64,000 nt of DNA from Lachnospiraceae bacterium (lineage in GTDB: Bacteria; Bacillota; Clostridia; Lachnospirales; Lachnospiraceae): NCBI GenBank assembly GCA_017622845.1, contig JAGAQJ010000058.1, forward strand, positions 37,652 to 101,651, given 5' to 3'. Below the pieces are notes generated by a model that did no database searches, was not told the DNA's origin, and worked only from the letters and a program-made list of their open reading frames with translations. The position numbers and the translations under genes were made by a program. Below are positions 1 through 64,000 of the stretch, one piece after another (within the stretch, counting starts at the first letter, position 1; each line of letters opens with the position of its first letter).

Positions 1-1
1 T

Positions 2-2056
2 ATTAATTTTGTGGGATATTTGTTTGAGATGCAGGCGACAGACAAAAACACAGCGCTGATGGCAATTAAATTTATTTATTTCGGAAAGCCTTATATTGCA
101 CTCAGTATTTTTTTGTTTGCCATGGAATTTTATAAGGTGCGTCTTCCAAGATGGCTGGTTAATGTCCTGTGCGGTATTCATATATCCGTGACGATTCTGG
201 TACTTACCTGTGAGAAACACACGTTGTATTACAGCAGCATTGACTATACATATGAGGGAATGTTTCCGCACCTTGTTTTTGGTCATAGCATTATTTATAA
301 GATATATAATTACGGCTTTATTATGGGATATCTGCTGATTATAGTATTGGTCGGCGTCAAAAATTATAAATATACAAGAACGCACATCGAAAAGACACGG
401 ATTATTCTGATGAGCAGCATATCAGGAGTGTCAGTTGCAGGGTTTCTGCTTTTTTGCAGCGGTGCGGCGAGAGGGTATGATACAACAGTGCCGGCGTATA
501 TCATCTCAGCCACACTGCTGATGATTTTGATGTTCCGATATGACCTTCTTGATGTTTTGCTGCTTGCAAAGGATGACATTGTTGATGAATTTGATGCCGG
601 AATTGTTGTACTGGATGAAAGAAACAGGGTAATTTACATGAATAAAAAAGCCGGGGATATTCTTGCTGCTTTACAGGAGGAAAAGGCAGAAGCAGAGATC
701 AGCAGACTGGACAGATTATGTGAGCAGAATGAAAGGCTTCATATAGAAGACCGCATTTATGAGCTTCGGAGAAAGAAAATTACCAGAAACGATAATTTTT
801 ACGGAAATATCTATATCATAGGAGATATTACCGAGAGCTACAACTATACGATAAATCTTGAAAAGCAGAAGGCGATTGCAGAGCATGCGAATCAGGCGAA
901 ATCAGACTTCCTTGCGAGAATGTCGCATGAAATCCGGACACCGATTAATTCTGTGTTAGGCATGAATGAGATGATACTGAGGGACAGTACAGAGCCGGTT
1001 GTCAAGCGGTATGCCATGAACATCAAGACTTCAGCGAATTCTCTTCTTGGCATTATTAATGATATCTTGGATTCTTCCAAGATTGAATCCGGCAAGATGG
1101 AGATACTGCCTGTAGAATATGATTTAGACAGCCTGCTGAATGATGTTGTAAGCATGATTTATGCCAAGGCAAAGGATAAAGAGCTGAGATTTGAGGTCAA
1201 TGTGAATGAAAAGCTTCCCAATAAATTGTATGGCGATGATGTGCGGATACGTCAGGTATTGGTCAATCTGCTTACAAATGCCGTCAAATATACGCATGAA
1301 GGCTCTGTTATGCTCTCCGTCGACGGAAAAAGCATTGGTGACAGTCTGCTGTTGTTCTGTGAGGTAAAGGATACGGGAATCGGCATAAAAGAGGAAGACC
1401 TGCCAAGGATTTTTCAGACCTTTGAGAGGGTAGACGAAAAAAGAAACAGAAATATTGAAGGAACAGGTCTGGGCATGAATATCGTTCAAAGCCTGTTGGA
1501 GCTTATGGGGACGGAGCTGAAGGCAGAAAGCGTGTATGGCAGCGGAACGACATTTTATTTCGAACTATCACAAAAAATCATATCAGAGGAGCCTATCGGC
1601 AATTTTCGGGAAACCGTGGAAAAGCTGGGAGAGGAGTATCAATATAAGAGCTTGTTCAAGGCGCCTCAGGCAAAGATATTGGTTGTGGACGACAATGAAA
1701 TCAACCGAATGGTATTTACCTGTATGCTGCTGGATACACAAATACAGGTAACGGAAGCAGAGTCCGGTATCAAAGCGTTAAAGTTGGTGGAAAAGGAGCG
1801 TTTTGATATGATATTTCTTGACTATATGATGCCGGAGCTTGACGGAGTAGAGACTCTTCATAAAATGCGGAATATGGAACATAATTTAAGCAAAGCAGCC
1901 CCTGTGATTATTTTGACTGCTAACGCAGTTACAGGCGCTAAGGAGCAGTATTTGGCAGAGGGGTTTGACGATTATCTGTCGAAACCGATTATCCCTGAAA
2001 AGCTGGAACAGATGATTAAGGACAGGCTTCCGAAGGAATATGTGGTTGAGGATTAA
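2..2056 (+). CDS. hybrid sensor histidine kinase (5'-truncated by window edge)
   Basis: A membrane sensor kinase with a fused receiver. The frame is open to the left edge, so the N-terminus lies outside the window. Counting from the GTG at position 11: hydrophobic segments fill about residues 1-175 (an N-terminal 7TM-type sensor of which the first helices may be missing), a short PAS-like stretch lies at 190-275, the H-box SHEIRTP has phosphoacceptor His306, the ATPase domain has an N box near 421-425 (LTNAVKY) and G boxes DTGIGI and GTGLGM, and a C-terminal REC domain has Asp604 in FLDYMMPE. The His-to-Asp layout supports an internal phosphorelay. No separate regulator is adjacent. The next gene is a secreted galactanase, so carbohydrate sensing is possible but is only inference. 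Confidence 0.9.
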   Translation: MNFVGYLFEMQATDKNTALMAIKFIYFGKPYIALSIFLFAMEFYKVRLPRWLVNVLCGIHISVTILVLTCEKHTLYYSSIDYTYEGMFPHLVFGHSIIYKIYNYGFIMGYLLIIVLVGVKNYKYTRTHIEKTRIILMSSISGVSVAGFLLFCSGAARGYDTTVPAYIISATLLMILMFRYDLLDVLLLAKDDIVDEFDAGIVVLDERNRVIYMNKKAGDILAALQEEKAEAEISRLDRLCEQNERLHIEDRIYELRRKKITRNDNFYGNIYIIGDITESYNYTINLEKQKAIAEHANQAKSDFLARMSHEIRTPINSVLGMNEMILRDSTEPVVKRYAMNIKTSANSLLGIINDILDSSKIESGKMEILPVEYDLDSLLNDVVSMIYAKAKDKELRFEVNVNEKLPNKLYGDDVRIRQVLVNLLTNAVKYTHEGSVMLSVDGKSIGDSLLLFCEVKDTGIGIKEEDLPRIFQTFERVDEKRNRNIEGTGLGMNIVQSLLELMGTELKAESVYGSGTTFYFELSQKIISEEPIGNFRETVEKLGEEYQYKSLFKAPQAKILVVDDNEINRMVFTCMLLDTQIQVTEAESGIKALKLVEKERFDMIFLDYMMPELDGVETLHKMRNMEHNLSKAAPVIILTANAVTGAKEQYLAEGFDDYLSKPIIPEKLEQMIKDRLPKEYVVED

Positions 2057-2161
2057 AGAAGTGGAACAATAGCTCTATTTACAAAAAGAGGGGGATAATG
2101 ATATAGTTTAGTCAGGTGCATGAATAATTGCACAAATTTTTCTAAAGAAAGGGATAGAGCT

Positions 2162-3508
2162 ATGAACAAAATAGTCAAAAAATTATGTAAAGTGGGAATT
2201 TCTTTGGCGCTGACTGCAGCTGTCGCATTGGGCAGTTGTCCGGCTGAAATGGAGAAGGCAAGTGCGTCAACTTCAATTTCAGGAGTATCACAGATTGCAA
2301 ATCTGCCAAACGATTTTATTCGTGGTGTAGATATCTCCACAGTGCTTGCAATGGAAAACAGCGGTGTGCAATACAAGTATCTGGACGGTACCAACGGCGA
2401 TATTTTTAACATTCTTGCCGGTGCGGGCGTGAATTATGTCAGAATCCGCATCTGGAACAATCCATATGATGCAGATCCGCCTTATAAAGGATACGGCGGA
2501 GGAAACTGCAACCTGTACACTGCTAAGGTTCTTGGCAAGAGAGCGACAGATGCAGGAATGAAGGTTTTCATTGATTTTCACTATTCTGATTTCTGGACAG
2601 ACCCGGCGAAGCATTATCCGCCCAAGGATTGGGCAGATTATAACCTTCATGAGAAAAAAATAGCTGTCTATAACTTTACGCGCGATTCTCTGTGTGAATT
2701 AATCAACTATGGTGTAAATGTGCAGATGGTTCAGATTGGAAACGAGACGAATGGTGCTTTGTGCGGCGTTGGCGGTACGGCTGATGATGTTTGGGACTTG
2801 AGTTCAGGTGTTGCGGAATTAATGCAGCAGGGCTGCTATGCAATAGATGATGTCAACAGCCAATACGGAAGAGATATCCTTAAGGTTCTTCATTTCACAC
2901 GTTTGATCGATGATGGAGAATGGTATGCAGAGCAGGTGGATAAGATGGGTGTAGACTATGATGTGTATGCTGCATCGTTTTATCCGATGTGGGATGGTAC
3001 AACTTCGGATATGACTACAGTTCTTACAAATATTGCAAGGACTTACAATAAAAAGGTAATGGTAGCTGAAACAGCATATCCGTTCACCTTTCATGATTCT
3101 GACGGTTCCAGAAATAATATTAATGACAGCTCTGCCATGAAATATTCGAATTACGCTGTAAGCGTTGCTGGTCAGACCCAGGCTCTTTACGATGTATTTA
3201 ACGGTATTGCAAAGGTAAACGATTCTTTGAATGGTTATGGACTTGGCGCTTTTTACTGGGAACCGGCTTGGATTGGAACCGACAGCTCCGCATGGGGAAC
3301 GTATGGCACCGGATGGGCCTCCTCCACTTCGGAAAATTACGAAAGATTGTTTAGTGCAACGGCGCAGGAATATTCCACTACAGATTTGGGTAGCTCCTGG
3401 GATAATATGACATTATTTGATAGTAATGGAAAGGCATCAACCGCGCTCTATGTATTTAATGACATTCGCGGCGTGGATAGTGTAACCTCGGCAAATGGCG
3501 GTAATTAG
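2162..3508 (+). CDS. secreted arabinogalactan endo-beta-1,4-galactanase, GH53
   Basis: A GH53 enzyme that cleaves beta-1,4-galactan side chains of pectin. The ATG at 2162 is chosen because AGAAAGGG lies 8 bases upstream and the protein then opens with a Lys-rich, hydrophobic signal peptide (about residues 1-36). An in-frame ATG at 2120 has no such signal. Family landmarks are FIRGVDIS, YVRIRIWNNP, FIDFHYSDFW, the acid/base Glu195 in QIGNET, the nucleophile Glu303 in VAETAYP, and FYWEPAW. The length (448 residues) suits a single catalytic domain. No cell-wall anchor or carbohydrate-binding module is visible, so the product is probably released. A strong terminator follows. Confidence 0.93.
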   Translation: MNKIVKKLCKVGISLALTAAVALGSCPAEMEKASASTSISGVSQIANLPNDFIRGVDISTVLAMENSGVQYKYLDGTNGDIFNILAGAGVNYVRIRIWNNPYDADPPYKGYGGGNCNLYTAKVLGKRATDAGMKVFIDFHYSDFWTDPAKHYPPKDWADYNLHEKKIAVYNFTRDSLCELINYGVNVQMVQIGNETNGALCGVGGTADDVWDLSSGVAELMQQGCYAIDDVNSQYGRDILKVLHFTRLIDDGEWYAEQVDKMGVDYDVYAASFYPMWDGTTSDMTTVLTNIARTYNKKVMVAETAYPFTFHDSDGSRNNINDSSAMKYSNYAVSVAGQTQALYDVFNGIAKVNDSLNGYGLGAFYWEPAWIGTDSSAWGTYGTGWASSTSENYERLFSATAQEYSTTDLGSSWDNMTLFDSNGKASTALYVFNDIRGVDSVTSANGGN

Positions 3509-3535
3509 GAATTGAAATGATGGATTGATTTACGG

Positions 3536-3577
3536 AAGGCACCCCTGATTTGGTTTGAAAATCATGGGTGCCTTTTG
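3536..3577 (+). terminator. intrinsic terminator after the GH53 gene
   Basis: AAGGCACCC and GGGTGCCTT form a perfect 9-bp stem, extended inside by TGAT/ATCA, and are followed by a short T run. It lies 28 bases after the galactanase stop codon. Confidence 0.85.
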
Positions 3578-3615
3578 GACTAAGTGTCAAATGACAAAAT
3601 ATAAGAAATGATATA

Positions 3616-3658
3616 TGCTCAGGTTGATACAGGAAAATGTATCGACTTGAGCATTTTT
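3616..3658 (+). terminator. strong hairpin with T5 tail just upstream of the AAA+ gene
   Basis: A 16-bp stem (two G-U wobbles) runs from 3616-3631 to 3638-3653 around the loop GGAAAA, followed by TTTTT. It ends 35 bases before the ATG of the AAA+ gene. Either it is a second terminator for upstream transcription or it is a leader attenuator of the ATPase gene. The palindrome TGTCAAATGACA precedes it. Confidence 0.75.
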
Positions 3659-3693
3659 GTATAAGCGATTATTTTACAATATAGGAGGATATT

Positions 3694-4800
3694 ATGAAAG
3701 CAATTAAAATTGGAACAAAAGTTGAGATTTACAACGATACCGTGTTGACTTATGATGAACTGCCTGCAAAAGCATATATTGTCAGATTTACTAAGATGTC
3801 AGGCTTTTATTTGGATGAGTATATGGATATTGCGGTAACAGAAGGCAAAATATATGGGGAACATATGAAAAAGGTGGAAAAGGTTTTGAGGACTTACGGA
3901 GAGTTTAACAGAAATCTTGGCGTTATCCTAAGCGGACGCAAAGGAATTGGAAAATCGTTGTTTGCCAAGCTTTTGTCCGTAGAAGCGATTAAAAGCGGAA
4001 TACCGATGATTGTCGTCGACAGATACATACCGGGAATTTCCGCGTATATCGAAGCAATTGACCAGAGAGTAATGGTACTGTTTGATGAGTTTGATAAGAC
4101 CTTTGGCGATGTAAGAACATCGGAGGGAGAAATTGAGCCGCAGGCCGCACTGCTTGGACTGTTTGACGGAATTTCACATGGAAAGAAATTGTTTGTCATT
4201 ACCTGCAATGATATTCGAAAACTAAATGATTTCATCGTAAACCGACCGGGGCGTTTTCACTATCATTTTCGCTTTGACTATCCGTCTGCAGAAGAAATAA
4301 GAATCTATCTTACGGATAAGCTTAGGAAAAAATATTATAGGGAGATTGAGCCTATTATAGCATTTTCAAGAAAGGTGGATTTGAATTATGACTGCCTCAG
4401 GGCTATCGCATTTGAAATTAATAACGGCGAGAGCTTCAGCAGTGCGATAGAGGACTTAAACATTATGAATCTGTCACAGGAGTGTTATGATATCACAATA
4501 CATTTTAAAAATGGTTCTCCGATGCAGGTGGAGAACAAATATATTGATTTTTTTAGCGATGAAGAAATCAGCCTTTGTTTTTCAGAAGATCATTACAATG
4601 AAATTCTTACGATAAATTTCCGGGTGAGGGACAGTATCTATGATGCAAAAAATAACTGCTATCTGCTGCCTGCCGACAAGCTGAAAATCTCATATGATGA
4701 GAGCTACGACCAGGAACTTGTTGACAAGACAAAGGCATTAACGCCGGACTATCTTTCGATAGCGAAAGTGAAGGAAAAAAGTCTGCATTACATTGTATAG
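3694..4800 (+). CDS. orphan AAA+ ATPase
   Basis: A 368-residue ATPase of the AAA+ class. Walker A is GRKGIGKS at residues 81-88, Walker B is VMVLFDEFD at 126-134, a sensor-1-like Asn is in VITCND, and an arginine-finger-like segment is NRPGRF. AGGAGG sits 8 bases before the ATG. The region after about residue 260 matches nothing I recognise and may be a substrate or partner domain. There is no signal peptide or membrane segment, so it is cytosolic. It stands alone, between a terminator-like hairpin and a convergent phosphatase gene. Similar single-ring ATPases occur in phages and in bacterial assembly systems, but no such neighbour is present and I assign no function. Confidence 0.85.
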   Translation: MKAIKIGTKVEIYNDTVLTYDELPAKAYIVRFTKMSGFYLDEYMDIAVTEGKIYGEHMKKVEKVLRTYGEFNRNLGVILSGRKGIGKSLFAKLLSVEAIKSGIPMIVVDRYIPGISAYIEAIDQRVMVLFDEFDKTFGDVRTSEGEIEPQAALLGLFDGISHGKKLFVITCNDIRKLNDFIVNRPGRFHYHFRFDYPSAEEIRIYLTDKLRKKYYREIEPIIAFSRKVDLNYDCLRAIAFEINNGESFSSAIEDLNIMNLSQECYDITIHFKNGSPMQVENKYIDFFSDEEISLCFSEDHYNEILTINFRVRDSIYDAKNNCYLLPADKLKISYDESYDQELVDKTKALTPDYLSIAKVKEKSLHYIV

Positions 4801-4829
4801 GGCTGAAAGACCGCAGATGCAGTCAACAG

Positions 4830-4852
4830 GAGTCTGCCGAAAGACAGGCTCC
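4830..4852. terminator. weak hairpin between convergent genes
   Basis: GGAGTCTG and CAGGCTCC form an 8-bp stem with one G-U pair, between the AAA+ ATPase and the convergent phosphatase. No T tract follows, so termination is uncertain. Confidence 0.35.
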
Positions 4853-4863
4853 AATTGGATACA

Positions 4864-5334
4864 TTACAGTTTATCTCTGTCGTTTTCAAGGATATATTGG
4901 AGAAGGGCATCGCAGCCCTCGCTGATATCATGGTAGGTTACGTCAAAATCACCCGTGTACCATGGATCAGCGACATCGCGCCCGGAACCGGCAAAGCTAA
5001 GGAGCTTATAAATCTTATCCTGACGGCCGTTTCCTGCAATGCGTATCATGTTCCTGATATTAGCAGAGTCCATTCCAATCAGATAGTCATATTCCTCATA
5101 ATCCTTCTCAGTCATCTGAACCGCGCGGTGCGGAACAAGCGGTATATTCATTTCGCGGAGCTTGTTCACAGTTCCATAGTGAGGAGCGTTTCCGATTTCC
5201 TCGCGGCTTGTTGCGGCAGAATGAATGGAAAAGGAGTTTTCCAGTTGACTTTTTTTCACAAGGTCAGTCATGACACTCTCAGCCATGGTGCTGCGGCAGA
5301 TATTCCCATGACAGACAAACAGTATTTTTACCAT
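4864..5334 (-). CDS. low-molecular-weight protein-tyrosine phosphatase
   Basis: A 156-residue LMW-PTP. The P-loop CX5RS motif is CHGNICRS with nucleophile Cys8 and Arg14. The general acid is Asp123 in VADPWYTGDF. Length and both motifs fit the family exactly. It is cytosolic and hydrolyses phosphotyrosine or phosphoarginine in related Firmicutes; the substrate here is unknown. No tyrosine kinase or exopolysaccharide operon is adjacent. It is codirectional with the downstream-strand acetyltransferase gene but separated from it by a hairpin. Confidence 0.92.
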   Translation of the reverse strand: MVKILFVCHGNICRSTMAESVMTDLVKKSQLENSFSIHSAATSREEIGNAPHYGTVNKLREMNIPLVPHRAVQMTEKDYEEYDYLIGMDSANIRNMIRIAGNGRQDKIYKLLSFAGSGRDVADPWYTGDFDVTYHDISEGCDALLQYILENDRDKL

Positions 5335-5385
5335 CTTGTTTTTATCCCTTCATAAACCTTCAAAAATTGCTTGCTTTCTGCCAAC

Positions 5386-5417
5386 AAGACGAATCGACAC
5401 TTCCGGCGAATCGTCTT
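5386..5417 (-). terminator. inverted repeat after the acetyltransferase gene
   Basis: AAGACGA..TCG and its complement form an 11-bp stem with one mismatch, between the acetyltransferase stop codon and the phosphatase start on the minus strand. It lacks a T tract and may be a weak terminator. Confidence 0.4.
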
Positions 5418-5445
5418 GGCACAGAGTTTATTGATATCAATTGTT

Positions 5446-6036
5446 CTACATGTTGATTTTTCGGATAACACGACATGGATTGCCGACTGCCAGTGAATTT
5501 TCTGGTATATCTTTTGTTACAACGCTTCCGGCTCCAATAACAGAACCATTTCCAATCGTTACTCCGGGGAGTACGATTACACCGCCGCCCAGCCAGCATC
5601 CGCTTCCGATTCTGATAGGTAAAGCATATGTTCGGCAAAAATATTCTCCGGATTCCGGGTTCCAATCTGGTGTAAGTCTTTCGGAGAGCTCGACGGGGTG
5701 TGTTGCAGTGTAAAGCTGCACATTAGATGCAATTAGAACATTATCTCCAATTTCAATTTTATTGCAGTCTACAAATGTACAATTCATGTTGATTGAAACA
5801 TTATTTCCTAAGAATATATTATTTCCGTAATCGCAAATGAAAGGCTGCCCGACCGATACATTTGTACCGATTTGATGAAATAGTTGATTAAGGATTTCGC
5901 GTTTTTCTTCTTTCTGCTCATATCGCAGGGAATTATATTCTCTTAATAGTCTCCGGGCTTCTTCTTTCAGATGTAAAAAAATTTCATTGTGGCAGTCATA
6001 GTATTCTCCTGCCATACACTTTTCAAGTTCTGTCAT
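5446..6036 (-). CDS. maltose/galactoside O-acetyltransferase (LbH family)
   Basis: An acetyl-CoA-dependent sugar O-acetyltransferase. The start is the ATG at 6036 because the protein then opens MTELEKCMAGEYYD, the usual family start, and GGAG lies upstream; an in-frame ATG at 6075 would add 13 unrelated residues. About residues 1-55 form the N-terminal Mac domain, followed by left-handed beta-helix hexapeptide repeats with the active-site stretch TATHPV, and a C-terminal GNPCRVIRKI typical of the family. The 196-residue length is normal. The physiological role of these enzymes is usually detoxification of non-metabolised sugars. Confidence 0.9.
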   Translation of the reverse strand: MTELEKCMAGEYYDCHNEIFLHLKEEARRLLREYNSLRYEQKEEKREILNQLFHQIGTNVSVGQPFICDYGNNIFLGNNVSINMNCTFVDCNKIEIGDNVLIASNVQLYTATHPVELSERLTPDWNPESGEYFCRTYALPIRIGSGCWLGGGVIVLPGVTIGNGSVIGAGSVVTKDIPENSLAVGNPCRVIRKINM

Positions 6037-6230
6037 AATAACATCTCCGCTCCAATTACATTCTCGAATCGTCATGAATTCTAACTATATCAGGTATTTT
6101 AGACTCCAAAATTCCTGCTTTCATTATATCAAAATGATTACGAAATAAAAGACTATTTTGTGATTTAGCAATAATTCTGTTTGAAATGCATTTTTCTGAA
6201 ATCATGTTCATTCAATGCCTTTTTGTGTAC

Positions 6231-6704
6231 TTAGTTAAGCAGATAAATCATAAAGCTGAGATATCCGGCAAAGGTCACCCAAAGCAGATATGGAAGCTGA
6301 AGATAAGCGGCAGCAGAATCAATTCTGCTGAATTTGAATATCATCTTGATGATAGAAGCCCATAAAACGATCAGCCATATAAATGCAAACAAAAAAGTCT
6401 GCATATTGAAAAAGATAATCGACCAGAAAAAATTTAAGATAAGCTGAAAGGCGTAATTTAGCAAAGCGTCCATAACTTCTTCAGGATAGGTGCCTTTTTG
6501 CAGATAGATACGGGCGCTGCTGATTCCCATAAGGATATAAAGAATCGTCCAGACAATAGGAAAAAGTATGGCAGGAGGAGCCAATGCCGGTTTATCTATT
6601 GCAGCATAGATATCCGTATTATTTCGCGTAAGGAAAAAAGAGAGCCCTCCTGTCCCAAGTGCAATGATAATGGCGATGAGATAAGGTTTTATTTTCGTCC
6701 GCAT
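6231..6704 (-). CDS. TspO/MBR family membrane protein
   Basis: A 157-residue integral membrane protein with five hydrophobic segments. Family signatures are the proline-rich PALAPPAILFPIVWTILY and, later, NFFWSIIFF. The start is taken at 6704 because GAGG lies 6 bases upstream of it; an in-frame ATG at 6716 overlaps that ribosome binding site and has none of its own. TspO proteins bind tetrapyrroles and related ligands. It stands alone, downstream of tyrA on the same strand, with 68 bases between them. Confidence 0.92.
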   Translation of the reverse strand: MRTKIKPYLIAIIIALGTGGLSFFLTRNNTDIYAAIDKPALAPPAILFPIVWTILYILMGISSARIYLQKGTYPEEVMDALLNYAFQLILNFFWSIIFFNMQTFLFAFIWLIVLWASIIKMIFKFSRIDSAAAYLQLPYLLWVTFAGYLSFMIYLLN

Positions 6705-6772
6705 AGGAAACCTCATTTTGTGATAAGTTGTTATATTTTATGCGGAATAAAGTCTCTTATGTGGTTTTTATC

Positions 6773-7873
6773 TTATTTTCTCTGATAAATGGAGTAGTTC
6801 AGATTTTGAAGCAATACAACAGCTTCGTCTAAAGCGGCTGCATCGTAAAATTCAACACGAAGTATCCCTTCCTCAAATTCCCTGTTATGTATGATGCCGA
6901 TATTCTTTATGGAAATATCTGCCTTGGCAAGCAGAGTGGCAAGCGATGCAATAGAGCCGGCTTCATCAGGGATATCTACATAGCAGGCAAATACCTTCTT
7001 GATAGGTCCCTTTGGCAAATCAGCAAAGGAATCCCGGTATTCTTTGGAAGCAGCGAACAAATCATAAGTAAAGCCCTTTTGCTTTGCACGTACAGCCTTG
7101 CTGATTGTTTGCAGAGAGTCTATGTAATCATCTAATAAATCAGCGATATTTTCTGTGTTTGCCATGCAGATTGATTCCCACATATCCGGGGAGGAGGAGG
7201 CAATGCGCGTAATATCCTTAAAGCCTCCGGCAGCAATAAGCTTCATAGTGCCTTCCTTCGAATCATGGTCGTGCACCAGATTGGCGAGTGCGGCGGCAAT
7301 CAGATGCGGCACATGACTGACAGCAGCCGTTACATAGTCGTGCTCTTGATGACTTAATATTAAAGGAATAGCGCCTATTTTTTTAACCAGTGAGTAGTAT
7401 TCGGCGACAGCCTCGTTTGATACATCTTCTGTGGGCGTGAGGATATAGTAGGCATTTTCCAAAATCATCGGATTGGCGTTGGAAAAGCCTGTCTTTTCGC
7501 TTCCTGCCATGGGGTGTCCCCCGATAAAATTTTTGCTTAATCCAAGCTGTTCAACTGTCTCATGAATGGCGCCTTTGACGCTGCCAACATCTGTGATAAT
7601 TGTATTGTCGGATATGAGCGGTTTCAGCTGTTCCAAAAATTTGTTATTAACGGCGACAGGAGCGCATAAGAATATCATATCACAGTCGGAAAAAAGCTCA
7701 TTGATTTGCGTTGTACCTTCGTCGATAGCGCCTGCCGCAAGAGCCTCATCAAGAGTGGACTGCCTTCGGGCATATGCTACTATTTTCGCGTTGGGATTCA
7801 CTTGCCTGATTGCCAGTGCAATTGACCCGCCGATAAGACCAAGACTTAAAAAGCCGAATTTATTCATACTCAT
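6773..7873 (-). CDS. tyrA: prephenate dehydrogenase with C-terminal ACT domain
   Basis: Oxidative decarboxylation of prephenate to 4-hydroxyphenylpyruvate in tyrosine synthesis, NAD(P)-dependent. The Rossmann motif GLIGGS lies at about residues 12-17, conserved family segments include TDVGSVK, GGHPMAGSEKTG and SHVPHLIA, and a C-terminal ACT domain (about residues 297-366) suggests feedback by an aromatic amino acid. The start is taken at 7873 with AAAGG upstream; a second ATG follows at 7867, and an upstream in-frame ATG at 7954 adds 27 residues unlike the family. It is divergent from the EF-G-like gene and not part of a visible aro operon. Confidence 0.93.
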   Translation of the reverse strand: MSMNKFGFLSLGLIGGSIALAIRQVNPNAKIVAYARRQSTLDEALAAGAIDEGTTQINELFSDCDMIFLCAPVAVNNKFLEQLKPLISDNTIITDVGSVKGAIHETVEQLGLSKNFIGGHPMAGSEKTGFSNANPMILENAYYILTPTEDVSNEAVAEYYSLVKKIGAIPLILSHQEHDYVTAAVSHVPHLIAAALANLVHDHDSKEGTMKLIAAGGFKDITRIASSSPDMWESICMANTENIADLLDDYIDSLQTISKAVRAKQKGFTYDLFAASKEYRDSFADLPKGPIKKVFACYVDIPDEAGSIASLATLLAKADISIKNIGIIHNREFEEGILRVEFYDAAALDEAVVLLQNLNYSIYQRK

Positions 7874-8016
7874 AGAACGGATACCTTTCAATATAAATAA
7901 TGGATTAATGGATAATGTAATGAATAACCGGTGCATAGATTCATGCATCGACACTTATGATTATCGCACTTTAAAGCGCTAAAGTCAATTGCAAATTTAA
8001 TTTATGCATTCATAAC

Positions 8017-8030
8017 GTAACAGTTCAGCC
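8017..8030 (+). repeat. solo MITE-type end motif
   Basis: GTAACAGTTCAGCC, identical to the consensus end of the MITE-like elements in this window, but with no recognisable partner end or target duplication. Probably a remnant in the tyrA/EF-G-like intergenic region. Confidence 0.5.
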
Positions 8031-8114
8031 TTATGGGTACTGTTTCGTCAAATGTCACGAAATTCGACATTATATTTCATGAAAAAATTTAATGTGCATA
8101 ATGTACAAAAGAGA

Positions 8115-8143
8115 TTGAATTATCTGAAAATTTATAGTAATAT
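8115..8143 (+). promoter_or_regulatory. candidate sigma-A promoter of the EF-G-like gene
   Basis: TTGAAT, a 17-base spacer, then TAATAT. A transcript from here would have a leader of about 190 bases containing the structured repeat at 8208-8250. Confidence 0.5.
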
Positions 8144-8207
8144 TGTAGATATTAAGTACAGCACAATGCACCTGCTGCAGAGTACGGAGGATATATATAC
8201 TGTATCA

Positions 8208-8250
8208 GGCAGCAAGCCGCCATGAAGCGGTTTTGCATGGCTTGCCGCTT
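8208..8250 (+). repeat. structured dispersed repeat, copy R1
   Basis: Imperfect palindrome with an outer stem (GCAGCAAG with CTTGCCGC), an inner hairpin (CCGC, 6-base loop, GCGG) and a conserved tail TTTTGCATGG. It matches the minus-strand sequence at 59861-59902 over its whole length, with paired substitutions that keep both stems. It lies in the presumed leader of the EF-G-like gene. Confidence 0.6.
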
Positions 8251-8340
8251 GTAACTTATGAAGGTACGGAATAGTTATGTAATATTTAACTATTAGGATT
8301 CAACAATAAAACTATGAGATAGAAACAGGAGGTAGCTGCA

Positions 8341-10431
8341 ATGAATATTTACACAACTGATAAAATCAGAAACGTAGTATTGTTAGGACATGGTGGTGCC
8401 GGAAAGACAAGTCTGGTGGAATCCATGGCATATCTGGCAGGTATCACTTCACGCATGGGAAAAGTGGAGGATGGAAATACGGTCAGTGATTTCGGCAAGG
8501 AAGAACAGAAAAGAAAAATTTCCATCAGCACGTCAGTAGTTCCTGTTGAGTGGGAAGGTGTAAAAATCAATATTTTGGATGCTCCCGGATATTTCGATTT
8601 CATAGGTGAGGTTGAGGAGGCAATCAGCGCGGCAGATGCAGCGATTATCGTTGTTTCAGGTAAGTCAGGCGTTGAGGCAGGAACGGAGAAAGCATGGGAA
8701 CTGTGTGAGAAATACAAGCTTCCCAGAATGATATATGTAACCGGAATGGACGCAGACAACGCTTCTTTTAAAAATGTAGTTGAGACATTGACAGAGATGT
8801 ATGGTAAAAAGATAGCGCCATTCCATTTTCCCATCAGAGAAAACGAAAAGTTTGTGGGCTATGTAAATGTTGTAAGTGAGACAGGAAACCGCTGGAAAGG
8901 GAAAGAGGTAGAAGAATGTGAAATTCCGGATTACAGCAGGGAAAATCTTTCGCTGTACAAGGATACGCTTATGGAGGCTGTGGCAGAGACAAGCGAGGAG
9001 TTTATGGAGCGCTATTTTGGCGGTGAGACATTCTCTGAAAATGAAATCAGGGCAGCGCTTAGAACCAATGTGCTTGACGGCTCTATCGTTCCGATCAGCA
9101 TGGGTTCCAATACGCTATGCCAAGGTACATATGCTTTGCTGGACGACATTGTGAAATATATGCCAAGCCCTGAAAATAAGCAGATAGCAGGTTTTAACAT
9201 GAAGACAAACGAAGTTTTCGAGGCAAATTATGACTTTTCGAAGGCGAAGTCAGCATATGTATTTAAGACGATTGTTGACCCATTTATCGGAAAATACTCT
9301 CTGATAAAAATATGTTCCGGCGTATTTAAGGCAGATGATGTGATTTACAACAAGGATAAGGATATTGAGGAGAAGGTTAACAAGCTTTATGTACTGCAGG
9401 GGAGCAAGCCGATAGAGGTCAGTGAGCTGCATGCAGGGGATATTGGAGCAATCGCAAAGCTTACAGCGGCAAGAACAGGTAATACTTTGTCCACAAAGGC
9501 AACTGTCATCGAATATGGCAAATTTGAGATTTCGAAGCCTTATACGGCTATGCGTTACAAGGTGCCGAACAAGGGCGATATTGATAAGGTAGCACAGGCA
9601 TTGCAAAAGCTTTCACATGAGGACCAGACACTTAAGATTGTGAATGACACCGAAAACAGGCAGTCTTTGCTGTATGGTATCGGCGAGCAGCAGCTCGAAA
9701 TTATACAGAGCCGTCTTGTGAACGAGTATAAGTGTGAGATAGAGCTTAGTAAACCGAAGGTTGCATTCAGAGAGACGATCAGGAAAAAATCAGACGTGGA
9801 GTACAAATATAAGAAGCAGTCCGGCGGTCATGGACAGTACGGTCATGTAAAGATGCGGTTTGAGGCTTCCGGTGACCTGGATAAGCCTTATGTATTTGAA
9901 CAGGAGGTTGTAGGAGGCGCTGTTCCAAAGAACTTCTTCCCTGCTGTTGAAAAGGGTCTGCAGGAGTCTGTACAGAAGGGACCTTTGGCTGCATATCCGG
10001 TTGTTGGAATTAAGGGTATTCTTTATGATGGCTCTTATCACCCGGTAGATTCTTCTGAAATGGCATTTAAGATGGCAACCATACAGGCATTTAAGAAGGG
10101 AATTATGGAGGCGGGACCTGTCCTTCTTGAGCCGATTGCGACACTCAGGGTAACGGTACCTGACAGATATACAGGTGATATTATAGGTGATTTAAACAAG
10201 CGGCGCGGCAGAGTGCTTGGCATGAATCCTATAGGAAACGGTAAGCAGGTAATCGAGGCAGACATTCCGGTTATGGAGCTGACAGGATACTGCACTGTAC
10301 TTCGTTCCATGACAGGAGGACGCGGAAATTATGAGTATGCTTTTGCCAGATATGAGCAGGCTCCAAGCGATATACAAGCGGCTGAGGTAGCAGCAAGAGC
10401 AAATAAAGTAGCAGAAAATAATGAGGAATAA
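8341..10431 (+). CDS. elongation factor G-like translational GTPase (EF-G2 type)
   Basis: A 696-residue GTPase with EF-G domain order: GTPase domain with G1 GHGGAGKTS (residues 17-25) and G3 DAPGYFDF, a beta-barrel domain II, and domains III-V including the domain IV segment SGGHGQYG. AGGAGG lies upstream of the ATG. It differs from canonical EF-G in two places: the catalytic His of PGH is Tyr, and the base-reading NKxD reads TGMD. The Tyr is known in EF-G2-type paralogues, so this is probably not the housekeeping translocase. The role of this group is not settled. It is monocistronic and closed by a strong terminator. Confidence 0.9.
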   Translation: MNIYTTDKIRNVVLLGHGGAGKTSLVESMAYLAGITSRMGKVEDGNTVSDFGKEEQKRKISISTSVVPVEWEGVKINILDAPGYFDFIGEVEEAISAADAAIIVVSGKSGVEAGTEKAWELCEKYKLPRMIYVTGMDADNASFKNVVETLTEMYGKKIAPFHFPIRENEKFVGYVNVVSETGNRWKGKEVEECEIPDYSRENLSLYKDTLMEAVAETSEEFMERYFGGETFSENEIRAALRTNVLDGSIVPISMGSNTLCQGTYALLDDIVKYMPSPENKQIAGFNMKTNEVFEANYDFSKAKSAYVFKTIVDPFIGKYSLIKICSGVFKADDVIYNKDKDIEEKVNKLYVLQGSKPIEVSELHAGDIGAIAKLTAARTGNTLSTKATVIEYGKFEISKPYTAMRYKVPNKGDIDKVAQALQKLSHEDQTLKIVNDTENRQSLLYGIGEQQLEIIQSRLVNEYKCEIELSKPKVAFRETIRKKSDVEYKYKKQSGGHGQYGHVKMRFEASGDLDKPYVFEQEVVGGAVPKNFFPAVEKGLQESVQKGPLAAYPVVGIKGILYDGSYHPVDSSEMAFKMATIQAFKKGIMEAGPVLLEPIATLRVTVPDRYTGDIIGDLNKRRGRVLGMNPIGNGKQVIEADIPVMELTGYCTVLRSMTGGRGNYEYAFARYEQAPSDIQAAEVAARANKVAENNEE

Positions 10432-10436
10432 GATGT

Positions 10437-10479
10437 AAAAATCCGCTGAGACGGCTCGGGGTCATCTCAGCGGATTTTT
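10437..10479. terminator. bidirectional intrinsic terminator
   Basis: A perfect 15-bp inverted repeat (AAAAATCCGCTGAGA and complement) with a 13-base loop, between the convergent EF-G-like and histidine kinase genes. The A run and T run allow use on both strands. Confidence 0.92.
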
Positions 10480-10534
10480 ATGCATAGAAACTCATCAGAA
10501 AATTAGCAGCACCGCTGCATGAGTTCTTATTTCT

Positions 10535-11917
10535 TTACTTGATGATAGGGAGAAGGACTGTGAAAGTAGAACCGCCGCCCAAATGATCACTTACGGTAAT
10601 TTTGCCATGATGTGCGGTGACAATACCTTGTGCAATCGACAATCCAAGTCCAAAGTGGCTTTTATCGCTTCGTGCTTTTTCACTTCGATAAAAGCGATTA
10701 AAAATCTTGTCTTTTTCTTCGTCACAAATTCCGACACCAGTGTCAGAAATCTTAATCTCATAATAGTTTTTAAAGAAATCTAAGGCTATCAGAATGTGAC
10801 CGTTTGCAGGTGTATAGCTGATGGCATTGTGCAGCAGTATTGTGACTACCTGTGTGATACGTTCGCTGTCACAGACACATGCCGGAGGCTGTTCCGCAGG
10901 AAGCTTGAGGTTCAGTGCAATGTGCTTTTGCCTTGCCATGCTTTCAAACCTTTCATACACATTGAGAAGCAGTGTATCAAGCTCAGTTTCCCGGCAGTCC
11001 ATATCAAAATGATTGGCATCAAGGCTTGATAAGGTAAGCATATCACCCAATAAGCGTGAGGTGCGGAGCGCTTCGCTTTGAATCATGGACAAATCATGAG
11101 ATATTGCCGGAACTATGGAAACGTCCTTTTCAAGGCTTTCTTTTGGATTCAATTCCTTTTGGACGTTCAGTTTTTCACAGGCATTTTCGGAACAGGACAG
11201 AATGACTGCAAGCGGTGTGCGAAGCTCATGCGAGGCTGCTGCCACGAATTGATTCTGCCTGAGCCGGTTTTCCTCTATCGGCTGTAAAAGCTTCCCGGTA
11301 AATATCCATGCAAAAATCCATAGAGCCGCCAGAGCCGCCAGAATGATGCCAAGAAATAAGAGCCGCTGATGCCATATCTGCTGCCGCACTCCGGCAAGAG
11401 GCGCAATCAGAAGCATTTCAAGAGCGGATTGATTTTTTGCGACGGATATTACAAAGCAATAGTAATCCTGAGCAATTGCAGGGGTATCAGATGTTCGCGG
11501 CATCATGAAGGAAGTATAGCTGCTTTGGTAGGATATGGTACGTTTGTCCTGAGAGGCAGCATTATTTTCATCAGTATTTTCGCTTTGTTTCCTGTAATAT
11601 GCCCATGCATTGTCAACAATTTGTTCTCTGACAGTATTTTGAAGCCTGCTGTTAAATAAAAATTCTACACCGTTGTCCGACAAGGATATATAATAGGCAT
11701 CATTTGCTTCAAGCTGTGAAAGCCAGGTATGACTGATTACGTTTTGCTGCTCAAGCATTGCGGCGATACTGTATATGTCGCTTTGATAGGAATAGTTTTT
11801 ATTATCCAGTATGTTTTTTTCTGATATGTACAGATAGGCAAGCGTCATGATAATCAGGATTAAGGTTGTGATGCCTCCGCTAAGCAGTGTCAGCCGGAGC
11901 CGGACTTTTTGAATCAT
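10535..11917 (-). CDS. membrane sensor histidine kinase of a two-component system
   Basis: A 460-residue HisKA-type kinase. A first membrane helix lies at about residues 10-31, an extracellular domain at 32-183, a second helix at 184-206, the H-box ASHELRTPL with His230, then HATPase_c with the N box (LLHNAISYT) and G boxes DTGVGI and GLGLSIA. The ATG at 11917 overlaps the stop of the upstream response-regulator gene as ATGA, which fixes the start and implies translational coupling. It presumably senses a ligand related to the divergent ABC importer operon, since boxes upstream of both units are identical. Confidence 0.93.
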   Translation of the reverse strand: MIQKVRLRLTLLSGGITTLILIIMTLAYLYISEKNILDNKNYSYQSDIYSIAAMLEQQNVISHTWLSQLEANDAYYISLSDNGVEFLFNSRLQNTVREQIVDNAWAYYRKQSENTDENNAASQDKRTISYQSSYTSFMMPRTSDTPAIAQDYYCFVISVAKNQSALEMLLIAPLAGVRQQIWHQRLLFLGIILAALAALWIFAWIFTGKLLQPIEENRLRQNQFVAAASHELRTPLAVILSCSENACEKLNVQKELNPKESLEKDVSIVPAISHDLSMIQSEALRTSRLLGDMLTLSSLDANHFDMDCRETELDTLLLNVYERFESMARQKHIALNLKLPAEQPPACVCDSERITQVVTILLHNAISYTPANGHILIALDFFKNYYEIKISDTGVGICDEEKDKIFNRFYRSEKARSDKSHFGLGLSIAQGIVTAHHGKITVSDHLGGGSTFTVLLPIIK

Positions 11918-12600
11918 GGCAGTTTCTCCCTTTCGAGAAGGCAATATCCGATACCGCGAACCGTCTTTAGTTCCAGACAGCTTCCGACAGCTTTCAGCCT
12001 GCGGCGGATAAAATAGATGTAGTTGTCCAGATTTCCTTCCTCAATATCGCTGTCGGGTCCCCAGACTTTAAGAAGGAGTGTATTCCGGGATAATGTCTGA
12101 CCGGAGTTTCTGATAAAAATTTCAAGCATAGTCCCTTCGCGGTTAGAACAGGTGCAGCTTCCCTTTGGACCTGTAAGTGTGCTGTCAGCTTCATTGTAGC
12201 TGATATCTGCAAGCCGCAGCATGTTTGTCATATTGAGGATAGGAGAGCGTCTGGTGACACATTGGATTCTTGCAAACAGTTCATCGAACGCAAAAGGTTT
12301 GACCAGATAATCGTCAGCTCCAAGATTCAGTCCGTCTACTTTGTCCTTCAAGGTTCCGAGGGCTGTGATCAATATGATCGGAACATAGATATTGTTTTTT
12401 CGAAGCTCAGACAAAACCATGGAGCCCTCCATAAGAGGAAGCATTCTGTCAAGCAATATGACATCATGAATATTCTGACTTGCGTAGTAAAGAGCTTCTT
12501 CACCGTCAAAACAGGAGTCCACGTCAAAACCCTTGGATTGTAAGCGTTCAGTCAGTGTATGGTTCAGATTTTTGTCATCTTCTGCAATTAAGATACGCAT
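11914..12600 (-). CDS. OmpR/PhoB-family response regulator
   Basis: A 228-residue regulator with an N-terminal receiver (phosphoacceptor Asp51 in VILLDRMLP, conserved Lys in VKPF) and a C-terminal winged helix ending YFIRRRLKA...GIGYCL. The start is the ATG at 12600, preceded by AAAGGA at 8-9 bases, which gives the normal MRILIAEDD opening. It forms a two-gene operon with the kinase. The divergent intergenic region has paired TTAGAGA heptamers with 11-bp periodicity next to both -10 boxes, the usual geometry of OmpR-family operators, so it probably regulates itself and the transporter operon. Confidence 0.93.
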   Translation of the reverse strand: MRILIAEDDKNLNHTLTERLQSKGFDVDSCFDGEEALYYASQNIHDVILLDRMLPLMEGSMVLSELRKNNIYVPIILITALGTLKDKVDGLNLGADDYLVKPFAFDELFARIQCVTRRSPILNMTNMLRLADISYNEADSTLTGPKGSCTCSNREGTMLEIFIRNSGQTLSRNTLLLKVWGPDSDIEEGNLDNYIYFIRRRLKAVGSCLELKTVRGIGYCLLEREKLP

Positions 12601-12666
12601 ATTGCGATTCCTTTCGTCCAAAATTTTGTGTTATTGAAGTATATGGAATAACACTTTAACTAAGAA

Positions 12667-12672
12667 ATTATA
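12667..12672 (-). promoter_or_regulatory. -10 box (TATAAT) of the two-component operon
   Basis: TATAAT on the minus strand, exactly 9 bases downstream of a TTAGAGA heptamer (12682-12688) and without an evident -35 box, as expected for a regulator-dependent promoter. Confidence 0.7.
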
Positions 12673-12681
12673 GCATACATT

Positions 12682-12735
12682 TCTCTAAAAAGTCTCTAAT
12701 ATCTGATTTCCAAAATTTTAGAGAAAACTTAGAGA
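12682..12735. promoter_or_regulatory. mirror-image response-regulator operator
   Basis: Four perfect heptamers: TCTCTAA at 12682-12688 and 12693-12699, and TTAGAGA at 12718-12724 and 12729-12735. Each pair is a direct repeat with an 11-bp period; the two pairs face opposite ways, so each divergent promoter has its own tandem pair ending 9 bases before its -10 box. Confidence 0.75.
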
Positions 12736-12744
12736 ATGATTTGT

Positions 12745-12750
12745 TATAGT
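12745..12750 (+). promoter_or_regulatory. -10 box (TATAGT) of the ABC importer operon
   Basis: TATAGT, 9 bases after the TTAGAGA box at 12729-12735. The predicted transcript starts at about 12757, at a 9-bp inverted repeat (CAGCGTCAG at 12756-12764 with 12792-12800) that could form a 5'-end hairpin. Confidence 0.65.
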
Positions 12751-12858
12751 AAAGTCAGCGTCAGCTTACAGGAGCACAAATCGGATTGTTTCTGACGCTG
12801 CCCTCAGCTTACAAGGGCAATCACGAGTAAGAAACAAAAACGGAAGGAGCTTGAAGCA

Positions 12859-15201
12859 ATGAAAGGTAAGACGGGAAAGGGAATTTTGTCCGCAATTTTG
12901 GCAGTGTCCCTTTGCATGGGATTGACAGGGTGTGGGACGTTTGGCTCACAAAGTGCAGAACAAGATGGGAAACAGGCAGTATCAGATGAAGCGATAGATA
13001 TCACGTCAAATAAAGGTGATGCTTCGCAGAATACAGGCATGGGTAGATATGTGGAAAAGACGGTTTATGAGATGGATAGTGTTTTCACGATGGCGAACCG
13101 TGTATTAAATGATGGGAGCTTCTTGTTTACAGACTGTACGTCAGGTAAAAAGTACGTTTCGAATGATAGCGGTGATACATGGGAGGCTGTGGAAGATGAA
13201 AAATATGCCCAATTTGTAGATGAACATTACGCAGCAGAATCAGCTGTTTCTGCGGATGGCGTGATTGCGATGATTAATATGGAAGCAAAGGAGAATGCGG
13301 GGAACGGCGAGAAACAGGATTATGATTTCGTCTGCAATGTATTTTATGGCGATGGTGCGTCAAAAAGAATTTCAATTGAACTGCCTTCTGACAGTATGGG
13401 GTGCAGAAATTTGACATTTGATGAGAATGGCAGACTGTACGTCAGCGCATACAGCTGCGATACCATATACGAGGTCGACATCAATGAGGGCACGAGTAAG
13501 AAACTTGTAGATATTCCGGGTGGAGTTGAAATTATGGAATGCCGCAGCAATATACTGATGTGTGCTGCCTATGAGAAGACATATCTCTATGATTTGGAGA
13601 ATCAAAGTTTTATAGAAGATGAAGTACTCAATGATTTTATCCATGAGAATTATAATGGTGTAGAATGGTATGGCAGCGGCTACAGTGCATTTGTGTTTCT
13701 TGGAGAGGAAAATGTTATCTATGTGGCAGGAGAAAAAGGGCTGCACCGTCATGCAATTGGCGGAAGCACAATGGAACAGGTGATTGACGGTGGTTTGTCA
13801 TCCTTTGGCGACCCATCGCATAGCATTATGACAGCGATGATGAATGACAGACAGGAGTTTATCGCAGTATTCAGTGACGGTAAATTTGTGAAATTCACAT
13901 ATGATGAAAATGTTTCGGCAGTGCCGGAGGGAAAACTTACCGTGTACGGATTAAAGGAGGATGCTGTAGTCAGACAGGCGATTTCAGCATATCAGACAGC
14001 ATATCCTGATATGTATATCGAGTACGAAACAGGCATGGAGGAAGGCGGTGTGACCAGAGAGGATGCGCTCAAAAAGTTAAATACGGAGCTGATGAGCGGC
14101 AATGGCCCTGACGTGCTGCTGCTTGATGATATGAGCATTGATACCTATGTTTCAAAAGGGGTATTGATGGATTTGTCAGAGCTTGTCAACACAATTGACG
14201 CTGAGGAAGGCTTGTTTATGAACCTGATTGAGTCTGTTAATCAGGGAACAGGAATATATGCTGTTCCAGCGCAATTCAGAATCCCTTTTATTGCAGGTCA
14301 TGAGGATACAATACAGGGCGTTGAAGATTATCAGACATTTGCAGATATGGTTGAGAAGGTTAGGGCAGATTATCCTGATACAAACCTGTTGATGACATGC
14401 TCTGCTTCAGGCATTATGAAAAGAATGCTGACGGTCTGTGAACCTTCCTGGAAAGATACGGATGGTCAGGTTGATAAGATCAGAATAAAAGAATTTTTAC
14501 AGGAAACCAAGAGGATTTATGATGCACAGATGAATGGTACTCCCAAGAATGAGATAGAAAATTATCTGGAGAATGCGGCAGAATCGGACATTGAGGACAG
14601 CATATATCTTACACAAATGAATAATTTTGATTATTATATAGGCATTACCCCCTTCTTATGGGGAGAACCGATGGGATATGTCAGCTTTCTGGATATGATA
14701 TCGATGGCGAAAAACAGCGGTTTTGAAGACACAATGTATAGAGTAATGGATGGACAGAGTTCCAATGTCTATCACCCGTCAACAATTGCCGGAATCAATG
14801 CAGCGACCAATAGTTCCGAGCAGGCAAAGCAGTTTATAGAAATATTACTTTCGCCAGAGGTTCAAGATGTTCCCTCTATCGGATTTCCGATGAACAAAAA
14901 ATCTTTTGTAAATCAGTTTGAATATGAAGAAAGTAAACTCGGAGAAGATGGTGGCTTATACTATGTGGGAGGTTCATCTCAGGACGGTTTGGAGGTCAAT
15001 TACACCGTTTATCCTGCTTCCGCGGATGAGGTCAGTGCGCTTGAAAAAGTGATTGCGTCACTAACTACCCCGTATATACAGGACAGCGTTCTTGAAACAG
15101 CAGTGATTGCTGAGGGTGAAAAATATTTTCAAGGAAAGCAGGACCTTGACACAGCAGTCAGCAGAATTATGGAAAGCGCAGCGCTTTATACAATGGAGTA
15201 A
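12859..15201 (+). CDS. ABC extracellular solute-binding lipoprotein with N-terminal propeller-like domain
   Basis: A 780-residue lipoprotein. The signal peptide ends in lipobox LTGC (Cys about residue 26). Residues of roughly 60-340 show repeated beta-strand segments of a sensor or beta-propeller type (SVFTMANRVLNDGSFLF, NLTFDENGRLYVSAYS). From about 355 onward a family 1 solute-binding domain follows (LTVYGLKEDAVVRQAISAY, GPDVLLLDD). Ordinary family 1 binding proteins have 400-500 residues, so the N-terminal 300 are extra. AAGGAG lies 9 bases before the ATG. Two permeases follow but no ATPase, so a shared MsmX-type ATPase is likely. The ligand is probably a carbohydrate, by family only. Confidence 0.88.
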   Translation: MKGKTGKGILSAILAVSLCMGLTGCGTFGSQSAEQDGKQAVSDEAIDITSNKGDASQNTGMGRYVEKTVYEMDSVFTMANRVLNDGSFLFTDCTSGKKYVSNDSGDTWEAVEDEKYAQFVDEHYAAESAVSADGVIAMINMEAKENAGNGEKQDYDFVCNVFYGDGASKRISIELPSDSMGCRNLTFDENGRLYVSAYSCDTIYEVDINEGTSKKLVDIPGGVEIMECRSNILMCAAYEKTYLYDLENQSFIEDEVLNDFIHENYNGVEWYGSGYSAFVFLGEENVIYVAGEKGLHRHAIGGSTMEQVIDGGLSSFGDPSHSIMTAMMNDRQEFIAVFSDGKFVKFTYDENVSAVPEGKLTVYGLKEDAVVRQAISAYQTAYPDMYIEYETGMEEGGVTREDALKKLNTELMSGNGPDVLLLDDMSIDTYVSKGVLMDLSELVNTIDAEEGLFMNLIESVNQGTGIYAVPAQFRIPFIAGHEDTIQGVEDYQTFADMVEKVRADYPDTNLLMTCSASGIMKRMLTVCEPSWKDTDGQVDKIRIKEFLQETKRIYDAQMNGTPKNEIENYLENAAESDIEDSIYLTQMNNFDYYIGITPFLWGEPMGYVSFLDMISMAKNSGFEDTMYRVMDGQSSNVYHPSTIAGINAATNSSEQAKQFIEILLSPEVQDVPSIGFPMNKKSFVNQFEYEESKLGEDGGLYYVGGSSQDGLEVNYTVYPASADEVSALEKVIASLTTPYIQDSVLETAVIAEGEKYFQGKQDLDTAVSRIMESAALYTME

Positions 15202-15206
15202 CTAAA

Positions 15207-15992
15207 ATGAAATACAGACATGCGCGCAGGGAGCGCAGGGCATTTGTGTGCTTCCTGCTTCCAAGTATGATTGGCGTTTCCGCATTTGTCCTGATTCCCT
15301 TCTTAGATGTTATAAAGCGTTCCTTTATGACAGTGATGTCAGGAGAGTTTGCGGCGCTTGATAATTATAAAAGAGTGATTGGCAATCAGGCGTTTCAGAT
15401 TGCTGTAAAAAATACGCTGCATTTTACGGGGGTGGCAATACCGTTACTGGTGCTTATCGGACTTTCTGCTGCTCTGGTGCTTAGCAAAATAAATGACACA
15501 CGTGTCATAAAGAGTCTGTATCTTTTTCCCATGGCGATGCCGACGGCTACTGTGGTGATTGTCTGGCGAATGTTCTTTTATCAGCAGAATTTTGAAAGTC
15601 TGGTTGCAAGTTATCTGTGGAAAAATATTGGTTATATGTTAGTGCTGTGGCTTGCAGGAATCTCAGCAATACCCAATGAACTTGTGGAGGCAGCACAGGT
15701 GGACGGGGCAGGATGGTTTCGATGTTTCTTCTATGTGAAGCTTCCTTGCCTGAGGGGGAGCCTGTATACAATCGTGATATTGTCATTTCTGAATTCCTTC
15801 AAGGTATACCGTGAAGCATATCTGGTGGCAGGCTCCTATCCGGCACAGGATATCTACCTGCTGCAGCATATCTTCAATAACTGGTATGTCAATCTGGAGC
15901 TTGATAAGCTGGCAGCGGCTACCGTGACTGCAGGGGTGTTTTTGTTTGCATTTATCATATTGCTGAATGTGTTTTGGAATAAAGAAAGCTGA
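15207..15992 (+). CDS. ABC sugar-type permease (MalF-like)
   Basis: A 261-residue inner-membrane permease with about six helices and the ATPase-contact EAA loop NELVEAAQVDGAGWF near residues 153-167. It starts 5 bases after the binding-protein stop codon, so it is cotranscribed. The segment between it and the second permease is occupied by a MITE-like element, an unusual break in an otherwise tight operon. Confidence 0.9.
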   Translation: MKYRHARRERRAFVCFLLPSMIGVSAFVLIPFLDVIKRSFMTVMSGEFAALDNYKRVIGNQAFQIAVKNTLHFTGVAIPLLVLIGLSAALVLSKINDTRVIKSLYLFPMAMPTATVVIVWRMFFYQQNFESLVASYLWKNIGYMLVLWLAGISAIPNELVEAAQVDGAGWFRCFFYVKLPCLRGSLYTIVILSFLNSFKVYREAYLVAGSYPAQDIYLLQHIFNNWYVNLELDKLAAATVTAGVFLFAFIILLNVFWNKES

Positions 15993-16072
15993 CCGCTGTA
16001 ATACACAGATGACAAAAATAACTTCCAAACACGAGATATGATACGAGGAGAAAAATATTGGTTACAGGAAAT

Positions 16073-16426
16073 GTTACAGTTCAGCCTTTTATGCATTCTT
16101 ATCCGGACGAAAACGGCAGATAGTATCCTTCCGACTGCCATGGATTCCGAATGGGAATTTCCTAATACGATGAGGAAGGCTTTCAAATGAGCACGGAGCC
16201 GGCTCGAGTCGGCATCCATGCCTCCATCTCGCCTAAATTTGCTTCCGTACAAATATACTCCTGCTTTGCATATCATCGTATAAGGAAATATCACCATTCT
16301 CCACCGAGGCATTCTGCCGGATACTATCTGCCATTTTCTGTTCAGTGAAACCATAAAATGGAACAGTTGTCAGTACACAGAAGGGCGGCAGTCCTGATTA
16401 AAATATTCATAAGGCTGAACTGTTAC
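16073..16426. mobile_element. MITE-like element A (354 bp, full length)
   Basis: The ends are GTTACAGTTCAGCC and GGCTGAACTGTTAC (one mismatch as inverted repeats), flanked by a perfect 8-bp direct repeat CAGGAAAT at 16065-16072 and 16427-16434. It matches element B (27078-27447) in inverted orientation over nearly the whole length. No transposase frame is present. It sits between two permease genes of one operon. GTAA-type ends with 8-bp duplications are typical of the IS66 family, so a non-autonomous IS66 derivative is a reasonable guess. Confidence 0.85.
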
Positions 16427-16471
16427 CAGGAAATTCGAGGTCTGAACTGTAATGGATATCGTGAGGTGTGT

Positions 16472-17335
16472 ATGTTCAGGAAAGTGATAAATACTATAAT
16501 AGAATCTATCATCAAGATAATTTTCATAGCCGCAGGCATTATGATATGCGCTCCGGTTCTTTTGGTCATAACAGGCTCCGTGATGGGAGACAGTGACCTC
16601 TATGAGTGTCTTGCTCCTGTATTTCTGGACGGGCAAGGCTTTGCGACATGGAAACTGATACCGCAGTATCCAACCTTAGAGCATTACAAAAAGCTGTTAT
16701 TTCAATCGCCCCGGTTTTTTGTATTGTTTTGGAACAGCATCAAAATAGTCGGCTTGATATTGATAGGGCAATTGCTGATTGGCGTGCCTGCCGCATGGGC
16801 ATTTGCAGTCTACAATGTAAAAGGGAAAAACATACTTTTTACATTGTATATCGTACTGATGCTTTTGCCCTTTCAGGTGACCATGCTCTCGTCATACATT
16901 GTTCTGGACAGGCTGTCATTGCTTAATACACATTGGGCAGTCATTTTGCCAGCCGTCTTCAACACTTTTCCAATCTTTGTAATTTATGGAGGTTTTCGTG
17001 CTATACCCAGGCCGCTTCTGGAAGCAGCAAGGATTGACGGTGCAGGTGAGTTGTATTTATTTGTCAGGCTCGGGCTGACACTTGGAAAAGGCAGTATCAT
17101 GTCAGCGATTGTTCTTGGTTTTCTCGAATACTGGAATATGATTGAACAGCCGATTGCTTTTTTGGAGGACAAGTCATTATGGCCTTTATCGCTCTATCTT
17201 CCTCAAATCAGTTGGACTCAGGCAGGATTTGCATTTAGTGCTTCTGTGATTATGCTGATACCGGCAGTGTTTGTGTTTATTATGGGGCAGGATTATTTAG
17301 AACAGGGAATCATTTATTCGGGACTGAAAATGTAG
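16472..17335 (+). CDS. ABC sugar-type permease (MalG-like)
   Basis: A 287-residue permease, the partner of the upstream MalF-like protein. The EAA loop is RPLLEAARIDGAGELYLF. The start is the ATG at 16472 with GAGG 5 bases upstream; the frame is open further upstream, but that part lies inside MITE-like element A and encodes no family sequence. Membrane helices alternate through the protein, and the C-terminal DYLEQGIIYSGLKM fits the family. The 480-base gap from the first permease is caused by the element, and the operon is otherwise contiguous. Confidence 0.9.
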   Translation: MFRKVINTIIESIIKIIFIAAGIMICAPVLLVITGSVMGDSDLYECLAPVFLDGQGFATWKLIPQYPTLEHYKKLLFQSPRFFVLFWNSIKIVGLILIGQLLIGVPAAWAFAVYNVKGKNILFTLYIVLMLLPFQVTMLSSYIVLDRLSLLNTHWAVILPAVFNTFPIFVIYGGFRAIPRPLLEAARIDGAGELYLFVRLGLTLGKGSIMSAIVLGFLEYWNMIEQPIAFLEDKSLWPLSLYLPQISWTQAGFAFSASVIMLIPAVFVFIMGQDYLEQGIIYSGLKM

Positions 17336-17399
17336 ATTCTGCAGGCATGAAATCTGAAAAGTACACGTGAATCGAACGGTTCGGAAAGGCATGGTTGTA

Positions 17400-19101
17400 A
17401 TGATGGAACAGGATGAAGAAAAGATATTGAGCCGTAAGCGGCTTGAAAAGTGGATAAAGATATTTTTAATATTCTTAGCGTTTATGTGGCTGTGTACAAT
17501 CATATCAAGAAGCATCTATGTGTCGAAGCTGCCGCAGGTAAAGACAGAGCTGCCGCTAAAGAGATACATAGAGCACATTGTGGAGGCTGACGGAATTGTG
17601 ACGGCGGGCGGAGAAGTAGCCGTAAACACACTGTCAGGACTGCGCATTGAAAAGATTAATGTACAGCAGGGTGATGCGGTTAAGTCAGGAGATGTGCTCT
17701 TTACAATTGATACAGAAGATTTGAAAAGTATCATAGCAGCAAAAGAGACAGAACTTACCAAACTGCAGCTCCAACTGGCAGATGCGGAATTTAATCAAAT
17801 ATTAGGCGCGCAGAAGAAGGAAATTGCACTTCTGTGGGCACAGGAGGATTATGATAATGCAGACAAGGAGACAGCGTTGGCGGTACAGAGAGCGCAGGAG
17901 GCGCTCAGTAAGGCACAAGGTGAGCTGCAGAAGCATCTGGGTTTCGGCACCGCATACCTCTGATGAAGACAGGGAGAACGCATGGAATCGGTACAACACA
18001 TGGAAGAAGCAAGGCTATGAATTGCAGGATACAATAGCGGAAAAGGAAAGAACGATAGCAGAGCTTGCGGAAAAATTAAGCAGTGCGATAAATCATAAAA
18101 CAGGAGATGCCGTTGAAGACAGCAGTATGGAAAGCAGCAATACAGAGAACAACGGTGATGAGGAAAATACTGACACAAATCCGGATATTAGAGAGCAGCT
18201 TGAAAAGGAAAAGGAGGAATTAGTACAACTGCAGTCAAAGTTGGCAGAGCTTGAGAGAAATCCGGTAGCACAGCCGAACTATTCCGCAGAGGAAATGGCG
18301 TATGATGCATGGCAGTCGGAAAAAGCTTCCCTTGAGGAGGCAGTACAGTCAGCAAGGCAGGCGCTTGAGGACGCCAGACTTGCAAGAGAGAATACCCTCA
18401 GACAAAAGATGCGCGATATTGCATCTGCCCAAACCTTGAGCAATGCAGATTCCGGCATATCAGTATATGAACTTGAAATTGCAGATTTGCAGACTGAACT
18501 TGCAAAATTATATGATATTCTACAGAAAAAAGGCAGTATTACAGCAGAAAATGATGGATTTATTTCAAATATACAGATTGATGTTGGCGGAAGAACGACA
18601 GACAGCGCATCAATGCTTTTGGCGGATTTATCGACTGGAGGACAGTTTAAGTTCAGTATCAGCAAAGAACAGGCGAAGTATATTCATCTGAATGATAGTA
18701 TTGAATTAAAACTGAACGGAGAGCAAAGTATGGAAGTAACAGCAGACTATTTCACGGAAAATAATACCGGCGGATATGATATGATATGCAGACTTCTGGC
18801 AGAAACCGGACAGCCGGGAATCAGCGGAAGGATACGTAAGTCCGTGCAGGGTGAGCAGCATAGCCTGACTGTTCCTGTGGAAGCAGTGTATGAGGAGTCA
18901 GGAACGTTCTATATCTACATATTAAATGAAAAAGCAGGAATCCTTGGAAATGAGTACTATGCGGAAAAGATAAAGGTGCAGATAGCAGACAGAAACGACA
19001 AATATGCGGCGGTAAGTGAAGGAACCATCAGTGAAGATACACAGGTAATTATTTTTTCATCAGAGGAATTAAAGCAAGGTGCAAATATTAAAATTGAATA
19101 A
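17400..19101 (+). pseudogene. HlyD-type membrane fusion protein, interrupted by a +1 frameshift
   Basis: Two overlapping frames encode one protein of about 566 residues. The first (17400-17963) has an N-terminal membrane anchor, a biotinyl-lipoyl-like hairpin half (GLRIEKINVQQGDAVKSGDV) and the start of a coiled coil, then stops after HLGFGTAYL. The second continues from about 17945 in the +1 frame with APHTSDEDREN, a long coiled coil, the other half of the lipoyl domain (ITAENDGFISNIQIDVGG) and a beta-barrel domain to 19101. The break is not in a homopolymer. Either the gene is broken or a base is miscalled. Such adaptors normally pair with an ABC exporter, and none is adjacent. Confidence 0.75.
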
Positions 19102-19191
19102 AAAAATTGCCATTTTCAGACAAAAACATTATACTGGTAATCGTAATATGATAATACAGTAAGAACAGTTCGGTAATGGAGATGAAAGCAA

Positions 19192-20025
19192 ATGAAAATA
19201 ATAGAGAAACAAACCTTTGATGAGGAACGCGCCCTCTATGGCAGCAAAGAAGTAATTTTAAATGATTGCTCCTTTGACGGTCCGGCGGATGGTGAGAGCG
19301 CTGTAAAAGAAGCATCAGATATTCAGGCAAACAGATGTTTCTTTAACTTGCGTTACCCGTTTTGGCATGTACATGGACTTGGCATTCAGGATTCTGAGAT
19401 GACCGGGCAGTGCCGTGCTGCACTTTGGTATTCGGATAACATCAAAATAACAGGGACAAAGCTGCATGGCATCAAGGCGCTTAGGGAGTGCAGCAACGTC
19501 GTGATTCAGAATTGCGATATCGCATCGCCGGAGTTTGGCTGGTCTGTCAATAATATAAAAATGGACGATTCGACAGCCGTTAGCGAATATTTTATGATGC
19601 GTTCCGAGAACCTTATGTTTCAGAATGTCACCTTCAAGGGAAAGTACTCGTTTCAGTATATCAAAAATGCATTATTTGAAAACTGCAATTTCGACACCAA
19701 AGATGCTTTCTGGCATGGTAAAGATGTCACTGTGAGAAACAGTATCGTTAAGGGAGAATACCTTGCATGGTACTCAGACGGGCTTACGTTGGAAAATTGC
19801 AAGATTATCGGTACACAGCCATTATGCTACTGCAAAAATCTGAGACTAATCAACTGTGAAATGATTGACACCGATCTTTGCTTTGAAAAATCAGAAGTCG
19901 AGGCAAATATCACAACGCCTGTGGTGAGTATCAAGAATCCGCTGTCCGGTACAATCACAGTTCCCTCAGTCGGGGAAATTATCATGGATGATGCAAATGC
20001 AAAGGGTGAGATTAAATTCAGGTAA
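19192..20025 (+). CDS. DUF3737 family right-handed beta-helix protein
   Basis: A 277-residue protein of the DUF3737 family. It consists of regularly spaced short strands with turn motifs such as FWHVHGLGIQDS, LWYSDNIKIT, LRECSNVVIQNC and AFWHGKDVTVRNS, the pattern of a parallel beta-helix. There is no signal peptide. AGATGAAAGCAA precedes the ATG, a poor ribosome binding site. It lies 90 bases after the membrane fusion gene and ends at a strong terminator, so it may be the last gene of that operon. The biochemical function of the family is unknown. Confidence 0.85.
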   Translation: MKIIEKQTFDEERALYGSKEVILNDCSFDGPADGESAVKEASDIQANRCFFNLRYPFWHVHGLGIQDSEMTGQCRAALWYSDNIKITGTKLHGIKALRECSNVVIQNCDIASPEFGWSVNNIKMDDSTAVSEYFMMRSENLMFQNVTFKGKYSFQYIKNALFENCNFDTKDAFWHGKDVTVRNSIVKGEYLAWYSDGLTLENCKIIGTQPLCYCKNLRLINCEMIDTDLCFEKSEVEANITTPVVSIKNPLSGTITVPSVGEIIMDDANAKGEIKFR

Positions 20026-20048
20026 TCATGTCCATAGCAATAAATGTT

Positions 20049-20084
20049 AAAAGGTATTGTCTGCGTTTTCAGCCAATACCTTTT
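20049..20084 (+). terminator. intrinsic terminator after the DUF3737 gene
   Basis: AAAAGGTATTG and CAATACCTTTT form a perfect 11-bp stem with a 14-base loop and a T run; it lies between convergent genes and may work in both directions. Confidence 0.88.
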
Positions 20085-20133
20085 GGCGATATGCTTCTCA
20101 TATCATAGATTTTAAGGTTTGAATTGAGGATTG

Positions 20134-21160
20134 TCATGACTTCGGTTTTGGCAGTCTTACCTGAATATATGTGATAATCCTTTTTTCAAAAGGGACCAAT
20201 GTTTTATGGGCTAATAACAGCAGGAGAAACGTATATATATAAGTTGCTAATGGTGTCGGAAACGTGACACTTAATCCCAAAATGCTTGCAGTAACCGGAA
20301 CGAATGTTTTGATTAAAAACTCGCTACCGCATAAATACAAGGTTTCCCTTCCGAGAGTATTAAACAACTTAACATTTTGGCAAATATATGAAACAATAAA
20401 CACAACCAAAATGACGATGCATGGCTTTATGACAGGGAGGTAGAAATCCAAGAAAGGTATACTTGACAAATTATGTAACAAATCATTTCCAAAGAATAAT
20501 GCTATTGTGTAAAAGATACTATACCCCCCCGAGTATAAGCACGCTGCGTGAAAAGAATCCTTTATGGGAAAGCAGAAGGTCTATTTTTTCAAATAGCAAA
20601 TATCCCAGTGCATAATAAATCAGATAATACATGGCACTATCTACATTAAATATCCCCATTGGATCACCATTAAAATAAGTTTCAGCAATTGTGTAGAAAA
20701 ATAAACTGACACCTAAAATCAATATTTTATATTTCATTTTTTTAATTAATGTAAACACTATGCTTACAACAAACAAGCAGGTTAAAAACCACAGACTGCC
20801 TGCGAAAAATTGAAGTCTTATTGCACCTTGGACTGCTGAGAGCAGATACTCCTTTACAGTATCCTGTGCTGCATTGGTATTGATGGTATGGACAATGATA
20901 ACTGCGATTGCAAATACGACATATGGAATGAAAATATTTTTAATCTTTTTATATAAGCTTACAAGAATGCCATCTTGATTCAAGGCTTCTGTACAACCTG
21001 ATATAAAAAAGAATAATGGTACGTGAAAAGCAAACACAAAATAATGCCCCCACCCTGCCGCATCTGCAAAATGACCCAGATAAATTGCAAATATGCCAAA
21101 AAATTTTGCAACATCAAGCCATTGTACCCTTTTTACTGAATTTGATGATTTTTCCATCAT
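20134..21160 (-). pseudogene. acyltransferase 3 family membrane protein, frameshifted in a G7 tract
   Basis: The N-terminal part (21160-20519) has the family opening QWLDVAKFFGIFAIYLGH and several membrane helices, and stops after LILGGV. The rest (to 20134) continues in another frame. On the minus strand the break lies in a run of seven G (plus-strand C at 20524-20530). With six G the frame runs through as LGGYSIFYTIALFFGNDLL into the downstream half, giving one protein of about 340 residues, the normal length. So it is off in this sequence, either by slippage (phase variation), mutation or a base-calling error. Such enzymes O-acetylate cell-surface carbohydrates. Confidence 0.8.
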
Positions 21161-21286
21161 TTTAAAGTATACCTCCTCTAAAAAGTTTAAAATTATGTAT
21201 GAGCAAACGTAAGATTGAACAGTTACGAAGTCTGCTATGAGTAGTATACATCAATACAATATGGTTTACAATTATAAAATCCGTTA

Positions 21287-21315
21287 TTGACATTTTAGCA
21301 AAGTATGATTATACT
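21287..21315 (+). promoter_or_regulatory. consensus sigma-A promoter of a small transcription unit
   Basis: TTGACA, a 17-base spacer and TATACT. The transcript would start near 21322, cover the 24-codon frame at 21383 and end at the terminator at 21491-21519, about 195 bases in all. Confidence 0.8.
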
Positions 21316-21382
21316 ATTAGCAAAACAAAGAGCACGAACTTTGTATGGCAGCGGGAAACCACGATTCGATAAGGAGGACAAC

Positions 21383-21457
21383 ATGCAGTACAGTATCAGA
21401 ATGAACTTAAATTTAATAACTGATAAACAAGGTGTATTTGTCCCCGGAAATCGTTAA
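21383..21457 (+). CDS. 24-residue small ORF with strong ribosome binding site
   Basis: ATG at 21383 preceded by AAGGAGG at 21371-21377, stop TAA at 21455. The peptide opens MQYSIRMNL and ends GVFVPGNR. It has its own consensus promoter and intrinsic terminator and stands between a frameshifted acyltransferase gene and rtcB. It has no signal peptide or membrane helix. It may be a small protein, a leader peptide of an RNA regulator, or the leftover start of a deleted gene. I recognise no family. Confidence 0.5.
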   Translation: MQYSIRMNLNLITDKQGVFVPGNR

Positions 21458-21490
21458 GGGTATCTTATATATTTATTATATTTTCCGGAT

Positions 21491-21519
21491 AAAAACACCT
21501 TATGTTGAGGTGTTTTTTT
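21491..21519 (+). terminator. intrinsic terminator of the small unit
   Basis: AAAAACACCT and AGGTGTTTTT form a 10-bp stem with a 7-base loop and end in seven T. Confidence 0.9.
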
Positions 21520-21661
21520 GTTGTAAAAATATTCACTCATGAACAAGATGTTTGCTTAATCCGGCATTATATGAATGAGAATGGATATGCATCATGAAAT
21601 GGCTGTTGCGGCAAAAAAACATTTTCAAAAGAATGCTTTAATAGTAAAAGGAAGGATTTTT

Positions 21662-22789
21662 ATGCTTACAATATACGGAAAATATACAAACGCAGTTGTT
21701 TATACGATTGACAATGAGCAGTATGCCATTGATGATTATGCACGCAGCCAGCTCCAGATGATTTGCAATCACCCAAGTGCGGAAGGAAGTAAGATACGTG
21801 TTATGCCGGATGTTCACCCCGGAAAGGTTGGTACGATTGGTCTGACGATGACAGTCGGAAGCTCGCTGATGCCCAATCTGGTTGGAGTAGATATTGGCTG
21901 CGGCATGACACTTGCAAAAATTAAATCCAAAAATATTGAGTGCCAGAAGCTTGACACGGTGATTCGTGAACATGTGCCTGTCGGCGGAAAAGTCAGAAAG
22001 ACGGCGCATAAGCTCAGCGATGCGGCAGAGCTTCACCAGTTACGGTGCTATAAAGCAATTGATACAGCAAAAGCAGAGTTAAGCATCGGAACGCTTGGCG
22101 GAGGAAATCATTTTATTGAGGTTGACAAGGACGAGGAAGGACTCTATCTCGTCATTCATTCCGGCAGCAGGCATCTTGGAATCGAGGTTACAGAGTATTA
22201 TCTGAAAGAGGGACAGAAAATGTCCCAGATGAAAAAGCAGGGATATGCTTCGTATGATTTGACCTGTCTGGAGGGAACTCTGTTAGAGGATTATTTACAT
22301 GACTTAAGCATCGTACAGGAGTTTGCAAGGCTGAACAGGGAAGCCATGATTGACGAAATTGTTCGCGGTATGAAATGGCGGATTGCGGACAGCTATACCT
22401 GCATACATAACTATATCGACTTTTCTCAGACAGTACCCATTTTAAGAAAGGGCGCAATCAGTGCCAGGGAAGGGGAAAAGGTTATCATTCCCATCAATAT
22501 GCGTGACGGCATTATTCTGGGCACAGGACTTGGAAATGATGACTGGAATTGTTCCGCGCCTCACGGTTCAGGACGTATTTACAGGCGCTCCGAAGTAAAA
22601 GAACATCATACGGTTTCTGAATTTAAAAAGGAAATGAAAGGTATTTATTCCGTCTGCATTAATCAGGATACGCTGGACGAATCACCGTTTGCCTACAGGA
22701 GACTTGAGGATATCGCCGATGCTGTCAGGGAAACAGTAGCGGTGGAGCGCATTATAAAGCCTGTCTATAACTTCAAGGCAGGTGGGTGA
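21662..22789 (+). CDS. rtcB: RtcB family RNA-splicing ligase
   Basis: A GTP- and Mn-dependent ligase joining 2',3'-cyclic phosphate or 3'-phosphate to 5'-OH RNA ends. Signatures are MPDVHPGKVGTIG, GVDIGCGM, GTLGGGNHFIEVD and HSGSRHLG, all with metal or GTP-contact residues. The start is the ATG at 21662 with AAAGGAAGG upstream, giving 375 residues, the shorter RtcB form. The protein ends YNFKAGG. The last two Gly and the TGA stop come from the junction with MITE-like element C, and related proteins end at or near YNFKA. No RtcA or RtcR is adjacent. Confidence 0.92.
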   Translation: MLTIYGKYTNAVVYTIDNEQYAIDDYARSQLQMICNHPSAEGSKIRVMPDVHPGKVGTIGLTMTVGSSLMPNLVGVDIGCGMTLAKIKSKNIECQKLDTVIREHVPVGGKVRKTAHKLSDAAELHQLRCYKAIDTAKAELSIGTLGGGNHFIEVDKDEEGLYLVIHSGSRHLGIEVTEYYLKEGQKMSQMKKQGYASYDLTCLEGTLLEDYLHDLSIVQEFARLNREAMIDEIVRGMKWRIADSYTCIHNYIDFSQTVPILRKGAISAREGEKVIIPINMRDGIILGTGLGNDDWNCSAPHGSGRIYRRSEVKEHHTVSEFKKEMKGIYSVCINQDTLDESPFAYRRLEDIADAVRETVAVERIIKPVYNFKAGG

Positions 22790-22891
22790 GGCAGTTTATC
22801 CCGGATTTTAATCAGGACTGCCTCCCTTCTGTGTACTGACAACTGTTCCGTTTTCGTCCGGATAAGAATGTATAAAAGGCTGAACTGTTAC
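22786..22891. mobile_element. MITE-like element C (106 bp, shortened)
   Basis: Right end GGCTGAACTGTTAC and a degenerate left end GTGAGGCAGTTTATCC, flanked by GCAGGTGG (22778-22785) and GCAGGCGG (22892-22899), 7 of 8 matching. The interior shares GTGTACTGACAACTGTT and TCGTCCGGATAAGAATG with elements A and B but lacks the middle. Its first bases provide the TGA stop codon of rtcB. Confidence 0.75.
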
Positions 22892-22983
22892 GCAGGCGGA
22901 ACAAAGTAATAGACATCTGTTTTCGGATAAGGTAAAATAAATAAAAAAGGGCACAGCTTTGTTTAGGAATGGAGGCAGATGAT

Positions 22984-23604
22984 ATGATAATAACAATCAG
23001 CCGCAAAACAGGAAGCGGCGGACATACCATAGGAAAGCTTTTGGCGGAGAAGCTCGGATATGACTTTTATGATAAAGAAATCGTGGCGGCGGCAGCAAAG
23101 GAAATGGGAATTGACGAGAAGCTCATAATGGAAAACGGCGAAAATATGTCTGAGCAGGATTACATCGATATGAAAAGCGGATTCATACCTTATTTTAAAA
23201 AGGCGGAAGTGCCCTATGAGGAAATCAGGGAAGCACAGGATAAAGTAATCCACAGCATCGCCGAACAAGGCAACTGCGTTATTGTGGGACGCGGTGCAGA
23301 TGATATCTTAAGAGAACGGGATGATGTTTTCAGCATATTTATCCATGCAGGTATGGAGTATCGCATAGAAAGAGTCCGGCGTCATGAAGGAAAAACCAGT
23401 CAGGAGGAACGGATTCGGAAAGAGCTGGAACGAAAGGACCGCTCAAGAGCAATGTATTACAGATATTTCACGCAGAAGGAATGGGGTAAGGCAGAAAATT
23501 ATTTCCTTTGCCTTGATGCAGGCATTTTTACAAAGACACAATGTACCGACCTGATTATACAGGCAGTTGGGATGAAGAAACGCTGCTGTTCAGACAAGAC
23601 GTAG
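22984..23604 (+). CDS. cytidylate kinase-like family protein
   Basis: A 206-residue P-loop protein of the cytidylate kinase-like family. MIITISRKTGSGGHTIGKLL carries the nucleotide-binding loop at residues 6-14, followed by the CVIVGRGAD segment, RVRRHEG (LID-like) and RKELERKDRSRAMYY. The start is the ATG at 22984 with GGAGG 8 bases upstream. This group differs from true Cmk and its substrate is unknown; a nucleoside or small-molecule kinase role is family inference. It lies just after MITE-like element C, so its native promoter may have been displaced. Confidence 0.85.
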   Translation: MIITISRKTGSGGHTIGKLLAEKLGYDFYDKEIVAAAAKEMGIDEKLIMENGENMSEQDYIDMKSGFIPYFKKAEVPYEEIREAQDKVIHSIAEQGNCVIVGRGADDILRERDDVFSIFIHAGMEYRIERVRRHEGKTSQEERIRKELERKDRSRAMYYRYFTQKEWGKAENYFLCLDAGIFTKTQCTDLIIQAVGMKKRCCSDKT

Positions 23605-23690
23605 CATTTACTGCTGATTATGACTTTGCAAGCCGCGTGAGAAAACATATGATAAGCAATAAAGTAAGTAATAGTAAAGTAATAAAAGGC

Positions 23691-23719
23691 TTGCAATATA
23701 AATATGATTGCGCTAAAAT
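23691..23719 (+). promoter_or_regulatory. candidate sigma-A promoter of leuS
   Basis: TTGCAA, 17 bases, TAAAAT. An inverted repeat (TTGCAAGCC near 23627 with GGCTTGCAA near 23688) flanks the region. The leader is too short for a T-box. Confidence 0.5.
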
Positions 23720-23780
23720 ATTCCAATAAAAATGAATTAAATGAATGGAAAATATATGAGGTGGAAAAGGAGTAAGAGAA

Positions 23781-26195
23781 ATGAACAAAGAATATTCTCC
23801 AAAGGACATTGAGAAAAAATGGCAGGACATCTGGGACAAGGAGGAAGCTTTTAAAGTAGGCGTCGACAAGTCAAAGCCAAAGTATTATGCATTAGTTGAG
23901 TTTCCTTATCCTTCCGGACAGGGACTCCATGTAGGTCATCCAAGACCATACACCGCTATGGATATTGTATCAAGAAAGCGCAGAATGCAGGGGTATAACG
24001 TACTTTTCCCGATGGGCTGGGATGCATTCGGACTTCCGACAGAGAATTATGCCATCAAGAATAAAATTCATCCTAAGATTGTCACAAAGAACAATGTGGC
24101 TCATTTCAAAGAGCAGCTCAAGTCACTTGGATACTCCTTTGACTGGTCGAGAGAGATTAACACGACAGATGAAAATTATTATAAATGGACCCAGTGGATT
24201 TTTTTACAGCTGTTTAAGAAGGGACTTGCTTATAAGACCGAGATGCCGATTAACTTCTGTACCTCATGCAAAGTAGGACTTGCAAATGAGGAAGTTGTAA
24301 ACGGCGTCTGTGAACGCTGCGGTTCTGAGGTTATCAGAAAGATGCAGTCTCAGTGGATGCTTAAAATTACGGAATATGCGGACAAGCTCATTGACGGACT
24401 GGATGAGGTAGATTATATCGAGAAGGTTAAAGTATCACAGAAGAATTGGATTGGCCGCTCTGAAGGTGCAGAAGTGAATTTTAAGCTGAAGGATAAGGAC
24501 GAGACACTTACGATTTATACAACAAGACCGGATACGCTGTTTGGTGCGACATATATGGTTATCTCTCCGGAGCACCCTTTAATTGAAAAGTATAAAGCAG
24601 ATATTGAGAATTATGATGAGATTGTTGCTTACCGTGAGCAGGCTTCCAAGAAATCAGACTTTGAGCGTACAGAGCTTGCAAAGGATAAGACTGGTGCATG
24701 CCTGAAAGGTATCATGGCAGTCAATCCGGTCAATAACAAGGAAATCCCTGTATGGGTATCTGATTATGTATTGATGTCATATGGTACGGGTGCGATTATG
24801 GCAGTTCCGGCACACGACACAAGAGACTGGGACTTTGCAAAGAAGTTTGGACTTCCGATTATTGAGGTTGTTGCAGGCGGAGACGTTCAGAATGAGGCGT
24901 TTACAGATGTTGCCACAGGAAAATTGTGCAATTCGGACTTCTTAAACGGAATGGAAGTAAAGGATGCAAAGGCAGCAATCATTCAGTGGTTAGAGGAGAA
25001 GAACATCGGACACAAGAAAGTAAACTATAAGCTCCGTGACTGGGTATTTTCACGCCAGCGTTATTGGGGGGAGCCGATTCCTATTGTGAAGTGTCCTTGC
25101 TGCGGATATGTTCCGCTAGATGAAAGCGAGCTTCCGTTAAAGCTTCCTGAAGTAGAAAGCTATATGCCTACAGATACAGGAGAATCACCGCTTGCTGCAA
25201 TGCGCGACTGGGTTGAGACGACATGCCCGAAGTGCGGCGGCAAGGCAGAGCGTGAGACGGACACAATGCCGCAGTGGGCAGGCTCGTCATGGTATTTCTT
25301 AAGATACATTGACCCTGACAATCAGGAAATGTTTGCAGGCAAAGAGGCGCTGGAGTACTGGATGCCGGTAGACTGGTATAACGGCGGTATGGAGCATACA
25401 ACCCTGCATCTGCTTTACTCAAGATTCTGGCATAAGTTCCTGTATGACCAGAATTTAGTGCCTTGCAGTGAACCATACATGAAACGTACCTCACATGGTA
25501 TGATTCTTGGTGAGAACGGCGAGAAGATGTCAAAATCAAGAGGAAATGTAGTCAATCCCGATGATGTAGTCAATGAGTTTGGCGCGGATACACTTAGAAC
25601 CTACGAAATGTTCATTGGCGCATTTGACTTAAGCGCTGCATGGAGCATGGAGGGTGTTAAGGGCTGCAGACGTTTCCTTGAGAGAGTATGGAAGCTTCAG
25701 GATATGCTTGTTGAAGGTGATGAATATCGTCCGGAGATGGAAACCAGGATACATCAGACAATCAAGAAGGTTTCCAATGACTTCGAGGGATTGAAGTTCA
25801 ATACAGCAATTGCGGCAATGATGGCGCTTGTAAATGATTTCTATAAGGCAAACAGCATTACAAAGGGCGAGTATGCAACCTTGCTGCTCCTGCTCAATCC
25901 GGTAGCGCCTCATATGACAGAGGAGCTTTGGGAGATGTACTTTGGAAACGGAAGGGCTTATCAGCAGAAATGGCCGGAGTATGATGAGGCGAAGACGGTT
26001 GAATCTACAGTAGAAATCGCAGTGCAGATTAACGGCAAGGTAAAGGCTACCCTAAAGGTAGAACTTGACGAAGAGGAGTCCTCTGTAAAGGAGAAAGCAC
26101 ATGCAATTCCTGCTATTGCAGAACTGATGGCAGGCAAGAATGTAGTCAAGGAAATTTACGTAAAAGGAAGAATCCTGAATATCGTAGTAAAATAA
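23781..26195 (+). CDS. leuS: leucyl-tRNA synthetase
   Basis: Class I synthetase charging tRNA-Leu, 804 residues, the usual bacterial length. The HIGH motif reads HVGH near residue 50, the CP1 editing domain lies at about 220-410 ([27 protein letters not shown]), zinc-ligand cysteines include CTSCKVG and CPCCGY, KMSKS is near residue 582, and the anticodon-binding domain includes [13 protein letters not shown]. The ATG is preceded by AAAGGAG. Unlike many clostridial leuS genes it has no T-box leader here. A gene for a LeuRS-like protein follows 91 bases downstream. Confidence 0.98.
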
Positions 26196-26206
26196 GTATC
26201 ACAGGG

Positions 26207-26251
26207 AAAGTGTGTATGAACAGCAGCAGGCATATGATTCATACACACTTT
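26207..26251 (+). terminator. 14-bp inverted repeat between leuS and the LeuRS-like gene
   Basis: AAAGTGTGTATGAA and its exact complement with a 17-base loop. The tail is AT-rich rather than a pure T run, so it may allow partial read-through. Confidence 0.55.
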
Positions 26252-26286
26252 ATAATTAACCTGAATAAAAGATTGGAATGTGAGCA

Positions 26287-27081
26287 ATGGTCAATGACAT
26301 ATTAACGCCAATGAACCATAGAGAAATTGAATACAATGCAAAAAGGCTGTCGGGTGTGAATATTCCTGACAGCTTTATATGCGGCATCGGCTCAGGAAGC
26401 CGACCGCAAGATGATGCACAACTGATGCAGAAATGCACTGAAGGCAGAAAGGAACTGCTTGCATGGCTTGAACAGACTGGAAAACGCGTATTTGATGCGG
26501 AGCTTGTCATGGATTATGGGACAGACTGCCTGCGGTTATATCTGCTTTTTGAAAGTACGCCAAAGGAACAGGATGCGCCATATTATGAGAGCTGGCAGGA
26601 GGGTGCGCTGGAGGGGCTTTACAAATTCCTTGGCAGATACAGGAGGCTGATTCTTGCTGCAGATGAGTGGAATAAAAGAGGTAATTATCATGCCGGCATG
26701 CTTTCGGCACAAAGCATTGCCCGTATGAAGGATGCGCTGGAGCAGGCAGATACTAAGATAAACAAATGCATCAGCCGCGGAAATACCATGCCAAACCGGC
26801 ATAACATTGTGTCGGCGCTTATGGAGCTTTTGAATATCTTCCAAAAAGAACTTAAAATCGGTGAAATTGTGACAGCGCTTCATAGCCATGCGATAGAGAC
26901 AGCGGTTCCTCATAATGGAACAGTGCAGCAGTCTCCTGAGACGATGCAAAGCGTCAACCGAAATCCGCAGGTGACGGAGCTTAGTCAAAATCTTATCATT
27001 TTAACAGCGCCTTATGCACCGGACTTGTCAAAAGTATTGTGGGAGTTTTGCATAAGGTCGAATTATTACCAATATGTGTAA
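26287..27081 (+). CDS. LeuRS-like protein lacking the catalytic core, 3' end altered by MITE B
   Basis: A 264-residue protein related only to the back end of LeuRS. VMDYGTDCLRLYLLFEST corresponds to the post-KMSKS segment of leuS ([17 protein letters not shown]), GLYKFLGRYRRL to [10 protein letters not shown], and LTAPYAPDLSKVLWEF to the anticodon-domain [15 protein letters not shown]. There is no HIGH or KMSKS motif, so it cannot aminoacylate. The start ATG at 26287 has a weak ribosome binding site. The last codons and the TAA stop coincide with the left end of MITE-like element B, so the original C-terminus is lost. A tRNA-binding or regulatory remnant of a leuS duplication is possible. Confidence 0.7.
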   Translation: MVNDILTPMNHREIEYNAKRLSGVNIPDSFICGIGSGSRPQDDAQLMQKCTEGRKELLAWLEQTGKRVFDAELVMDYGTDCLRLYLLFESTPKEQDAPYYESWQEGALEGLYKFLGRYRRLILAADEWNKRGNYHAGMLSAQSIARMKDALEQADTKINKCISRGNTMPNRHNIVSALMELLNIFQKELKIGEIVTALHSHAIETAVPHNGTVQQSPETMQSVNRNPQVTELSQNLIILTAPYAPDLSKVLWEFCIRSNYYQYV

Positions 27082-27447
27082 CAGCTCAGCCTTACAGATT
27101 ATTTTAACCGGGACGAAGGGCGGCAGTTCTATGTTGGTACAGGCTGGCGGAGAACTGCCGCCCTTCTGTGTACTGACAACTGTTTCATTTTATGGTTTCA
27201 CTGAACAGAAAACGGCAGATAGTATCCTGCAGGCTGCCCGGTGAAGAATGGTGATATTTTCTTATACGATGATACATGCAGCAGGTTGGAGACGGAGGCA
27301 TGGAGCCGACTCGAGCCGGCTTAAGTCCTCATTTGAAAGCCTTGATTCATCGTATTAGGAAATTCCCATTCGGAATCCATGGCAGTCGGAAGGATACTAT
27401 CTGCCGTTTTCGTCCGGATAAGAATGCATAAAAGGCTGAATTGTTAC
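27078..27447. mobile_element. MITE-like element B (370 bp, full length, inverted to A)
   Basis: Ends GTAACAGCTCAGCC and GGCTGAATTGTTAC. Flanks CAATATGT (27070-27077) and TAATATGA (27448-27455) match at 6 of 8 bases, fitting an older 8-bp duplication. It is homologous to element A on the opposite strand, including CGGCAGATAGTATCCT and CATTCGGAATCCATGGCAGT. No open frame of note. Its left end ends the preceding LeuRS-like gene. Confidence 0.85.
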
Positions 27448-27474
27448 TAATATGAAACACAAAAGCGGAAAATG

Positions 27475-27503
27475 TATAGACAATTTATTCTTTTTGTGCT
27501 ATA
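27475..27503 (+). promoter_or_regulatory. candidate promoter of the single-LRR gene
   Basis: TAGACA, 17 bases, TATATT, between element B and the ATG at 27568. Confidence 0.35.
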
Positions 27504-27567
27504 TTACAAATAATTAAAAGGTTACATAAAGAGTCTACAGTTATGGCGGCATATGAAGGTGTATTCA

Positions 27568-28701
27568 ATGAAAAGGAATGATGATTTTGAAAGGAAGGAC
27601 GACAGAGTATATCAAGATTACAGCATTGGTTATGACCCTGAGGCAGTAGAATATGATCTGCAGTGTATCAGCCGGCTGACAAATGGCAGAAGCAGGTTTG
27701 GCATGCAGTCAGCGCAGAAGATATATTATCGGATTCAATACGAGGATATTCATTTCAAAAGTACAACCGGAGAAGATTTTCTTGCCGGCCTGTATGAAAA
27801 CATGACAGAGGAACAGATACAGGAAATAAACAGGGCAGTCAGAATAAAAAGACAAAAGAGATTGAGCAGGAAAAAGAGACTGCGGATAAATGGGATAGTT
27901 GTTATGTCAGCATCGGTGTTAGCGCTTGTGTCATCAGTTTATTGTATGAACCGAAGCATGCAGGCAGATTTCCATGCAGATGAACAGACTGAAAATCTGC
28001 TGGAAACGGAAAACCTTCAGAAAAATCAAATGGAAAAAAGCATCAGTGCAGTTAATTCTGCAGAAACAGATGCTGCGGATAGAAATATGGCTTCAAACGG
28101 GTCAGAATGGCATGAGAATCAGTCCGCAGGTGCGGTAAGACAGATACCTGATCCTGAAATGCAGGATGCGGATGCAGAAGGGACTGCCGTCATGCAGCTA
28201 ATGGAAGCTGTCAATGAAACAGACACACAGAAGCCGGAAGCTGATGATAATTCAGTGCATACGGTTACATTCAGCATGAACGGCGGAAAATACAGCGGAG
28301 ACTATAACAATTACAGCTTTAAAGACCGGACTCCGGTACTTGTCGTAGATTCAGGTGATGTCATCAGCTGCTTTCCTGATGAACAATATGCGTCATATGC
28401 AGGCTATCAAACGGAAAAGGATACTTGGTATACAGACAAAGAATGCCTTAATCGATATGACAAGGACAGCCGTGTGACCAAAAGCATTACCCTGTATAAA
28501 AAGTGGTACAGTATCACATCAGACGGCAGTACACCGGCATCCAAGGGCTTCTACATCAGTCCTGACGGAAAGATATTATATAAATATGACGGCGATGACA
28601 GGCAGGCGGTAATACCGCAGACAGTAACGACCATTGCAGAAGGTGCATTTGACGGACTTGGCAATGACGGAGCTTCTATGATATTGGCGGATATAGATTG
28701 A
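27568..28701 (+). CDS. membrane-anchored surface protein with InlB-like repeat and one LRR unit
   Basis: A 377-residue bitopic protein. Residues 1-108 are cytosolic and charged, a single membrane helix spans about 109-127, a Gln/Glu/Asn-rich linker follows, then an InlB/Flg_new-type repeat (about 228-310, HTVTFSMNGGKY to ITLYKKWY), and a final BspA-type LRR_5 unit (AVIPQTVTTIAEGAFDGL). The ATG at 27568 is preferred (AAGGTG at 6-7 bases) over 27553. Residues 61-77 (IHFKSTTGEDFLAGLYE) match residues 56-72 of the sortase encoded at 30171. The protein ends just after the first LRR, so it may be shortened. Function unknown. Confidence 0.75.
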   Translation: MKRNDDFERKDDRVYQDYSIGYDPEAVEYDLQCISRLTNGRSRFGMQSAQKIYYRIQYEDIHFKSTTGEDFLAGLYENMTEEQIQEINRAVRIKRQKRLSRKKRLRINGIVVMSASVLALVSSVYCMNRSMQADFHADEQTENLLETENLQKNQMEKSISAVNSAETDAADRNMASNGSEWHENQSAGAVRQIPDPEMQDADAEGTAVMQLMEAVNETDTQKPEADDNSVHTVTFSMNGGKYSGDYNNYSFKDRTPVLVVDSGDVISCFPDEQYASYAGYQTEKDTWYTDKECLNRYDKDSRVTKSITLYKKWYSITSDGSTPASKGFYISPDGKILYKYDGDDRQAVIPQTVTTIAEGAFDGLGNDGASMILADID

Positions 28702-28725
28702 CAGGGTGCAGTTTTTTCGTACAGC

Positions 28726-29016
28726 TTATTTTTGATGGGCACGGAAAAAAGAAGAAAGCTTCTGCATTTTTGCAATATCTTCAGAGCTTGAGTGCTTTTT
28801 CAGAACACTGAAAATAAGCTCGACCTCTTCATTATTAAAAGAAATGTTGTTATCGCGGCTCAGCTTGCTTAGCGAGAGCAGAAAGGACATCATTTCTTTT
28901 TGATTGCTTCGATTGATTGAAGTGCTCTGCACAAACATTTTGTCAAGAAATTCAAGCTTGGCTTTATCAATCTCTTTCAGATCAGGGTCGTTCATCCATT
29001 CATTTTTTGCTTCCAT
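28726..29016 (-). CDS. unknown small acidic/helical protein
   Basis: A 96-residue cytosolic protein, rich in charged residues and predicted helix (DKAKLEFLDKMF, EEVELIFSVLKKHSS). The ATG at 29016 has GGAGGAA upstream. It overlaps the end of the preceding gene (29000-29506) by 17 bases, so the two are translationally coupled. I do not recognise the family. The conserved pairing with the 168-residue neighbour is what gives the call weight. Confidence 0.65.
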   Translation of the reverse strand: MEAKNEWMNDPDLKEIDKAKLEFLDKMFVQSTSINRSNQKEMMSFLLSLSKLSRDNNISFNNEEVELIFSVLKKHSSSEDIAKMQKLSSFFRAHQK

Positions 29017-29506
29017 TGGCAGTTCCTCCAAACATATTCATAATTTCACTGATATCCATTCCATTGATTCCTCCATTGCCGGAGGCAAAATTTTCCATCA
29101 TTGCGCCAGGGTCCATATCAGGGTTCATGCTTTGAAACAGCTCCATCATCTGCTGCATTTCGCGCACGTTTTTCATAGTTTTAAAAGCAGAAAGTATCTG
29201 GCTGAAGCTTTTTTCTTCATTCGGCGCAAGATATTTGTGAATTGCCTTGTATATGTTTTCCATATTTTCAGCAGGATTAGAGCCGAGCTTGGAATCCGAT
29301 GTACTGCTGGCGCGTATGCCGCCTGAAAAGCCGGATCGCCCTTTGTTTATAAGCGACAAGGTATACTCTAATTCCATATATTTAATCAGGGCAGGCAGCA
29401 TGGAAAAGCTGTCATTGTCCATAAAAGGCAAAAGGGACTTTAATATTTGGATGTGATTGGTAGTATAGAAGTGGTCAAAAGCCAGTACATAATCATTATC
29501 CTCCAT
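29000..29506 (-). CDS. unknown protein with Met-rich C-terminal part
   Basis: A 168-residue protein without signal peptide. The N-terminal half is helical (VLAFDHFYTTNHIQILKSLL, MLPALIKYMELEYTL); the C-terminal half is strikingly Met-rich (MQQMMELFQSMNPDMDPGAM, MDISEIMNMFGG), with 13 Met in about 60 residues. Good ribosome binding site (AGGAGG region before ATG at 29506). It lies downstream of the Cys/Gly-rich gene on the same strand and overlaps the 96-residue gene. No family recognised; the Met-rich tail may be an amphipathic or metal/heme-contact segment, which is speculation. Confidence 0.65.
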   Translation of the reverse strand: MEDNDYVLAFDHFYTTNHIQILKSLLPFMDNDSFSMLPALIKYMELEYTLSLINKGRSGFSGGIRASSTSDSKLGSNPAENMENIYKAIHKYLAPNEEKSFSQILSAFKTMKNVREMQQMMELFQSMNPDMDPGAMMENFASGNGGINGMDISEIMNMFGGTANGSKK

Positions 29507-29593
29507 AGTAACCCTCCTTTTGCATATGGCATAATCAAATATATGAAATCACAGCGTTTGTTATGACAGGCACAATGAAAATACGTAAATTCA

Positions 29594-29618
29594 GAGGGTT
29601 CGTATTGTACGAACCCTC
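29594..29618 (-). terminator. hairpin after the Cys/Gly-rich gene
   Basis: GAGGGTTCGTA and TACGAACCCTC, a perfect 11-bp stem with a 3-base loop, 22 bases beyond the stop codon on the minus strand. The tail is only moderately T-rich, so it may be partial and let the two downstream genes be transcribed. Confidence 0.7.
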
Positions 29619-29640
29619 ATGAATTTTGGCAGGTGCCTGC

Positions 29641-29913
29641 TTAGCAGCATCCGCATCCGTTGTTGCTGCCGAAACCGCCGCAGCAGAAGAGGAGGATAAG
29701 AATCCAAATCCAGTTGCCGCATCCGTTGTTGTTGTCACAACCGCATCCGCATCCATTGTTGCCGCCGCATCCATTGTTGCCGCATCCGCCGCAGCAGAAC
29801 AGAAGGATAAGAATCCAAATCCAGTTGCCGCATCCGTTGTTGCTGCCGCATCCGCAGTCTGAAATAGAATTTGATTGATTGCATCCGCAGTGACTTGCTG
29901 ATAATTCACTCAT
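29641..29913 (-). CDS. Cys/Gly/Asn-rich small protein with internal duplication
   Basis: A 90-residue protein with 20 or more Cys. It contains two near-identical copies of NNGCGNWIWILILLFCCGG, each a short hydrophobic stretch capped by CCGG, separated by Cys-Gly-Asn repeats, and ends in GCGCC. GGAGGT lies 7 bases before the ATG. The composition matches proteins often labelled chorion class high-cysteine HCB protein 13 in Firmicutes, which are suspected spore or envelope components. CATATAGTA upstream resembles a late mother-cell sigma-K -10 box. The duplication is also exact enough in DNA to allow repeat loss. Confidence 0.7.
   Translation of the reverse strand: MSELSASHCGCNQSNSISDCGCGSNNGCGNWIWILILLFCCGGCGNNGCGGNNGCGCGCDNNNGCGNWIWILILLFCCGGFGSNNGCGCC
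29675..29842. repeat. 57-bp direct repeat inside the Cys-rich gene
   Basis: 29675-29731 and 29786-29842 are nearly identical (about 54 of 57 bases), encoding the duplicated hydrophobic/Cys module. Recombination between them would delete 111 bases in frame. Confidence 0.85.
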
Positions 29914-29943
29914 GTTGAGTACCTCCGAAGAAGCTTTTTTCTA

Positions 29944-29952
29944 TACTATATG
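29944..29952 (-). promoter_or_regulatory. possible sigma-K-type -10 box of the Cys-rich gene
   Basis: CATATAGTA on the minus strand fits the CATAnnnTA pattern of sigma-K promoters. A sigma-A TATAGT reading of the same bases is possible, so the call is tentative. Confidence 0.3.
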
Positions 29953-30015
29953 ATAAAAAGCGGGATGTGTTACAAAATATTAAAAATGTTTTGTAACAAA
30001 AAATAGCAAAAACAC

Positions 30016-30043
30016 TTGAAATTAACAGAAAATATAGTACAAT
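30016..30043 (+). promoter_or_regulatory. candidate promoter of the sortase/LRR operon
   Basis: TTGAAA, 16 bases, TACAAT, about 120 bases before the sortase ATG. The leader holds a TGCAGC/GCTGCA hairpin and a MITE-end-like GTAACAGTTGCAGC at 30097-30110. Confidence 0.5.
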
Positions 30044-30170
30044 AATGGTATATATGTAAACTAATTAAGGTGAATGTTTATGTTCACACAAAAATTGTAA
30101 CAGTTGCAGCAATTGGCAAAATTTAGCTGCAGGCAAAAAATCAGTCAGAAATAATTGAAAGGAAGATAGA

Positions 30171-31346
30171 ATGGCGGAGTTGCAATGGACCATTGAGGGC
30201 AGGCGGTTCAGAAGCCGGGAGGAATATCAGGCTGCGCTGAGAGATAAAGAGCTCATCGATTCCATTACCGGCAATCTGAATTTGGACAATCCAAAAGACA
30301 TTGAAAAGCTGTACATGGAGTTGAAAAAGGGTAATTATCACTTTGAATCCATTGTTGGCAGGCAGTTTGATGACAATATTTATGAATTGTACAGGCAAAT
30401 AAAAGAGAAAGAAGTCCGCAAGGCTGAGAAAAAAAGACACCGGAAAGAAAAGCATGTGCATGTGCCGCGTTCTTTTAAAGAGAAGCAGGGCAAAGCTTCA
30501 AAGCAGGTAAGGCTTGAGGATTTTGACGAGGAAATGCAAAAGCAGATTTTGCTTGTGCTGAAGAGAAAAGAACGGAAACGACGGCTCGTTATGGCAGCCT
30601 GCGTGTTAGTGTGCATTGTGAGCTTTGGTTATCTGGGCGCATATTATCAGGTATCAGCGAAGAGCGAAAGAGAATTTGATGAGCTTGCCCGGTTGAAGAA
30701 ATCAGGAGCAGCACAGGCAGGCAGTGAAGTAAAAATCCATCTTTCAAATGATGGTACGGAGATACCGGATATCCTTCCGGAATATAAAACAATATATAAT
30801 AAGAATCAAAAGCTAATCGGATGGATAAAAATTGACGATACAATAATTGACTATCCTGTGATGCAGACAGTCAATAATGAATATTATCTGGATCACAATT
30901 TTAACCAGGAGAAGGACAATAATGGATGTATCTTTATGGATTATCAGTGTGATGTGCTCAAGGGATGCGATAATATCATTCTGTATGGACATCATATGAA
31001 ATCGGGCAAAATGTTCGGCACTTTAAATAAATACAGTGATCAATCCTATTATGAGAAGCACCCGGTGATACAGTTTGATACCATTTACGAAAAGGGAAAG
31101 TATCAAATAATGTATGTATTCCGCTCCAAGGTATATTCAGAAGAGGACGTAACTTTTAAATATTATCAATTTATCAATGCCGGGTCAGAAAAAGAATTTA
31201 ATTCGTACCTGAATGAGATGGCGGCGTTGTCACTATATGATACAGGAGTAACGGCAGGCTATGGCGACAAACTGCTTACGCTGTCAACCTGTGACTATCA
31301 GGAGGCAGAGGGACGGTTTGTGGTAGTAGCAAAAAGAGTGTCATAG
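30171..31346 (+). CDS. class B sortase with long cytosolic N-terminal domain
   Basis: A 391-residue sortase. Residues 1-138 are cytosolic and highly charged, a membrane helix spans about 139-160, and the catalytic domain runs from about 200: TIIDYPVMQ, His274 in LYGHHM, Cys374 in LTLSTC, and Arg382 in GRFVVVAKR. Typical class B sortases have 230-260 residues, so the N-terminal 140 are extra. Residues 56-72 (YHFESIVGRQFDDNIYE) share a motif with the single-LRR membrane protein at 27568. The gene is 36 bases upstream of the large LRR protein with a TPSTG sorting signal, its likely substrate. Confidence 0.93.
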   Translation: MAELQWTIEGRRFRSREEYQAALRDKELIDSITGNLNLDNPKDIEKLYMELKKGNYHFESIVGRQFDDNIYELYRQIKEKEVRKAEKKRHRKEKHVHVPRSFKEKQGKASKQVRLEDFDEEMQKQILLVLKRKERKRRLVMAACVLVCIVSFGYLGAYYQVSAKSEREFDELARLKKSGAAQAGSEVKIHLSNDGTEIPDILPEYKTIYNKNQKLIGWIKIDDTIIDYPVMQTVNNEYYLDHNFNQEKDNNGCIFMDYQCDVLKGCDNIILYGHHMKSGKMFGTLNKYSDQSYYEKHPVIQFDTIYEKGKYQIMYVFRSKVYSEEDVTFKYYQFINAGSEKEFNSYLNEMAALSLYDTGVTAGYGDKLLTLSTCDYQEAEGRFVVVAKRVS

Positions 31347-31382
31347 CAGGGAATGAAAATAATTAAGATGGGGAGAGACAAC

Positions 31383-34300
31383 ATGACGAAGAGCAAGAAG
31401 AAAAAGAACTATAAGTTAAGAAGGAGAGTGAAACGCACCATCGCTTCCGTTATTATGGTTATGGCTGTAGTGGTGGCGGCGATACCTGTAGAGAATCTGG
31501 GTACGATGCAGGCGGCTTCGGCAAATGCGGAGTCGGTTGACCTCCGGTATACAGATGATATGGGAGATACGGCCGCCTATCCACAGATATATGCGGAAGA
31601 TGACTACGAAGATGATTTTTCCGATACGTATTCGGTGTCAGTAGAGCGTGTTGATGACGGCGCTTTTACAGATTTGTTTATTGCCTATAAAAGGAATGAC
31701 GGCGGCAACAATGCAATGGTAAAAGAGAGTACATTAAGCAATAGTGTCACTTCGCTGGATATTGGCGAACAGGAATACTATGATTATGTACAATTAAGCT
31801 CGGAATATATCGGTGCTGTGACAGATACATACAAAGACACGGAGCTTAGCCTGGAATTTGGCGATGATACAACAAGCTCATATAATGCGGCTACGGCAAG
31901 CATTGGGTCTAATACATATTCGTTAGATGCAATTACACTCAAGAAATTAAAAGCAACGCCCAACAGCAGAACATTTACGACGAGTCCAAGTCTGACCGGC
32001 AGTTACAGTGAAGCGCAGGGGTATACGAACTATGATGTCAACCTTTCAGTGGAGGAGCTGTATCATGAATGCTGGCTGACCAAATATAATAATCAGATAT
32101 CGGCAATTGAGACATATAACAGAAATATCGATGAAGCACTGAATACACTTACAGGAATACAGACCAGGGTGAATGCAGGTACGGCAACGATTGCGGATGT
32201 GGACAGATGGCAGGAAATTGCAGCCAGTGTCAGCAGCGGCTCTTTAAATGAGGAATATACAGGTGCCAAGACATTAAGCAACAGAATCAATGCTTTTCCA
32301 ACAGCAGATAACGGCTTGAACAGCGTAGTGGACTATATTATCCGGAATTGCTGCTATGCAACAACCAGCAATACATTAAAGAATTATTCCCTTGTGAAGC
32401 TGAACACATCAGACGGTTATGACGTTTATGTTCCGCAGGTAAATGCAGGGGCAAATAAAGTCGGTACACAGAATCTTGATGATGACGGCTATTTGGTATC
32501 AGGCTATGTAAACATTATTGGTATTGCAAGCAATGCATTTAACGGTACTTACCTGCAGGATTTGACAATCCCGTCAACGGTTAAATTTATTGGTGCATCT
32601 GCATTTGAAAATTCTAAATTAAGGCGCGTGGATATTGACGTTACATCCTGTGCGATTATCGGAGCAAAGGCATTTGCCGACAGTGCATCATTGGCAACAC
32701 TTACCTTTTCGGGTCCTGATTCGGTGTTGGAAACAATTGATAAGCAGGCATTTGCCAATACTGTGCTTACATCAGTGACGATTCCCGGTTCTGTTACGCA
32801 AATTGGAGCCGGAGCTTTTGCAGAGGCACCAAGCCTTCATGACGTGACCTTTTCAGATAATGGAAGGGCATATGATTTGGAAATCGGCGCGTATGCATTC
32901 TATGACTGCTATGGACTGGGGCAGATTAATTTCCCGGAGAGCAGCAAGCAGTATCAGATTGAGAAGGCCGCCTTCGCAGTTGCAAGCGGAAGAACAACAA
33001 GCGGTCTGGGCGCATTTGCTTTTCCTGCAAACAATACAGCGATTAATTATGGAGGCAGTGAGAGCGATGAAGGCCAGTATGATTATATTCTTGCAAACAG
33101 GACAGGACTGCTTACAGTAACCTTCCCTGAGAGACTGACAGGAAACTATAATATTCCGGATAACACTCTGGCAGGCTGCACACAGCTTGAACATGTAACG
33201 TTCCCTACAGGTGCATATACTGCAAAATATGACCCCAAGGAATTGTTCCAAAGTGTATATAATGATAATTTCTATGTAGAGGGACCTAAAACCGGAGCAA
33301 CATCATCAAGCATCGCCGAGCCGCGTTCCATTACATGGATAGCAAAGGCAGGTAAACTGGACGACAGCACATATAATCTTACAACAGTGCCGTATAAGTT
33401 TGAAGATGCAGACGGCACGCATTTTGAGATTGGCGTTATGGAGGATGAAAAAGCATCAGAACCATCCTATGTAGCGAGAATCGACGTAATTGACGGAACT
33501 TCTAATGCGGTATTGGCGAAGTATTCTGCTTATAACAATACAAAGCCTGCACATAATATACCTATCACAATTCCTGCCAGAGTAGGCGAATATACAGTAG
33601 TAGAGATAGGTGAGAATTGCTTTGATGATGATATTAAGAGCTATATTTATAAATTAATTATTCAGGACGGCTCTATTCAGAGAATTGCGGATTCTGCATT
33701 TGAGGGAATGCCTCAGCTGCAGTGGGTTGAAATCGGAGATGCGGTAGAGTCTATCGGAGCCAATGCGTTTGCAGACTGTCCGAAGCTGGAGAATGTAGTA
33801 TTCAGCCAGACGAGAACATCAACTTTCGGAGCTGATGATGAAACTTATTGGCAAGAGCTTACAATTGGCGAGAATGCTTTTCAGACAGGCTCGGATTATC
33901 TGACATTTCATGGCGCAATCAATGAGAATTACGCGCCATTCCAGCTTGCAATGTCAGAAGACAGCGCGAATATGACGGCTACCAAGAGCCAGATATGCTA
34001 TAAGACCGATGCGCCGCTTCATCTGACAGTTATCCGAAATAACGGAGATAAGGACGGTACTGACCAGGGTAAGGCAACGCTGATTGACTATCCTCATTAT
34101 GAAGAAATTGATACATTGAACGCAGATTTGGTAAAGAAGCTGAGTGAGCAGTATCAAATAACAGATTACAGCATTACAGACAAATTTGAATCAGTGAATG
34201 GAGTGCGGACAGTAGCAGAGTATGCAAATGCAGAAGCTATGGACGAGGATGAAAACGCAGTTGTACTGCAGACGCTTAACATGGTGCTGCCAAGCGGAAT

Positions 34301-36926
34301 TGAGAGCATTGATGCAAAGGGCTATTTTAATAACAGCGCCAATTCCTCTGATTTCGCGTACTTTAACAGAGTTTACACGGAGAATACCACAGGAAGTGAC
34401 TGGGGATACACAGTAACAACAGCAGACAGAAGCAATATTAATAACTTCGGAAAAGGCTTAAAAAATGATGTAAGGGCACTATATTCAACATATGAAACAG
34501 CTTCTCCGGATGAAAATACAATAGCCGGTTTGTTCAGTGGATTTTTTGATGAATCAAGCATTGATACAACCCTGAATTCTGCATATACGGCTGCGGAAGG
34601 TTTGATATGGAATACCTATGCTGATCATGCTTATACAGAGAACAATGACAGAGGAAATGACTACCTCACGACAATCAATATGGAGACAGTGGAAAGGCTC
34701 CCTGACTATGCGTTTGACAGTGCTGAAAATCTGAAGGAGCTTACAGTCGGAAGCGCGCTGGACGAGGTTGGTTCACTGCCGTTCAGGGATTGCAAGAGCC
34801 TGAATCAGATTAACACAGGAGACAATACGAAGTATCAGTATGAAAACATGCTGTTTTATGAGAATCAGGGCGATGACACCAATGAGAGTTATCAGATCGT
34901 GCAGTGCCTTGAGGGACGCGGTAAAAATGCAGCAGACGGATACTATGGGTCAACTGTTATAGACAGCTCAACAAATCCAATGCTTGCTAAGGTTACAAGC
35001 ATTGCTGATTATGCCTTCTCAAATACGGAAGAGATTTTGGGAGTGGATTTGAGTGACACATCAGTAAGAAAAATACCTACAGGAACATTTTCTGAATGCG
35101 TAAACCTGAATGAAGTGACATTGCCTTCTACGGTCAGCAGTATTGAGGAGAATGCTTTTGAGGGTGTCAGCGACAATTTTGTAGTTGAGGTTCCGAATCC
35201 ATATTGTGTCATTTCAGACAAAGCGTTTGACTTCGGCAAAACAGGGCATGTTTATATAGAAGGAGTACAGTATATCGATGAGAAGACACAGGAGGAAAGC
35301 CCTTGCTACAATTCCTACCTTCAGCTTGAGAAGATTTACGGAGACCAGATAGATTTTACTCCTTTGGGAAGCACATACACTGTCCGGTTTGTGGATCATG
35401 GACTGAATTTGATTAGAAGTTATGTAGTGGAGAGCGGCGATTCCCTGGAAAATCCTCCTGCAGCGCCGGAAAGAAGCGGTTATACATTTGATACATGGCT
35501 GTGCCTTTCAGGTGATGAGGTTCTAAGCGGAGCAGATACTTATACAAATGTCACTGAGGACAGAACAATTGTCGCTACTTATAAGGAAGACCCCAAGTCG
35601 GTGGTTTCTGATGGTGAAGATTATCAATTGACAGTTGTAAACGGAAGAGCATTAATTGACGGGGCAACCCTGGTTTCAACGTTTCCGACAACAATTAAGG
35701 GAGGAACGAGTGTTACCTTAGTAGCAACGGATGAAACGAATTTTAAGGTTTGGACATCATCTCCCAACACCTATGTGTCTATGCTGTCAGATGCATCTGC
35801 TTACACGACATCATTTACAATGCCGAATGCAAGCGTGACGTTTACTGCAAATTCAGCGAGCGATGGAAGCGGAGGCAATAACGGTAATAACAACGGAAAT
35901 AATAATGGAAACAATAATAATGATGACAACAACGATTCAACCACGAAGTATAAGGTAACTGTCAATTACGGTTCCGGAAGCGGCGAGTATGCAGCAGGCG
36001 ATACCGTTACGATATCGGCATATGCACCGGAGTCATCAAGCAGGGTGTTCTCAAGATGGACAACAAGCGCTTCCGGAGTGAGCTTTGCGAGCGCAACAGC
36101 ATCGACGACAACCTTCGTAATGCCATCCACAGACGTTACGGTTACAGCAAACTACAGGACAAGGTCATCCTCTGATGACGATGATGATGATGATGACAGC
36201 AGCTCATCAAGAAGACCGGGAACCAATACAAGCACGACAACCGTGTCAAACAGACCGGGCAGCTCAACTGCGACAACAGGAACGACAGGTACGGTTTCCA
36301 GCAATACGACTGAAAACACGACCGGGAATACCAATACCGGCAATGATGGCAGTAAGATATATATCACAAAGAATGGCGTATCCAACAAAGATGTGGCATC
36401 TGTTTCGGTAGATGGTTCTACAGACAATTTTATTGTCCGTATTACAGAATCAGAAGAGGCAACTGCAGCAGTTGAGGAGGCGCTGATCAATAGATATGGC
36501 TCCCTCGACGGACTTGCATACTTCCCGATGGATATCTCACTCTATGATGCAACCGGACAAAATAAGATTACGGATACCTATGGTCTGAATATTACAGTGA
36601 CAATGCCGATTCCCGATGTATTGATTCAGTACGGCGGAAATGCCAGGGTAGCGGCAGCAGACAATGGGAATCTGCAGCAGCTTACACCGAAGTTTACCAC
36701 AATTGACGGCATTGCGTGCATTTCCTTTGTACCACCGCATTTTTCACCTTATGTGATTTATGTGGATACCAACAATCTGATTGCAGGACAGACGCTTGAT
36801 GCGACTCCGTCAACCGGGGACCCGATTCATCCTAAGTGGTTTGCGGCAATTGGCATGGCATGTATCTCAATTATCCTGTTTGCAACAAGCGACGGACACA
36901 AGCGGAGAAAGTATACAGCAGCATAA
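31383..36926 (+). CDS. giant BspA-like LRR cell-wall-anchored surface protein
   Basis: An 1847-residue secreted protein. The start is the ATG at 31383 with GGGGAG upstream, followed by a KKKK-rich signal peptide (about 1-45). Blocks of LRR_5 repeats (IGASAFENSKLRRVDI, IGAGAFAEAPSLHDVTF, IPTGTFSECVNLNEVTL) occupy much of residues 370-1290, followed by a Listeria-Bacteroides repeat and two divergent InlB-type repeats (about 1335-1600) split by Asn/Gly-rich linkers, an Asp8 run and a Ser/Thr-rich spacer. The C-terminus has TPSTG at 1808-1812, a hydrophobic helix and KRRKY tail, a sorting signal for the adjacent sortase. Probable adhesin or matrix protein; ligand unknown. Confidence 0.9.
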   Translation: MTKSKKKKNYKLRRRVKRTIASVIMVMAVVVAAIPVENLGTMQAASANAESVDLRYTDDMGDTAAYPQIYAEDDYEDDFSDTYSVSVERVDDGAFTDLFIAYKRNDGGNNAMVKESTLSNSVTSLDIGEQEYYDYVQLSSEYIGAVTDTYKDTELSLEFGDDTTSSYNAATASIGSNTYSLDAITLKKLKATPNSRTFTTSPSLTGSYSEAQGYTNYDVNLSVEELYHECWLTKYNNQISAIETYNRNIDEALNTLTGIQTRVNAGTATIADVDRWQEIAASVSSGSLNEEYTGAKTLSNRINAFPTADNGLNSVVDYIIRNCCYATTSNTLKNYSLVKLNTSDGYDVYVPQVNAGANKVGTQNLDDDGYLVSGYVNIIGIASNAFNGTYLQDLTIPSTVKFIGASAFENSKLRRVDIDVTSCAIIGAKAFADSASLATLTFSGPDSVLETIDKQAFANTVLTSVTIPGSVTQIGAGAFAEAPSLHDVTFSDNGRAYDLEIGAYAFYDCYGLGQINFPESSKQYQIEKAAFAVASGRTTSGLGAFAFPANNTAINYGGSESDEGQYDYILANRTGLLTVTFPERLTGNYNIPDNTLAGCTQLEHVTFPTGAYTAKYDPKELFQSVYNDNFYVEGPKTGATSSSIAEPRSITWIAKAGKLDDSTYNLTTVPYKFEDADGTHFEIGVMEDEKASEPSYVARIDVIDGTSNAVLAKYSAYNNTKPAHNIPITIPARVGEYTVVEIGENCFDDDIKSYIYKLIIQDGSIQRIADSAFEGMPQLQWVEIGDAVESIGANAFADCPKLENVVFSQTRTSTFGADDETYWQELTIGENAFQTGSDYLTFHGAINENYAPFQLAMSEDSANMTATKSQICYKTDAPLHLTVIRNNGDKDGTDQGKATLIDYPHYEEIDTLNADLVKKLSEQYQITDYSITDKFESVNGVRTVAEYANAEAMDEDENAVVLQTLNMVLPSGIESIDAKGYFNNSANSSDFAYFNRVYTENTTGSDWGYTVTTADRSNINNFGKGLKNDVRALYSTYETASPDENTIAGLFSGFFDESSIDTTLNSAYTAAEGLIWNTYADHAYTENNDRGNDYLTTINMETVERLPDYAFDSAENLKELTVGSALDEVGSLPFRDCKSLNQINTGDNTKYQYENMLFYENQGDDTNESYQIVQCLEGRGKNAADGYYGSTVIDSSTNPMLAKVTSIADYAFSNTEEILGVDLSDTSVRKIPTGTFSECVNLNEVTLPSTVSSIEENAFEGVSDNFVVEVPNPYCVISDKAFDFGKTGHVYIEGVQYIDEKTQEESPCYNSYLQLEKIYGDQIDFTPLGSTYTVRFVDHGLNLIRSYVVESGDSLENPPAAPERSGYTFDTWLCLSGDEVLSGADTYTNVTEDRTIVATYKEDPKSVVSDGEDYQLTVVNGRALIDGATLVSTFPTTIKGGTSVTLVATDETNFKVWTSSPNTYVSMLSDASAYTTSFTMPNASVTFTANSASDGSGGNNGNNNGNNNGNNNNDDNNDSTTKYKVTVNYGSGSGEYAAGDTVTISAYAPESSSRVFSRWTTSASGVSFASATASTTTFVMPSTDVTVTANYRTRSSSDDDDDDDDSSSSRRPGTNTSTTTVSNRPGSSTATTGTTGTVSSNTTENTTGNTNTGNDGSKIYITKNGVSNKDVASVSVDGSTDNFIVRITESEEATAAVEEALINRYGSLDGLAYFPMDISLYDATGQNKITDTYGLNITVTMPIPDVLIQYGGNARVAAADNGNLQQLTPKFTTIDGIACISFVPPHFSPYVIYVDTNNLIAGQTLDATPSTGDPIHPKWFAAIGMACISIILFATSDGHKRRKYTAA

Positions 36927-36956
36927 AAGGCACAAAGCAAATTAAAGGAGACCGAT

Positions 36957-38945
36957 ATGAAGAGAACACATATAGCTATTACAGGCATAGCAATACTGGG
37001 AATCCTTGCTCTTGTGACGGTTGCCAGAGGAATTGGCGGCAGTGTTTCAGCTGCCGGGGACGAAAGCTTTCGGATTAATGGAACAACATTGACAAGGTAT
37101 CTGGGAACTGACACATTTGTCAGTATTCCGGATACTGTCACAACGATAGGTGATGAAGCTTTTTCAGGGAATCAGACGCTCACAAGCGTCTCAATCCCTG
37201 ACTCTGTCACAGCAATATCTTACAATGCATTTAAGAACTGTACAGCACTTACAGGAATTCATATTCCGGATACCGTCACAAAAGTTGGACCCGGAGCGTT
37301 CGAGGGCTGCACTGCACTGACCTCTGTCGAGATTGGGAAAAACGTAAGTTCGTGGGGAACGGGAGTGTTTATCAATTGTGACAGTCTGGCAGCAGTATCA
37401 ATTGACCGGGACAATGAGTATCTTACTTATTACAACGGTGCGATTTACAATGGAAATATGACCATGCTTTATCAGGTTCTTCCGGCACGCAGCGGAGAGA
37501 ATTATGTGATGCCTGAGACAGTGAAGGATATAGATGCCTATGCGTTTTGGAACCTGCAAAACACAAAAAATGTTATGATTTCTTCCGGCGTTGAAAAGAT
37601 ACCCAGGTATTCCATGTCAAACATGGGAACTGTGGAAAACGTTGTAATTCAAAGCGGAACGTCAGGAATTGATGGGAAGGCTTTTGCTGATAACACAGCA
37701 TTAAAGCAGACAGCAGTGCCGGCATCAGTGACAGATATTGATAAACAGGCATTTTCCGGCTGCGATTCCATGAAAATATATACAAGTAAATCCAGTGCTG
37801 CTGATACCTTTGGTAAGAACAATCAGATCGAAGTCATTTATCAGGCAGAGTATCCGGATGATTTTATGGACAGCAATCCTGGACTTGAGGAGATGCCTAA
37901 TGTCGGAGAAGAGACGGATGCTTCTGTATCAACGGATACAGCAGCGTCAACAGCAGAAGAGCCGTCAACGGATGGAAATGGCGATACGGCTGATGCGGCT
38001 CAGACGAGCAGTCAGACTCAGGATTCTTCTGATGGTTTTCAGAGTACAGACGGTTATGTCCACCCGCTTGATGTACCGGAGAATGACAATGTGAAAGGCA
38101 AGACTGTAATTGTAGCGGGAAAGGCTGTCTTTTTGATGAATAATCATGAAGAACAGGTATATGGAATACCGGAAGGCGTTCATGCAAAGGTTTTAACACA
38201 GGAACAGGCTGCGGCTGAGGAGAAGGATACAGAACGTGCGGATGAAGAGGGCAGTACTGAAAGTGCATCTGAAGAGGGCAGTGCAGAAAGTGCATCTGAG
38301 GATCAATCAGAGAACGAAACAGAAACGTCAGAGGTTAAGAATACAATTAGTGTGAATCATCAGGTAAATGCAAATGCAGACAATGTGTATATTCCGCATA
38401 GAAAATTCTATCAGCAAAAAAGTCTGACGAGTTATGAAATCAAGGATACAATTACGAAAATAGGACGATTGGCATTCGCTGAAAGCGGTCTGAAAGCCAT
38501 TGAGATACCAGACAGTGTCACTGAGATTGAGTATGGAGCGTTTATGTCATGTCCGGACCTTACAGATGTAACGATTGCCGACAGTGTTACTGATATTGGG
38601 GCAAAAGCATTTGAAGGAACAGCCTGGCTGAAGAATTGGAAGGCGGGAGACAGCTCAGGCGGAGACAGTGATTTTCTGGTTGTGGGAGATGGAATCCTTC
38701 TGGCATACAGGGGGAGCGAAGCACATGTGGTAATACCTGACGGAATAAAACAGATCGGTGCTGAGGTATTTAAAGGACATACAGAAATTCTTGATGTGTC
38801 AGTGCCGTCATCTGTTTATAAAATCGGTGCCGAAGCATTCAGAAATTGCAGTGCACTGACGGGATTGACCGGCTGTGAAGGACTGGAGATAGTTATCAGA
38901 AGTGCATTTTACGGAACGCAGATTTCAGAAAGTGAATTTAGTTAA
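36957..38945 (+). CDS. BspA-like LRR protein with acidic repeat linker
   Basis: A 662-residue protein with an N-terminal signal or anchor helix (about 5-28), a first LRR_5 block (about 45-280, with IPDTVTTIGDEAFSGNQTL and repeats), a low-complexity Ser/Thr/Glu linker (about 300-460, including tandem EEGSTESAS units) and a second LRR block to the end. There is no cell-wall sorting motif, so it is either membrane-tethered through its N-terminus or released. It starts 30 bases after the giant LRR gene with AAGGAG upstream, in the same operon. Confidence 0.88.
   Translation: MKRTHIAITGIAILGILALVTVARGIGGSVSAAGDESFRINGTTLTRYLGTDTFVSIPDTVTTIGDEAFSGNQTLTSVSIPDSVTAISYNAFKNCTALTGIHIPDTVTKVGPGAFEGCTALTSVEIGKNVSSWGTGVFINCDSLAAVSIDRDNEYLTYYNGAIYNGNMTMLYQVLPARSGENYVMPETVKDIDAYAFWNLQNTKNVMISSGVEKIPRYSMSNMGTVENVVIQSGTSGIDGKAFADNTALKQTAVPASVTDIDKQAFSGCDSMKIYTSKSSAADTFGKNNQIEVIYQAEYPDDFMDSNPGLEEMPNVGEETDASVSTDTAASTAEEPSTDGNGDTADAAQTSSQTQDSSDGFQSTDGYVHPLDVPENDNVKGKTVIVAGKAVFLMNNHEEQVYGIPEGVHAKVLTQEQAAAEEKDTERADEEGSTESASEEGSAESASEDQSENETETSEVKNTISVNHQVNANADNVYIPHRKFYQQKSLTSYEIKDTITKIGRLAFAESGLKAIEIPDSVTEIEYGAFMSCPDLTDVTIADSVTDIGAKAFEGTAWLKNWKAGDSSGGDSDFLVVGDGILLAYRGSEAHVVIPDGIKQIGAEVFKGHTEILDVSVPSSVYKIGAEAFRNCSALTGLTGCEGLEIVIRSAFYGTQISESEFS
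38244..38297. repeat. 27-bp tandem repeat (2 units) in the LRR linker
   Basis: Two adjacent in-frame 27-base units (38244-38270, 38271-38297) encode EEGSTESAS and EEGSAESAS. Copy number may vary by slippage. Confidence 0.75.
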
Positions 38946-38959
38946 GAGGAGAAAACATA

Positions 38960-40339
38960 ATGCAGAAGCTTTTTTGGGGAATGGTGGCCGGGTGTACGAT
39001 TGCATTTGGAATCCTGCTGTATATCTATTTCAATAATACAGGAGTAATCGGGGCAGAACCGGAGACTTCTACAGAGCTTGCGTCGGAGACAGAAGCGGTG
39101 ACGGAGACGGAAGACGAGCTGGCAGCAAATGATGGAGAGTTCCCCTCGGATATTCAGTCTATGATTGCAGATTCCCAGAGTAAGTATGCAGATGCCATGA
39201 GTGTATTTGAGGATGAATCAGAGGCGGCGGCTTCAGGAGAGCAGGAGGAAGCAAATACGACTCAATCCACCACAGCTACTACGACAGGAAATGATAGGAA
39301 GACAAATGGTGCAGTAGATGAAAACAGAAATGACAACCATGCGTATTTTCTTGAAAATCCTACGGAGGAGGAATCGCAGTCAGAAGAGTCAAGCGCAGTG
39401 CAGGAATCAGAGAATAAAAAAGATGACGAGTATGAGTATATTCTCTATCCGGATCATGCTGCCATCAGAAAATATGTCGGGTCAGAGGCAGCCCTTGATG
39501 TACCGGATATCATTGATGGCCAGCCGGTGACAGAAATTATGGATTCGGCATTTGCAAGCTCCAAGACGCTTGTCCGTGTATCCTTACCGGATTCTGTACA
39601 GAAAATAGGAAAAAATGTTTTTAAAAGCTCAGAGCTTTTGGTCGAGGTCAGCCTTCCTGACAATTTGACAGAGATCGGTGAGGGTGCCTTTGACAGCTGT
39701 TCGAAGCTGGCAAGGATTAATATTCCTGACGGAGTGACTGCCATTGGCAGGAAGACATTCAACGAGTGCAGTGAGCTTCGGGCGATTTCCCTGCCGGATG
39801 ACATTGTTACAATTGAAGATCAGGCATTTTATAATTGTGCGAAGATGGAGCTGACCAAGCTGCCGTCTGCATTGAAGACAGTAGGAAAGGAAGCTTTTTA
39901 TGACTGCGCATCAATGGCATTGACAAAGTGGCCGGGTGAATTGGAAGTACTGGGTGAAAGTGCATTTGAAGGCTGTACGGCTATAGAAGAGGTAAGGCTT
40001 CCATCTACCATGCGCAGAATGCTGCCCGGCACATTTACAGGGTGTACCGGAATTACGGCGCTTACAATCAGGTCAGGAATTGAGGCGATACCGGAATCGG
40101 CATTCAGCGGTTGTACAGGAATCACAGAACTGACGATACCAAGGTCCGTGCTTAGTATCGGAGACAATGCATTTAACGGCTGTACTGCTTTGGCAAGCGT
40201 TACGATACCCAAGAACACTATCAGCATCGGTGCATCGGCATTTGCAGGATGCAGCTTTACGGATGTGACAATTAATAAGAAGTGTTCTTATCAGGAAAGT
40301 TCTTTCCCATTTACGATTACTGAGGATAATTATTACTAA
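38960..40339 (+). CDS. membrane-anchored BspA-like LRR protein
   Basis: A 459-residue protein. An N-terminal membrane helix (about 4-27, without a clear cleavage site) is followed by a Glu/Ser/Thr-rich stalk (about 30-155) and a continuous LRR_5 solenoid (about 160-455) with units such as DSVQKIGKNVFKSSELLVEV and DGVTAIGRKTFNECSELRAI. It ends within a final repeat and has no sorting signal. AGAGGAG precedes the ATG 14 bases after the previous stop codon. The three LRR proteins thus differ in anchoring: wall-sorted, uncertain, and membrane-anchored. Confidence 0.88.
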   Translation: MQKLFWGMVAGCTIAFGILLYIYFNNTGVIGAEPETSTELASETEAVTETEDELAANDGEFPSDIQSMIADSQSKYADAMSVFEDESEAAASGEQEEANTTQSTTATTTGNDRKTNGAVDENRNDNHAYFLENPTEEESQSEESSAVQESENKKDDEYEYILYPDHAAIRKYVGSEAALDVPDIIDGQPVTEIMDSAFASSKTLVRVSLPDSVQKIGKNVFKSSELLVEVSLPDNLTEIGEGAFDSCSKLARINIPDGVTAIGRKTFNECSELRAISLPDDIVTIEDQAFYNCAKMELTKLPSALKTVGKEAFYDCASMALTKWPGELEVLGESAFEGCTAIEEVRLPSTMRRMLPGTFTGCTGITALTIRSGIEAIPESAFSGCTGITELTIPRSVLSIGDNAFNGCTALASVTIPKNTISIGASAFAGCSFTDVTINKKCSYQESSFPFTITEDNYY

Positions 40340-40465
40340 AATAATGATAAACGTTCGTGCAGCTCTGATGCGTTAAAATCTGCTGCAGTCATATCCGCAG
40401 TATGGATTTGTATTATTACAGGCTGATGCATGCTGCAGGCTTGCAAATAGTGGAGGTGACAGAAT

Positions 40466-41407
40466 TTGAAAAATGGATTCAAAAGGAAAATGGCAGCGGT
40501 GCTGTCTGCAGCGGCAGTGCTGTTTACAGCTGCAGGTACGGATACGGTAAGCTATGCACAGGGACCGACTTATACAGCAATGCAGGATGTATACTATACA
40601 AAAGATAATTGCATAGTATACGCGGAACCTACCTATACGTCAACCGTACTTACAACAATCGGTGCCAATATTCCGGTTCAGGTAATCGGCGCTTATTCCA
40701 ATGGCTGGTATCGAATTAACATTGGTGTTATCTGCTATGTAAAGATGGACTCCGTTACCTCGGCAGGAGCAATCGGACTGCCGACGAATACGGACAGCCA
40801 GATATTAGATGCACAGAAAACAGCCGCAGAACTGGGGTATGAGTTTGTGTATCTGAAATTGAATAAACAAAAGGCAATCCAAAAGGACATCTTCAACAGC
40901 TATATCGGGGAAAAAGTAATCCTTTATGCAAAAATTGATGATGAATTGGGTGTTTCCTTCAAAATGCTTTATAATGATAAAGTAAATAAGGATATCAGCC
41001 TGAACTACACAAAGACAGCTTCTGTCAACCAATTGGGTGAGCGGAGTGTGGAATTTGTACTGGAGGACCCGACAGAGTTGAAGGGACAGATTGCTATTTT
41101 TCAGTTCAAGGAAGGATATGATAAGTCGGTTACCATTTTGCCGGTTGATTTAGATACGAACGATTATGTCGAGATGAACACATACTACACGGAATTCAGC
41201 GAGTTTGCTTACGCTCCGGTTACGCAGGTTGCCAGTATGCAGATTGTGGAGGTGGAGATCACAAATTCACTCTCCGATAATCAGAGAGCGATTATGGCGG
41301 ATCACAGACAGGGCATTAAGTACCAGAGCGATGATACCAGCGAATACAGGAGCAGCATTCACAGCAGGCTCCGCAGGGATACAGAATACGTAGATTACAA
41401 CTATTAA
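40466..41407 (+). CDS. secreted SH3-domain protein
   Basis: A 313-residue secreted protein starting at TTG (40466), chosen because GGAGGTGA lies 7-8 bases upstream and the product then begins with a normal signal peptide (MKNGFKRKMAAVLSAAAVLF, cleaved near residue 32). Residues about 40-100 form a bacterial SH3 domain (NCIVYAEPTYTSTVLTTIGA, GWYRINIGVICYVKMD), typical of peptidoglycan or wall binding. The rest is not recognised. It is the last gene of the LRR operon, closed by a terminator. Confidence 0.8.
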   Translation: MKNGFKRKMAAVLSAAAVLFTAAGTDTVSYAQGPTYTAMQDVYYTKDNCIVYAEPTYTSTVLTTIGANIPVQVIGAYSNGWYRINIGVICYVKMDSVTSAGAIGLPTNTDSQILDAQKTAAELGYEFVYLKLNKQKAIQKDIFNSYIGEKVILYAKIDDELGVSFKMLYNDKVNKDISLNYTKTASVNQLGERSVEFVLEDPTELKGQIAIFQFKEGYDKSVTILPVDLDTNDYVEMNTYYTEFSEFAYAPVTQVASMQIVEVEITNSLSDNQRAIMADHRQGIKYQSDDTSEYRSSIHSRLRRDTEYVDYNY

Positions 41408-41422
41408 AAGCATACAAGCGAA

Positions 41423-41462
41423 AAGAGGGTATAAGATTTAAGTAATCTTATATCTTCTTTTT
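41423..41462 (+). terminator. intrinsic terminator closing the sortase/LRR operon
   Basis: A 16-bp stem with G-U wobbles (AAGAGGGTATAAGATT with AATCTTATATCTTCTT) and a T run, 16 bases after the SH3-protein stop codon. Confidence 0.85.
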
Positions 41463-41472
41463 CATGTATAGG

Positions 41473-41501
41473 TTGAAACTTTAAATAAGGTATGGTATGA
41501 T
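41473..41501 (+). promoter_or_regulatory. sigma-A promoter of the ABC/CARDB exporter operon
   Basis: TTGAAA, 17 bases, TATGAT, about 80 bases before the ABC ATPase ATG. Confidence 0.65.
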
Positions 41502-41583
41502 TTTTACAATAAGCGTATTAACTGTATTAATTCAAGCAATACAGTTGGAGTATGAGTGATATCAAATAATATAGGGGGATGAA

Positions 41584-42333
41584 ATGGCTAAGACAGTTAA
41601 AGAAAAAAGCAGACCTGTTATTACCGTAAAGGATTTGTATAAGGTATACCGCATCGGTGAGAACCGGGTACGTGCTTTAAACGGCGTGAGCTTTAGTATC
41701 AACCGCGGTGAATTTTGTGCCATTGTAGGAACCTCGGGCTCAGGAAAATCGACTCTTTTGAATATGCTTGCAGGGCTTGAAAAACCGACAAAGGGTGAAA
41801 TCGTCATAGTGGGTGAGCATATGGAAACAAAGAACGAAAACCAGCTTGTCCGGTTCAGACGGGAGCATATCGGTTTCATTTTCCAGTCGTTTAATTTAAT
41901 GGGAACGATGAATGCAGTAGAAAATGTAGCGCTTCCGTTAACGTTTCAAGGCGTGTCTAAGAGAGAACGGACCAAGCGGGCTAAGAAAATGGTACATATG
42001 GTAGGGCTTGATAAATACTGGGATCACAGACCCAATCAGATGTCAGGCGGACAGCAGCAGAGAGTTGGTGTTGCGAGGGCGCTGGTGGTGAATCCTGAAA
42101 TTATATTTGCGGACGAGCCGACCGGAAATCTGGATTCGAATACATCAAGGGAAATTATGAACCTGATGCAGAGCGTAGTCAGAGAGCAGAACAAGACGCT
42201 CATCATGGTAACACATGACAATACGCTGGCGGGTTTTGCTGACAAAATTATCCGCATTGTTGACGGTAAGATTGTTGATATGGTCGACAACACGCAAAAT
42301 AAAGAGGAAAGCGCAGCAGGGGAAAAAAGTTAG
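41584..42333 (+). CDS. ABC transporter ATP-binding protein (MacB/LolD type)
   Basis: A 249-residue ATPase of the MacB/LolD group. Walker A is GTSGSGKST (about residues 49-57), the Q-loop is FIFQSFNL, the signature MSGGQQQRV, Walker B IIFADEP, and the H-loop VTHD. AGGGGG precedes the ATG. It is followed by a CARDB-type exoprotein and an FtsX-type permease, the pair it should drive. The MacB group mostly performs mechanotransmission or lipoprotein/peptide export rather than classic import. Confidence 0.95.
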   Translation: MAKTVKEKSRPVITVKDLYKVYRIGENRVRALNGVSFSINRGEFCAIVGTSGSGKSTLLNMLAGLEKPTKGEIVIVGEHMETKNENQLVRFRREHIGFIFQSFNLMGTMNAVENVALPLTFQGVSKRERTKRAKKMVHMVGLDKYWDHRPNQMSGGQQQRVGVARALVVNPEIIFADEPTGNLDSNTSREIMNLMQSVVREQNKTLIMVTHDNTLAGFADKIIRIVDGKIVDMVDNTQNKEESAAGEKS

Positions 42334-42345
42334 GAGGACAATAAA

Positions 42346-44034
42346 ATGAAAAAGATGAGAAAAATATTAATATTGATGCTGACAGCGCTGATGCTGTGCG
42401 GAAATGCACTGACAGTCTGTGCGGATGAAACGGACAGCACAGATTCCGATTACGGAAGCCCCAGTGACCAGTATGCGTCAGACGAGTGGAAGGACCAGAT
42501 CAGGGCGGAGCTGAATCGTCATTATACGGACCTCAAGATGCGCTACAAGCTTACAGAAGAAAAGCTCAGCCGCATGGACAAGATTTACAACAGCGCTATG
42601 ACATACATGAAAAATGCGGGGCTGACGATGAGTGAGCTGACCGCATATGAGGCTGAGGTAGAGGGATATTTATCAGAGATTGCACAGGAGAGCACGACGG
42701 GAACCGAGAAATTTCTTATGCTTTCCAATGAAGTGCCTATTCTGCAGGCAAATTATAGTGAGCAGACCTTTGTGGTATTATCCTTTATCAACCTTGGAAA
42801 GGTAGATATCACAGATGTTGTTGTTACCCCGACCGTATCAAATGACAGGACAAAATGGCCTTTTGACATCAATCAGGCATATGATGCACAGTGCATCCAG
42901 ATTGTACAGGCAGCAAGCGATACCGTAGATGCTTACAACAAGCGTATGGATATCGGATGGCTTTTTACCGTCAGAAGCGATGTGCTTACAGGCTGTTATC
43001 CGCTGACCTTCCATGCCACCTACTATCAGAATGGTGAACTTGTGGAGACAGATGTCACGACATATATTAATATAAAAGGCGCTGATCCCAAGAAGAAATT
43101 AATTGAGGACACAGATGATGACCAGGTTTCCAATCCCCGTATCATTGTAACAGGGTACAGCACTGAGCCGGAGGTGGTTTATGCAGGTTCCACCTTTAAA
43201 CTGACCGTGAGCGTAAAAAATACATCCAGGCAGACGGCTGTCGAAAATGTACTTTTTAATATGGAAGCGACAGTAGAGGGAAAAGACGCAGATGCTACTT
43301 ATGCAGCATTTCTGCCGACTTCAGGTTCAAGTTCTGTATATACAGAGCGCATTGCTCCGGGTGAGACTTACAATATGACGATTGAAATGGAAGCAAAATC
43401 AGACCTTTCCCAGAAGCCGTATGTTCTGACAGTAAACATGAAATATGATACCGACGAACAGATAAATCTTTCTGACACTGCCAAAGTCTCTGTTCCGATT
43501 AAACAGGAGGCAAAGCTTGATACCGGTACAGCAGAAGTTATGCCGGAGTCCATTGCAGTAGGCGAACAGTCGAATGTGATGTTCAGCGTCTTTAACACCG
43601 GTAAGACAACACTTTACAATGTAAAGATTACTTATGAGAGCGATACAGTGGAAAGCGGTGTCACATATCTTGGAAACGTATCTCCGGGAGCAACAGGGAA
43701 TGTTGATTCAATGCTGACCGGCATTGCGCCGGACACAGGCGAAGGCGTGGTAAAGGCAGTTATTACATACGAGGATGAGGCAGGCAATGAATCGCGCTTT
43801 GAGAAGGATATTAATCTATATGTATATGAGATGACCTTTGATGACAATATGGCGGATGAGATGCCTGTAGAACCAGTGGAGCCTGTAAAAGAAGGGCTTC
43901 CGGTGATAGCGGTTGTTGGTATCGTGGCTGCTGTAATTGTTGTGATTATTGTGATTGCGGTAATCATTTCAAAAAGGAGAAAAGCAAAGAAGCATAAGGA
44001 AGACATGGATTTGCTGGACGAGGATGATGTATAA
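42346..44034 (+). CDS. membrane-anchored CARDB-type extracellular accessory protein
   Basis: A 562-residue protein with a signal peptide (about 1-28), a helical segment (about 45-115), and CARDB/immunoglobulin-like beta domains (around PEVVYAGSTFKLTVSVKNTS and PESIAVGEQSNVMFSVFNTG), then a Pro/Glu stalk, a C-terminal membrane helix (about 520-541) and a Lys/Arg then acidic tail. It sits between an ABC ATPase and an FtsX-type permease, its stop overlapping the permease start (TAATG). It is probably the extracellular subunit of that transporter. The cargo is unknown. Confidence 0.8.
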   Translation: MKKMRKILILMLTALMLCGNALTVCADETDSTDSDYGSPSDQYASDEWKDQIRAELNRHYTDLKMRYKLTEEKLSRMDKIYNSAMTYMKNAGLTMSELTAYEAEVEGYLSEIAQESTTGTEKFLMLSNEVPILQANYSEQTFVVLSFINLGKVDITDVVVTPTVSNDRTKWPFDINQAYDAQCIQIVQAASDTVDAYNKRMDIGWLFTVRSDVLTGCYPLTFHATYYQNGELVETDVTTYINIKGADPKKKLIEDTDDDQVSNPRIIVTGYSTEPEVVYAGSTFKLTVSVKNTSRQTAVENVLFNMEATVEGKDADATYAAFLPTSGSSSVYTERIAPGETYNMTIEMEAKSDLSQKPYVLTVNMKYDTDEQINLSDTAKVSVPIKQEAKLDTGTAEVMPESIAVGEQSNVMFSVFNTGKTTLYNVKITYESDTVESGVTYLGNVSPGATGNVDSMLTGIAPDTGEGVVKAVITYEDEAGNESRFEKDINLYVYEMTFDDNMADEMPVEPVEPVKEGLPVIAVVGIVAAVIVVIIVIAVIISKRRKAKKHKEDMDLLDEDDV

Positions 44035-45404
44035 TGAAATTCTTTGATTTATTGCTGATGAGTATATCGAATCTGTGGAAAAGAAAGCTTCGTACGGTTC
44101 TCACAGTGTTGGGAGTGGTGATTGGCGTCACGTCGATTGTGGTTATGGTAGCGCTTGGAAACGGGTTAAAAGAGTCCATGCTGGAGAATTATTCGAACTA
44201 TAGTTCGATGACGCAGATCGAGTTATCTTCAGGCGGATACTATTCCTCAAGCAGCGGTCAGGACGAAGAAAAAAGACTTGATGACACTTTGGTCAACGAG
44301 CTTCTTTCCATGGAGCATGTGAGTGCCGTATATCCCAGATTAAGCTATAGTGCGCTTGTAAAGACAGGGAAATACATGGGATGGCTTGATATTTACGGAG
44401 TTACACAGGAAGAGCTTCAGACGATGAATATTCCCGTGGCAGAGGGAAAGCTTCCTGATTCAGATACGGAGCTTGAGTTTTTCTATGGAAATAATGTGCT
44501 TACCAATTTTTATGTCGAGAAGACAAATACATATACTTATTGGGAAACAGGAGAGGCACCGGATATCGACTTGATGAATGATGCGCTTTTTGTGATATTT
44601 GATACAGATGCTTACTGGAGCTCACAGGGAGGCGGTTCCGGTGACGGAACGCCTGTAAAGCAGCCGAAAAAATATGTGATTGAAACAGCAGGCTTGATGG
44701 AGGGAGAACTGGGAGAGTGGAACAATAACTACAGCCAGAGTGTTCTTTGCGATGTTGACGCTTTGAAGACAGAGTTAAAGCGTGTTTTCAAAAAGAATGC
44801 GATACCGGGGCAGCCAACCCGAAAAAACGGTAAACCCTACAACGAACTGTTTTATTCGCAGCTTATTATACAGGTTGATGAGATGGAGAACGTAACGCCG
44901 CTTACGAATACTTTGAAAGATCTAGGATACGATGCATACAGCTCTGCTGAATGGATACAGCAGCAGATGGACAGCATGAATACGATACAGGCTGTTCTTG
45001 GGGCTATCGGAGCGGTTGCCATGCTGGTAGCGGCAATCAGCATTACCAATACAATGATGATGTCGATTTATGAGCGAACTAAGGAAATCGGCGTCATGAA
45101 AGTGCTTGGCTGTGACATTCACAATATTCAGGGATTGTTTCTGATGGAAGCAGGGTTTATCGGCTTTATAGGAGGAGTAGTCGGAGTTGGTTTCAGCTAT
45201 GTCTTAAGTTTTGTCATTAACTCGCTGATGATTTCAAGCGGCGCGGGGGATTCCATGGGGGTAACAGGAGCAATCTGCCGTATTCCGCTATGGCTGAGCC
45301 CTCTGGCAATTCTGTTTGCCATATTAATCGGTATGATTGCAGGATTTCTGCCATCGCTTAGGGCAATGCGCCTGAGTCCTCTTGCCGCAATTCGAAATGA
45401 GTAA
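44034..45404 (+). CDS. FtsX/MacB-type ABC permease
   Basis: A 456-residue permease. An N-terminal helix (KLRTVLTVLGVVIGVTSIVV), a large extracytoplasmic domain (about 50-315, MacB-PCD type) and three C-terminal helices (about 320-345, 370-398, 415-440) with the motif TNTMMMSIYERTKEIGVMKV give the classical MacB topology. The ATG overlaps the upstream stop codon. Together with the ATPase and the CARDB protein it forms a three-part exporter or mechanotransmitter. A strong terminator follows. Confidence 0.93.
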   Translation: MKFFDLLLMSISNLWKRKLRTVLTVLGVVIGVTSIVVMVALGNGLKESMLENYSNYSSMTQIELSSGGYYSSSSGQDEEKRLDDTLVNELLSMEHVSAVYPRLSYSALVKTGKYMGWLDIYGVTQEELQTMNIPVAEGKLPDSDTELEFFYGNNVLTNFYVEKTNTYTYWETGEAPDIDLMNDALFVIFDTDAYWSSQGGGSGDGTPVKQPKKYVIETAGLMEGELGEWNNNYSQSVLCDVDALKTELKRVFKKNAIPGQPTRKNGKPYNELFYSQLIIQVDEMENVTPLTNTLKDLGYDAYSSAEWIQQQMDSMNTIQAVLGAIGAVAMLVAAISITNTMMMSIYERTKEIGVMKVLGCDIHNIQGLFLMEAGFIGFIGGVVGVGFSYVLSFVINSLMISSGAGDSMGVTGAICRIPLWLSPLAILFAILIGMIAGFLPSLRAMRLSPLAAIRNE

Positions 45405-45416
45405 ACAATTATTTAT

Positions 45417-45448
45417 AAAAGACTTCTTTTGAAAAAAGAAGTCTTTTT
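45417..45448 (+). terminator. intrinsic terminator after the exporter operon
   Basis: AAAAGACTTCTTTT pairs with AAAAGAAGTCTTTT around a 3-base loop and ends in a T run, 13 bases after the permease stop codon. Confidence 0.9.
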
Positions 45449-45512
45449 GTGTACTTTGAAATATTCCTGTCATATATTAAAACATCAAGCTATGACGATA
45501 TGGGGAATGGAA

Positions 45513-46448
45513 ATGGACAGAGTGCGCAGAATGCTTGGGTGTGACAATAAGGAGGTACAGCCTTATACCGGCAGGGGAATTTATGTGGGCGTTTTAGACA
45601 GCGGAGTTGCTCCGCACCCTGATTTGAGAGGGAGAATAGCAGTTTTTAAGGATTTTATTTCAGATAAAAGAATGTATTATGATGACAATGGGCATGGCAC
45701 GCATGTCTGTGGAATTCTGGCAGGAAACGGCGCTGCTTCAAAGGGCAGATACAGAGGAATCGCTCCGGAGTGCACGCTGATATGCGGCAAGGTACTGGAC
45801 AAAAAAGGAGGCGGAAGTCTTAAGAACCTTATAAAAGGCATACGGTGGATCGCAGGCCTGGTAAAATCATATCCGATAAGAATATTGAACATCTCAATAG
45901 AAATGGAATCCGAGGAAAATATTGATAAAAAGGACTGGGAAGAATTTAAGGAATATGTACAATACCTGTGGGATATGGATATTATTGTTGTGGCGGCAGC
46001 AGGAAATAAAGGCCCAAATCCTATGACGCTTTCTCCGATTGGTGAATGCGGAGGATGCATATGCGTGGGCTGTCACGACGGAAATTATCAGGGAAACGGC
46101 GGAAGATTATGCAATGAATATTCAAGCAGAGGACCCGGAAAGGATTTAACAGGCATTGATTTGATTAATCCGCTGAAAAAGCCGGATATTGTTGCGCCGG
46201 GTACGGATATTGTATCATGCAATTTCCGATATGGAGTAACACCGTATATTGCCAAAAGCGGCACATCAATGTCTGCTCCGATTGTAAGCGGCGCATGTGC
46301 GTTATGTCTGAACAAATATCCGCAGCTTTCCAATAGAGAGCTGCGAAGGCTTCTGCTTGGAGCAGCAGTCGATTTAGGACAGTGCTGGAGCGTACAGGGC
46401 GCAGGGATGATTCAGATAGACAGACTTTTAGAACAGAGCATCATTTAA
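45513..46448 (+). CDS. cytoplasmic-type subtilisin-like serine protease (S8)
   Basis: A 311-residue subtilase without signal peptide or prodomain. The triad is Asp29 (GVLDSGV), His61 (NGHGTHVCG) and Ser252 (SGTSMSAPI), with oxyanion Asn165 (AAAGNKGP). The start at 45513 has GGGGA upstream; ATGs at 45492 and 45507 are alternatives, and a TTG at 45429 lies inside the preceding terminator. Length and lack of export signal fit intracellular serine proteases, but the usual short N-terminal inhibitory propeptide LIPY is absent. It is unusually Cys-rich for a subtilase (13 or so). Confidence 0.9.
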   Translation: MDRVRRMLGCDNKEVQPYTGRGIYVGVLDSGVAPHPDLRGRIAVFKDFISDKRMYYDDNGHGTHVCGILAGNGAASKGRYRGIAPECTLICGKVLDKKGGGSLKNLIKGIRWIAGLVKSYPIRILNISIEMESEENIDKKDWEEFKEYVQYLWDMDIIVVAAAGNKGPNPMTLSPIGECGGCICVGCHDGNYQGNGGRLCNEYSSRGPGKDLTGIDLINPLKKPDIVAPGTDIVSCNFRYGVTPYIAKSGTSMSAPIVSGACALCLNKYPQLSNRELRRLLLGAAVDLGQCWSVQGAGMIQIDRLLEQSII

Positions 46449-46499
46449 GCAGTGTATAAAAAAAGATACAAAAAACGTTATAAATATTGTGATTGGATA

Positions 46500-46528
46500 T
46501 TGACACTGCTTGTATAATTGTATACAAT
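46500..46528 (+). promoter_or_regulatory. sigma-A promoter of the citrate/isocitrate operon
   Basis: TTGACA, 17 bases, TACAAT, about 45 bases before the synthase ATG. The -10 box is inside the palindrome at 46510-46535. Confidence 0.75.
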
Positions 46529-46535
46529 GATACAA
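46510..46535. promoter_or_regulatory. 26-bp palindromic operator, likely GntR target
   Basis: TTGTAT, A, ATTGTATACAAT, G, ATACAA: 24 of 26 bases are symmetric around 46522/46523. The core GTATAC fits the general GntR half-site scheme. It covers the -10 region, so binding would repress. The GntR-family gene is the second gene of the operon. Confidence 0.65.
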
Positions 46536-46573
46536 AAATGCAAAATGCACAGAATACCAAAAGGAGATGGAGT

Positions 46574-47995
46574 ATGATGGAAAGAGGCAATGAGTATTTT
46601 GAGAACCGGCCGGTTACCATGAATGATAAAAACAATCTTTTACAGATTGAGGAGCATATGTATCAGCTTCAGGATGTAGAGAAGCCGAATGCATTCAGAA
46701 ATATGTTCCCATATGATGAGATACCGAAAATTCCTTTCAATGACAGGGTTGTTCCGCATAACATGCCAAAGGAAATATGGATAACAGATACTACGTTCAG
46801 AGATGGCCAGCAGTCAAGAGCGCCTTACAGCACAGAGCAGATTGTGACGATTTATGATTATCTGCACAAGCTCGGCGGTCCGAACGGCATGATTCGCCAG
46901 AGCGAATTTTTCCTTTACAGCAAAAAGGACAGAGATGCTGTCTATAAATGTATGGAGCGCGGCTATCAGTTCCCGGAGGTAACCTCTTGGATAAGAGCCA
47001 GCAAGGAGGACTTCAAGCTTGTCAAGGAAATCGGTATGAAACAGACTGGTATCCTTGTAAGCTGTTCGGATTATCACATTTTCCTGAAGCTTAAAATGAC
47101 AAGACGTCAGGCGATGGAGCATTATTTATCTGTGGTAAAGGACTGCCTTGAAGAGGGCATCAGCGTAAGGTGTCATCTTGAGGATATCACAAGAGCCGAT
47201 ATCTATGGATATGTTGTACCGTTTTGTCAGGAGCTTATGAAGCTGTCAGAGCAGTATAAGCTTCCGATTGTCGTGCGTGCGTGCGATACGATGGGTTATG
47301 GCGTGAACTTCCCCGGAGCAGTTATTCCCAGAAGCGTACAGGGTATTATCTATGCAATTCATACTCATGCAGGCGTACCGCATGAGTGGATTGAATGGCA
47401 TGGCCACAATGATTTTTATAAGGCAGTTACCAACTCAACGACAGCATGGCTGTATGGCTGCTCCGGCGTCAATACATCACTTTTTGGCATCGGGGAACGT
47501 ACAGGCAACACACCGCTTGAGGCAATGATATTCGAATATGCACAGCTTAAGGGTACGTTAAACGGCATGGACACGACAGTAATCACAGAGCTTGCCGAGT
47601 ACTATGAGAAAGAGATTGGCTACCATATTCCGGAAAGAACGCCGTTTGTAGGCAGAAATTTCAATGTTACAAGAGCAGGTATTCATGCAGACGGGTTGTT
47701 AAAGAATGAGGAAATCTACAATATTTTTGATACGGAGAAATTCCTAAACAGACCGGTTCTGTGTGCGGTGTCAAACACATCAGGACTTGCAGGTATCGCG
47801 CACTGGATTAATACATATTTCAGATTAAAAGATGATGAGAAGATTAACAAATCATCAGAGCTTGTAGCATATGTAAAGACATGGGTAGATGCAGAGTATG
47901 AGAGCGGCCGTGTGACAGTTCTTACGGATAATGAGCTGCTTTCTGTTATCGATGAGGGCTGTAAGACACTTGGCATTACACTTAAGAAGGATTAA
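46574..47995 (+). CDS. Re-citrate synthase-like enzyme (isopropylmalate/homocitrate synthase family)
   Basis: A 473-residue HMGL/DRE-TIM enzyme. Landmarks are TDTTFRDGQQSRAPY (catalytic DRE-TIM start), HLEDITRADIYG, HTHAGVPHEWIEWHGHND (metal ligands) and SGVNTSLFGIGERTGNTPLE. The C-terminal LeuA regulatory domain is not evident. AAGGAG is 7 bases before the ATG. No leuB, leuC or leuD is adjacent; instead an isocitrate dehydrogenase follows. In clostridia this gene family with that neighbour encodes Re-citrate synthase, making citrate from oxaloacetate and acetyl-CoA for glutamate synthesis. The assignment rests on context, and homocitrate or isopropylmalate synthesis remain alternatives. Confidence 0.8.
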   Translation: MMERGNEYFENRPVTMNDKNNLLQIEEHMYQLQDVEKPNAFRNMFPYDEIPKIPFNDRVVPHNMPKEIWITDTTFRDGQQSRAPYSTEQIVTIYDYLHKLGGPNGMIRQSEFFLYSKKDRDAVYKCMERGYQFPEVTSWIRASKEDFKLVKEIGMKQTGILVSCSDYHIFLKLKMTRRQAMEHYLSVVKDCLEEGISVRCHLEDITRADIYGYVVPFCQELMKLSEQYKLPIVVRACDTMGYGVNFPGAVIPRSVQGIIYAIHTHAGVPHEWIEWHGHNDFYKAVTNSTTAWLYGCSGVNTSLFGIGERTGNTPLEAMIFEYAQLKGTLNGMDTTVITELAEYYEKEIGYHIPERTPFVGRNFNVTRAGIHADGLLKNEEIYNIFDTEKFLNRPVLCAVSNTSGLAGIAHWINTYFRLKDDEKINKSSELVAYVKTWVDAEYESGRVTVLTDNELLSVIDEGCKTLGITLKKD

Positions 47996-48010
47996 AGGCA
48001 GGTGACAGCA

Positions 48011-48694
48011 ATGAGCGAATATGATGTGAATCAGGATGCATCAGATAAGTATTCGTTGAGAGGGAGAGTGTTTAAAAAGCTTAGAGAGGATATCTTAAAC
48101 GGACGTTATCAGAAAAATGACGAGCTGAGAGAGGCAACGATAGGAGAGGAGCTTGGAGTGAGCAGAACCCCTGTCAGAGAGGCTTTCAGGCAGCTTGAGC
48201 TGGAGGGGCTGATCCGGATTGTTCCAAACAAAGGGGCATATGTTACAGGGATATCATCAGAAGACGTGGCAGATATTTATGAGATTCGTTCGCTCCTTGA
48301 AGGTTTATGTGCCAGATGGGCAACAAAGAAGATTACAAAGGATAAAATAGAGGAGATGGAGGAAACGATTTTGCTGAGTGAATTTCATTTGGCGAAGGAG
48401 CACTATGAGCAGCTTATCGATTTGGATAATCGTTTCCATATGCAGATGTACGAAGCATGCGGAAGCAAAATGCTGATACATCTGCTGAAAGATTTTCATC
48501 AGTATGTACAGAAGGAAAGGCAGCAGACACTTTCTGATAAAAAGAGAAGTGCGGAGGCTGTTGCAGAGCACAAGAGCATTATGGAAGCGATACGTGACGG
48601 AAATGCAGAGCTTGCTGAAAAACTTGCGGACGAACATATTTGTAATGCGTACAGAAATATGGTAAAATGCGGATTGAGTGAAGACAAAGAATAA
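48011..48694 (+). CDS. GntR-family (FadR/FCD) transcriptional regulator
   Basis: A 227-residue regulator with an N-terminal winged helix ([20 protein letters not shown]) and a C-terminal FCD ligand-binding domain (about 85-220; conserved [11 protein letters not shown] and EHKSIMEAI supply the metal-binding His/Asp residues). AGGTGA precedes the ATG. It is encoded between the synthase and icd in one operon, so it probably senses a tricarboxylic-acid intermediate and controls this operon through the palindrome at 46510-46535. The ligand is inferred only from context. Confidence 0.9.
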
Positions 48695-48716
48695 TATAAA
48701 ACAGGAGGATACTGAA

Positions 48717-49922
48717 ATGGCAAAAATTCAAATGACAACACCCTTAGTAGAGATGGACGGAGATGAGATGACCCGTATTCTCTGGAAAATGATTAAGGAC
48801 GAGCTGATTCTTCCTTACATCGACCTGAAATCTGAGTATTATGATCTTGGTCTTGCGTATCGTAACGAAACAAACGATCAGGTAACAGTGGATTCGGCAG
48901 AGGCAACCAAAAAGTATGGAGTTGCCGTTAAATGTGCAACAATTACACCCAATGCTGCAAGAATGACAGAGTATGATTTAAAGGAAATGTGGAAAAGTCC
49001 GAATGGTACGATTCGGGCAATGCTTGACGGTACCGTGTTCAGAGCGCCGATTATTGTAAAAGGCATTGAGCCTTGCGTAAAGAATTGGGAGAAGCCCATA
49101 ACGCTTGCAAGACATGCATATGGCGACGTGTATAAAAACACAGAGATTAAGGTTCCCGGAGCGGGAAAGGCAGAGCTTGTATTTACAGCAGAGGACGGCA
49201 CGGAGATTCGGGAGCTGATTCATAACTTTACGGATTCAGGCATTATACAGGGTATTCATAATACAGACAAGTCTATCGCCAGCTTTGCACATGCCTGCTT
49301 TAAGTACGCTTTAGATACAAAGCAGGATTTGTGGTTTGCCACAAAGGATACGATTTCCAAAAAATATGACCATAATTTCAAGGACATTTTCCAGGAAATC
49401 TATGATGCAGAGTATGCAGAGCAGTTTCAGGCAGCAGGAATTGAGTATTTCTACACGTTGATTGACGACGCGGTAGCACGTGTTATGAAGGCGAAAGGCG
49501 GATTTATCTGGGCATGCAAGAACTATGACGGAGATGTTATGAGTGATATGGTTAGCTCTGCATTTGGTTCTCTTGCAATGATGACTTCTGTTCTTGTGTC
49601 GCCTTCCGGCGTATATGAGTACGAGGCAGCACACGGCACGGTACAGAGACATTATTATAAACACTTAAAAGGTGAGGAAACCTCTACAAACTCTGTCGCT
49701 ACAATTTTCGCATGGACAGGCGCTCTTAGAAAACGCGGAGAACTTGACGGCATTTCAGAGCTTGTTGAATTTGCTGATAAGCTTGAGAAGGCTTCCATCA
49801 AGACCATTGAGGGCGGAAAAATGACAAAGGATTTAGCACTCATTACATCATTAAAGGATGTAACAGTATTAAACAGCGAGGACTTTATTAAGGCAATCAG
49901 AGCAACCTTTGATGCAATGTAA
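48717..49922 (+). CDS. icd: NADP-dependent isocitrate dehydrogenase (dimeric, subfamily II)
   Basis: Converts isocitrate to 2-oxoglutarate, 401 residues. The opening [18 protein letters not shown] is characteristic of the eukaryote-like homodimeric NADP enzyme, not the E. coli type. Active-site stretches are [21 protein letters not shown], and [33 protein letters not shown] binds the cofactor phosphate. AGGAGGAT lies upstream of the ATG. Third gene of the operon, it presumably supplies 2-oxoglutarate for glutamate. No aconitase gene lies in the window. Confidence 0.96.
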
Positions 49923-49928
49923 TCACAG

Positions 49929-49963
49929 CAAAAAGGATATCGTTAAGCGATATCCTTTTTTGC
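49929..49963. terminator. bidirectional terminator after icd
   Basis: GCAAAAAGGATATCG pairs with CGATATCCTTTTTTGC, loop TTAAG-type. It lies between icd and the convergent exonuclease gene. Confidence 0.9.
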
Positions 49964-50005
49964 GTATAGGGGCAGCGGAGAAGGAGGTTTTTCTGCTCGA
50001 TTGTG

Positions 50006-51046
50006 TTACAGCTTCAATTCCGTCAATAAACTATTCATTTCATAATGCGTAAGAATTTCCTTTAGGGCAGCTTTATCAATCCTGAGCCGAAAATCCTCTA
50101 AAGTCTGAGCAATGGCAATGTCATCTTTCATTTTGGCAAGCTGATAGCTCAAATACACAGTTTCTCTATTTTCTTTGAGTGCGTTTAGAGGGCTGCGCCC
50201 GATGCCCAGACAGCCCTTCCAAAAGTCGGATAAGGCCTTTTCCTTTTTCTTATCATTTTCACAGTCATCTATTGCTGCGTAAATCGCATCAAGGGAGCCA
50301 TATTCGTTTACAAGTGGGGCAGCAGCGGAGGATACGCCCTTGCAGCCGGGGATTCCATCTCCGGGGTCTCCGGTAATCGATAGCAGCGTTACGATATGCT
50401 CAGGATATACGCCCTCCTCAGAATAGACGATATCGGAGGTGTATTCGAAAATACCTGCCGGAAGCATTTCGTATCCGGATGCTCCTGCATATAATCCGTA
50501 TCGCTGCTGCATATCCTTTACCTTATCTTTGTCCGTGACACGCCATAATCTCGTATAATCACTGACAAGCTGGAAATAATCGTGATCCTTCGTTATAATG
50601 TAGGTTTCAAGATCAGGAGATTCAAACTTCTTCACCAGAGAAGCAGCAAAATCATCAGCCTCATAATCCTTGTCCATCAACACCTGACAGCCGATTTTCT
50701 GTAAAATATTTTCCATTGCAATGAATTGCTCCTTTAATGGAGCAGGCGTCTCTTTTCGATTCGCCTTATACGAATCCGCACCAAGCTGTGTACGCCGGAA
50801 CGTATCACGCGACACATCAAAGGCTACTGCCGCATAGTCAGGCGATACCTTTTTGTAAAGTGTGATTAAAGTTTTAAGCATTGTGAAAAGTGCGTTTGTA
50901 TATTCCCCTGTCGATGTATGGAGAAGCTCTCCATAATGTTTTTCTTTTTCTTCATCTGTTTTGGCAAACAAAACAGACTTTGGAAGATTACCATAATAGG
51001 AAGTGCTCAGCATTGAGGAACCGTCAATAATTAAAAATTTTTTCAT
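50006..51046 (-). CDS. stand-alone 5'-3' exonuclease (Pol I N-terminal domain type)
   Basis: A 346-residue PIN/FEN-like nuclease. Family landmarks are LIIDGSSML (first Asp), YEADDFAASL (acidic cluster), ITKDHDYFQL and the helix-three-turn-helix SITGDPGDGIPGCKGV. The start at 51046 has GGAG 8 bases upstream; an upstream in-frame ATG at 51214 adds 56 unrelated residues. It has no polymerase domain, so it corresponds to separate FEN-type enzymes of Firmicutes that remove RNA primers or flaps. Slightly longer than the usual 290-300 residues because of inserts such as the LFAKTDEEKEKHYGE stretch. Confidence 0.92.
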   Translation of the reverse strand: MKKFLIIDGSSMLSTSYYGNLPKSVLFAKTDEEKEKHYGELLHTSTGEYTNALFTMLKTLITLYKKVSPDYAAVAFDVSRDTFRRTQLGADSYKANRKETPAPLKEQFIAMENILQKIGCQVLMDKDYEADDFAASLVKKFESPDLETYIITKDHDYFQLVSDYTRLWRVTDKDKVKDMQQRYGLYAGASGYEMLPAGIFEYTSDIVYSEEGVYPEHIVTLLSITGDPGDGIPGCKGVSSAAAPLVNEYGSLDAIYAAIDDCENDKKKEKALSDFWKGCLGIGRSPLNALKENRETVYLSYQLAKMKDDIAIAQTLEDFRLRIDKAALKEILTHYEMNSLLTELKL

Positions 51047-51265
51047 GAAATATTCTCCAATCTGTGTAAGAATACCCTGTGACAGTGCACGAGTACATAA
51101 TTGTCTGTAAGCAGTCAATACGTGTTTGGGTATTGACACATGGCTTATTGCTATTGTGTACATTATAGCTGATAAATTTATGAAATACAATTCTTTCCAT
51201 TCAGAACTATCCAATTACAGCCGCTCTAACAAGCAGACCTTTACCTTTGCAATCCGGTTTTATGC

Positions 51266-51278
51266 ACTGAACTGTTAC
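51266..51278 (+). repeat. solo MITE-type end motif
   Basis: ACTGAACTGTTAC, matching the right-end consensus except at its outer 5' bases, with no partner found. It lies in the 634-base gap between the exonuclease and Lsa-like genes. Confidence 0.4.
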
Positions 51279-51388
51279 CGCATGATAATTTGCATTGAAA
51301 AAACGATTGACAGCTATGTCATTTTTTGCTAATCTAAAAAGGTAATTTGCAATAGTTATAACCTTAATGAAAATGGAGGTAGTCAAAC

Positions 51389-51460
51389 ATGATGACGATT
51401 CATAACACAATGAAAAGCAACTTTATAAAGTGTATGATTACCTCGGAGAAATACAGATAA
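51389..51460 (+). CDS. 23-residue leader ORF upstream of the Lsa-like ABC-F gene
   Basis: ATG at 51389 preceded by GGAGG (8 bases), stop at 51458. The peptide begins MMTIHNTMK and ends ITSEKYR. It is followed after 54 bases by a terminator-like hairpin and then the ABC-F resistance-type gene, the layout of ribosome-mediated attenuation known for antibiotic-inducible ABC-F genes. It could also be a chance frame. Confidence 0.5.
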   Translation: MMTIHNTMKSNFIKCMITSEKYR

Positions 51461-51514
51461 ATCATAACAGGAAGCCATAAGGCTGAACGATTGTGATAGA
51501 TAAGGATTATTTTG

Positions 51515-51545
51515 TCGTGGTATCATTTTGTGCCGCGATTTTTTT
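51515..51545 (+). terminator. leader terminator (attenuator candidate)
   Basis: TCGTGG and CCGCGA form a 6-bp stem (one G-U) followed by seven T, 136 bases before the Lsa-like start codon. The left arm region 51517-51530 can also pair with 51575-51587 (CAAATGATATCAC). Confidence 0.6.
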
Positions 51546-51680
51546 GTGCCTGAAAATAGGGAAGGATATATTTTCAAATGATATCACAACAATATATTTC
51601 TCTGAGGAATAGGAGTGAGTAACTGCAGTGTGGCAGTTAGACCTGCCTGACCTGCTATGCGAGAGAGGATGTGATGTTTT

Positions 51681-53225
51681 ATGGCACAAATCAGTGTAAC
51701 AAATTTGACATTTAATTATGAGGGAAGCTTTGACAATATTTTTGAGAATGTATCATTTTCCATTGATACAGATTGGAAGCTTGGATTTATCGGCAGAAAC
51801 GGAAAGGGAAAAACCACGTTTTTAAATCTTTTACTGGGAAAACAAGAGTATCAGGGTACGATTCATGCGAGTACAGTTTTTGATTACTTTCCTTATAAGG
51901 TGCCGAGAGAAAATTTAAAAATATCTGCGGCGGAATTTATTGATGAATGGAAAACAGGCTGTGAGCAGTGGAGAGTCATCTGCGAGCTGGATAAACTGGG
52001 CGTGGAAGCAGAGGTTTTGTACCGTCCGTTTGGCACACTCAGCCATGGAGAGCGGACAAAAGTGATGCTGGCAGTATTGTTCTCCGGAGAAAATGATTTC
52101 CTGCTGATTGATGAGCCGACAAATCATCTGGATCAGGATTCCAGAGAGATATTGAAAAAATATTTGAGTGCGAAAAAGGGATTTATTCTGGTATCTCATG
52201 ACAGAGACCTCTTAGATGCATGCGTTGACCATGTGTTGGTGCTGAACCGTCAAAGCATTGAGGTTCAAGCAGGTAATTTTTCAAGCTGGTGGGAAAATAA
52301 GAATAAAAAGGATAATTTCTCCAAGATGGAAAATGAAAAGCACTTAAAGGAAATTGCAAAGCTTAAGCAGGCTGCTGACAGGTCTGCAAGATGGGCAGAC
52401 AAAAACGAAGGCACCAAGATTGGTTTTGACCCGTCAAAGGAGCCGGACCGCTGCATCTCAACGAGAGCTTATATTGGTGCAAAGACTAAGAAAATGCAGT
52501 CAAGAGTAAAGGCTTATGAAACGCGTATCAGCCGCGAGATAACAGAGAAGGAAGGGCTGCTGCAGGATATTGAAAATCCGGCAGAGTTGAAAATCATGCC
52601 GCTTACGCATTACAAAAAGGTTTTGATTTCTGCAAACGAATATGGATTGAAGTATGCAGACTCAGAGAACTGGCTGTTTAAAAATCTGCGGTTTGAGCTT
52701 CAAAAAGGTGAACGTGTCTTTCTGAACGGGGCAAATGGCTGTGGAAAATCCAGTCTGCTGCAGGCAGTCATAGACCACTGCGCCGGAGAAGACAGTGACT
52801 CTAATAAGCTTGCCAGGGGAATCCTGCAAGAGCAGGGAAGGCTTGAAACTGCTGCCGGACTTGTGATTTCCTATGTGAATCAGGACACTTCATTTTTACG
52901 GGGAAGCATAAAAGCCTTTTGTAAGGATAGGGAATTAGAGGAGAGCTTATTCTGTGCGCTGCTCAGACAGCTTGATATGGAGAGAGTACAGTTTGAGAAG
53001 AATATAGAGGAGTACTCGGAAGGACAGAAAAAGAAGGTTCTGATTGCGGCAAGTCTTATGACACCGGCACATTTGTATATATGGGATGAGCCGCTCAACT
53101 ACATTGACATATTTTCAAGAATGCAGATTGAAAAGCTGATTCTTAGCTACAAGCCGACCATGTTGATTGTCGAGCATGATGTCCGATTTCGGGAACAGAT
53201 AGCGACAAAAATAGTTGCGTTATAA
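51681..53225 (+). CDS. Lsa-type ABC-F ribosomal protection protein
   Basis: A 514-residue soluble protein with two ABC domains and no membrane part. First Walker A GRNGKGKTT, signature LSHGERTKV, Walker B LLIDEPTNHLD; second Walker A GANGCGKSS, signature YSEGQKKKV, Walker B LYIWDEPLNYID. The C-terminal WDEPLNYIDIFS and IVEHDVRF stretches and WKLGFIGRNGKGKTT are typical of the Lsa branch, which removes lincosamides, pleuromutilins and streptogramin A from the ribosome. The inter-domain linker (about 200-310) decides drug range and cannot be read by eye. It may be an intrinsic gene with weak or no resistance activity. Its leader looks like an attenuator. Confidence 0.88.
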   Translation: MAQISVTNLTFNYEGSFDNIFENVSFSIDTDWKLGFIGRNGKGKTTFLNLLLGKQEYQGTIHASTVFDYFPYKVPRENLKISAAEFIDEWKTGCEQWRVICELDKLGVEAEVLYRPFGTLSHGERTKVMLAVLFSGENDFLLIDEPTNHLDQDSREILKKYLSAKKGFILVSHDRDLLDACVDHVLVLNRQSIEVQAGNFSSWWENKNKKDNFSKMENEKHLKEIAKLKQAADRSARWADKNEGTKIGFDPSKEPDRCISTRAYIGAKTKKMQSRVKAYETRISREITEKEGLLQDIENPAELKIMPLTHYKKVLISANEYGLKYADSENWLFKNLRFELQKGERVFLNGANGCGKSSLLQAVIDHCAGEDSDSNKLARGILQEQGRLETAAGLVISYVNQDTSFLRGSIKAFCKDRELEESLFCALLRQLDMERVQFEKNIEEYSEGQKKKVLIAASLMTPAHLYIWDEPLNYIDIFSRMQIEKLILSYKPTMLIVEHDVRFREQIATKIVAL

Positions 53226-53248
53226 GACAACGGCTCGGCAAAGGTATG

Positions 53249-53286
53249 GGACTGTCTCATTTACTTTCCATCAAATGAGACAGTCC
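53249..53286. terminator. 14-bp inverted repeat between convergent ABC-F genes
   Basis: GGACTGTCTCATTT and its perfect complement with a 10-base loop, without a T tract on either strand. It may end transcription less efficiently or protect 3' ends. Confidence 0.6.
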
Positions 53287-53314
53287 GTCATCCGATAGTC
53301 AAAGTCAGACTGCA

Positions 53315-55216
53315 TTATTCTGACAATTCCTCCCACTTCGCATAAAGTTCTTCCAGCTCGGCTTCAACCTTCTCTTTTTCCTTGGCAAGCTCTTGAAGCC
53401 TTGAGACATTTGTGGCATTTTCGGGCTTTGCCATTTCCTCATCAAGTGCGTTCCCTTTGCTTTCAAGTGCTTCAATTCTTGCCTCACATTTTTTGAGGTC
53501 ATTTTCTTTTTTTCGGGCAAGAGCCTGACTTTCTTTTTGCTGCTTCCAGTCTAGCTTTTGAGCAGATGGTTCCGCTGTTTGAGCAGCAGGGGCATCTGAC
53601 ACAGGTGTCAGTAAATCCTTTTTTTCCAGATAGTAGTCATAATTACCGATATAGTTGACAAATTCCTGATGTGTAAGCTCCAGGATACGGCTTGCGGTTT
53701 TGTTGATAAAATATCGGTCATGCGACACATAAAGTACAGTTCCCTCATAAGCATTCAAAGCTGTCTCAAGAATTTCCTTTGATGTGATATCAAGGTGGTT
53801 TGTAGGCTCATCGAGGATTAGAAAATTTGCCTCGGAGAGCATAAGCTTTGCAAGTGAAACACGACCCCGTTCACCGCCGCTTAAGGAGCTGATTTTCTTA
53901 AAGACGTCTTCTCCGGTAAACAGAAAAGCAGCAAGTGTATTGCGGATTTCCGTATTGGTCAGGTAGGGATAGTCATCGCTGATTTCTTCAAATAAAGTTT
54001 TCTCCATATGCAGTACATGATGCTCCTGATCATAGTATCCGATTTCAACATTTGCACCAAGCCTGATGGTTCCGCTATCGGGAGCAATCACTTCGTTAAT
54101 TATTTTTAAAAGAGTCGTTTTACCGGTTCCGTTGTCGCCGATGATTGCAACATGCTCACCGCGTTTGATTTCAAAAGAAACATTCTCAAATAGCTGTTGG
54201 TTGTCAAAGCTCTTTGAAAGTCCCTGAATCTGCATGACATCGTTTCCGCTTGTTTTATGAGGTGTCAGTGTCAGCTTCATATCAGCCTTTACCTCAACAG
54301 GCTTTTCAAGCCGCTCGATTTTATTGAGCATCTTTTCACGGCTCTCTGCACGCTTGATGGATTTCTCACGGTTAAACTGACGAAGCTTGTCTATAACCTC
54401 CTCCTGATGCTTGATTTCACGCTGCTGGTTGAGATAGGCATTCATCTGTTCCGTTCGGAGGTGTTCTTTCTGCACCGCATAATCAGAGTAATTTCCGTGA
54501 AAAGAAGATACGACACCATTGTCAATCTCAATTATTTTTGTGGCAATTTTATCTAAAAAATAGCGGTCGTGCGAAACGATAATCACAGCCCCTTTATAAT
54601 TCAAAAGATACGTTTCAAGCCATGCTATCGAATTCAAATCAAGATGGTTCGTAGGCTCATCAAGCATTATCAAATCAGGCTTTTGCAAAAGCAGCTTTCC
54701 AAGGGCAACACGTGTTTTCTGACCGCCTGAAAGTGTGGCAACTTTTTTGGTGAAATCCTCCTCATCAAACCCAAGCCCTTTTAAAATGCCGGTAATCTCG
54801 CTTTTATAGGCGTAACCGTTTATATCCTCAAACCGGTGTGTGAGAGCGGCGTACTTTTTTAAGAGAGACTCCAGTTCATCACCGGAAGTATTTTTCATAT
54901 CTGCTTCCGTCTGCCTCATGGAAGCCTCCAGCTCTAAGACCTCCTGTTTGACAGTGAGCAGCTCATCAAAAATGGTGTTTTCACTGTCAACAGCCTGATG
55001 CTGTGCAAGATAACCCCAATTTTTACCCTTGGCAAATGTCACGAGTCCCGAATCAGCAGTAAGGCTTCCTGTTATCATTTTGAGGAGCGTAGATTTGCCT
55101 GTGCCGTTGATACCGACAATGGCTGCCTTCTCATAATCTTCAATATGAAAGGACGCATTTTTTATGACATGATTGTCAACGAATGTTTTGTCTATATTAC
55201 TACATGATAAAATCAT
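53315..55216 (-). CDS. ABC-F family translation factor (Uup/YdiF-like)
   Basis: A 633-residue twin-ATPase without membrane helices. Walker A1 GINGTGKST, signature LSGGQKTRV, Walker B LIMLDEPTNHLD; second half GDNGTGKTT, LSGGERGRV, LILDEPTNHLD; an inter-domain linker (about 240-320) rich in Lys/Glu, and a C-terminal coiled coil (about 555-633) as in Uup/YdiF proteins. AAGGAGGT lies just upstream of the ATG at 55216. MITE-like element D ends 18 bases before the start codon, so the promoter is either inside or beyond the element. Housekeeping translation role is the likeliest, by family. Confidence 0.92.
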   Translation of the reverse strand: MILSCSNIDKTFVDNHVIKNASFHIEDYEKAAIVGINGTGKSTLLKMITGSLTADSGLVTFAKGKNWGYLAQHQAVDSENTIFDELLTVKQEVLELEASMRQTEADMKNTSGDELESLLKKYAALTHRFEDINGYAYKSEITGILKGLGFDEEDFTKKVATLSGGQKTRVALGKLLLQKPDLIMLDEPTNHLDLNSIAWLETYLLNYKGAVIIVSHDRYFLDKIATKIIEIDNGVVSSFHGNYSDYAVQKEHLRTEQMNAYLNQQREIKHQEEVIDKLRQFNREKSIKRAESREKMLNKIERLEKPVEVKADMKLTLTPHKTSGNDVMQIQGLSKSFDNQQLFENVSFEIKRGEHVAIIGDNGTGKTTLLKIINEVIAPDSGTIRLGANVEIGYYDQEHHVLHMEKTLFEEISDDYPYLTNTEIRNTLAAFLFTGEDVFKKISSLSGGERGRVSLAKLMLSEANFLILDEPTNHLDITSKEILETALNAYEGTVLYVSHDRYFINKTASRILELTHQEFVNYIGNYDYYLEKKDLLTPVSDAPAAQTAEPSAQKLDWKQQKESQALARKKENDLKKCEARIEALESKGNALDEEMAKPENATNVSRLQELAKEKEKVEAELEELYAKWEELSE

Positions 55217-55234
55217 GACAACCTCCTTATTATG

Positions 55235-55372
55235 GGTAACAGTTCAATCATTTCTATAGGGCAGACCTATAGGGCAGACACCCGGCATGAAATGAGTTAT
55301 CGAAAAGAACAAATATTATTGTCGGAAATGTATAATCCGACAACTTATGAATGGGCAGGGCTGAACTGTTAT
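55235..55372. mobile_element. MITE-like element D (138 bp, different interior)
   Basis: Ends GTAACAGTTCAATC and GGCTGAACTGTTAT, flanked by TATTATGG (55227-55234) and TAGTATGT (55373-55380), 6 of 8 matching. The interior has a tandem CTATAGGGCAGAC and a TTGTCGGA/TCCGACAA hairpin and does not resemble A-C. It separates the ABC-F gene from rex. Confidence 0.65.
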
Positions 55373-55466
55373 TAGTATGTTAGAAATATTTAAGTCACAA
55401 TCTTTATTATTATAAAAGAGATTTGACATAAAAGCAATTCCATCTGTGTAAAAGATATAAAAAGAT

Positions 55467-55484
55467 TTGACAATCATTTAACAA
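55467..55484. promoter_or_regulatory. Rex operator overlapping the rex -35 box
   Basis: TTGACAATCATTTAACAA fits the clostridial Rex consensus TTGTTAAnnnnTTAACAA at 12 of 14 defined positions. It includes the -35 box, so Rex would repress its own operon. Confidence 0.7.
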
Positions 55485-55495
55485 TGTTGTATACT
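55467..55495 (+). promoter_or_regulatory. sigma-A promoter of rex
   Basis: TTGACA, 17 bases, TATACT, about 60 bases before the GTG start codon. Confidence 0.85.
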
Positions 55496-55558
55496 TATGT
55501 TACATAATTTGATTTTTTTTTGGCATATTTTCACATTAATATATGGAGGTGGATAATC

Positions 55559-56185
55559 GTGGATGATAAGAATATATCACAGGCGGTTGTCTCAAGGCTT
55601 CCCAGATATTACAGATATTTGGGAGATTTGAAGGATAGTGGTATTGAAAGAATCTCTTCGCAGGATTTAAGCAAACTGATGAAGGTTACAGCTTCACAGA
55701 TTAGGCAGGACTTTAATAATTTTGGCGGTTTTGGACAGCAAGGGTATGGCTATAATGTGGAGTATCTGCATAGTGAAATAGCCAAGATACTTGGATTGAA
55801 TGAAATACACAACCTGATTATTGTAGGCGCAGGCAATCTTGGCCAGGCACTTGCAAATTACATGAACTTTGAAAGACGAGGTTTTATTGTTAAAGGAATA
55901 TTTGATAAAAATCCTGACTTATACGGTAAGGAGCTAAGAGGAATTGCAGTACAGCCGGTAGAAAATATTGAGAACTTTGTGAAGGAAAATGATATTGACA
56001 TTGCAGTGCTTACCATACCAAAGGACGGAGCCGTAAAGACGGCGGAGATTCTCGTAAAGTGCAACATTAAGGCGATTTGGAATTTTGCACATGTGGATTT
56101 AAATGTTCCTGAAAGCATTGTGGTAGAGAATGTACATCTTTCCGACAGTCTTATGAAGCTGTCCTATGGTATCGTTAATCAATAG
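55559..56185 (+). CDS. rex: redox-sensing transcriptional repressor Rex
   Basis: A 208-residue repressor that leaves DNA when NADH rises relative to NAD+. The N-terminal winged helix (about 1-80) has SRLPRYYRYLGDL and ASQIRQDFNNFGGFGQQGYGYN, and the Rossmann domain has IVGAGNLGQALANY. The start is GTG at 55559 with GGAGGTG upstream; an in-frame ATG at 55520 precedes that ribosome binding site. It heads the operon rex, coiled-coil protein, nnr and has a Rex operator on its promoter. Confidence 0.96.
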   Translation: MDDKNISQAVVSRLPRYYRYLGDLKDSGIERISSQDLSKLMKVTASQIRQDFNNFGGFGQQGYGYNVEYLHSEIAKILGLNEIHNLIIVGAGNLGQALANYMNFERRGFIVKGIFDKNPDLYGKELRGIAVQPVENIENFVKENDIDIAVLTIPKDGAVKTAEILVKCNIKAIWNFAHVDLNVPESIVVENVHLSDSLMKLSYGIVNQ

Positions 56186-56215
56186 TTTTATAAATACCAA
56201 AAAGAAGGTGAGAGC

Positions 56216-56866
56216 ATGGCTCAGGGAGATGAGGCCTTCCGTGAGGCATTAATCGGAAAAAAGATACCTGTCCTGACACTTGATAATCAATGGCATAAGC
56301 TTTTTACACAGACAGGAGACAATGAGGAAATACGTGTTTATGAGGAAAATCTCAATGAACTGCTAAAGCGTCAGGGAAAGCTGAATACAGAGCTGAAAAG
56401 CCTTGCGGCGTTTAAAAAGAAGCTGATGCAGGAAATTGTTGCTGTCATGGAGCTTCCCGACAGTTCCGCAAAAGAAAAAAAGATGGCGGAAAATAAACGC
56501 AAGATAGAAGATGCAAAGCAGAAAATGGAAGACTATAATGATGAGCTTATGGAGCTTCCCAAACAGATTGATGAGGCGAACTTTGAACTGATGATTGTTA
56601 CAATGCGTATCTGCTATGGCAAAATACAGCAGAATGTGCAGGATATTGATGCAATTAATAAGTGGATTTCGGATTTTAAGCTGCAATTAAAAAGAAAGGT
56701 TATTATGAAGCAGCAAAAAGAAATCTGGAATGATGAAATGTATTCTTATATGCATGCGATTTTCGGACCGGATGTCATTGAGATGTTTGATATGAAGTAT
56801 AATCCTCATAATGTACTGAATAAAGAAAAGGATTTAATTGATGATAAAGCTCCTAAGCAGGAATAG
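56216..56866 (+). CDS. unknown coiled-coil protein
   Basis: A 216-residue soluble protein dominated by Lys/Glu-rich helices (about 40-110, KRQGKLNTELKSLAAFKKKL and following) flanked by a short N-terminal part (GKKIPVLTLDNQWHKLF) and a C-terminal part (MYSYMHAIFGPDVIEMFDMK). No signal peptide or metal motif. It is cotranscribed between rex and nnr, 30 bases after rex. I know no function for it; a structural or scaffold role is a guess from the coiled coil alone. Confidence 0.8.
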   Translation: MAQGDEAFREALIGKKIPVLTLDNQWHKLFTQTGDNEEIRVYEENLNELLKRQGKLNTELKSLAAFKKKLMQEIVAVMELPDSSAKEKKMAENKRKIEDAKQKMEDYNDELMELPKQIDEANFELMIVTMRICYGKIQQNVQDIDAINKWISDFKLQLKRKVIMKQQKEIWNDEMYSYMHAIFGPDVIEMFDMKYNPHNVLNKEKDLIDDKAPKQE

Positions 56867-56988
56867 GCTGTTAGGAGCTTTGAGCTTGTAAGGAAAACAG
56901 CGTTAAAGCTGGCAATTTTCCTGCAACAATGAATCGGCTGCCGGAGTGCTTTCAGACACCCTCCAGGCTGGAAAGGCTGGGATGTTTT

Positions 56989-58512
56989 ATGGAATATGTG
57001 TTAACATCAACTGAAATGAAAAACAGTGACAGTGCTGCCATCAATGAATATGGCATAGAATCGCTTGTCCTGATGGAACGTGCGGCTCTGCAGACCGCTA
57101 AGACGATAATTGACAGATACGGTACAGACATTTATGTAGGAATTATGGCAGGGAGCGGCAATAATGGCGGAGACGGCATTGCCATAGCACGTATCCTTCA
57201 GGAGGAGGGAGTGCGTGCGGAAATCAATATGATTGGAGAGATTTCAAAGCTGACAAAGGAGACAGCCGCTCAGCTTGAAACGGCTAAGAAACTCAATATT
57301 CCCATACATTACGGCGTGGAGCACACGCTTTATGATGTTATTGTTGACGCGGTCTTTGGCATCGGCATAACCAGAAATGTGGAGGGAAAATTTCGAAAAG
57401 CAATCGAAGCAATCAATGCGTCCAAAGCAAAAGTTGTCGCAGTCGATATTCCGTCAGGAGTACATGCAGATGACGGAAGCATTTTGGGATGTGCGGTGAA
57501 AGCTGACATAACTGTCACATTTGCATATAGAAAGCTTGGGATTATGCTGTATCCGGGTGCTTCTTGCGCAGGAGAAGTGATTTGCGTGCCGATTGGCATT
57601 CCCAAAGCAATTACGGAAAATAAAAGAACAGGAGTCGTAACGTTTACTGATATCAGGAGGGATTTGCGCTTTCCGGCAAGAAATCCTGCAGGAAATAAAG
57701 GGACTTTCGGGAAGGTTCTGATGATTGCAGGAAGCAGGCATATGGGCGGTGCCTGCTATTTGGCAGCATTAAGTGCATTTCGCGCCGGCGCTGGTATGGT
57801 TCGGATATTTACAGCATCAGAAAACAGGGAAAATCTCCTAAAAAAGCTTCCAGAAGCAATTGTTGACACATACATGGACGACGGCGAAACGCAAATCAGC
57901 AAAATGGAAGCGGATGCGTTAAAGGCAGGCATTGAATGGGCAAGTGTTGTGGCAATCGGACCAGGAATTTCCGTGTCCGATAAAGCAAAAGCGATATTGG
58001 AGCTGACGCTTGAAAGCTGTAGGAAACCGATGGTTATTGATGCGGATGCATTGAATATTCTGGCGCAGAACGAAGAACTTTTGAAACAGTTCGAGTTCGG
58101 ACGCAGAGAAAATGACAGTGATGTCATATTTACGCCTCATTTGGGAGAATTTTCAAGACTGATGAAATATCCGGTAAAAGAGATGAAAAAGGATATCATA
58201 TCTTACTGTAAGAAGTTTGTCAAAAACTACGATATCTCTCTTGTGTGTAAAGATGCCAGAACGATTGTTGCAAGAAGAGGAAAGCTTACGTATCTTAATT
58301 CCAGTGGAAATGACGGAATGGCGACAGCAGGCTCAGGTGATGTGCTGACAGGAGTTGTCGCAGGACTTTTGGCTCAGAACATGAGCGGATTTGAGGCAGC
58401 AGTCATGGGAACCTATGCACATGGTCTTGCAGGGGATTTGGCAAGAGAGAAAGCATCGTCATATTATATTATGGCACAGGATATCATTCAGGTATTTAAA
58501 TATCTGGGTTGA
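56989..58512 (+). CDS. nnr: bifunctional NAD(P)H-hydrate epimerase/dehydratase
   Basis: Repairs hydrated NAD(P)H in two steps, 507 residues. The N-terminal YjeF_N epimerase (about 1-210) has GSGNNGGDGIAIARIL and VAVDIPSGVHADDG; the C-terminal ribokinase-like ADP-dependent dehydratase (about 225-507) has GTFGKVLMIAGSRHMGGACY, IDADALNIL, TPHLGEFSRL and GMATAGSGDVLTG. The start at 56989 gives the standard MEYVLTSTEMK. It follows rex and a coiled-coil gene, a natural partner for a redox regulon. Confidence 0.96.
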   Translation: MEYVLTSTEMKNSDSAAINEYGIESLVLMERAALQTAKTIIDRYGTDIYVGIMAGSGNNGGDGIAIARILQEEGVRAEINMIGEISKLTKETAAQLETAKKLNIPIHYGVEHTLYDVIVDAVFGIGITRNVEGKFRKAIEAINASKAKVVAVDIPSGVHADDGSILGCAVKADITVTFAYRKLGIMLYPGASCAGEVICVPIGIPKAITENKRTGVVTFTDIRRDLRFPARNPAGNKGTFGKVLMIAGSRHMGGACYLAALSAFRAGAGMVRIFTASENRENLLKKLPEAIVDTYMDDGETQISKMEADALKAGIEWASVVAIGPGISVSDKAKAILELTLESCRKPMVIDADALNILAQNEELLKQFEFGRRENDSDVIFTPHLGEFSRLMKYPVKEMKKDIISYCKKFVKNYDISLVCKDARTIVARRGKLTYLNSSGNDGMATAGSGDVLTGVVAGLLAQNMSGFEAAVMGTYAHGLAGDLAREKASSYYIMAQDIIQVFKYLG

Positions 58513-58690
58513 TTTGCAGTGAATTATTTCCGGCGGAATACGAGGGAGAGTGCCTGCCATAGAAAATAGGGTTGACTTGCCCGGCTAATTCCGGCAGGCT
58601 GAGAAGAGCAGATTATCATATAAAAATCGGGTTAATTCACACATGAGTTATTTCTTGTGAGTTATCCAAAATAAAAAGAGGTAAAACAAA

Positions 58691-59854
58691 ATGAAGCATT
58701 ACGACAGAGCATGGGCAGAGATTAATCTTGATGCAGTGCAGTATAATATTGAAAGCATTCGGAAAAATATAAATGAGAATACAAAAATTATTGCAGTCAT
58801 TAAAACAGACGGCTATGGACATGGAGCGGAACAAATAGCACAAATTCTGGAAAAGGACCAAAGCATATGGGGCTATGCAGTAGCCACGGCGGAGGAAGCA
58901 TTTTCTCTCAGAGACAGCAATATACACAAGCCGATATTGATACTTGGATATACATTTCCATATAGTTATGAAAGAATGATTGCAGACGGTATACGCTCCA
59001 CTGTCTTTACTCTTGAAATGGCAAAAATATTATCTGATACCGCAGTGAAAAACGGACAAACATGTAAGATACATATCAAGATTGACACCGGCATGACCAG
59101 AATAGGAATCCGCCCCGATGAGGAAGGGATTACTTTAATCAAACAGATTTATGAGCTTCCCGGACTAGAGATAGAAGGCATTTTTACACATTTTGCTGCT
59201 GCTGACGAGGCTGACAGAACCAGGGCATATCATCAGATGCAGATTTTTAAGGAATATACAGACAAGGTTCAGGATTCCCTGAGCATTAAGATACCAATGA
59301 AGCATTGCTCCAATAGTGCAGGTATTGCAGAAATGCCGGAAGCAAATATGGATGCTGTGCGGGCCGGCATTATCCTTTATGGATTGTGGCCTTCCGATGT
59401 GGTAAAAGCAGACAACAAGATACAATTACAGCCTGTACTGTCCCTCAAATCAAGAGTTGTATATGTCAAGACAGTTCCCAGGGGACAAGAGATTAGCTAC
59501 GGAGGAACCTATACCACATCAAGAGAAACCAGAGTGGCAACTGTATGCATCGGGTATGGAGACGGTTATCCCCGAAGCCTGTCTAATGTAGGATATGTCC
59601 TGATAAAAGGGAAGAAGGCTCCCATATTGGGACGTATCTGTATGGACCAGTTTATGATAGATGTCACTGATATTGGTGAAGACATATGTGTATGTGATGA
59701 AGTGACGCTCATTGGGAAAGATGGAGAGGAATGTATTACGATGGAGGAGCTTGGAACGCTTTCAGGTCGTTTTAATTATGAGCTTGCCTGTGATTTAGGT
59801 AAACGAATCCCAAGAGTTTATAAGCTTGACGGTAACGATTCAGTGCCTTCATAG
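58691..59854 (+). CDS. alr: alanine racemase
   Basis: PLP enzyme making D-alanine for peptidoglycan, 387 residues. PLP-Lys38 is in AVIKTDGYGHG, the opposing catalytic Tyr in ISYGGTY, and conserved RAGIILYG and GRICMDQFMIDV are present. It follows nnr by 178 bases and has AAAGAGG upstream of the ATG. The downstream mazF-type gene repeats the alr-ndoA order known from Bacillus. Confidence 0.97.
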   Translation: MKHYDRAWAEINLDAVQYNIESIRKNINENTKIIAVIKTDGYGHGAEQIAQILEKDQSIWGYAVATAEEAFSLRDSNIHKPILILGYTFPYSYERMIADGIRSTVFTLEMAKILSDTAVKNGQTCKIHIKIDTGMTRIGIRPDEEGITLIKQIYELPGLEIEGIFTHFAAADEADRTRAYHQMQIFKEYTDKVQDSLSIKIPMKHCSNSAGIAEMPEANMDAVRAGIILYGLWPSDVVKADNKIQLQPVLSLKSRVVYVKTVPRGQEISYGGTYTTSRETRVATVCIGYGDGYPRSLSNVGYVLIKGKKAPILGRICMDQFMIDVTDIGEDICVCDEVTLIGKDGEECITMEELGTLSGRFNYELACDLGKRIPRVYKLDGNDSVPS

Positions 59855-59860
59855 TTATGC

Positions 59861-59902
59861 GCATCAATCCATGCAAAACCACTTTGTGGTGGCTTAATGC
59901 CG
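59861..59902 (-). repeat. structured dispersed repeat, copy R2
   Basis: The minus strand matches R1 (8208-8250): GGCA, AAGCC, GGTTTTGCATGG and the spacing are conserved, while paired changes (inner stem CCGC/GCGG to CCAC/GTGG; outer G-C to T-A) preserve the fold. It lies just after alr. Confidence 0.6.
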
Positions 59903-60023
59903 TCTCAATCAATACGCTTGATGATAAATTATTCTGCAAAAAGAGATTTCTTGTTTTTTATTCAATCATGTGCCTTCCGACTGCATAAAATTTGTTCTGT
60001 TGGAAAAAATAGTAGTATACAAG

Positions 60024-60049
60024 GTAACAGCGAAAAGCTTAACAGTTAC
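60024..60049. repeat. short MITE-end-like inverted pair
   Basis: GTAACAG and CAGTTAC face each other with 12 bases between. It resembles two element ends without an interior, with no target duplication. It lies between alr and mazF. Confidence 0.35.
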
Positions 60050-60082
60050 GAGACAGGATTTATTTGACAGAGGTGCATGGTT

Positions 60083-60424
60083 ATGAAAAGAGGAGATATT
60101 TATTATGCAGATTTAAGACCGGTTGTCGGTTCCGAACAGGGAGGCGTAAGACCGGTACTGATAATACAAAATGATGTGGGAAACAAGCACAGTCCGACTG
60201 TGATATGTGCAGCGATAACCTCCAAGATGAACAAGGCGAACCTGCCGACACACATTGAACTGAACGCCGATAATTACGATATGGTTAAAGACTCGGTGAT
60301 ATTACTGGAGCAGTTACGTACAATTGATAAAAAACGTCTCAAGGATAAGGTGTGCCATCTTGATACTCCGATTATGCAGCGGGTAAACAGAGCCTTACAA
60401 ATCAGTCTTGAGCTTGATACATAA
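60083..60424 (+). CDS. MazF/NdoA-type mRNA interferase
   Basis: A 113-residue PemK/MazF toxin. [31 protein letters not shown] includes the conserved Arg and the PVVGSEQGG loop; [17 protein letters not shown] and the C-terminus follow the NdoA pattern. The start at 60083 has GAGG 9 bases upstream; ATG at 60077 is an alternative but too near that site. No antitoxin gene is found upstream, where mazE (ndoAI) sits in Bacillus, nor downstream. It is either orphan or controlled by an unlinked antitoxin. Confidence 0.9.
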
Positions 60425-60435
60425 GGCTTTAGATA

Positions 60436-60464
60436 TTGACGTTTTTCAATAGTAATGATATATT
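60436..60464 (+). promoter_or_regulatory. sigma-A promoter of the CNNM/CBS gene
   Basis: TTGACG, 17 bases, TATATT, 12 bases after the mazF stop codon. Confidence 0.7.
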
Positions 60465-60589
60465 AGATAGGTGTAGCCTGCAAATTGCAGTTTACACCTT
60501 ATTTCATTAAAACAGTAATTATTCAGTGCCAGTGCTGTACTGAACAGTTACAGAACATCATACTTCAAAAGAATAAAGGAGAGAAGAAA

Positions 60590-61975
60590 ATGGACGATGG
60601 TGGGGCTTCGGCCTGTAGTATTATTTTGTTTTTTGTATTGCTTTTTATAGAGGCTGTTCTTACAGGCTTTCATAAAGCGATAGACCTAATGAATGAAAAG
60701 GAAATAGAGCGCCGGGCAACGGAGGAAAAGGATAAAAAATCTATCCTGCTCAACCGGATTATCGTGCGTTCTACGATATATGTCAATTCCATTCAAATGA
60801 TAACAACGCTTATCGAATTAGTCATGGGCTGTTTCTTTTTGCCGAGGTGGACAATTTCATTTAAGAGATGGTTTGGTGAATTATCGCTATTGCATGGAGT
60901 GAATGATGCCATATTGAAGTGGGCAGCGCTTGTAGCTGCTACTGTCTGTATGATGTACATACTTCTTACATTTGGTATCCTTCTTCCGAAAAAGCTTGCA
61001 CAGAAGTATCCTGATGCATGGGCATATCGGTTTATCCATCACATACAGTTCCTTAGAACAGCGCTATATCCGCTTACCGGAATTGTGGCAGTATCGGCTA
61101 ATGCCGTGCTTCGGCTTTTTGGCTTGCGCAATACGGATGAACAGTCAGATGTGACCGAGGAAGAAATCATATCAATGGTGAATGAAGGTCATGAGCTGGG
61201 CGTTCTTGAAGCCGGTGAGGTAGAGATGATTACGAACATTTTTGAGTTTGGCGATAAAGAAGCAAGCGATATCATGACACACCGCAATAATATTACAGCG
61301 ATTGACAGCAGCATGCCATTTAAGGATGCGTTATATTTTATGCTGAAGGAAAGCAACAGCAGATACCCTGTATATGAGGAAAATCTTGACCACATTATCG
61401 GAGTATTGTATTTGAAAGATGCGATGCGAATCCATACCTCTGACGAAAGTCTGAATCAGCCTGTCGGAATGATTGAGGGACTTGTCAGAGAAGCAGTATT
61501 TGTGCCGGAAACCAAAAATATAGATGACCTTTTCAGAAGTATGCAGTCTGAGAAAAATCAGATGGTAATTGTCATGGACGAATATGGGCAGACCTCAGGT
61601 CTGGTGACAATGGAGGATATTCTTGAGGAAATCGTAGGTAATATTATGGATGAATACGACCCCGAGGAAAATCATATTGAGGAAAAGGGTGAGAATGAAT
61701 ATGTCATAGAAGGAATGACAAGACTCGAGGATTTGGAGGAGCGATTTGGCATTTCCTTTGGAGAGACAGAGTTTGAAACACTCAACGGATACATCATATC
61801 CAAGCTGGACCGCATACCGGATGAAAACGAGAATTCGGAAATAGAGATTGACGGATATAATTTTAAGATTGTAAAAGTTGAGAAAAATGTGATACAGTCA
61901 GTGCTCGTGACAAAAGTTGCGCAAAAAGAGCAGCCGGAATCAGAAGACGGGGAAGGCGCTCGTGAAAATAATTAA
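60590..61975 (+). CDS. CNNM/HlyC-CorC family CBS-domain membrane protein
   Basis: A 461-residue protein of the hemolysin/CorC group linked to Mg2+ or cobalt efflux. A DUF21 membrane domain (about residues 1-185; four helices) is followed by two CBS domains (about 210-330, beginning DIMTHRNNITAI) and a C-terminal HlyC_CorC domain (about 350-440; TRLEDLEERFGI). The start at 60590 has AAAGGAGAG upstream. MVIVMDEYGQTSGLVTMEDI is the typical CBS2 stretch. Confidence 0.93.
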   Translation: MDDGGASACSIILFFVLLFIEAVLTGFHKAIDLMNEKEIERRATEEKDKKSILLNRIIVRSTIYVNSIQMITTLIELVMGCFFLPRWTISFKRWFGELSLLHGVNDAILKWAALVAATVCMMYILLTFGILLPKKLAQKYPDAWAYRFIHHIQFLRTALYPLTGIVAVSANAVLRLFGLRNTDEQSDVTEEEIISMVNEGHELGVLEAGEVEMITNIFEFGDKEASDIMTHRNNITAIDSSMPFKDALYFMLKESNSRYPVYEENLDHIIGVLYLKDAMRIHTSDESLNQPVGMIEGLVREAVFVPETKNIDDLFRSMQSEKNQMVIVMDEYGQTSGLVTMEDILEEIVGNIMDEYDPEENHIEEKGENEYVIEGMTRLEDLEERFGISFGETEFETLNGYIISKLDRIPDENENSEIEIDGYNFKIVKVEKNVIQSVLVTKVAQKEQPESEDGEGARENN

Positions 61976-62002
61976 AGTTATATAGATAAAGGAGAAATAG
62001 AC

Positions 62003-62731
62003 ATGTCAGGACATTCAAAATTTGCGAACATTAAGCACAAAAAGGAAAAGAACGATGCGGCAAAGGGTAAAATTTTTACCATTATCGGAAGAGAAATTGC
62101 AGTAGCCGTTAAGGAAGGCGGCCCGGACCCTGCCAATAACTTTAAGCTTGCACAGGTAATCGCAAAAGCAAAGGCAAATAATATGCCGAATGATACGATA
62201 GAGCGCGGTATCAAAAAAGCAGCCGGAGATGGCAATGCGGTAAATTATGAGCATGTTACATATGAAGGTTATGGTCCCAATGGTATTGCAATCATTGTTG
62301 AGGCGCTTACCGATAATAAAAACAGAACAGCAGCTAATGTCAGAAGTGCATTTACAAAAGGCAACGGAAGTATCGGTACACAGGGATGCGTTTCCTTTAT
62401 GTTTGATGAAAAAGGGCAGATTATCATTGACAAGGAAGAATGTGATATGAGTGCAGACGACCTTATGATGATTGCTCTTGATTCCGGTGCAGAGGATTTC
62501 AATGAGGAGGAGGACAGCTTTGAGGTAATTACGGCACCGGATGATTTTGATGCAGTATATAAGGCACTTCAGGATAATAATATTGCTATGGCAAGCGCTG
62601 AAGTTACGATGATTCCCCAAAATTATGTAGAGCTCACTGACGAAAATGCCATTAAGTTTCTTACAAAGACGCTTGATTTACTTGACGAAGATGATGATGT
62701 ACAAGCAGTATATCATAACTGGGATGAGTAA
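62003..62731 (+). CDS. YebC/PmpR-family protein
   Basis: A 242-residue protein of the YebC family (MSGHSKFANIKHKKEKNDAA, TFIGREIA-type, KGNGSIGTQGCVSFMF). The length is standard. AAAGGAG lies upstream of the ATG, 28 bases after the CNNM gene. Members act as transcription regulators or, as shown recently, relieve ribosome stalling at proline stretches; which one cannot be seen here. Confidence 0.94.
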   Translation: MSGHSKFANIKHKKEKNDAAKGKIFTIIGREIAVAVKEGGPDPANNFKLAQVIAKAKANNMPNDTIERGIKKAAGDGNAVNYEHVTYEGYGPNGIAIIVEALTDNKNRTAANVRSAFTKGNGSIGTQGCVSFMFDEKGQIIIDKEECDMSADDLMMIALDSGAEDFNEEEDSFEVITAPDDFDAVYKALQDNNIAMASAEVTMIPQNYVELTDENAIKFLTKTLDLLDEDDDVQAVYHNWDE

Positions 62732-62845
62732 TTAAGCTGTAAAGAATACTATTCGCATTTGATAACAGTTTATCTCGACAACTTATGTATGGTCATACTG
62801 ATAAAAGTTAGTGTGACTGAAACGATTGCCGTATTTTCAGATAAT

Positions 62846-62879
62846 AGCCCTGAGGAAGCCTTGTATGTTCTTCGGGGCT
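62846..62879 (+). terminator. terminator-like hairpin after yebC
   Basis: AGCCC and GGGCT form the base of a longer imperfect stem (TGAGGAAG against CTTC), followed by a T-rich tail, 114 bases after the yebC stop codon. Confidence 0.5.
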
Positions 62880-62886
62880 TTGTTGT

Positions 62887-62978
62887 GCACAGCCCACGCA
62901 GAAGAAATATACCGCTAAAGCAGCCCATAGACCGCGCTGCGAGTAGGAGGGAAGGCCAGTCTCCTGTGCGTTTTTTTT
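62887..62978 (+). ncRNA. structured leader with strong terminator ahead of ogg
   Basis: GCACAG (62887-62892) pairs with CTGTGC (62964-62969), with an inner GGAG/CTCC helix, and is followed by eight T. It ends 21 bases before the OGG gene start. It could be an attenuator or a small RNA ending in an intrinsic terminator. I do not recognise a riboswitch class. Confidence 0.4.
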
Positions 62979-62999
62979 GTATCATAATGGAGGATATGA

Positions 63000-63824
63000 A
63001 TGGTAACAATAACAAATGAAAATTTTTCAATCTCGAAGATTTGCAAATCCGGTCAATGCTTCCGAATGAATGAAATGGAAGACGGCAGGACAGTAAGCTT
63101 GATAGCATACGGAAGATATATGGAAGTAACACAAGATGGGAATACCATATGCTTTGACTGTTCGTGGGAAGAGTATGACCGCATATGGAAAAAATACTTT
63201 GATATGGAAACAGATTACGCCGAAATTATGTCAGGTATTGATACAGAAGATGATTATCTGGTGTCGGCTGTAGAATACGGAAAAGGAATCAGAATACTGA
63301 ATCAGGATTTGTGGGAAATGATTATATCATTTATTGTTTCACAGCAGAACAACATTAAAAGAATACGCAAATGTATCAGCCTGTTGTGCGAAAAATACGG
63401 AGAGAAAAAGGTCGCCGCAAACGGAATGGAATATTATGATTTTCCGACTCCTAAAGCACTTGCAGGTGCAGCGGTTGAGGATTTATATGCCTGCAATTTA
63501 GGATATCGAAGCAGGTATATTCATGAGACCGCAAACAGCATATTGCGTGGAGATGTCGATTTAGAGCTGCTGCAGCAGATGGATTATGATGCAGCAAAGA
63601 CGGAATTGCTGAAGCTGTGCGGCATTGGCGAAAAAGTTGCTGACTGTATCTGTTTGTTTGCACTTCACAAAACAGATGCTTTTCCCAAAGACACACATAT
63701 TAATAAAGTGCTGGCAACACAATATCAAGAAGGCTTTCCGTTTGAAAAATATGTTAATTATAGCGGAATCCTACAGCAGTACATTTTCTATTATGATTTA
63801 AATTTCCCCCTTCGTCCTGCTTGA
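63000..63824 (+). CDS. 8-oxoguanine DNA glycosylase/AP lyase (OGG1-like)
   Basis: A 274-residue glycosylase of the HhH-GPD superfamily with an OGG1-type N-terminal domain (FRMNEMEDGRTVSLIAYG). Helix-hairpin-helix: LCGIGEKVADCICLFAL with catalytic Lys in GEKVAD and catalytic Asp in FPKDTHI. SFIVSQQNNIKRIRK is the family's DNA-contact helix. GGAGG lies 7 bases before the ATG. It excises 8-oxoG opposite C. The leader before it is highly structured. Confidence 0.93.
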   Translation: MVTITNENFSISKICKSGQCFRMNEMEDGRTVSLIAYGRYMEVTQDGNTICFDCSWEEYDRIWKKYFDMETDYAEIMSGIDTEDDYLVSAVEYGKGIRILNQDLWEMIISFIVSQQNNIKRIRKCISLLCEKYGEKKVAANGMEYYDFPTPKALAGAAVEDLYACNLGYRSRYIHETANSILRGDVDLELLQQMDYDAAKTELLKLCGIGEKVADCICLFALHKTDAFPKDTHINKVLATQYQEGFPFEKYVNYSGILQQYIFYYDLNFPLRPA

Positions 63825-63901
63825 AAACGATGGATTTGTTATAAAATGTAAAATAATAGTGTCAAGCATTTTTGAAAATGTCCCGAAAAATTTTAAACAT
63901 T

Positions 63902-63930
63902 AGCCCCGTATACCTGGGGCTTGTTTTATT
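63902..63930 (+). terminator. intrinsic terminator near the right edge
   Basis: AGCCCC and GGGGCT pair around an 8-base loop, followed by TTGTTTTATT. It is 78 bases beyond the OGG stop codon. The next 70 bases to the window edge hold no recognisable feature. Confidence 0.6.
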
Positions 63931-64000
63931 GTTTCCCTGGATAGTTCTTTGAAACTCTGCTATGGGAAGTTTTATCGGCTCCTCCGCAGTGATGATTAAA

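Follow-up and report, generated by a model that had tools for sequence, protein, structure and literature searches.

The pho box of the regulator PhoB takes the place of the -35 element and lies about 10 nt from the -10 element. In BceRS-BceAB-type modules, the two-component genes lie beside a transporter operon that is controlled by the response regulator, while sugar importers of the CUT1 class can share an ATPase of the MsmX/UgpC type. To our knowledge, few two-component regulons have been mapped in gut Lachnospiraceae. The available text of PMC3798270 describes both the ArcA and the PhoB boxes as direct repeats with 11-bp spacing, and ArcA sites with three boxes. For CiaR of the streptococci, the available part of PMC3091779 gives the motif TTTAAG-N5-TTTAAG, sought at a distance of 10 nt from the -10 element, and reports an effect of the regulator on lytic processes. 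Here, we compare these systems with a locus found in a stretch of Lachnospiraceae DNA of 64,000 nt, which we call the window.

The minus strand of the window carries a gene for a 228-residue response regulator of the OmpR/PhoB family (RR; 11914-12600), which combines a receiver domain with a winged helix: the Pfam domains Response_reg and Trans_reg_C score 88.3 and 56.3 bits against cut-offs of 30.2 and 26.2. The gene for a sensor histidine kinase (HK; 10535-11923, minus strand) overlaps the stop codon of the RR gene with its ATG, and its product passes the Pfam cut-offs for HisKA and HATPase_c. Enterobacterial PhoB and its pho box share with this locus the regulator family and the 11-bp direct repeats, but the box sequence and the genes are different, and the RR scores only 158.4 bits with the NCBIfam PhoB model TIGR02154, whose cut-off is 296.2. 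It also falls below the NCBIfam VanR models (108.3 vs. 480 bits and 98.9 vs. 350 bits).

On the side of the RR gene, the sequence TTAGAGA-N4-TTAGAGA occurs as an exact match on the minus strand at 12682-12699 (boxes at 12682-12688 and 12693-12699), and a 9-nt gap (12673-12681) separates it from the -10 element TATAAT (12667-12672, minus strand) of the RR-HK promoter. A second exact match lies on the plus strand at 12718-12735 (boxes at 12718-12724 and 12729-12735), where a 9-nt gap (12736-12744) leads to TATAGT (12745-12750, plus strand), the -10 element of the operon that begins with a solute-binding lipoprotein gene (SBP). Both pairs have an 11-bp period; they point away from each other and are 18 bp apart. 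The preliminary description of this DNA had claimed just such an arrangement of four perfect boxes in two oppositely oriented pairs, each ending 9 bases before a -10 element, and the sequence bears it out exactly. Its further claim that the promoters lack a -35 box agrees with a consensus promoter scan of 12600-12900, which found no -35/-10 pair. A feature that it had not mentioned is that both -10 elements, as read from the sequence, are of the extended type (TGn), with TG at 12674-12675 and 12742-12743, respectively. The leader of the SBP operon also contains a 9-bp inverted repeat (CAGCGTCAG/CTGACGCTG, at 12756-12764 and 12792-12800). A structured leader was considered, but shuffled sequences fold as well as the 115 nt that start at 12756 (z -1.13).

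The plus-strand operon opens with the gene for the 780-residue SBP lipoprotein (12859-15201), which matches Pfam SBP_bac_8 and SBP_bac_1 above cut-off. Its C-terminal part is a maltose-binding-type domain, a profile of 70 sequences matching CbpC and maltose-binding proteins; its N-terminal region appears, less securely, to resemble designed or PQQ-type beta-propellers. Genes for a MalF-type permease (15207-15992, plus strand) and a MalG-type permease (16472-17335, plus strand; the start at 16472 is probable, the ORF opening at 16358) follow, both matching Pfam BPD_transp_1 above cut-off and 73-75% identical to permeases in the operons of two relatives. The stretch of about 480 bp that separates these two genes holds a TwoAYGGAY RNA (RF01731; 16142-16306, minus strand; 79.8 bits vs. 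a cut-off of 43); in the relatives that were read, the MalF and MalG genes overlap or are at most about 165 bp apart. An HlyD/RND-adaptor-like gene comes next on the plus strand in two pieces, the first (17367-17963) with 60-65% identity to the N-terminal part of the genes of three relatives and the second (17824-19101), in a different frame, matching the same three genes from about 17944. The gene is thus broken in this assembly, with a frame split near 17944-17957, and forms one reading frame in the relatives read; the split may be either real or an assembly error. Scored separately, the pieces reach 38.0 and 56.9 bits, under the NCBIfam RND_mfp cut-off of 94.9, and the Pfam lipoyl/HlyD matches of an unbroken adaptor from a relative all lie below cut-off. 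The operon is followed by a DUF3737 gene (19192-20025), an arrangement also seen in several relatives.

The SBP and the two MalF/MalG-type permeases are shared with CUT1 importers, and one UgpC-type ATPase above cut-off, whose link to this operon is putative, is encoded elsewhere in the genome. The operon differs from those of CUT1 importers in the large N-terminal region of the SBP, the HlyD-like adaptor gene and the OmpR-type control. With BceRS-BceAB, the locus shares the layout of two-component genes adjoining a transporter operon, but the transporter genes encode the SBP, MalF, MalG and the HlyD-like adaptor, and none of the eight proteins scanned across 10535-20025 has a Pfam match to an ABC ATPase or FtsX-type domain. 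The term importer, as first applied to the operon at 12859, is uncertain, since the operon proteins scanned include no ATPase and an adaptor gene comes after the permease genes.

One account of the boxes is that they arose by chance or were simply inherited and have no regulatory function, and the frequency of the motif bears on it in both directions. The single heptamer is not rare, with six copies of TTAGAGA in the window against 9.3 expected, although four of the six fall inside 54 bp. The exact pair with N4 spacing, on the other hand, appeared once among 300 Markov copies of the window, compared to twice in the real window, and these two are the only perfect pairs in the 3.6-Mb genome. When up to two mismatches are allowed, the genome contains 23 pairs, fewer than the 77 found with a reversed-pattern control, so this genome shows no enrichment of the loose motif when it is taken without its promoter context. 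A broad regulon in this genome can be set aside: there are three sites with at most one mismatch and one with three, against one for the reversed control. The third site, with one mismatch, lies upstream of an unlinked lipoprotein gene of the same family as the lipoproteins that the operator precedes in relatives. The genome-wide search for TTAGAGA-N4-TTAGAGA that had been suggested as a route to the regulon yielded this one additional target, but no perfect pair beyond the two already known.

Comparison of the intergenic region in relatives had been put forward as a means of refuting the operator, and it speaks for the boxes. Orthologues of the RR (E<=1e-70) are present in 28 of 38 genomes of the genus, the window's own included, at 29 loci; the other 10 genomes have no RR match at this cut-off. 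The operator lies upstream of all 29 RR loci, with zero, one or two mismatches at 19, 8 and 2 of them, whereas only 0.7% of Markov resamples of the RR upstream stretches come within two mismatches. The SBP gene was found in 28 of the 38 genomes by whole-genome search, and its upstream regions hold the operator with at most one mismatch in 31 of 31 rows (26 of 26 distinct regions), the rows being fetched loci whose matches start by SBP residue 60. On both sides, the boxes show no variation at positions 1-6 and 12-16 (2.0 bits) while the information content of the flank from -11 to -5 is 0.0-0.6 bits, in sites that were chosen as best matches, a choice that favours the boxes. At 23 of 27 distinct RR-side sites, 9 nt separate the pair from the -10 element (10 nt in three and none scored in one), as they do at 25 of 26 distinct SBP-side sites (scored at 7 in the remaining one). 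The TG dinucleotide precedes the -10 element at all 26 distinct SBP sites, but at only 12 of the 27 RR sites. A scan of a species-level genome collection with SBP peptide patterns returned no relative. In several relatives, the SBP gene is present in tandem copies, and at L010, L013, L120, L126 and L127 the operator stands in front of every copy. At some sites, three boxes with an 11-bp period are found rather than two (L049, L055 and L057), which resembles the ArcA arrangement as it is described in the available text.

The same comparison does not support the mirror-image symmetry that the preliminary description had seen in the two pairs. A plus-strand site is present within 900 nt at 14 of the 29 RR loci in the genus, and the separation between the two sites ranges from 5 to 767 bp, which led us to reject a single mirror-image operator of fixed geometry. 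No SBP match was found at 15 of the 29 loci in the 1.5 kb of sequence retrieved next to the RR gene, contig ends included. In genome G007, the RR and SBP genes are on separate contigs, and no RR operator occurs in the 19 kb read around the SBP gene. The two pairs are thus independent of each other, and each belongs with the promoter next to it; they do not form one mirror-image operator.

The presence of the site in a genome follows the presence of the RR. With one mismatch allowed and a -10 element included, the genus contains 137 sites, compared to 32 for the reversed control. The 28 RR-positive genomes account for 132 of these sites (25 for the control), and every one of them has the site; the 10 RR-negative genomes have five sites against seven for the control, found in two genomes (G012 and G030). 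This association is significant (Fisher p 9e-7). The RR of G030 may have been missed, since its assembly is fragmented and the SBP gene is present there. We also sampled the family with 299 genomes from 298 genera, using a cut-off of E<=1e-65 for the RR and scoring up to nine candidates per genome. The exact site occurs in 15 of the 299 genomes (17 sites; reversed control, 0) and the RR in 32, and the two are found together in 13 (Fisher p 1.7e-12). RR loci fetched from the family number 29, at 46-64% identity (35 match rows in all, the window's own included). A site with at most two mismatches lies within 350 nt at 25 of these 29 loci on either strand, and at 18 on the strand of the RR gene. 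Among the four loci without such a site (L272, L275, L282 and L293), L275 has a perfect site about 390 nt upstream.

These data decide against a pattern without function. That account could draw on the lack of enrichment of the heptamer in the window and of the loose pair in the genome, but the boxes stay fixed while their flanks diverge, and in the promoters of unrelated genes (RR, SBP, lipoprotein and amidase) the site recurs with an unchanged spacing to the -10 element. Given its conservation in orthologues, the divergence of the flanks, the rarity of the pair in Markov sequence and its co-occurrence with the RR, we consider the chance explanation to be ruled out for practical purposes.

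A different question is whether another OmpR/PhoB-type regulator, alone or together with the RR, reads these sites, so that the RR would be one of several. Many paralogues would be available for this role: first-look candidates of the OmpR type number 22-128 per genome in the genus and 5-186 in the family. Moreover, G119 and G181 carry the operator without an RR match at E<=1e-65. Against this, the presence and absence of the site track the RR, and the site stands before the RR gene itself at all 29 loci of the genus. We therefore regard the involvement of another regulator as improbable. The recognition helix of the RR is also nearly fixed, following the pattern G-N-L-D-N-Y-I-[YH]-F-x-R-R-R in 58 RRs from the genus and family loci; seven positions are invariant, four are conserved at 94-98%, one is Y or H, and one is variable. 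Taken together, the footprinting, the co-occurrence, the near-fixed recognition helix and the operator-only scan described below strongly support the adjacent OmpR/PhoB-type RR as the protein predicted to act at both promoters.

The operator-only scan used the operator and an extended -10 element, without any protein data, on a collection that represents each of 84,980 species by a single genome; the collection includes the window's genus, and the scan is thus not fully independent of the genus results. It retrieved at least 118 stretches with 128 sites, 125 of which have a downstream ORF of at least 50 residues starting within 500 nt. When these ORFs, at least 125 in number, were assigned by BLASTP (E<=1e-4) against a few reference proteins, 54 proved to be SBP, 36 lipoprotein, 16 RR-like and 9 MalF permease genes, one was a histidine kinase gene, one was a D-Ala-D-Ala-ligase-like gene, and 8 received no assignment. 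Six families hence take in 117 of the 125 ORFs downstream of the sites listed. Among the 80 stretches listed, most are from Lachnospiraceae or from genera such as Blautia, and a few are from other bacteria, among them Negativibacillus massiliensis, Oscillospiraceae and Clostridium sp.; Kineothrix alysoides and Blautia schinkii are among the named records. In genome G029, a D-Ala-D-Ala-ligase-like gene lies downstream of a perfect site (L110, position 1305; L234).

Two kinds of genes found with the site point to the cell envelope. The lipoproteins have a C-terminal domain in common, which is matched (E<1e-5) in 40 of 40 proteins, four of them from family-level loci, by a profile built from 14 lipoproteins that the operator had located in the genus and in the window's own genome; the lipoprotein of the latter matches DUF5666 below cut-off. 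Additional sites in the genus lie upstream of a gene whose product has a Pfam Amidase_2 domain and an N-terminal hydrophobic segment, and in genome G016 this N-acetylmuramoyl-L-alanine amidase scores 81.4 bits against a gathering score of 26. The amidase gene is present in 21 of the 38 genomes, 20 of them among the 28 with the RR; G030 is the only one of the 10 RR-negative genomes to have it, while eight RR-positive genomes lack it, and no amidase of this kind was detected in the window's own genome. At most three mismatches separate the operator from the best site at all 20 of the 21 amidase loci with enough upstream sequence. Two of these loci, at three mismatches, are weak, as 6.8% of 300-nt resamples reach three. 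By eye, a hexamer resembling a -10 element lies 9 nt past the pair in 19 of the 20. The regulon is thus larger than the two operons of the window. Neither the site nor the regulon was found in the titles and abstract openings of the literature that we surveyed.

We consider it very probable that a dimer of the RR binds at both pairs and activates its own RR-HK operon as well as the SBP operon, with positive feedback and a small envelope regulon. According to this model, each TTAGAGA pair would be the binding site for one dimer of the RR encoded at 11914-12600. The dimer would bind head to tail, cover the usual place of the -35 element and, placed 9 nt before the extended -10 element, help RNA polymerase to start transcription leftwards into the RR-HK operon and rightwards into the lipoprotein, permease and adaptor operon. 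Since one predicted target of the RR is its own operon, the circuit would include positive feedback. The same site would control a small cell-envelope regulon of lipoprotein genes and, in many relatives, the peptidoglycan amidase; it is from these targets that the envelope role is drawn.

The direction of control is drawn from the layout of the sites, which are 11-bp direct repeats that lie upstream of the -10 element without overlapping it, at promoters without a -35 element. This is the layout of OmpR/PhoB-type activator sites, and the RR is accordingly taken to act as an activator at both promoters and so to raise its own production. The RR could instead bind and repress, covering the -35 region and blocking polymerase until a signal arrives; the sites do occupy the -35 place, where repressors also sit. 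The absence of a -35 element and the 9-nt distance to the -10 element at 23 of 27 RR sites and 25 of 26 SBP sites argue for activation, and, as far as the available text describes them, CiaR-activated promoters are built in the same way, their distance to the -10 element being 10 nt. Repression is hence an unlikely reading. The earlier claim that the RR activates both operons is well founded in its first half, the link between site and regulator (29 of 29 loci; Fisher p 9e-7 and 1.7e-12), while activation itself, like the self-amplification proposed with it, is read from the position of the sites. Binding by the RR, activation rather than repression, feedback and the envelope role are all inferred; the mechanism would be of a known kind, ordinary OmpR/PhoB-type activation with autoregulation.

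CiaR, as far as it is described in the available text, likewise has a direct repeat with an 11-bp period and is the closest case that we have seen. It differs from the present system in the box, which is TTAGAGA here, in the recognition helix (NLDNYIYFIRRRL here, VVEVYVSKVRKKL in CiaR) and in its targets. Two-component control of cell-wall metabolism is also a property of WalKR and CroRS, to judge from the parts of the literature available on them, but these systems act on other genes, and the system described here is dispensable, because 10 of the 38 genomes of the genus have no RR match at the cut-off.

A further reading, which we put forward tentatively as a serious possibility that falls somewhat short of probable, is that Lachnospiraceae and some other Clostridia possess an envelope-surveillance module, in which a two-component system that has an operator code to itself drives a membrane complex, a small lipoprotein family and a peptidoglycan amidase. 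The complex, on the same tentative footing, would consist of the propeller-bearing SBP lipoprotein, the MalFG permeases and the HlyD-like adaptor, and it may sense or transport cell-wall fragments rather than import sugar.

Two 7-mers and their constant spacing to an extended -10 element suffice here as a search pattern to retrieve a coherent regulon from a large collection of genomes, which links a response regulator to its targets ahead of experiments. The results also tie a MalFG-type transporter with an unusual SBP and an adaptor to a peptidoglycan amidase. Because the same operator precedes the amidase gene, they suggest that genes with the appearance of a sugar importer may in these bacteria serve the cell envelope.
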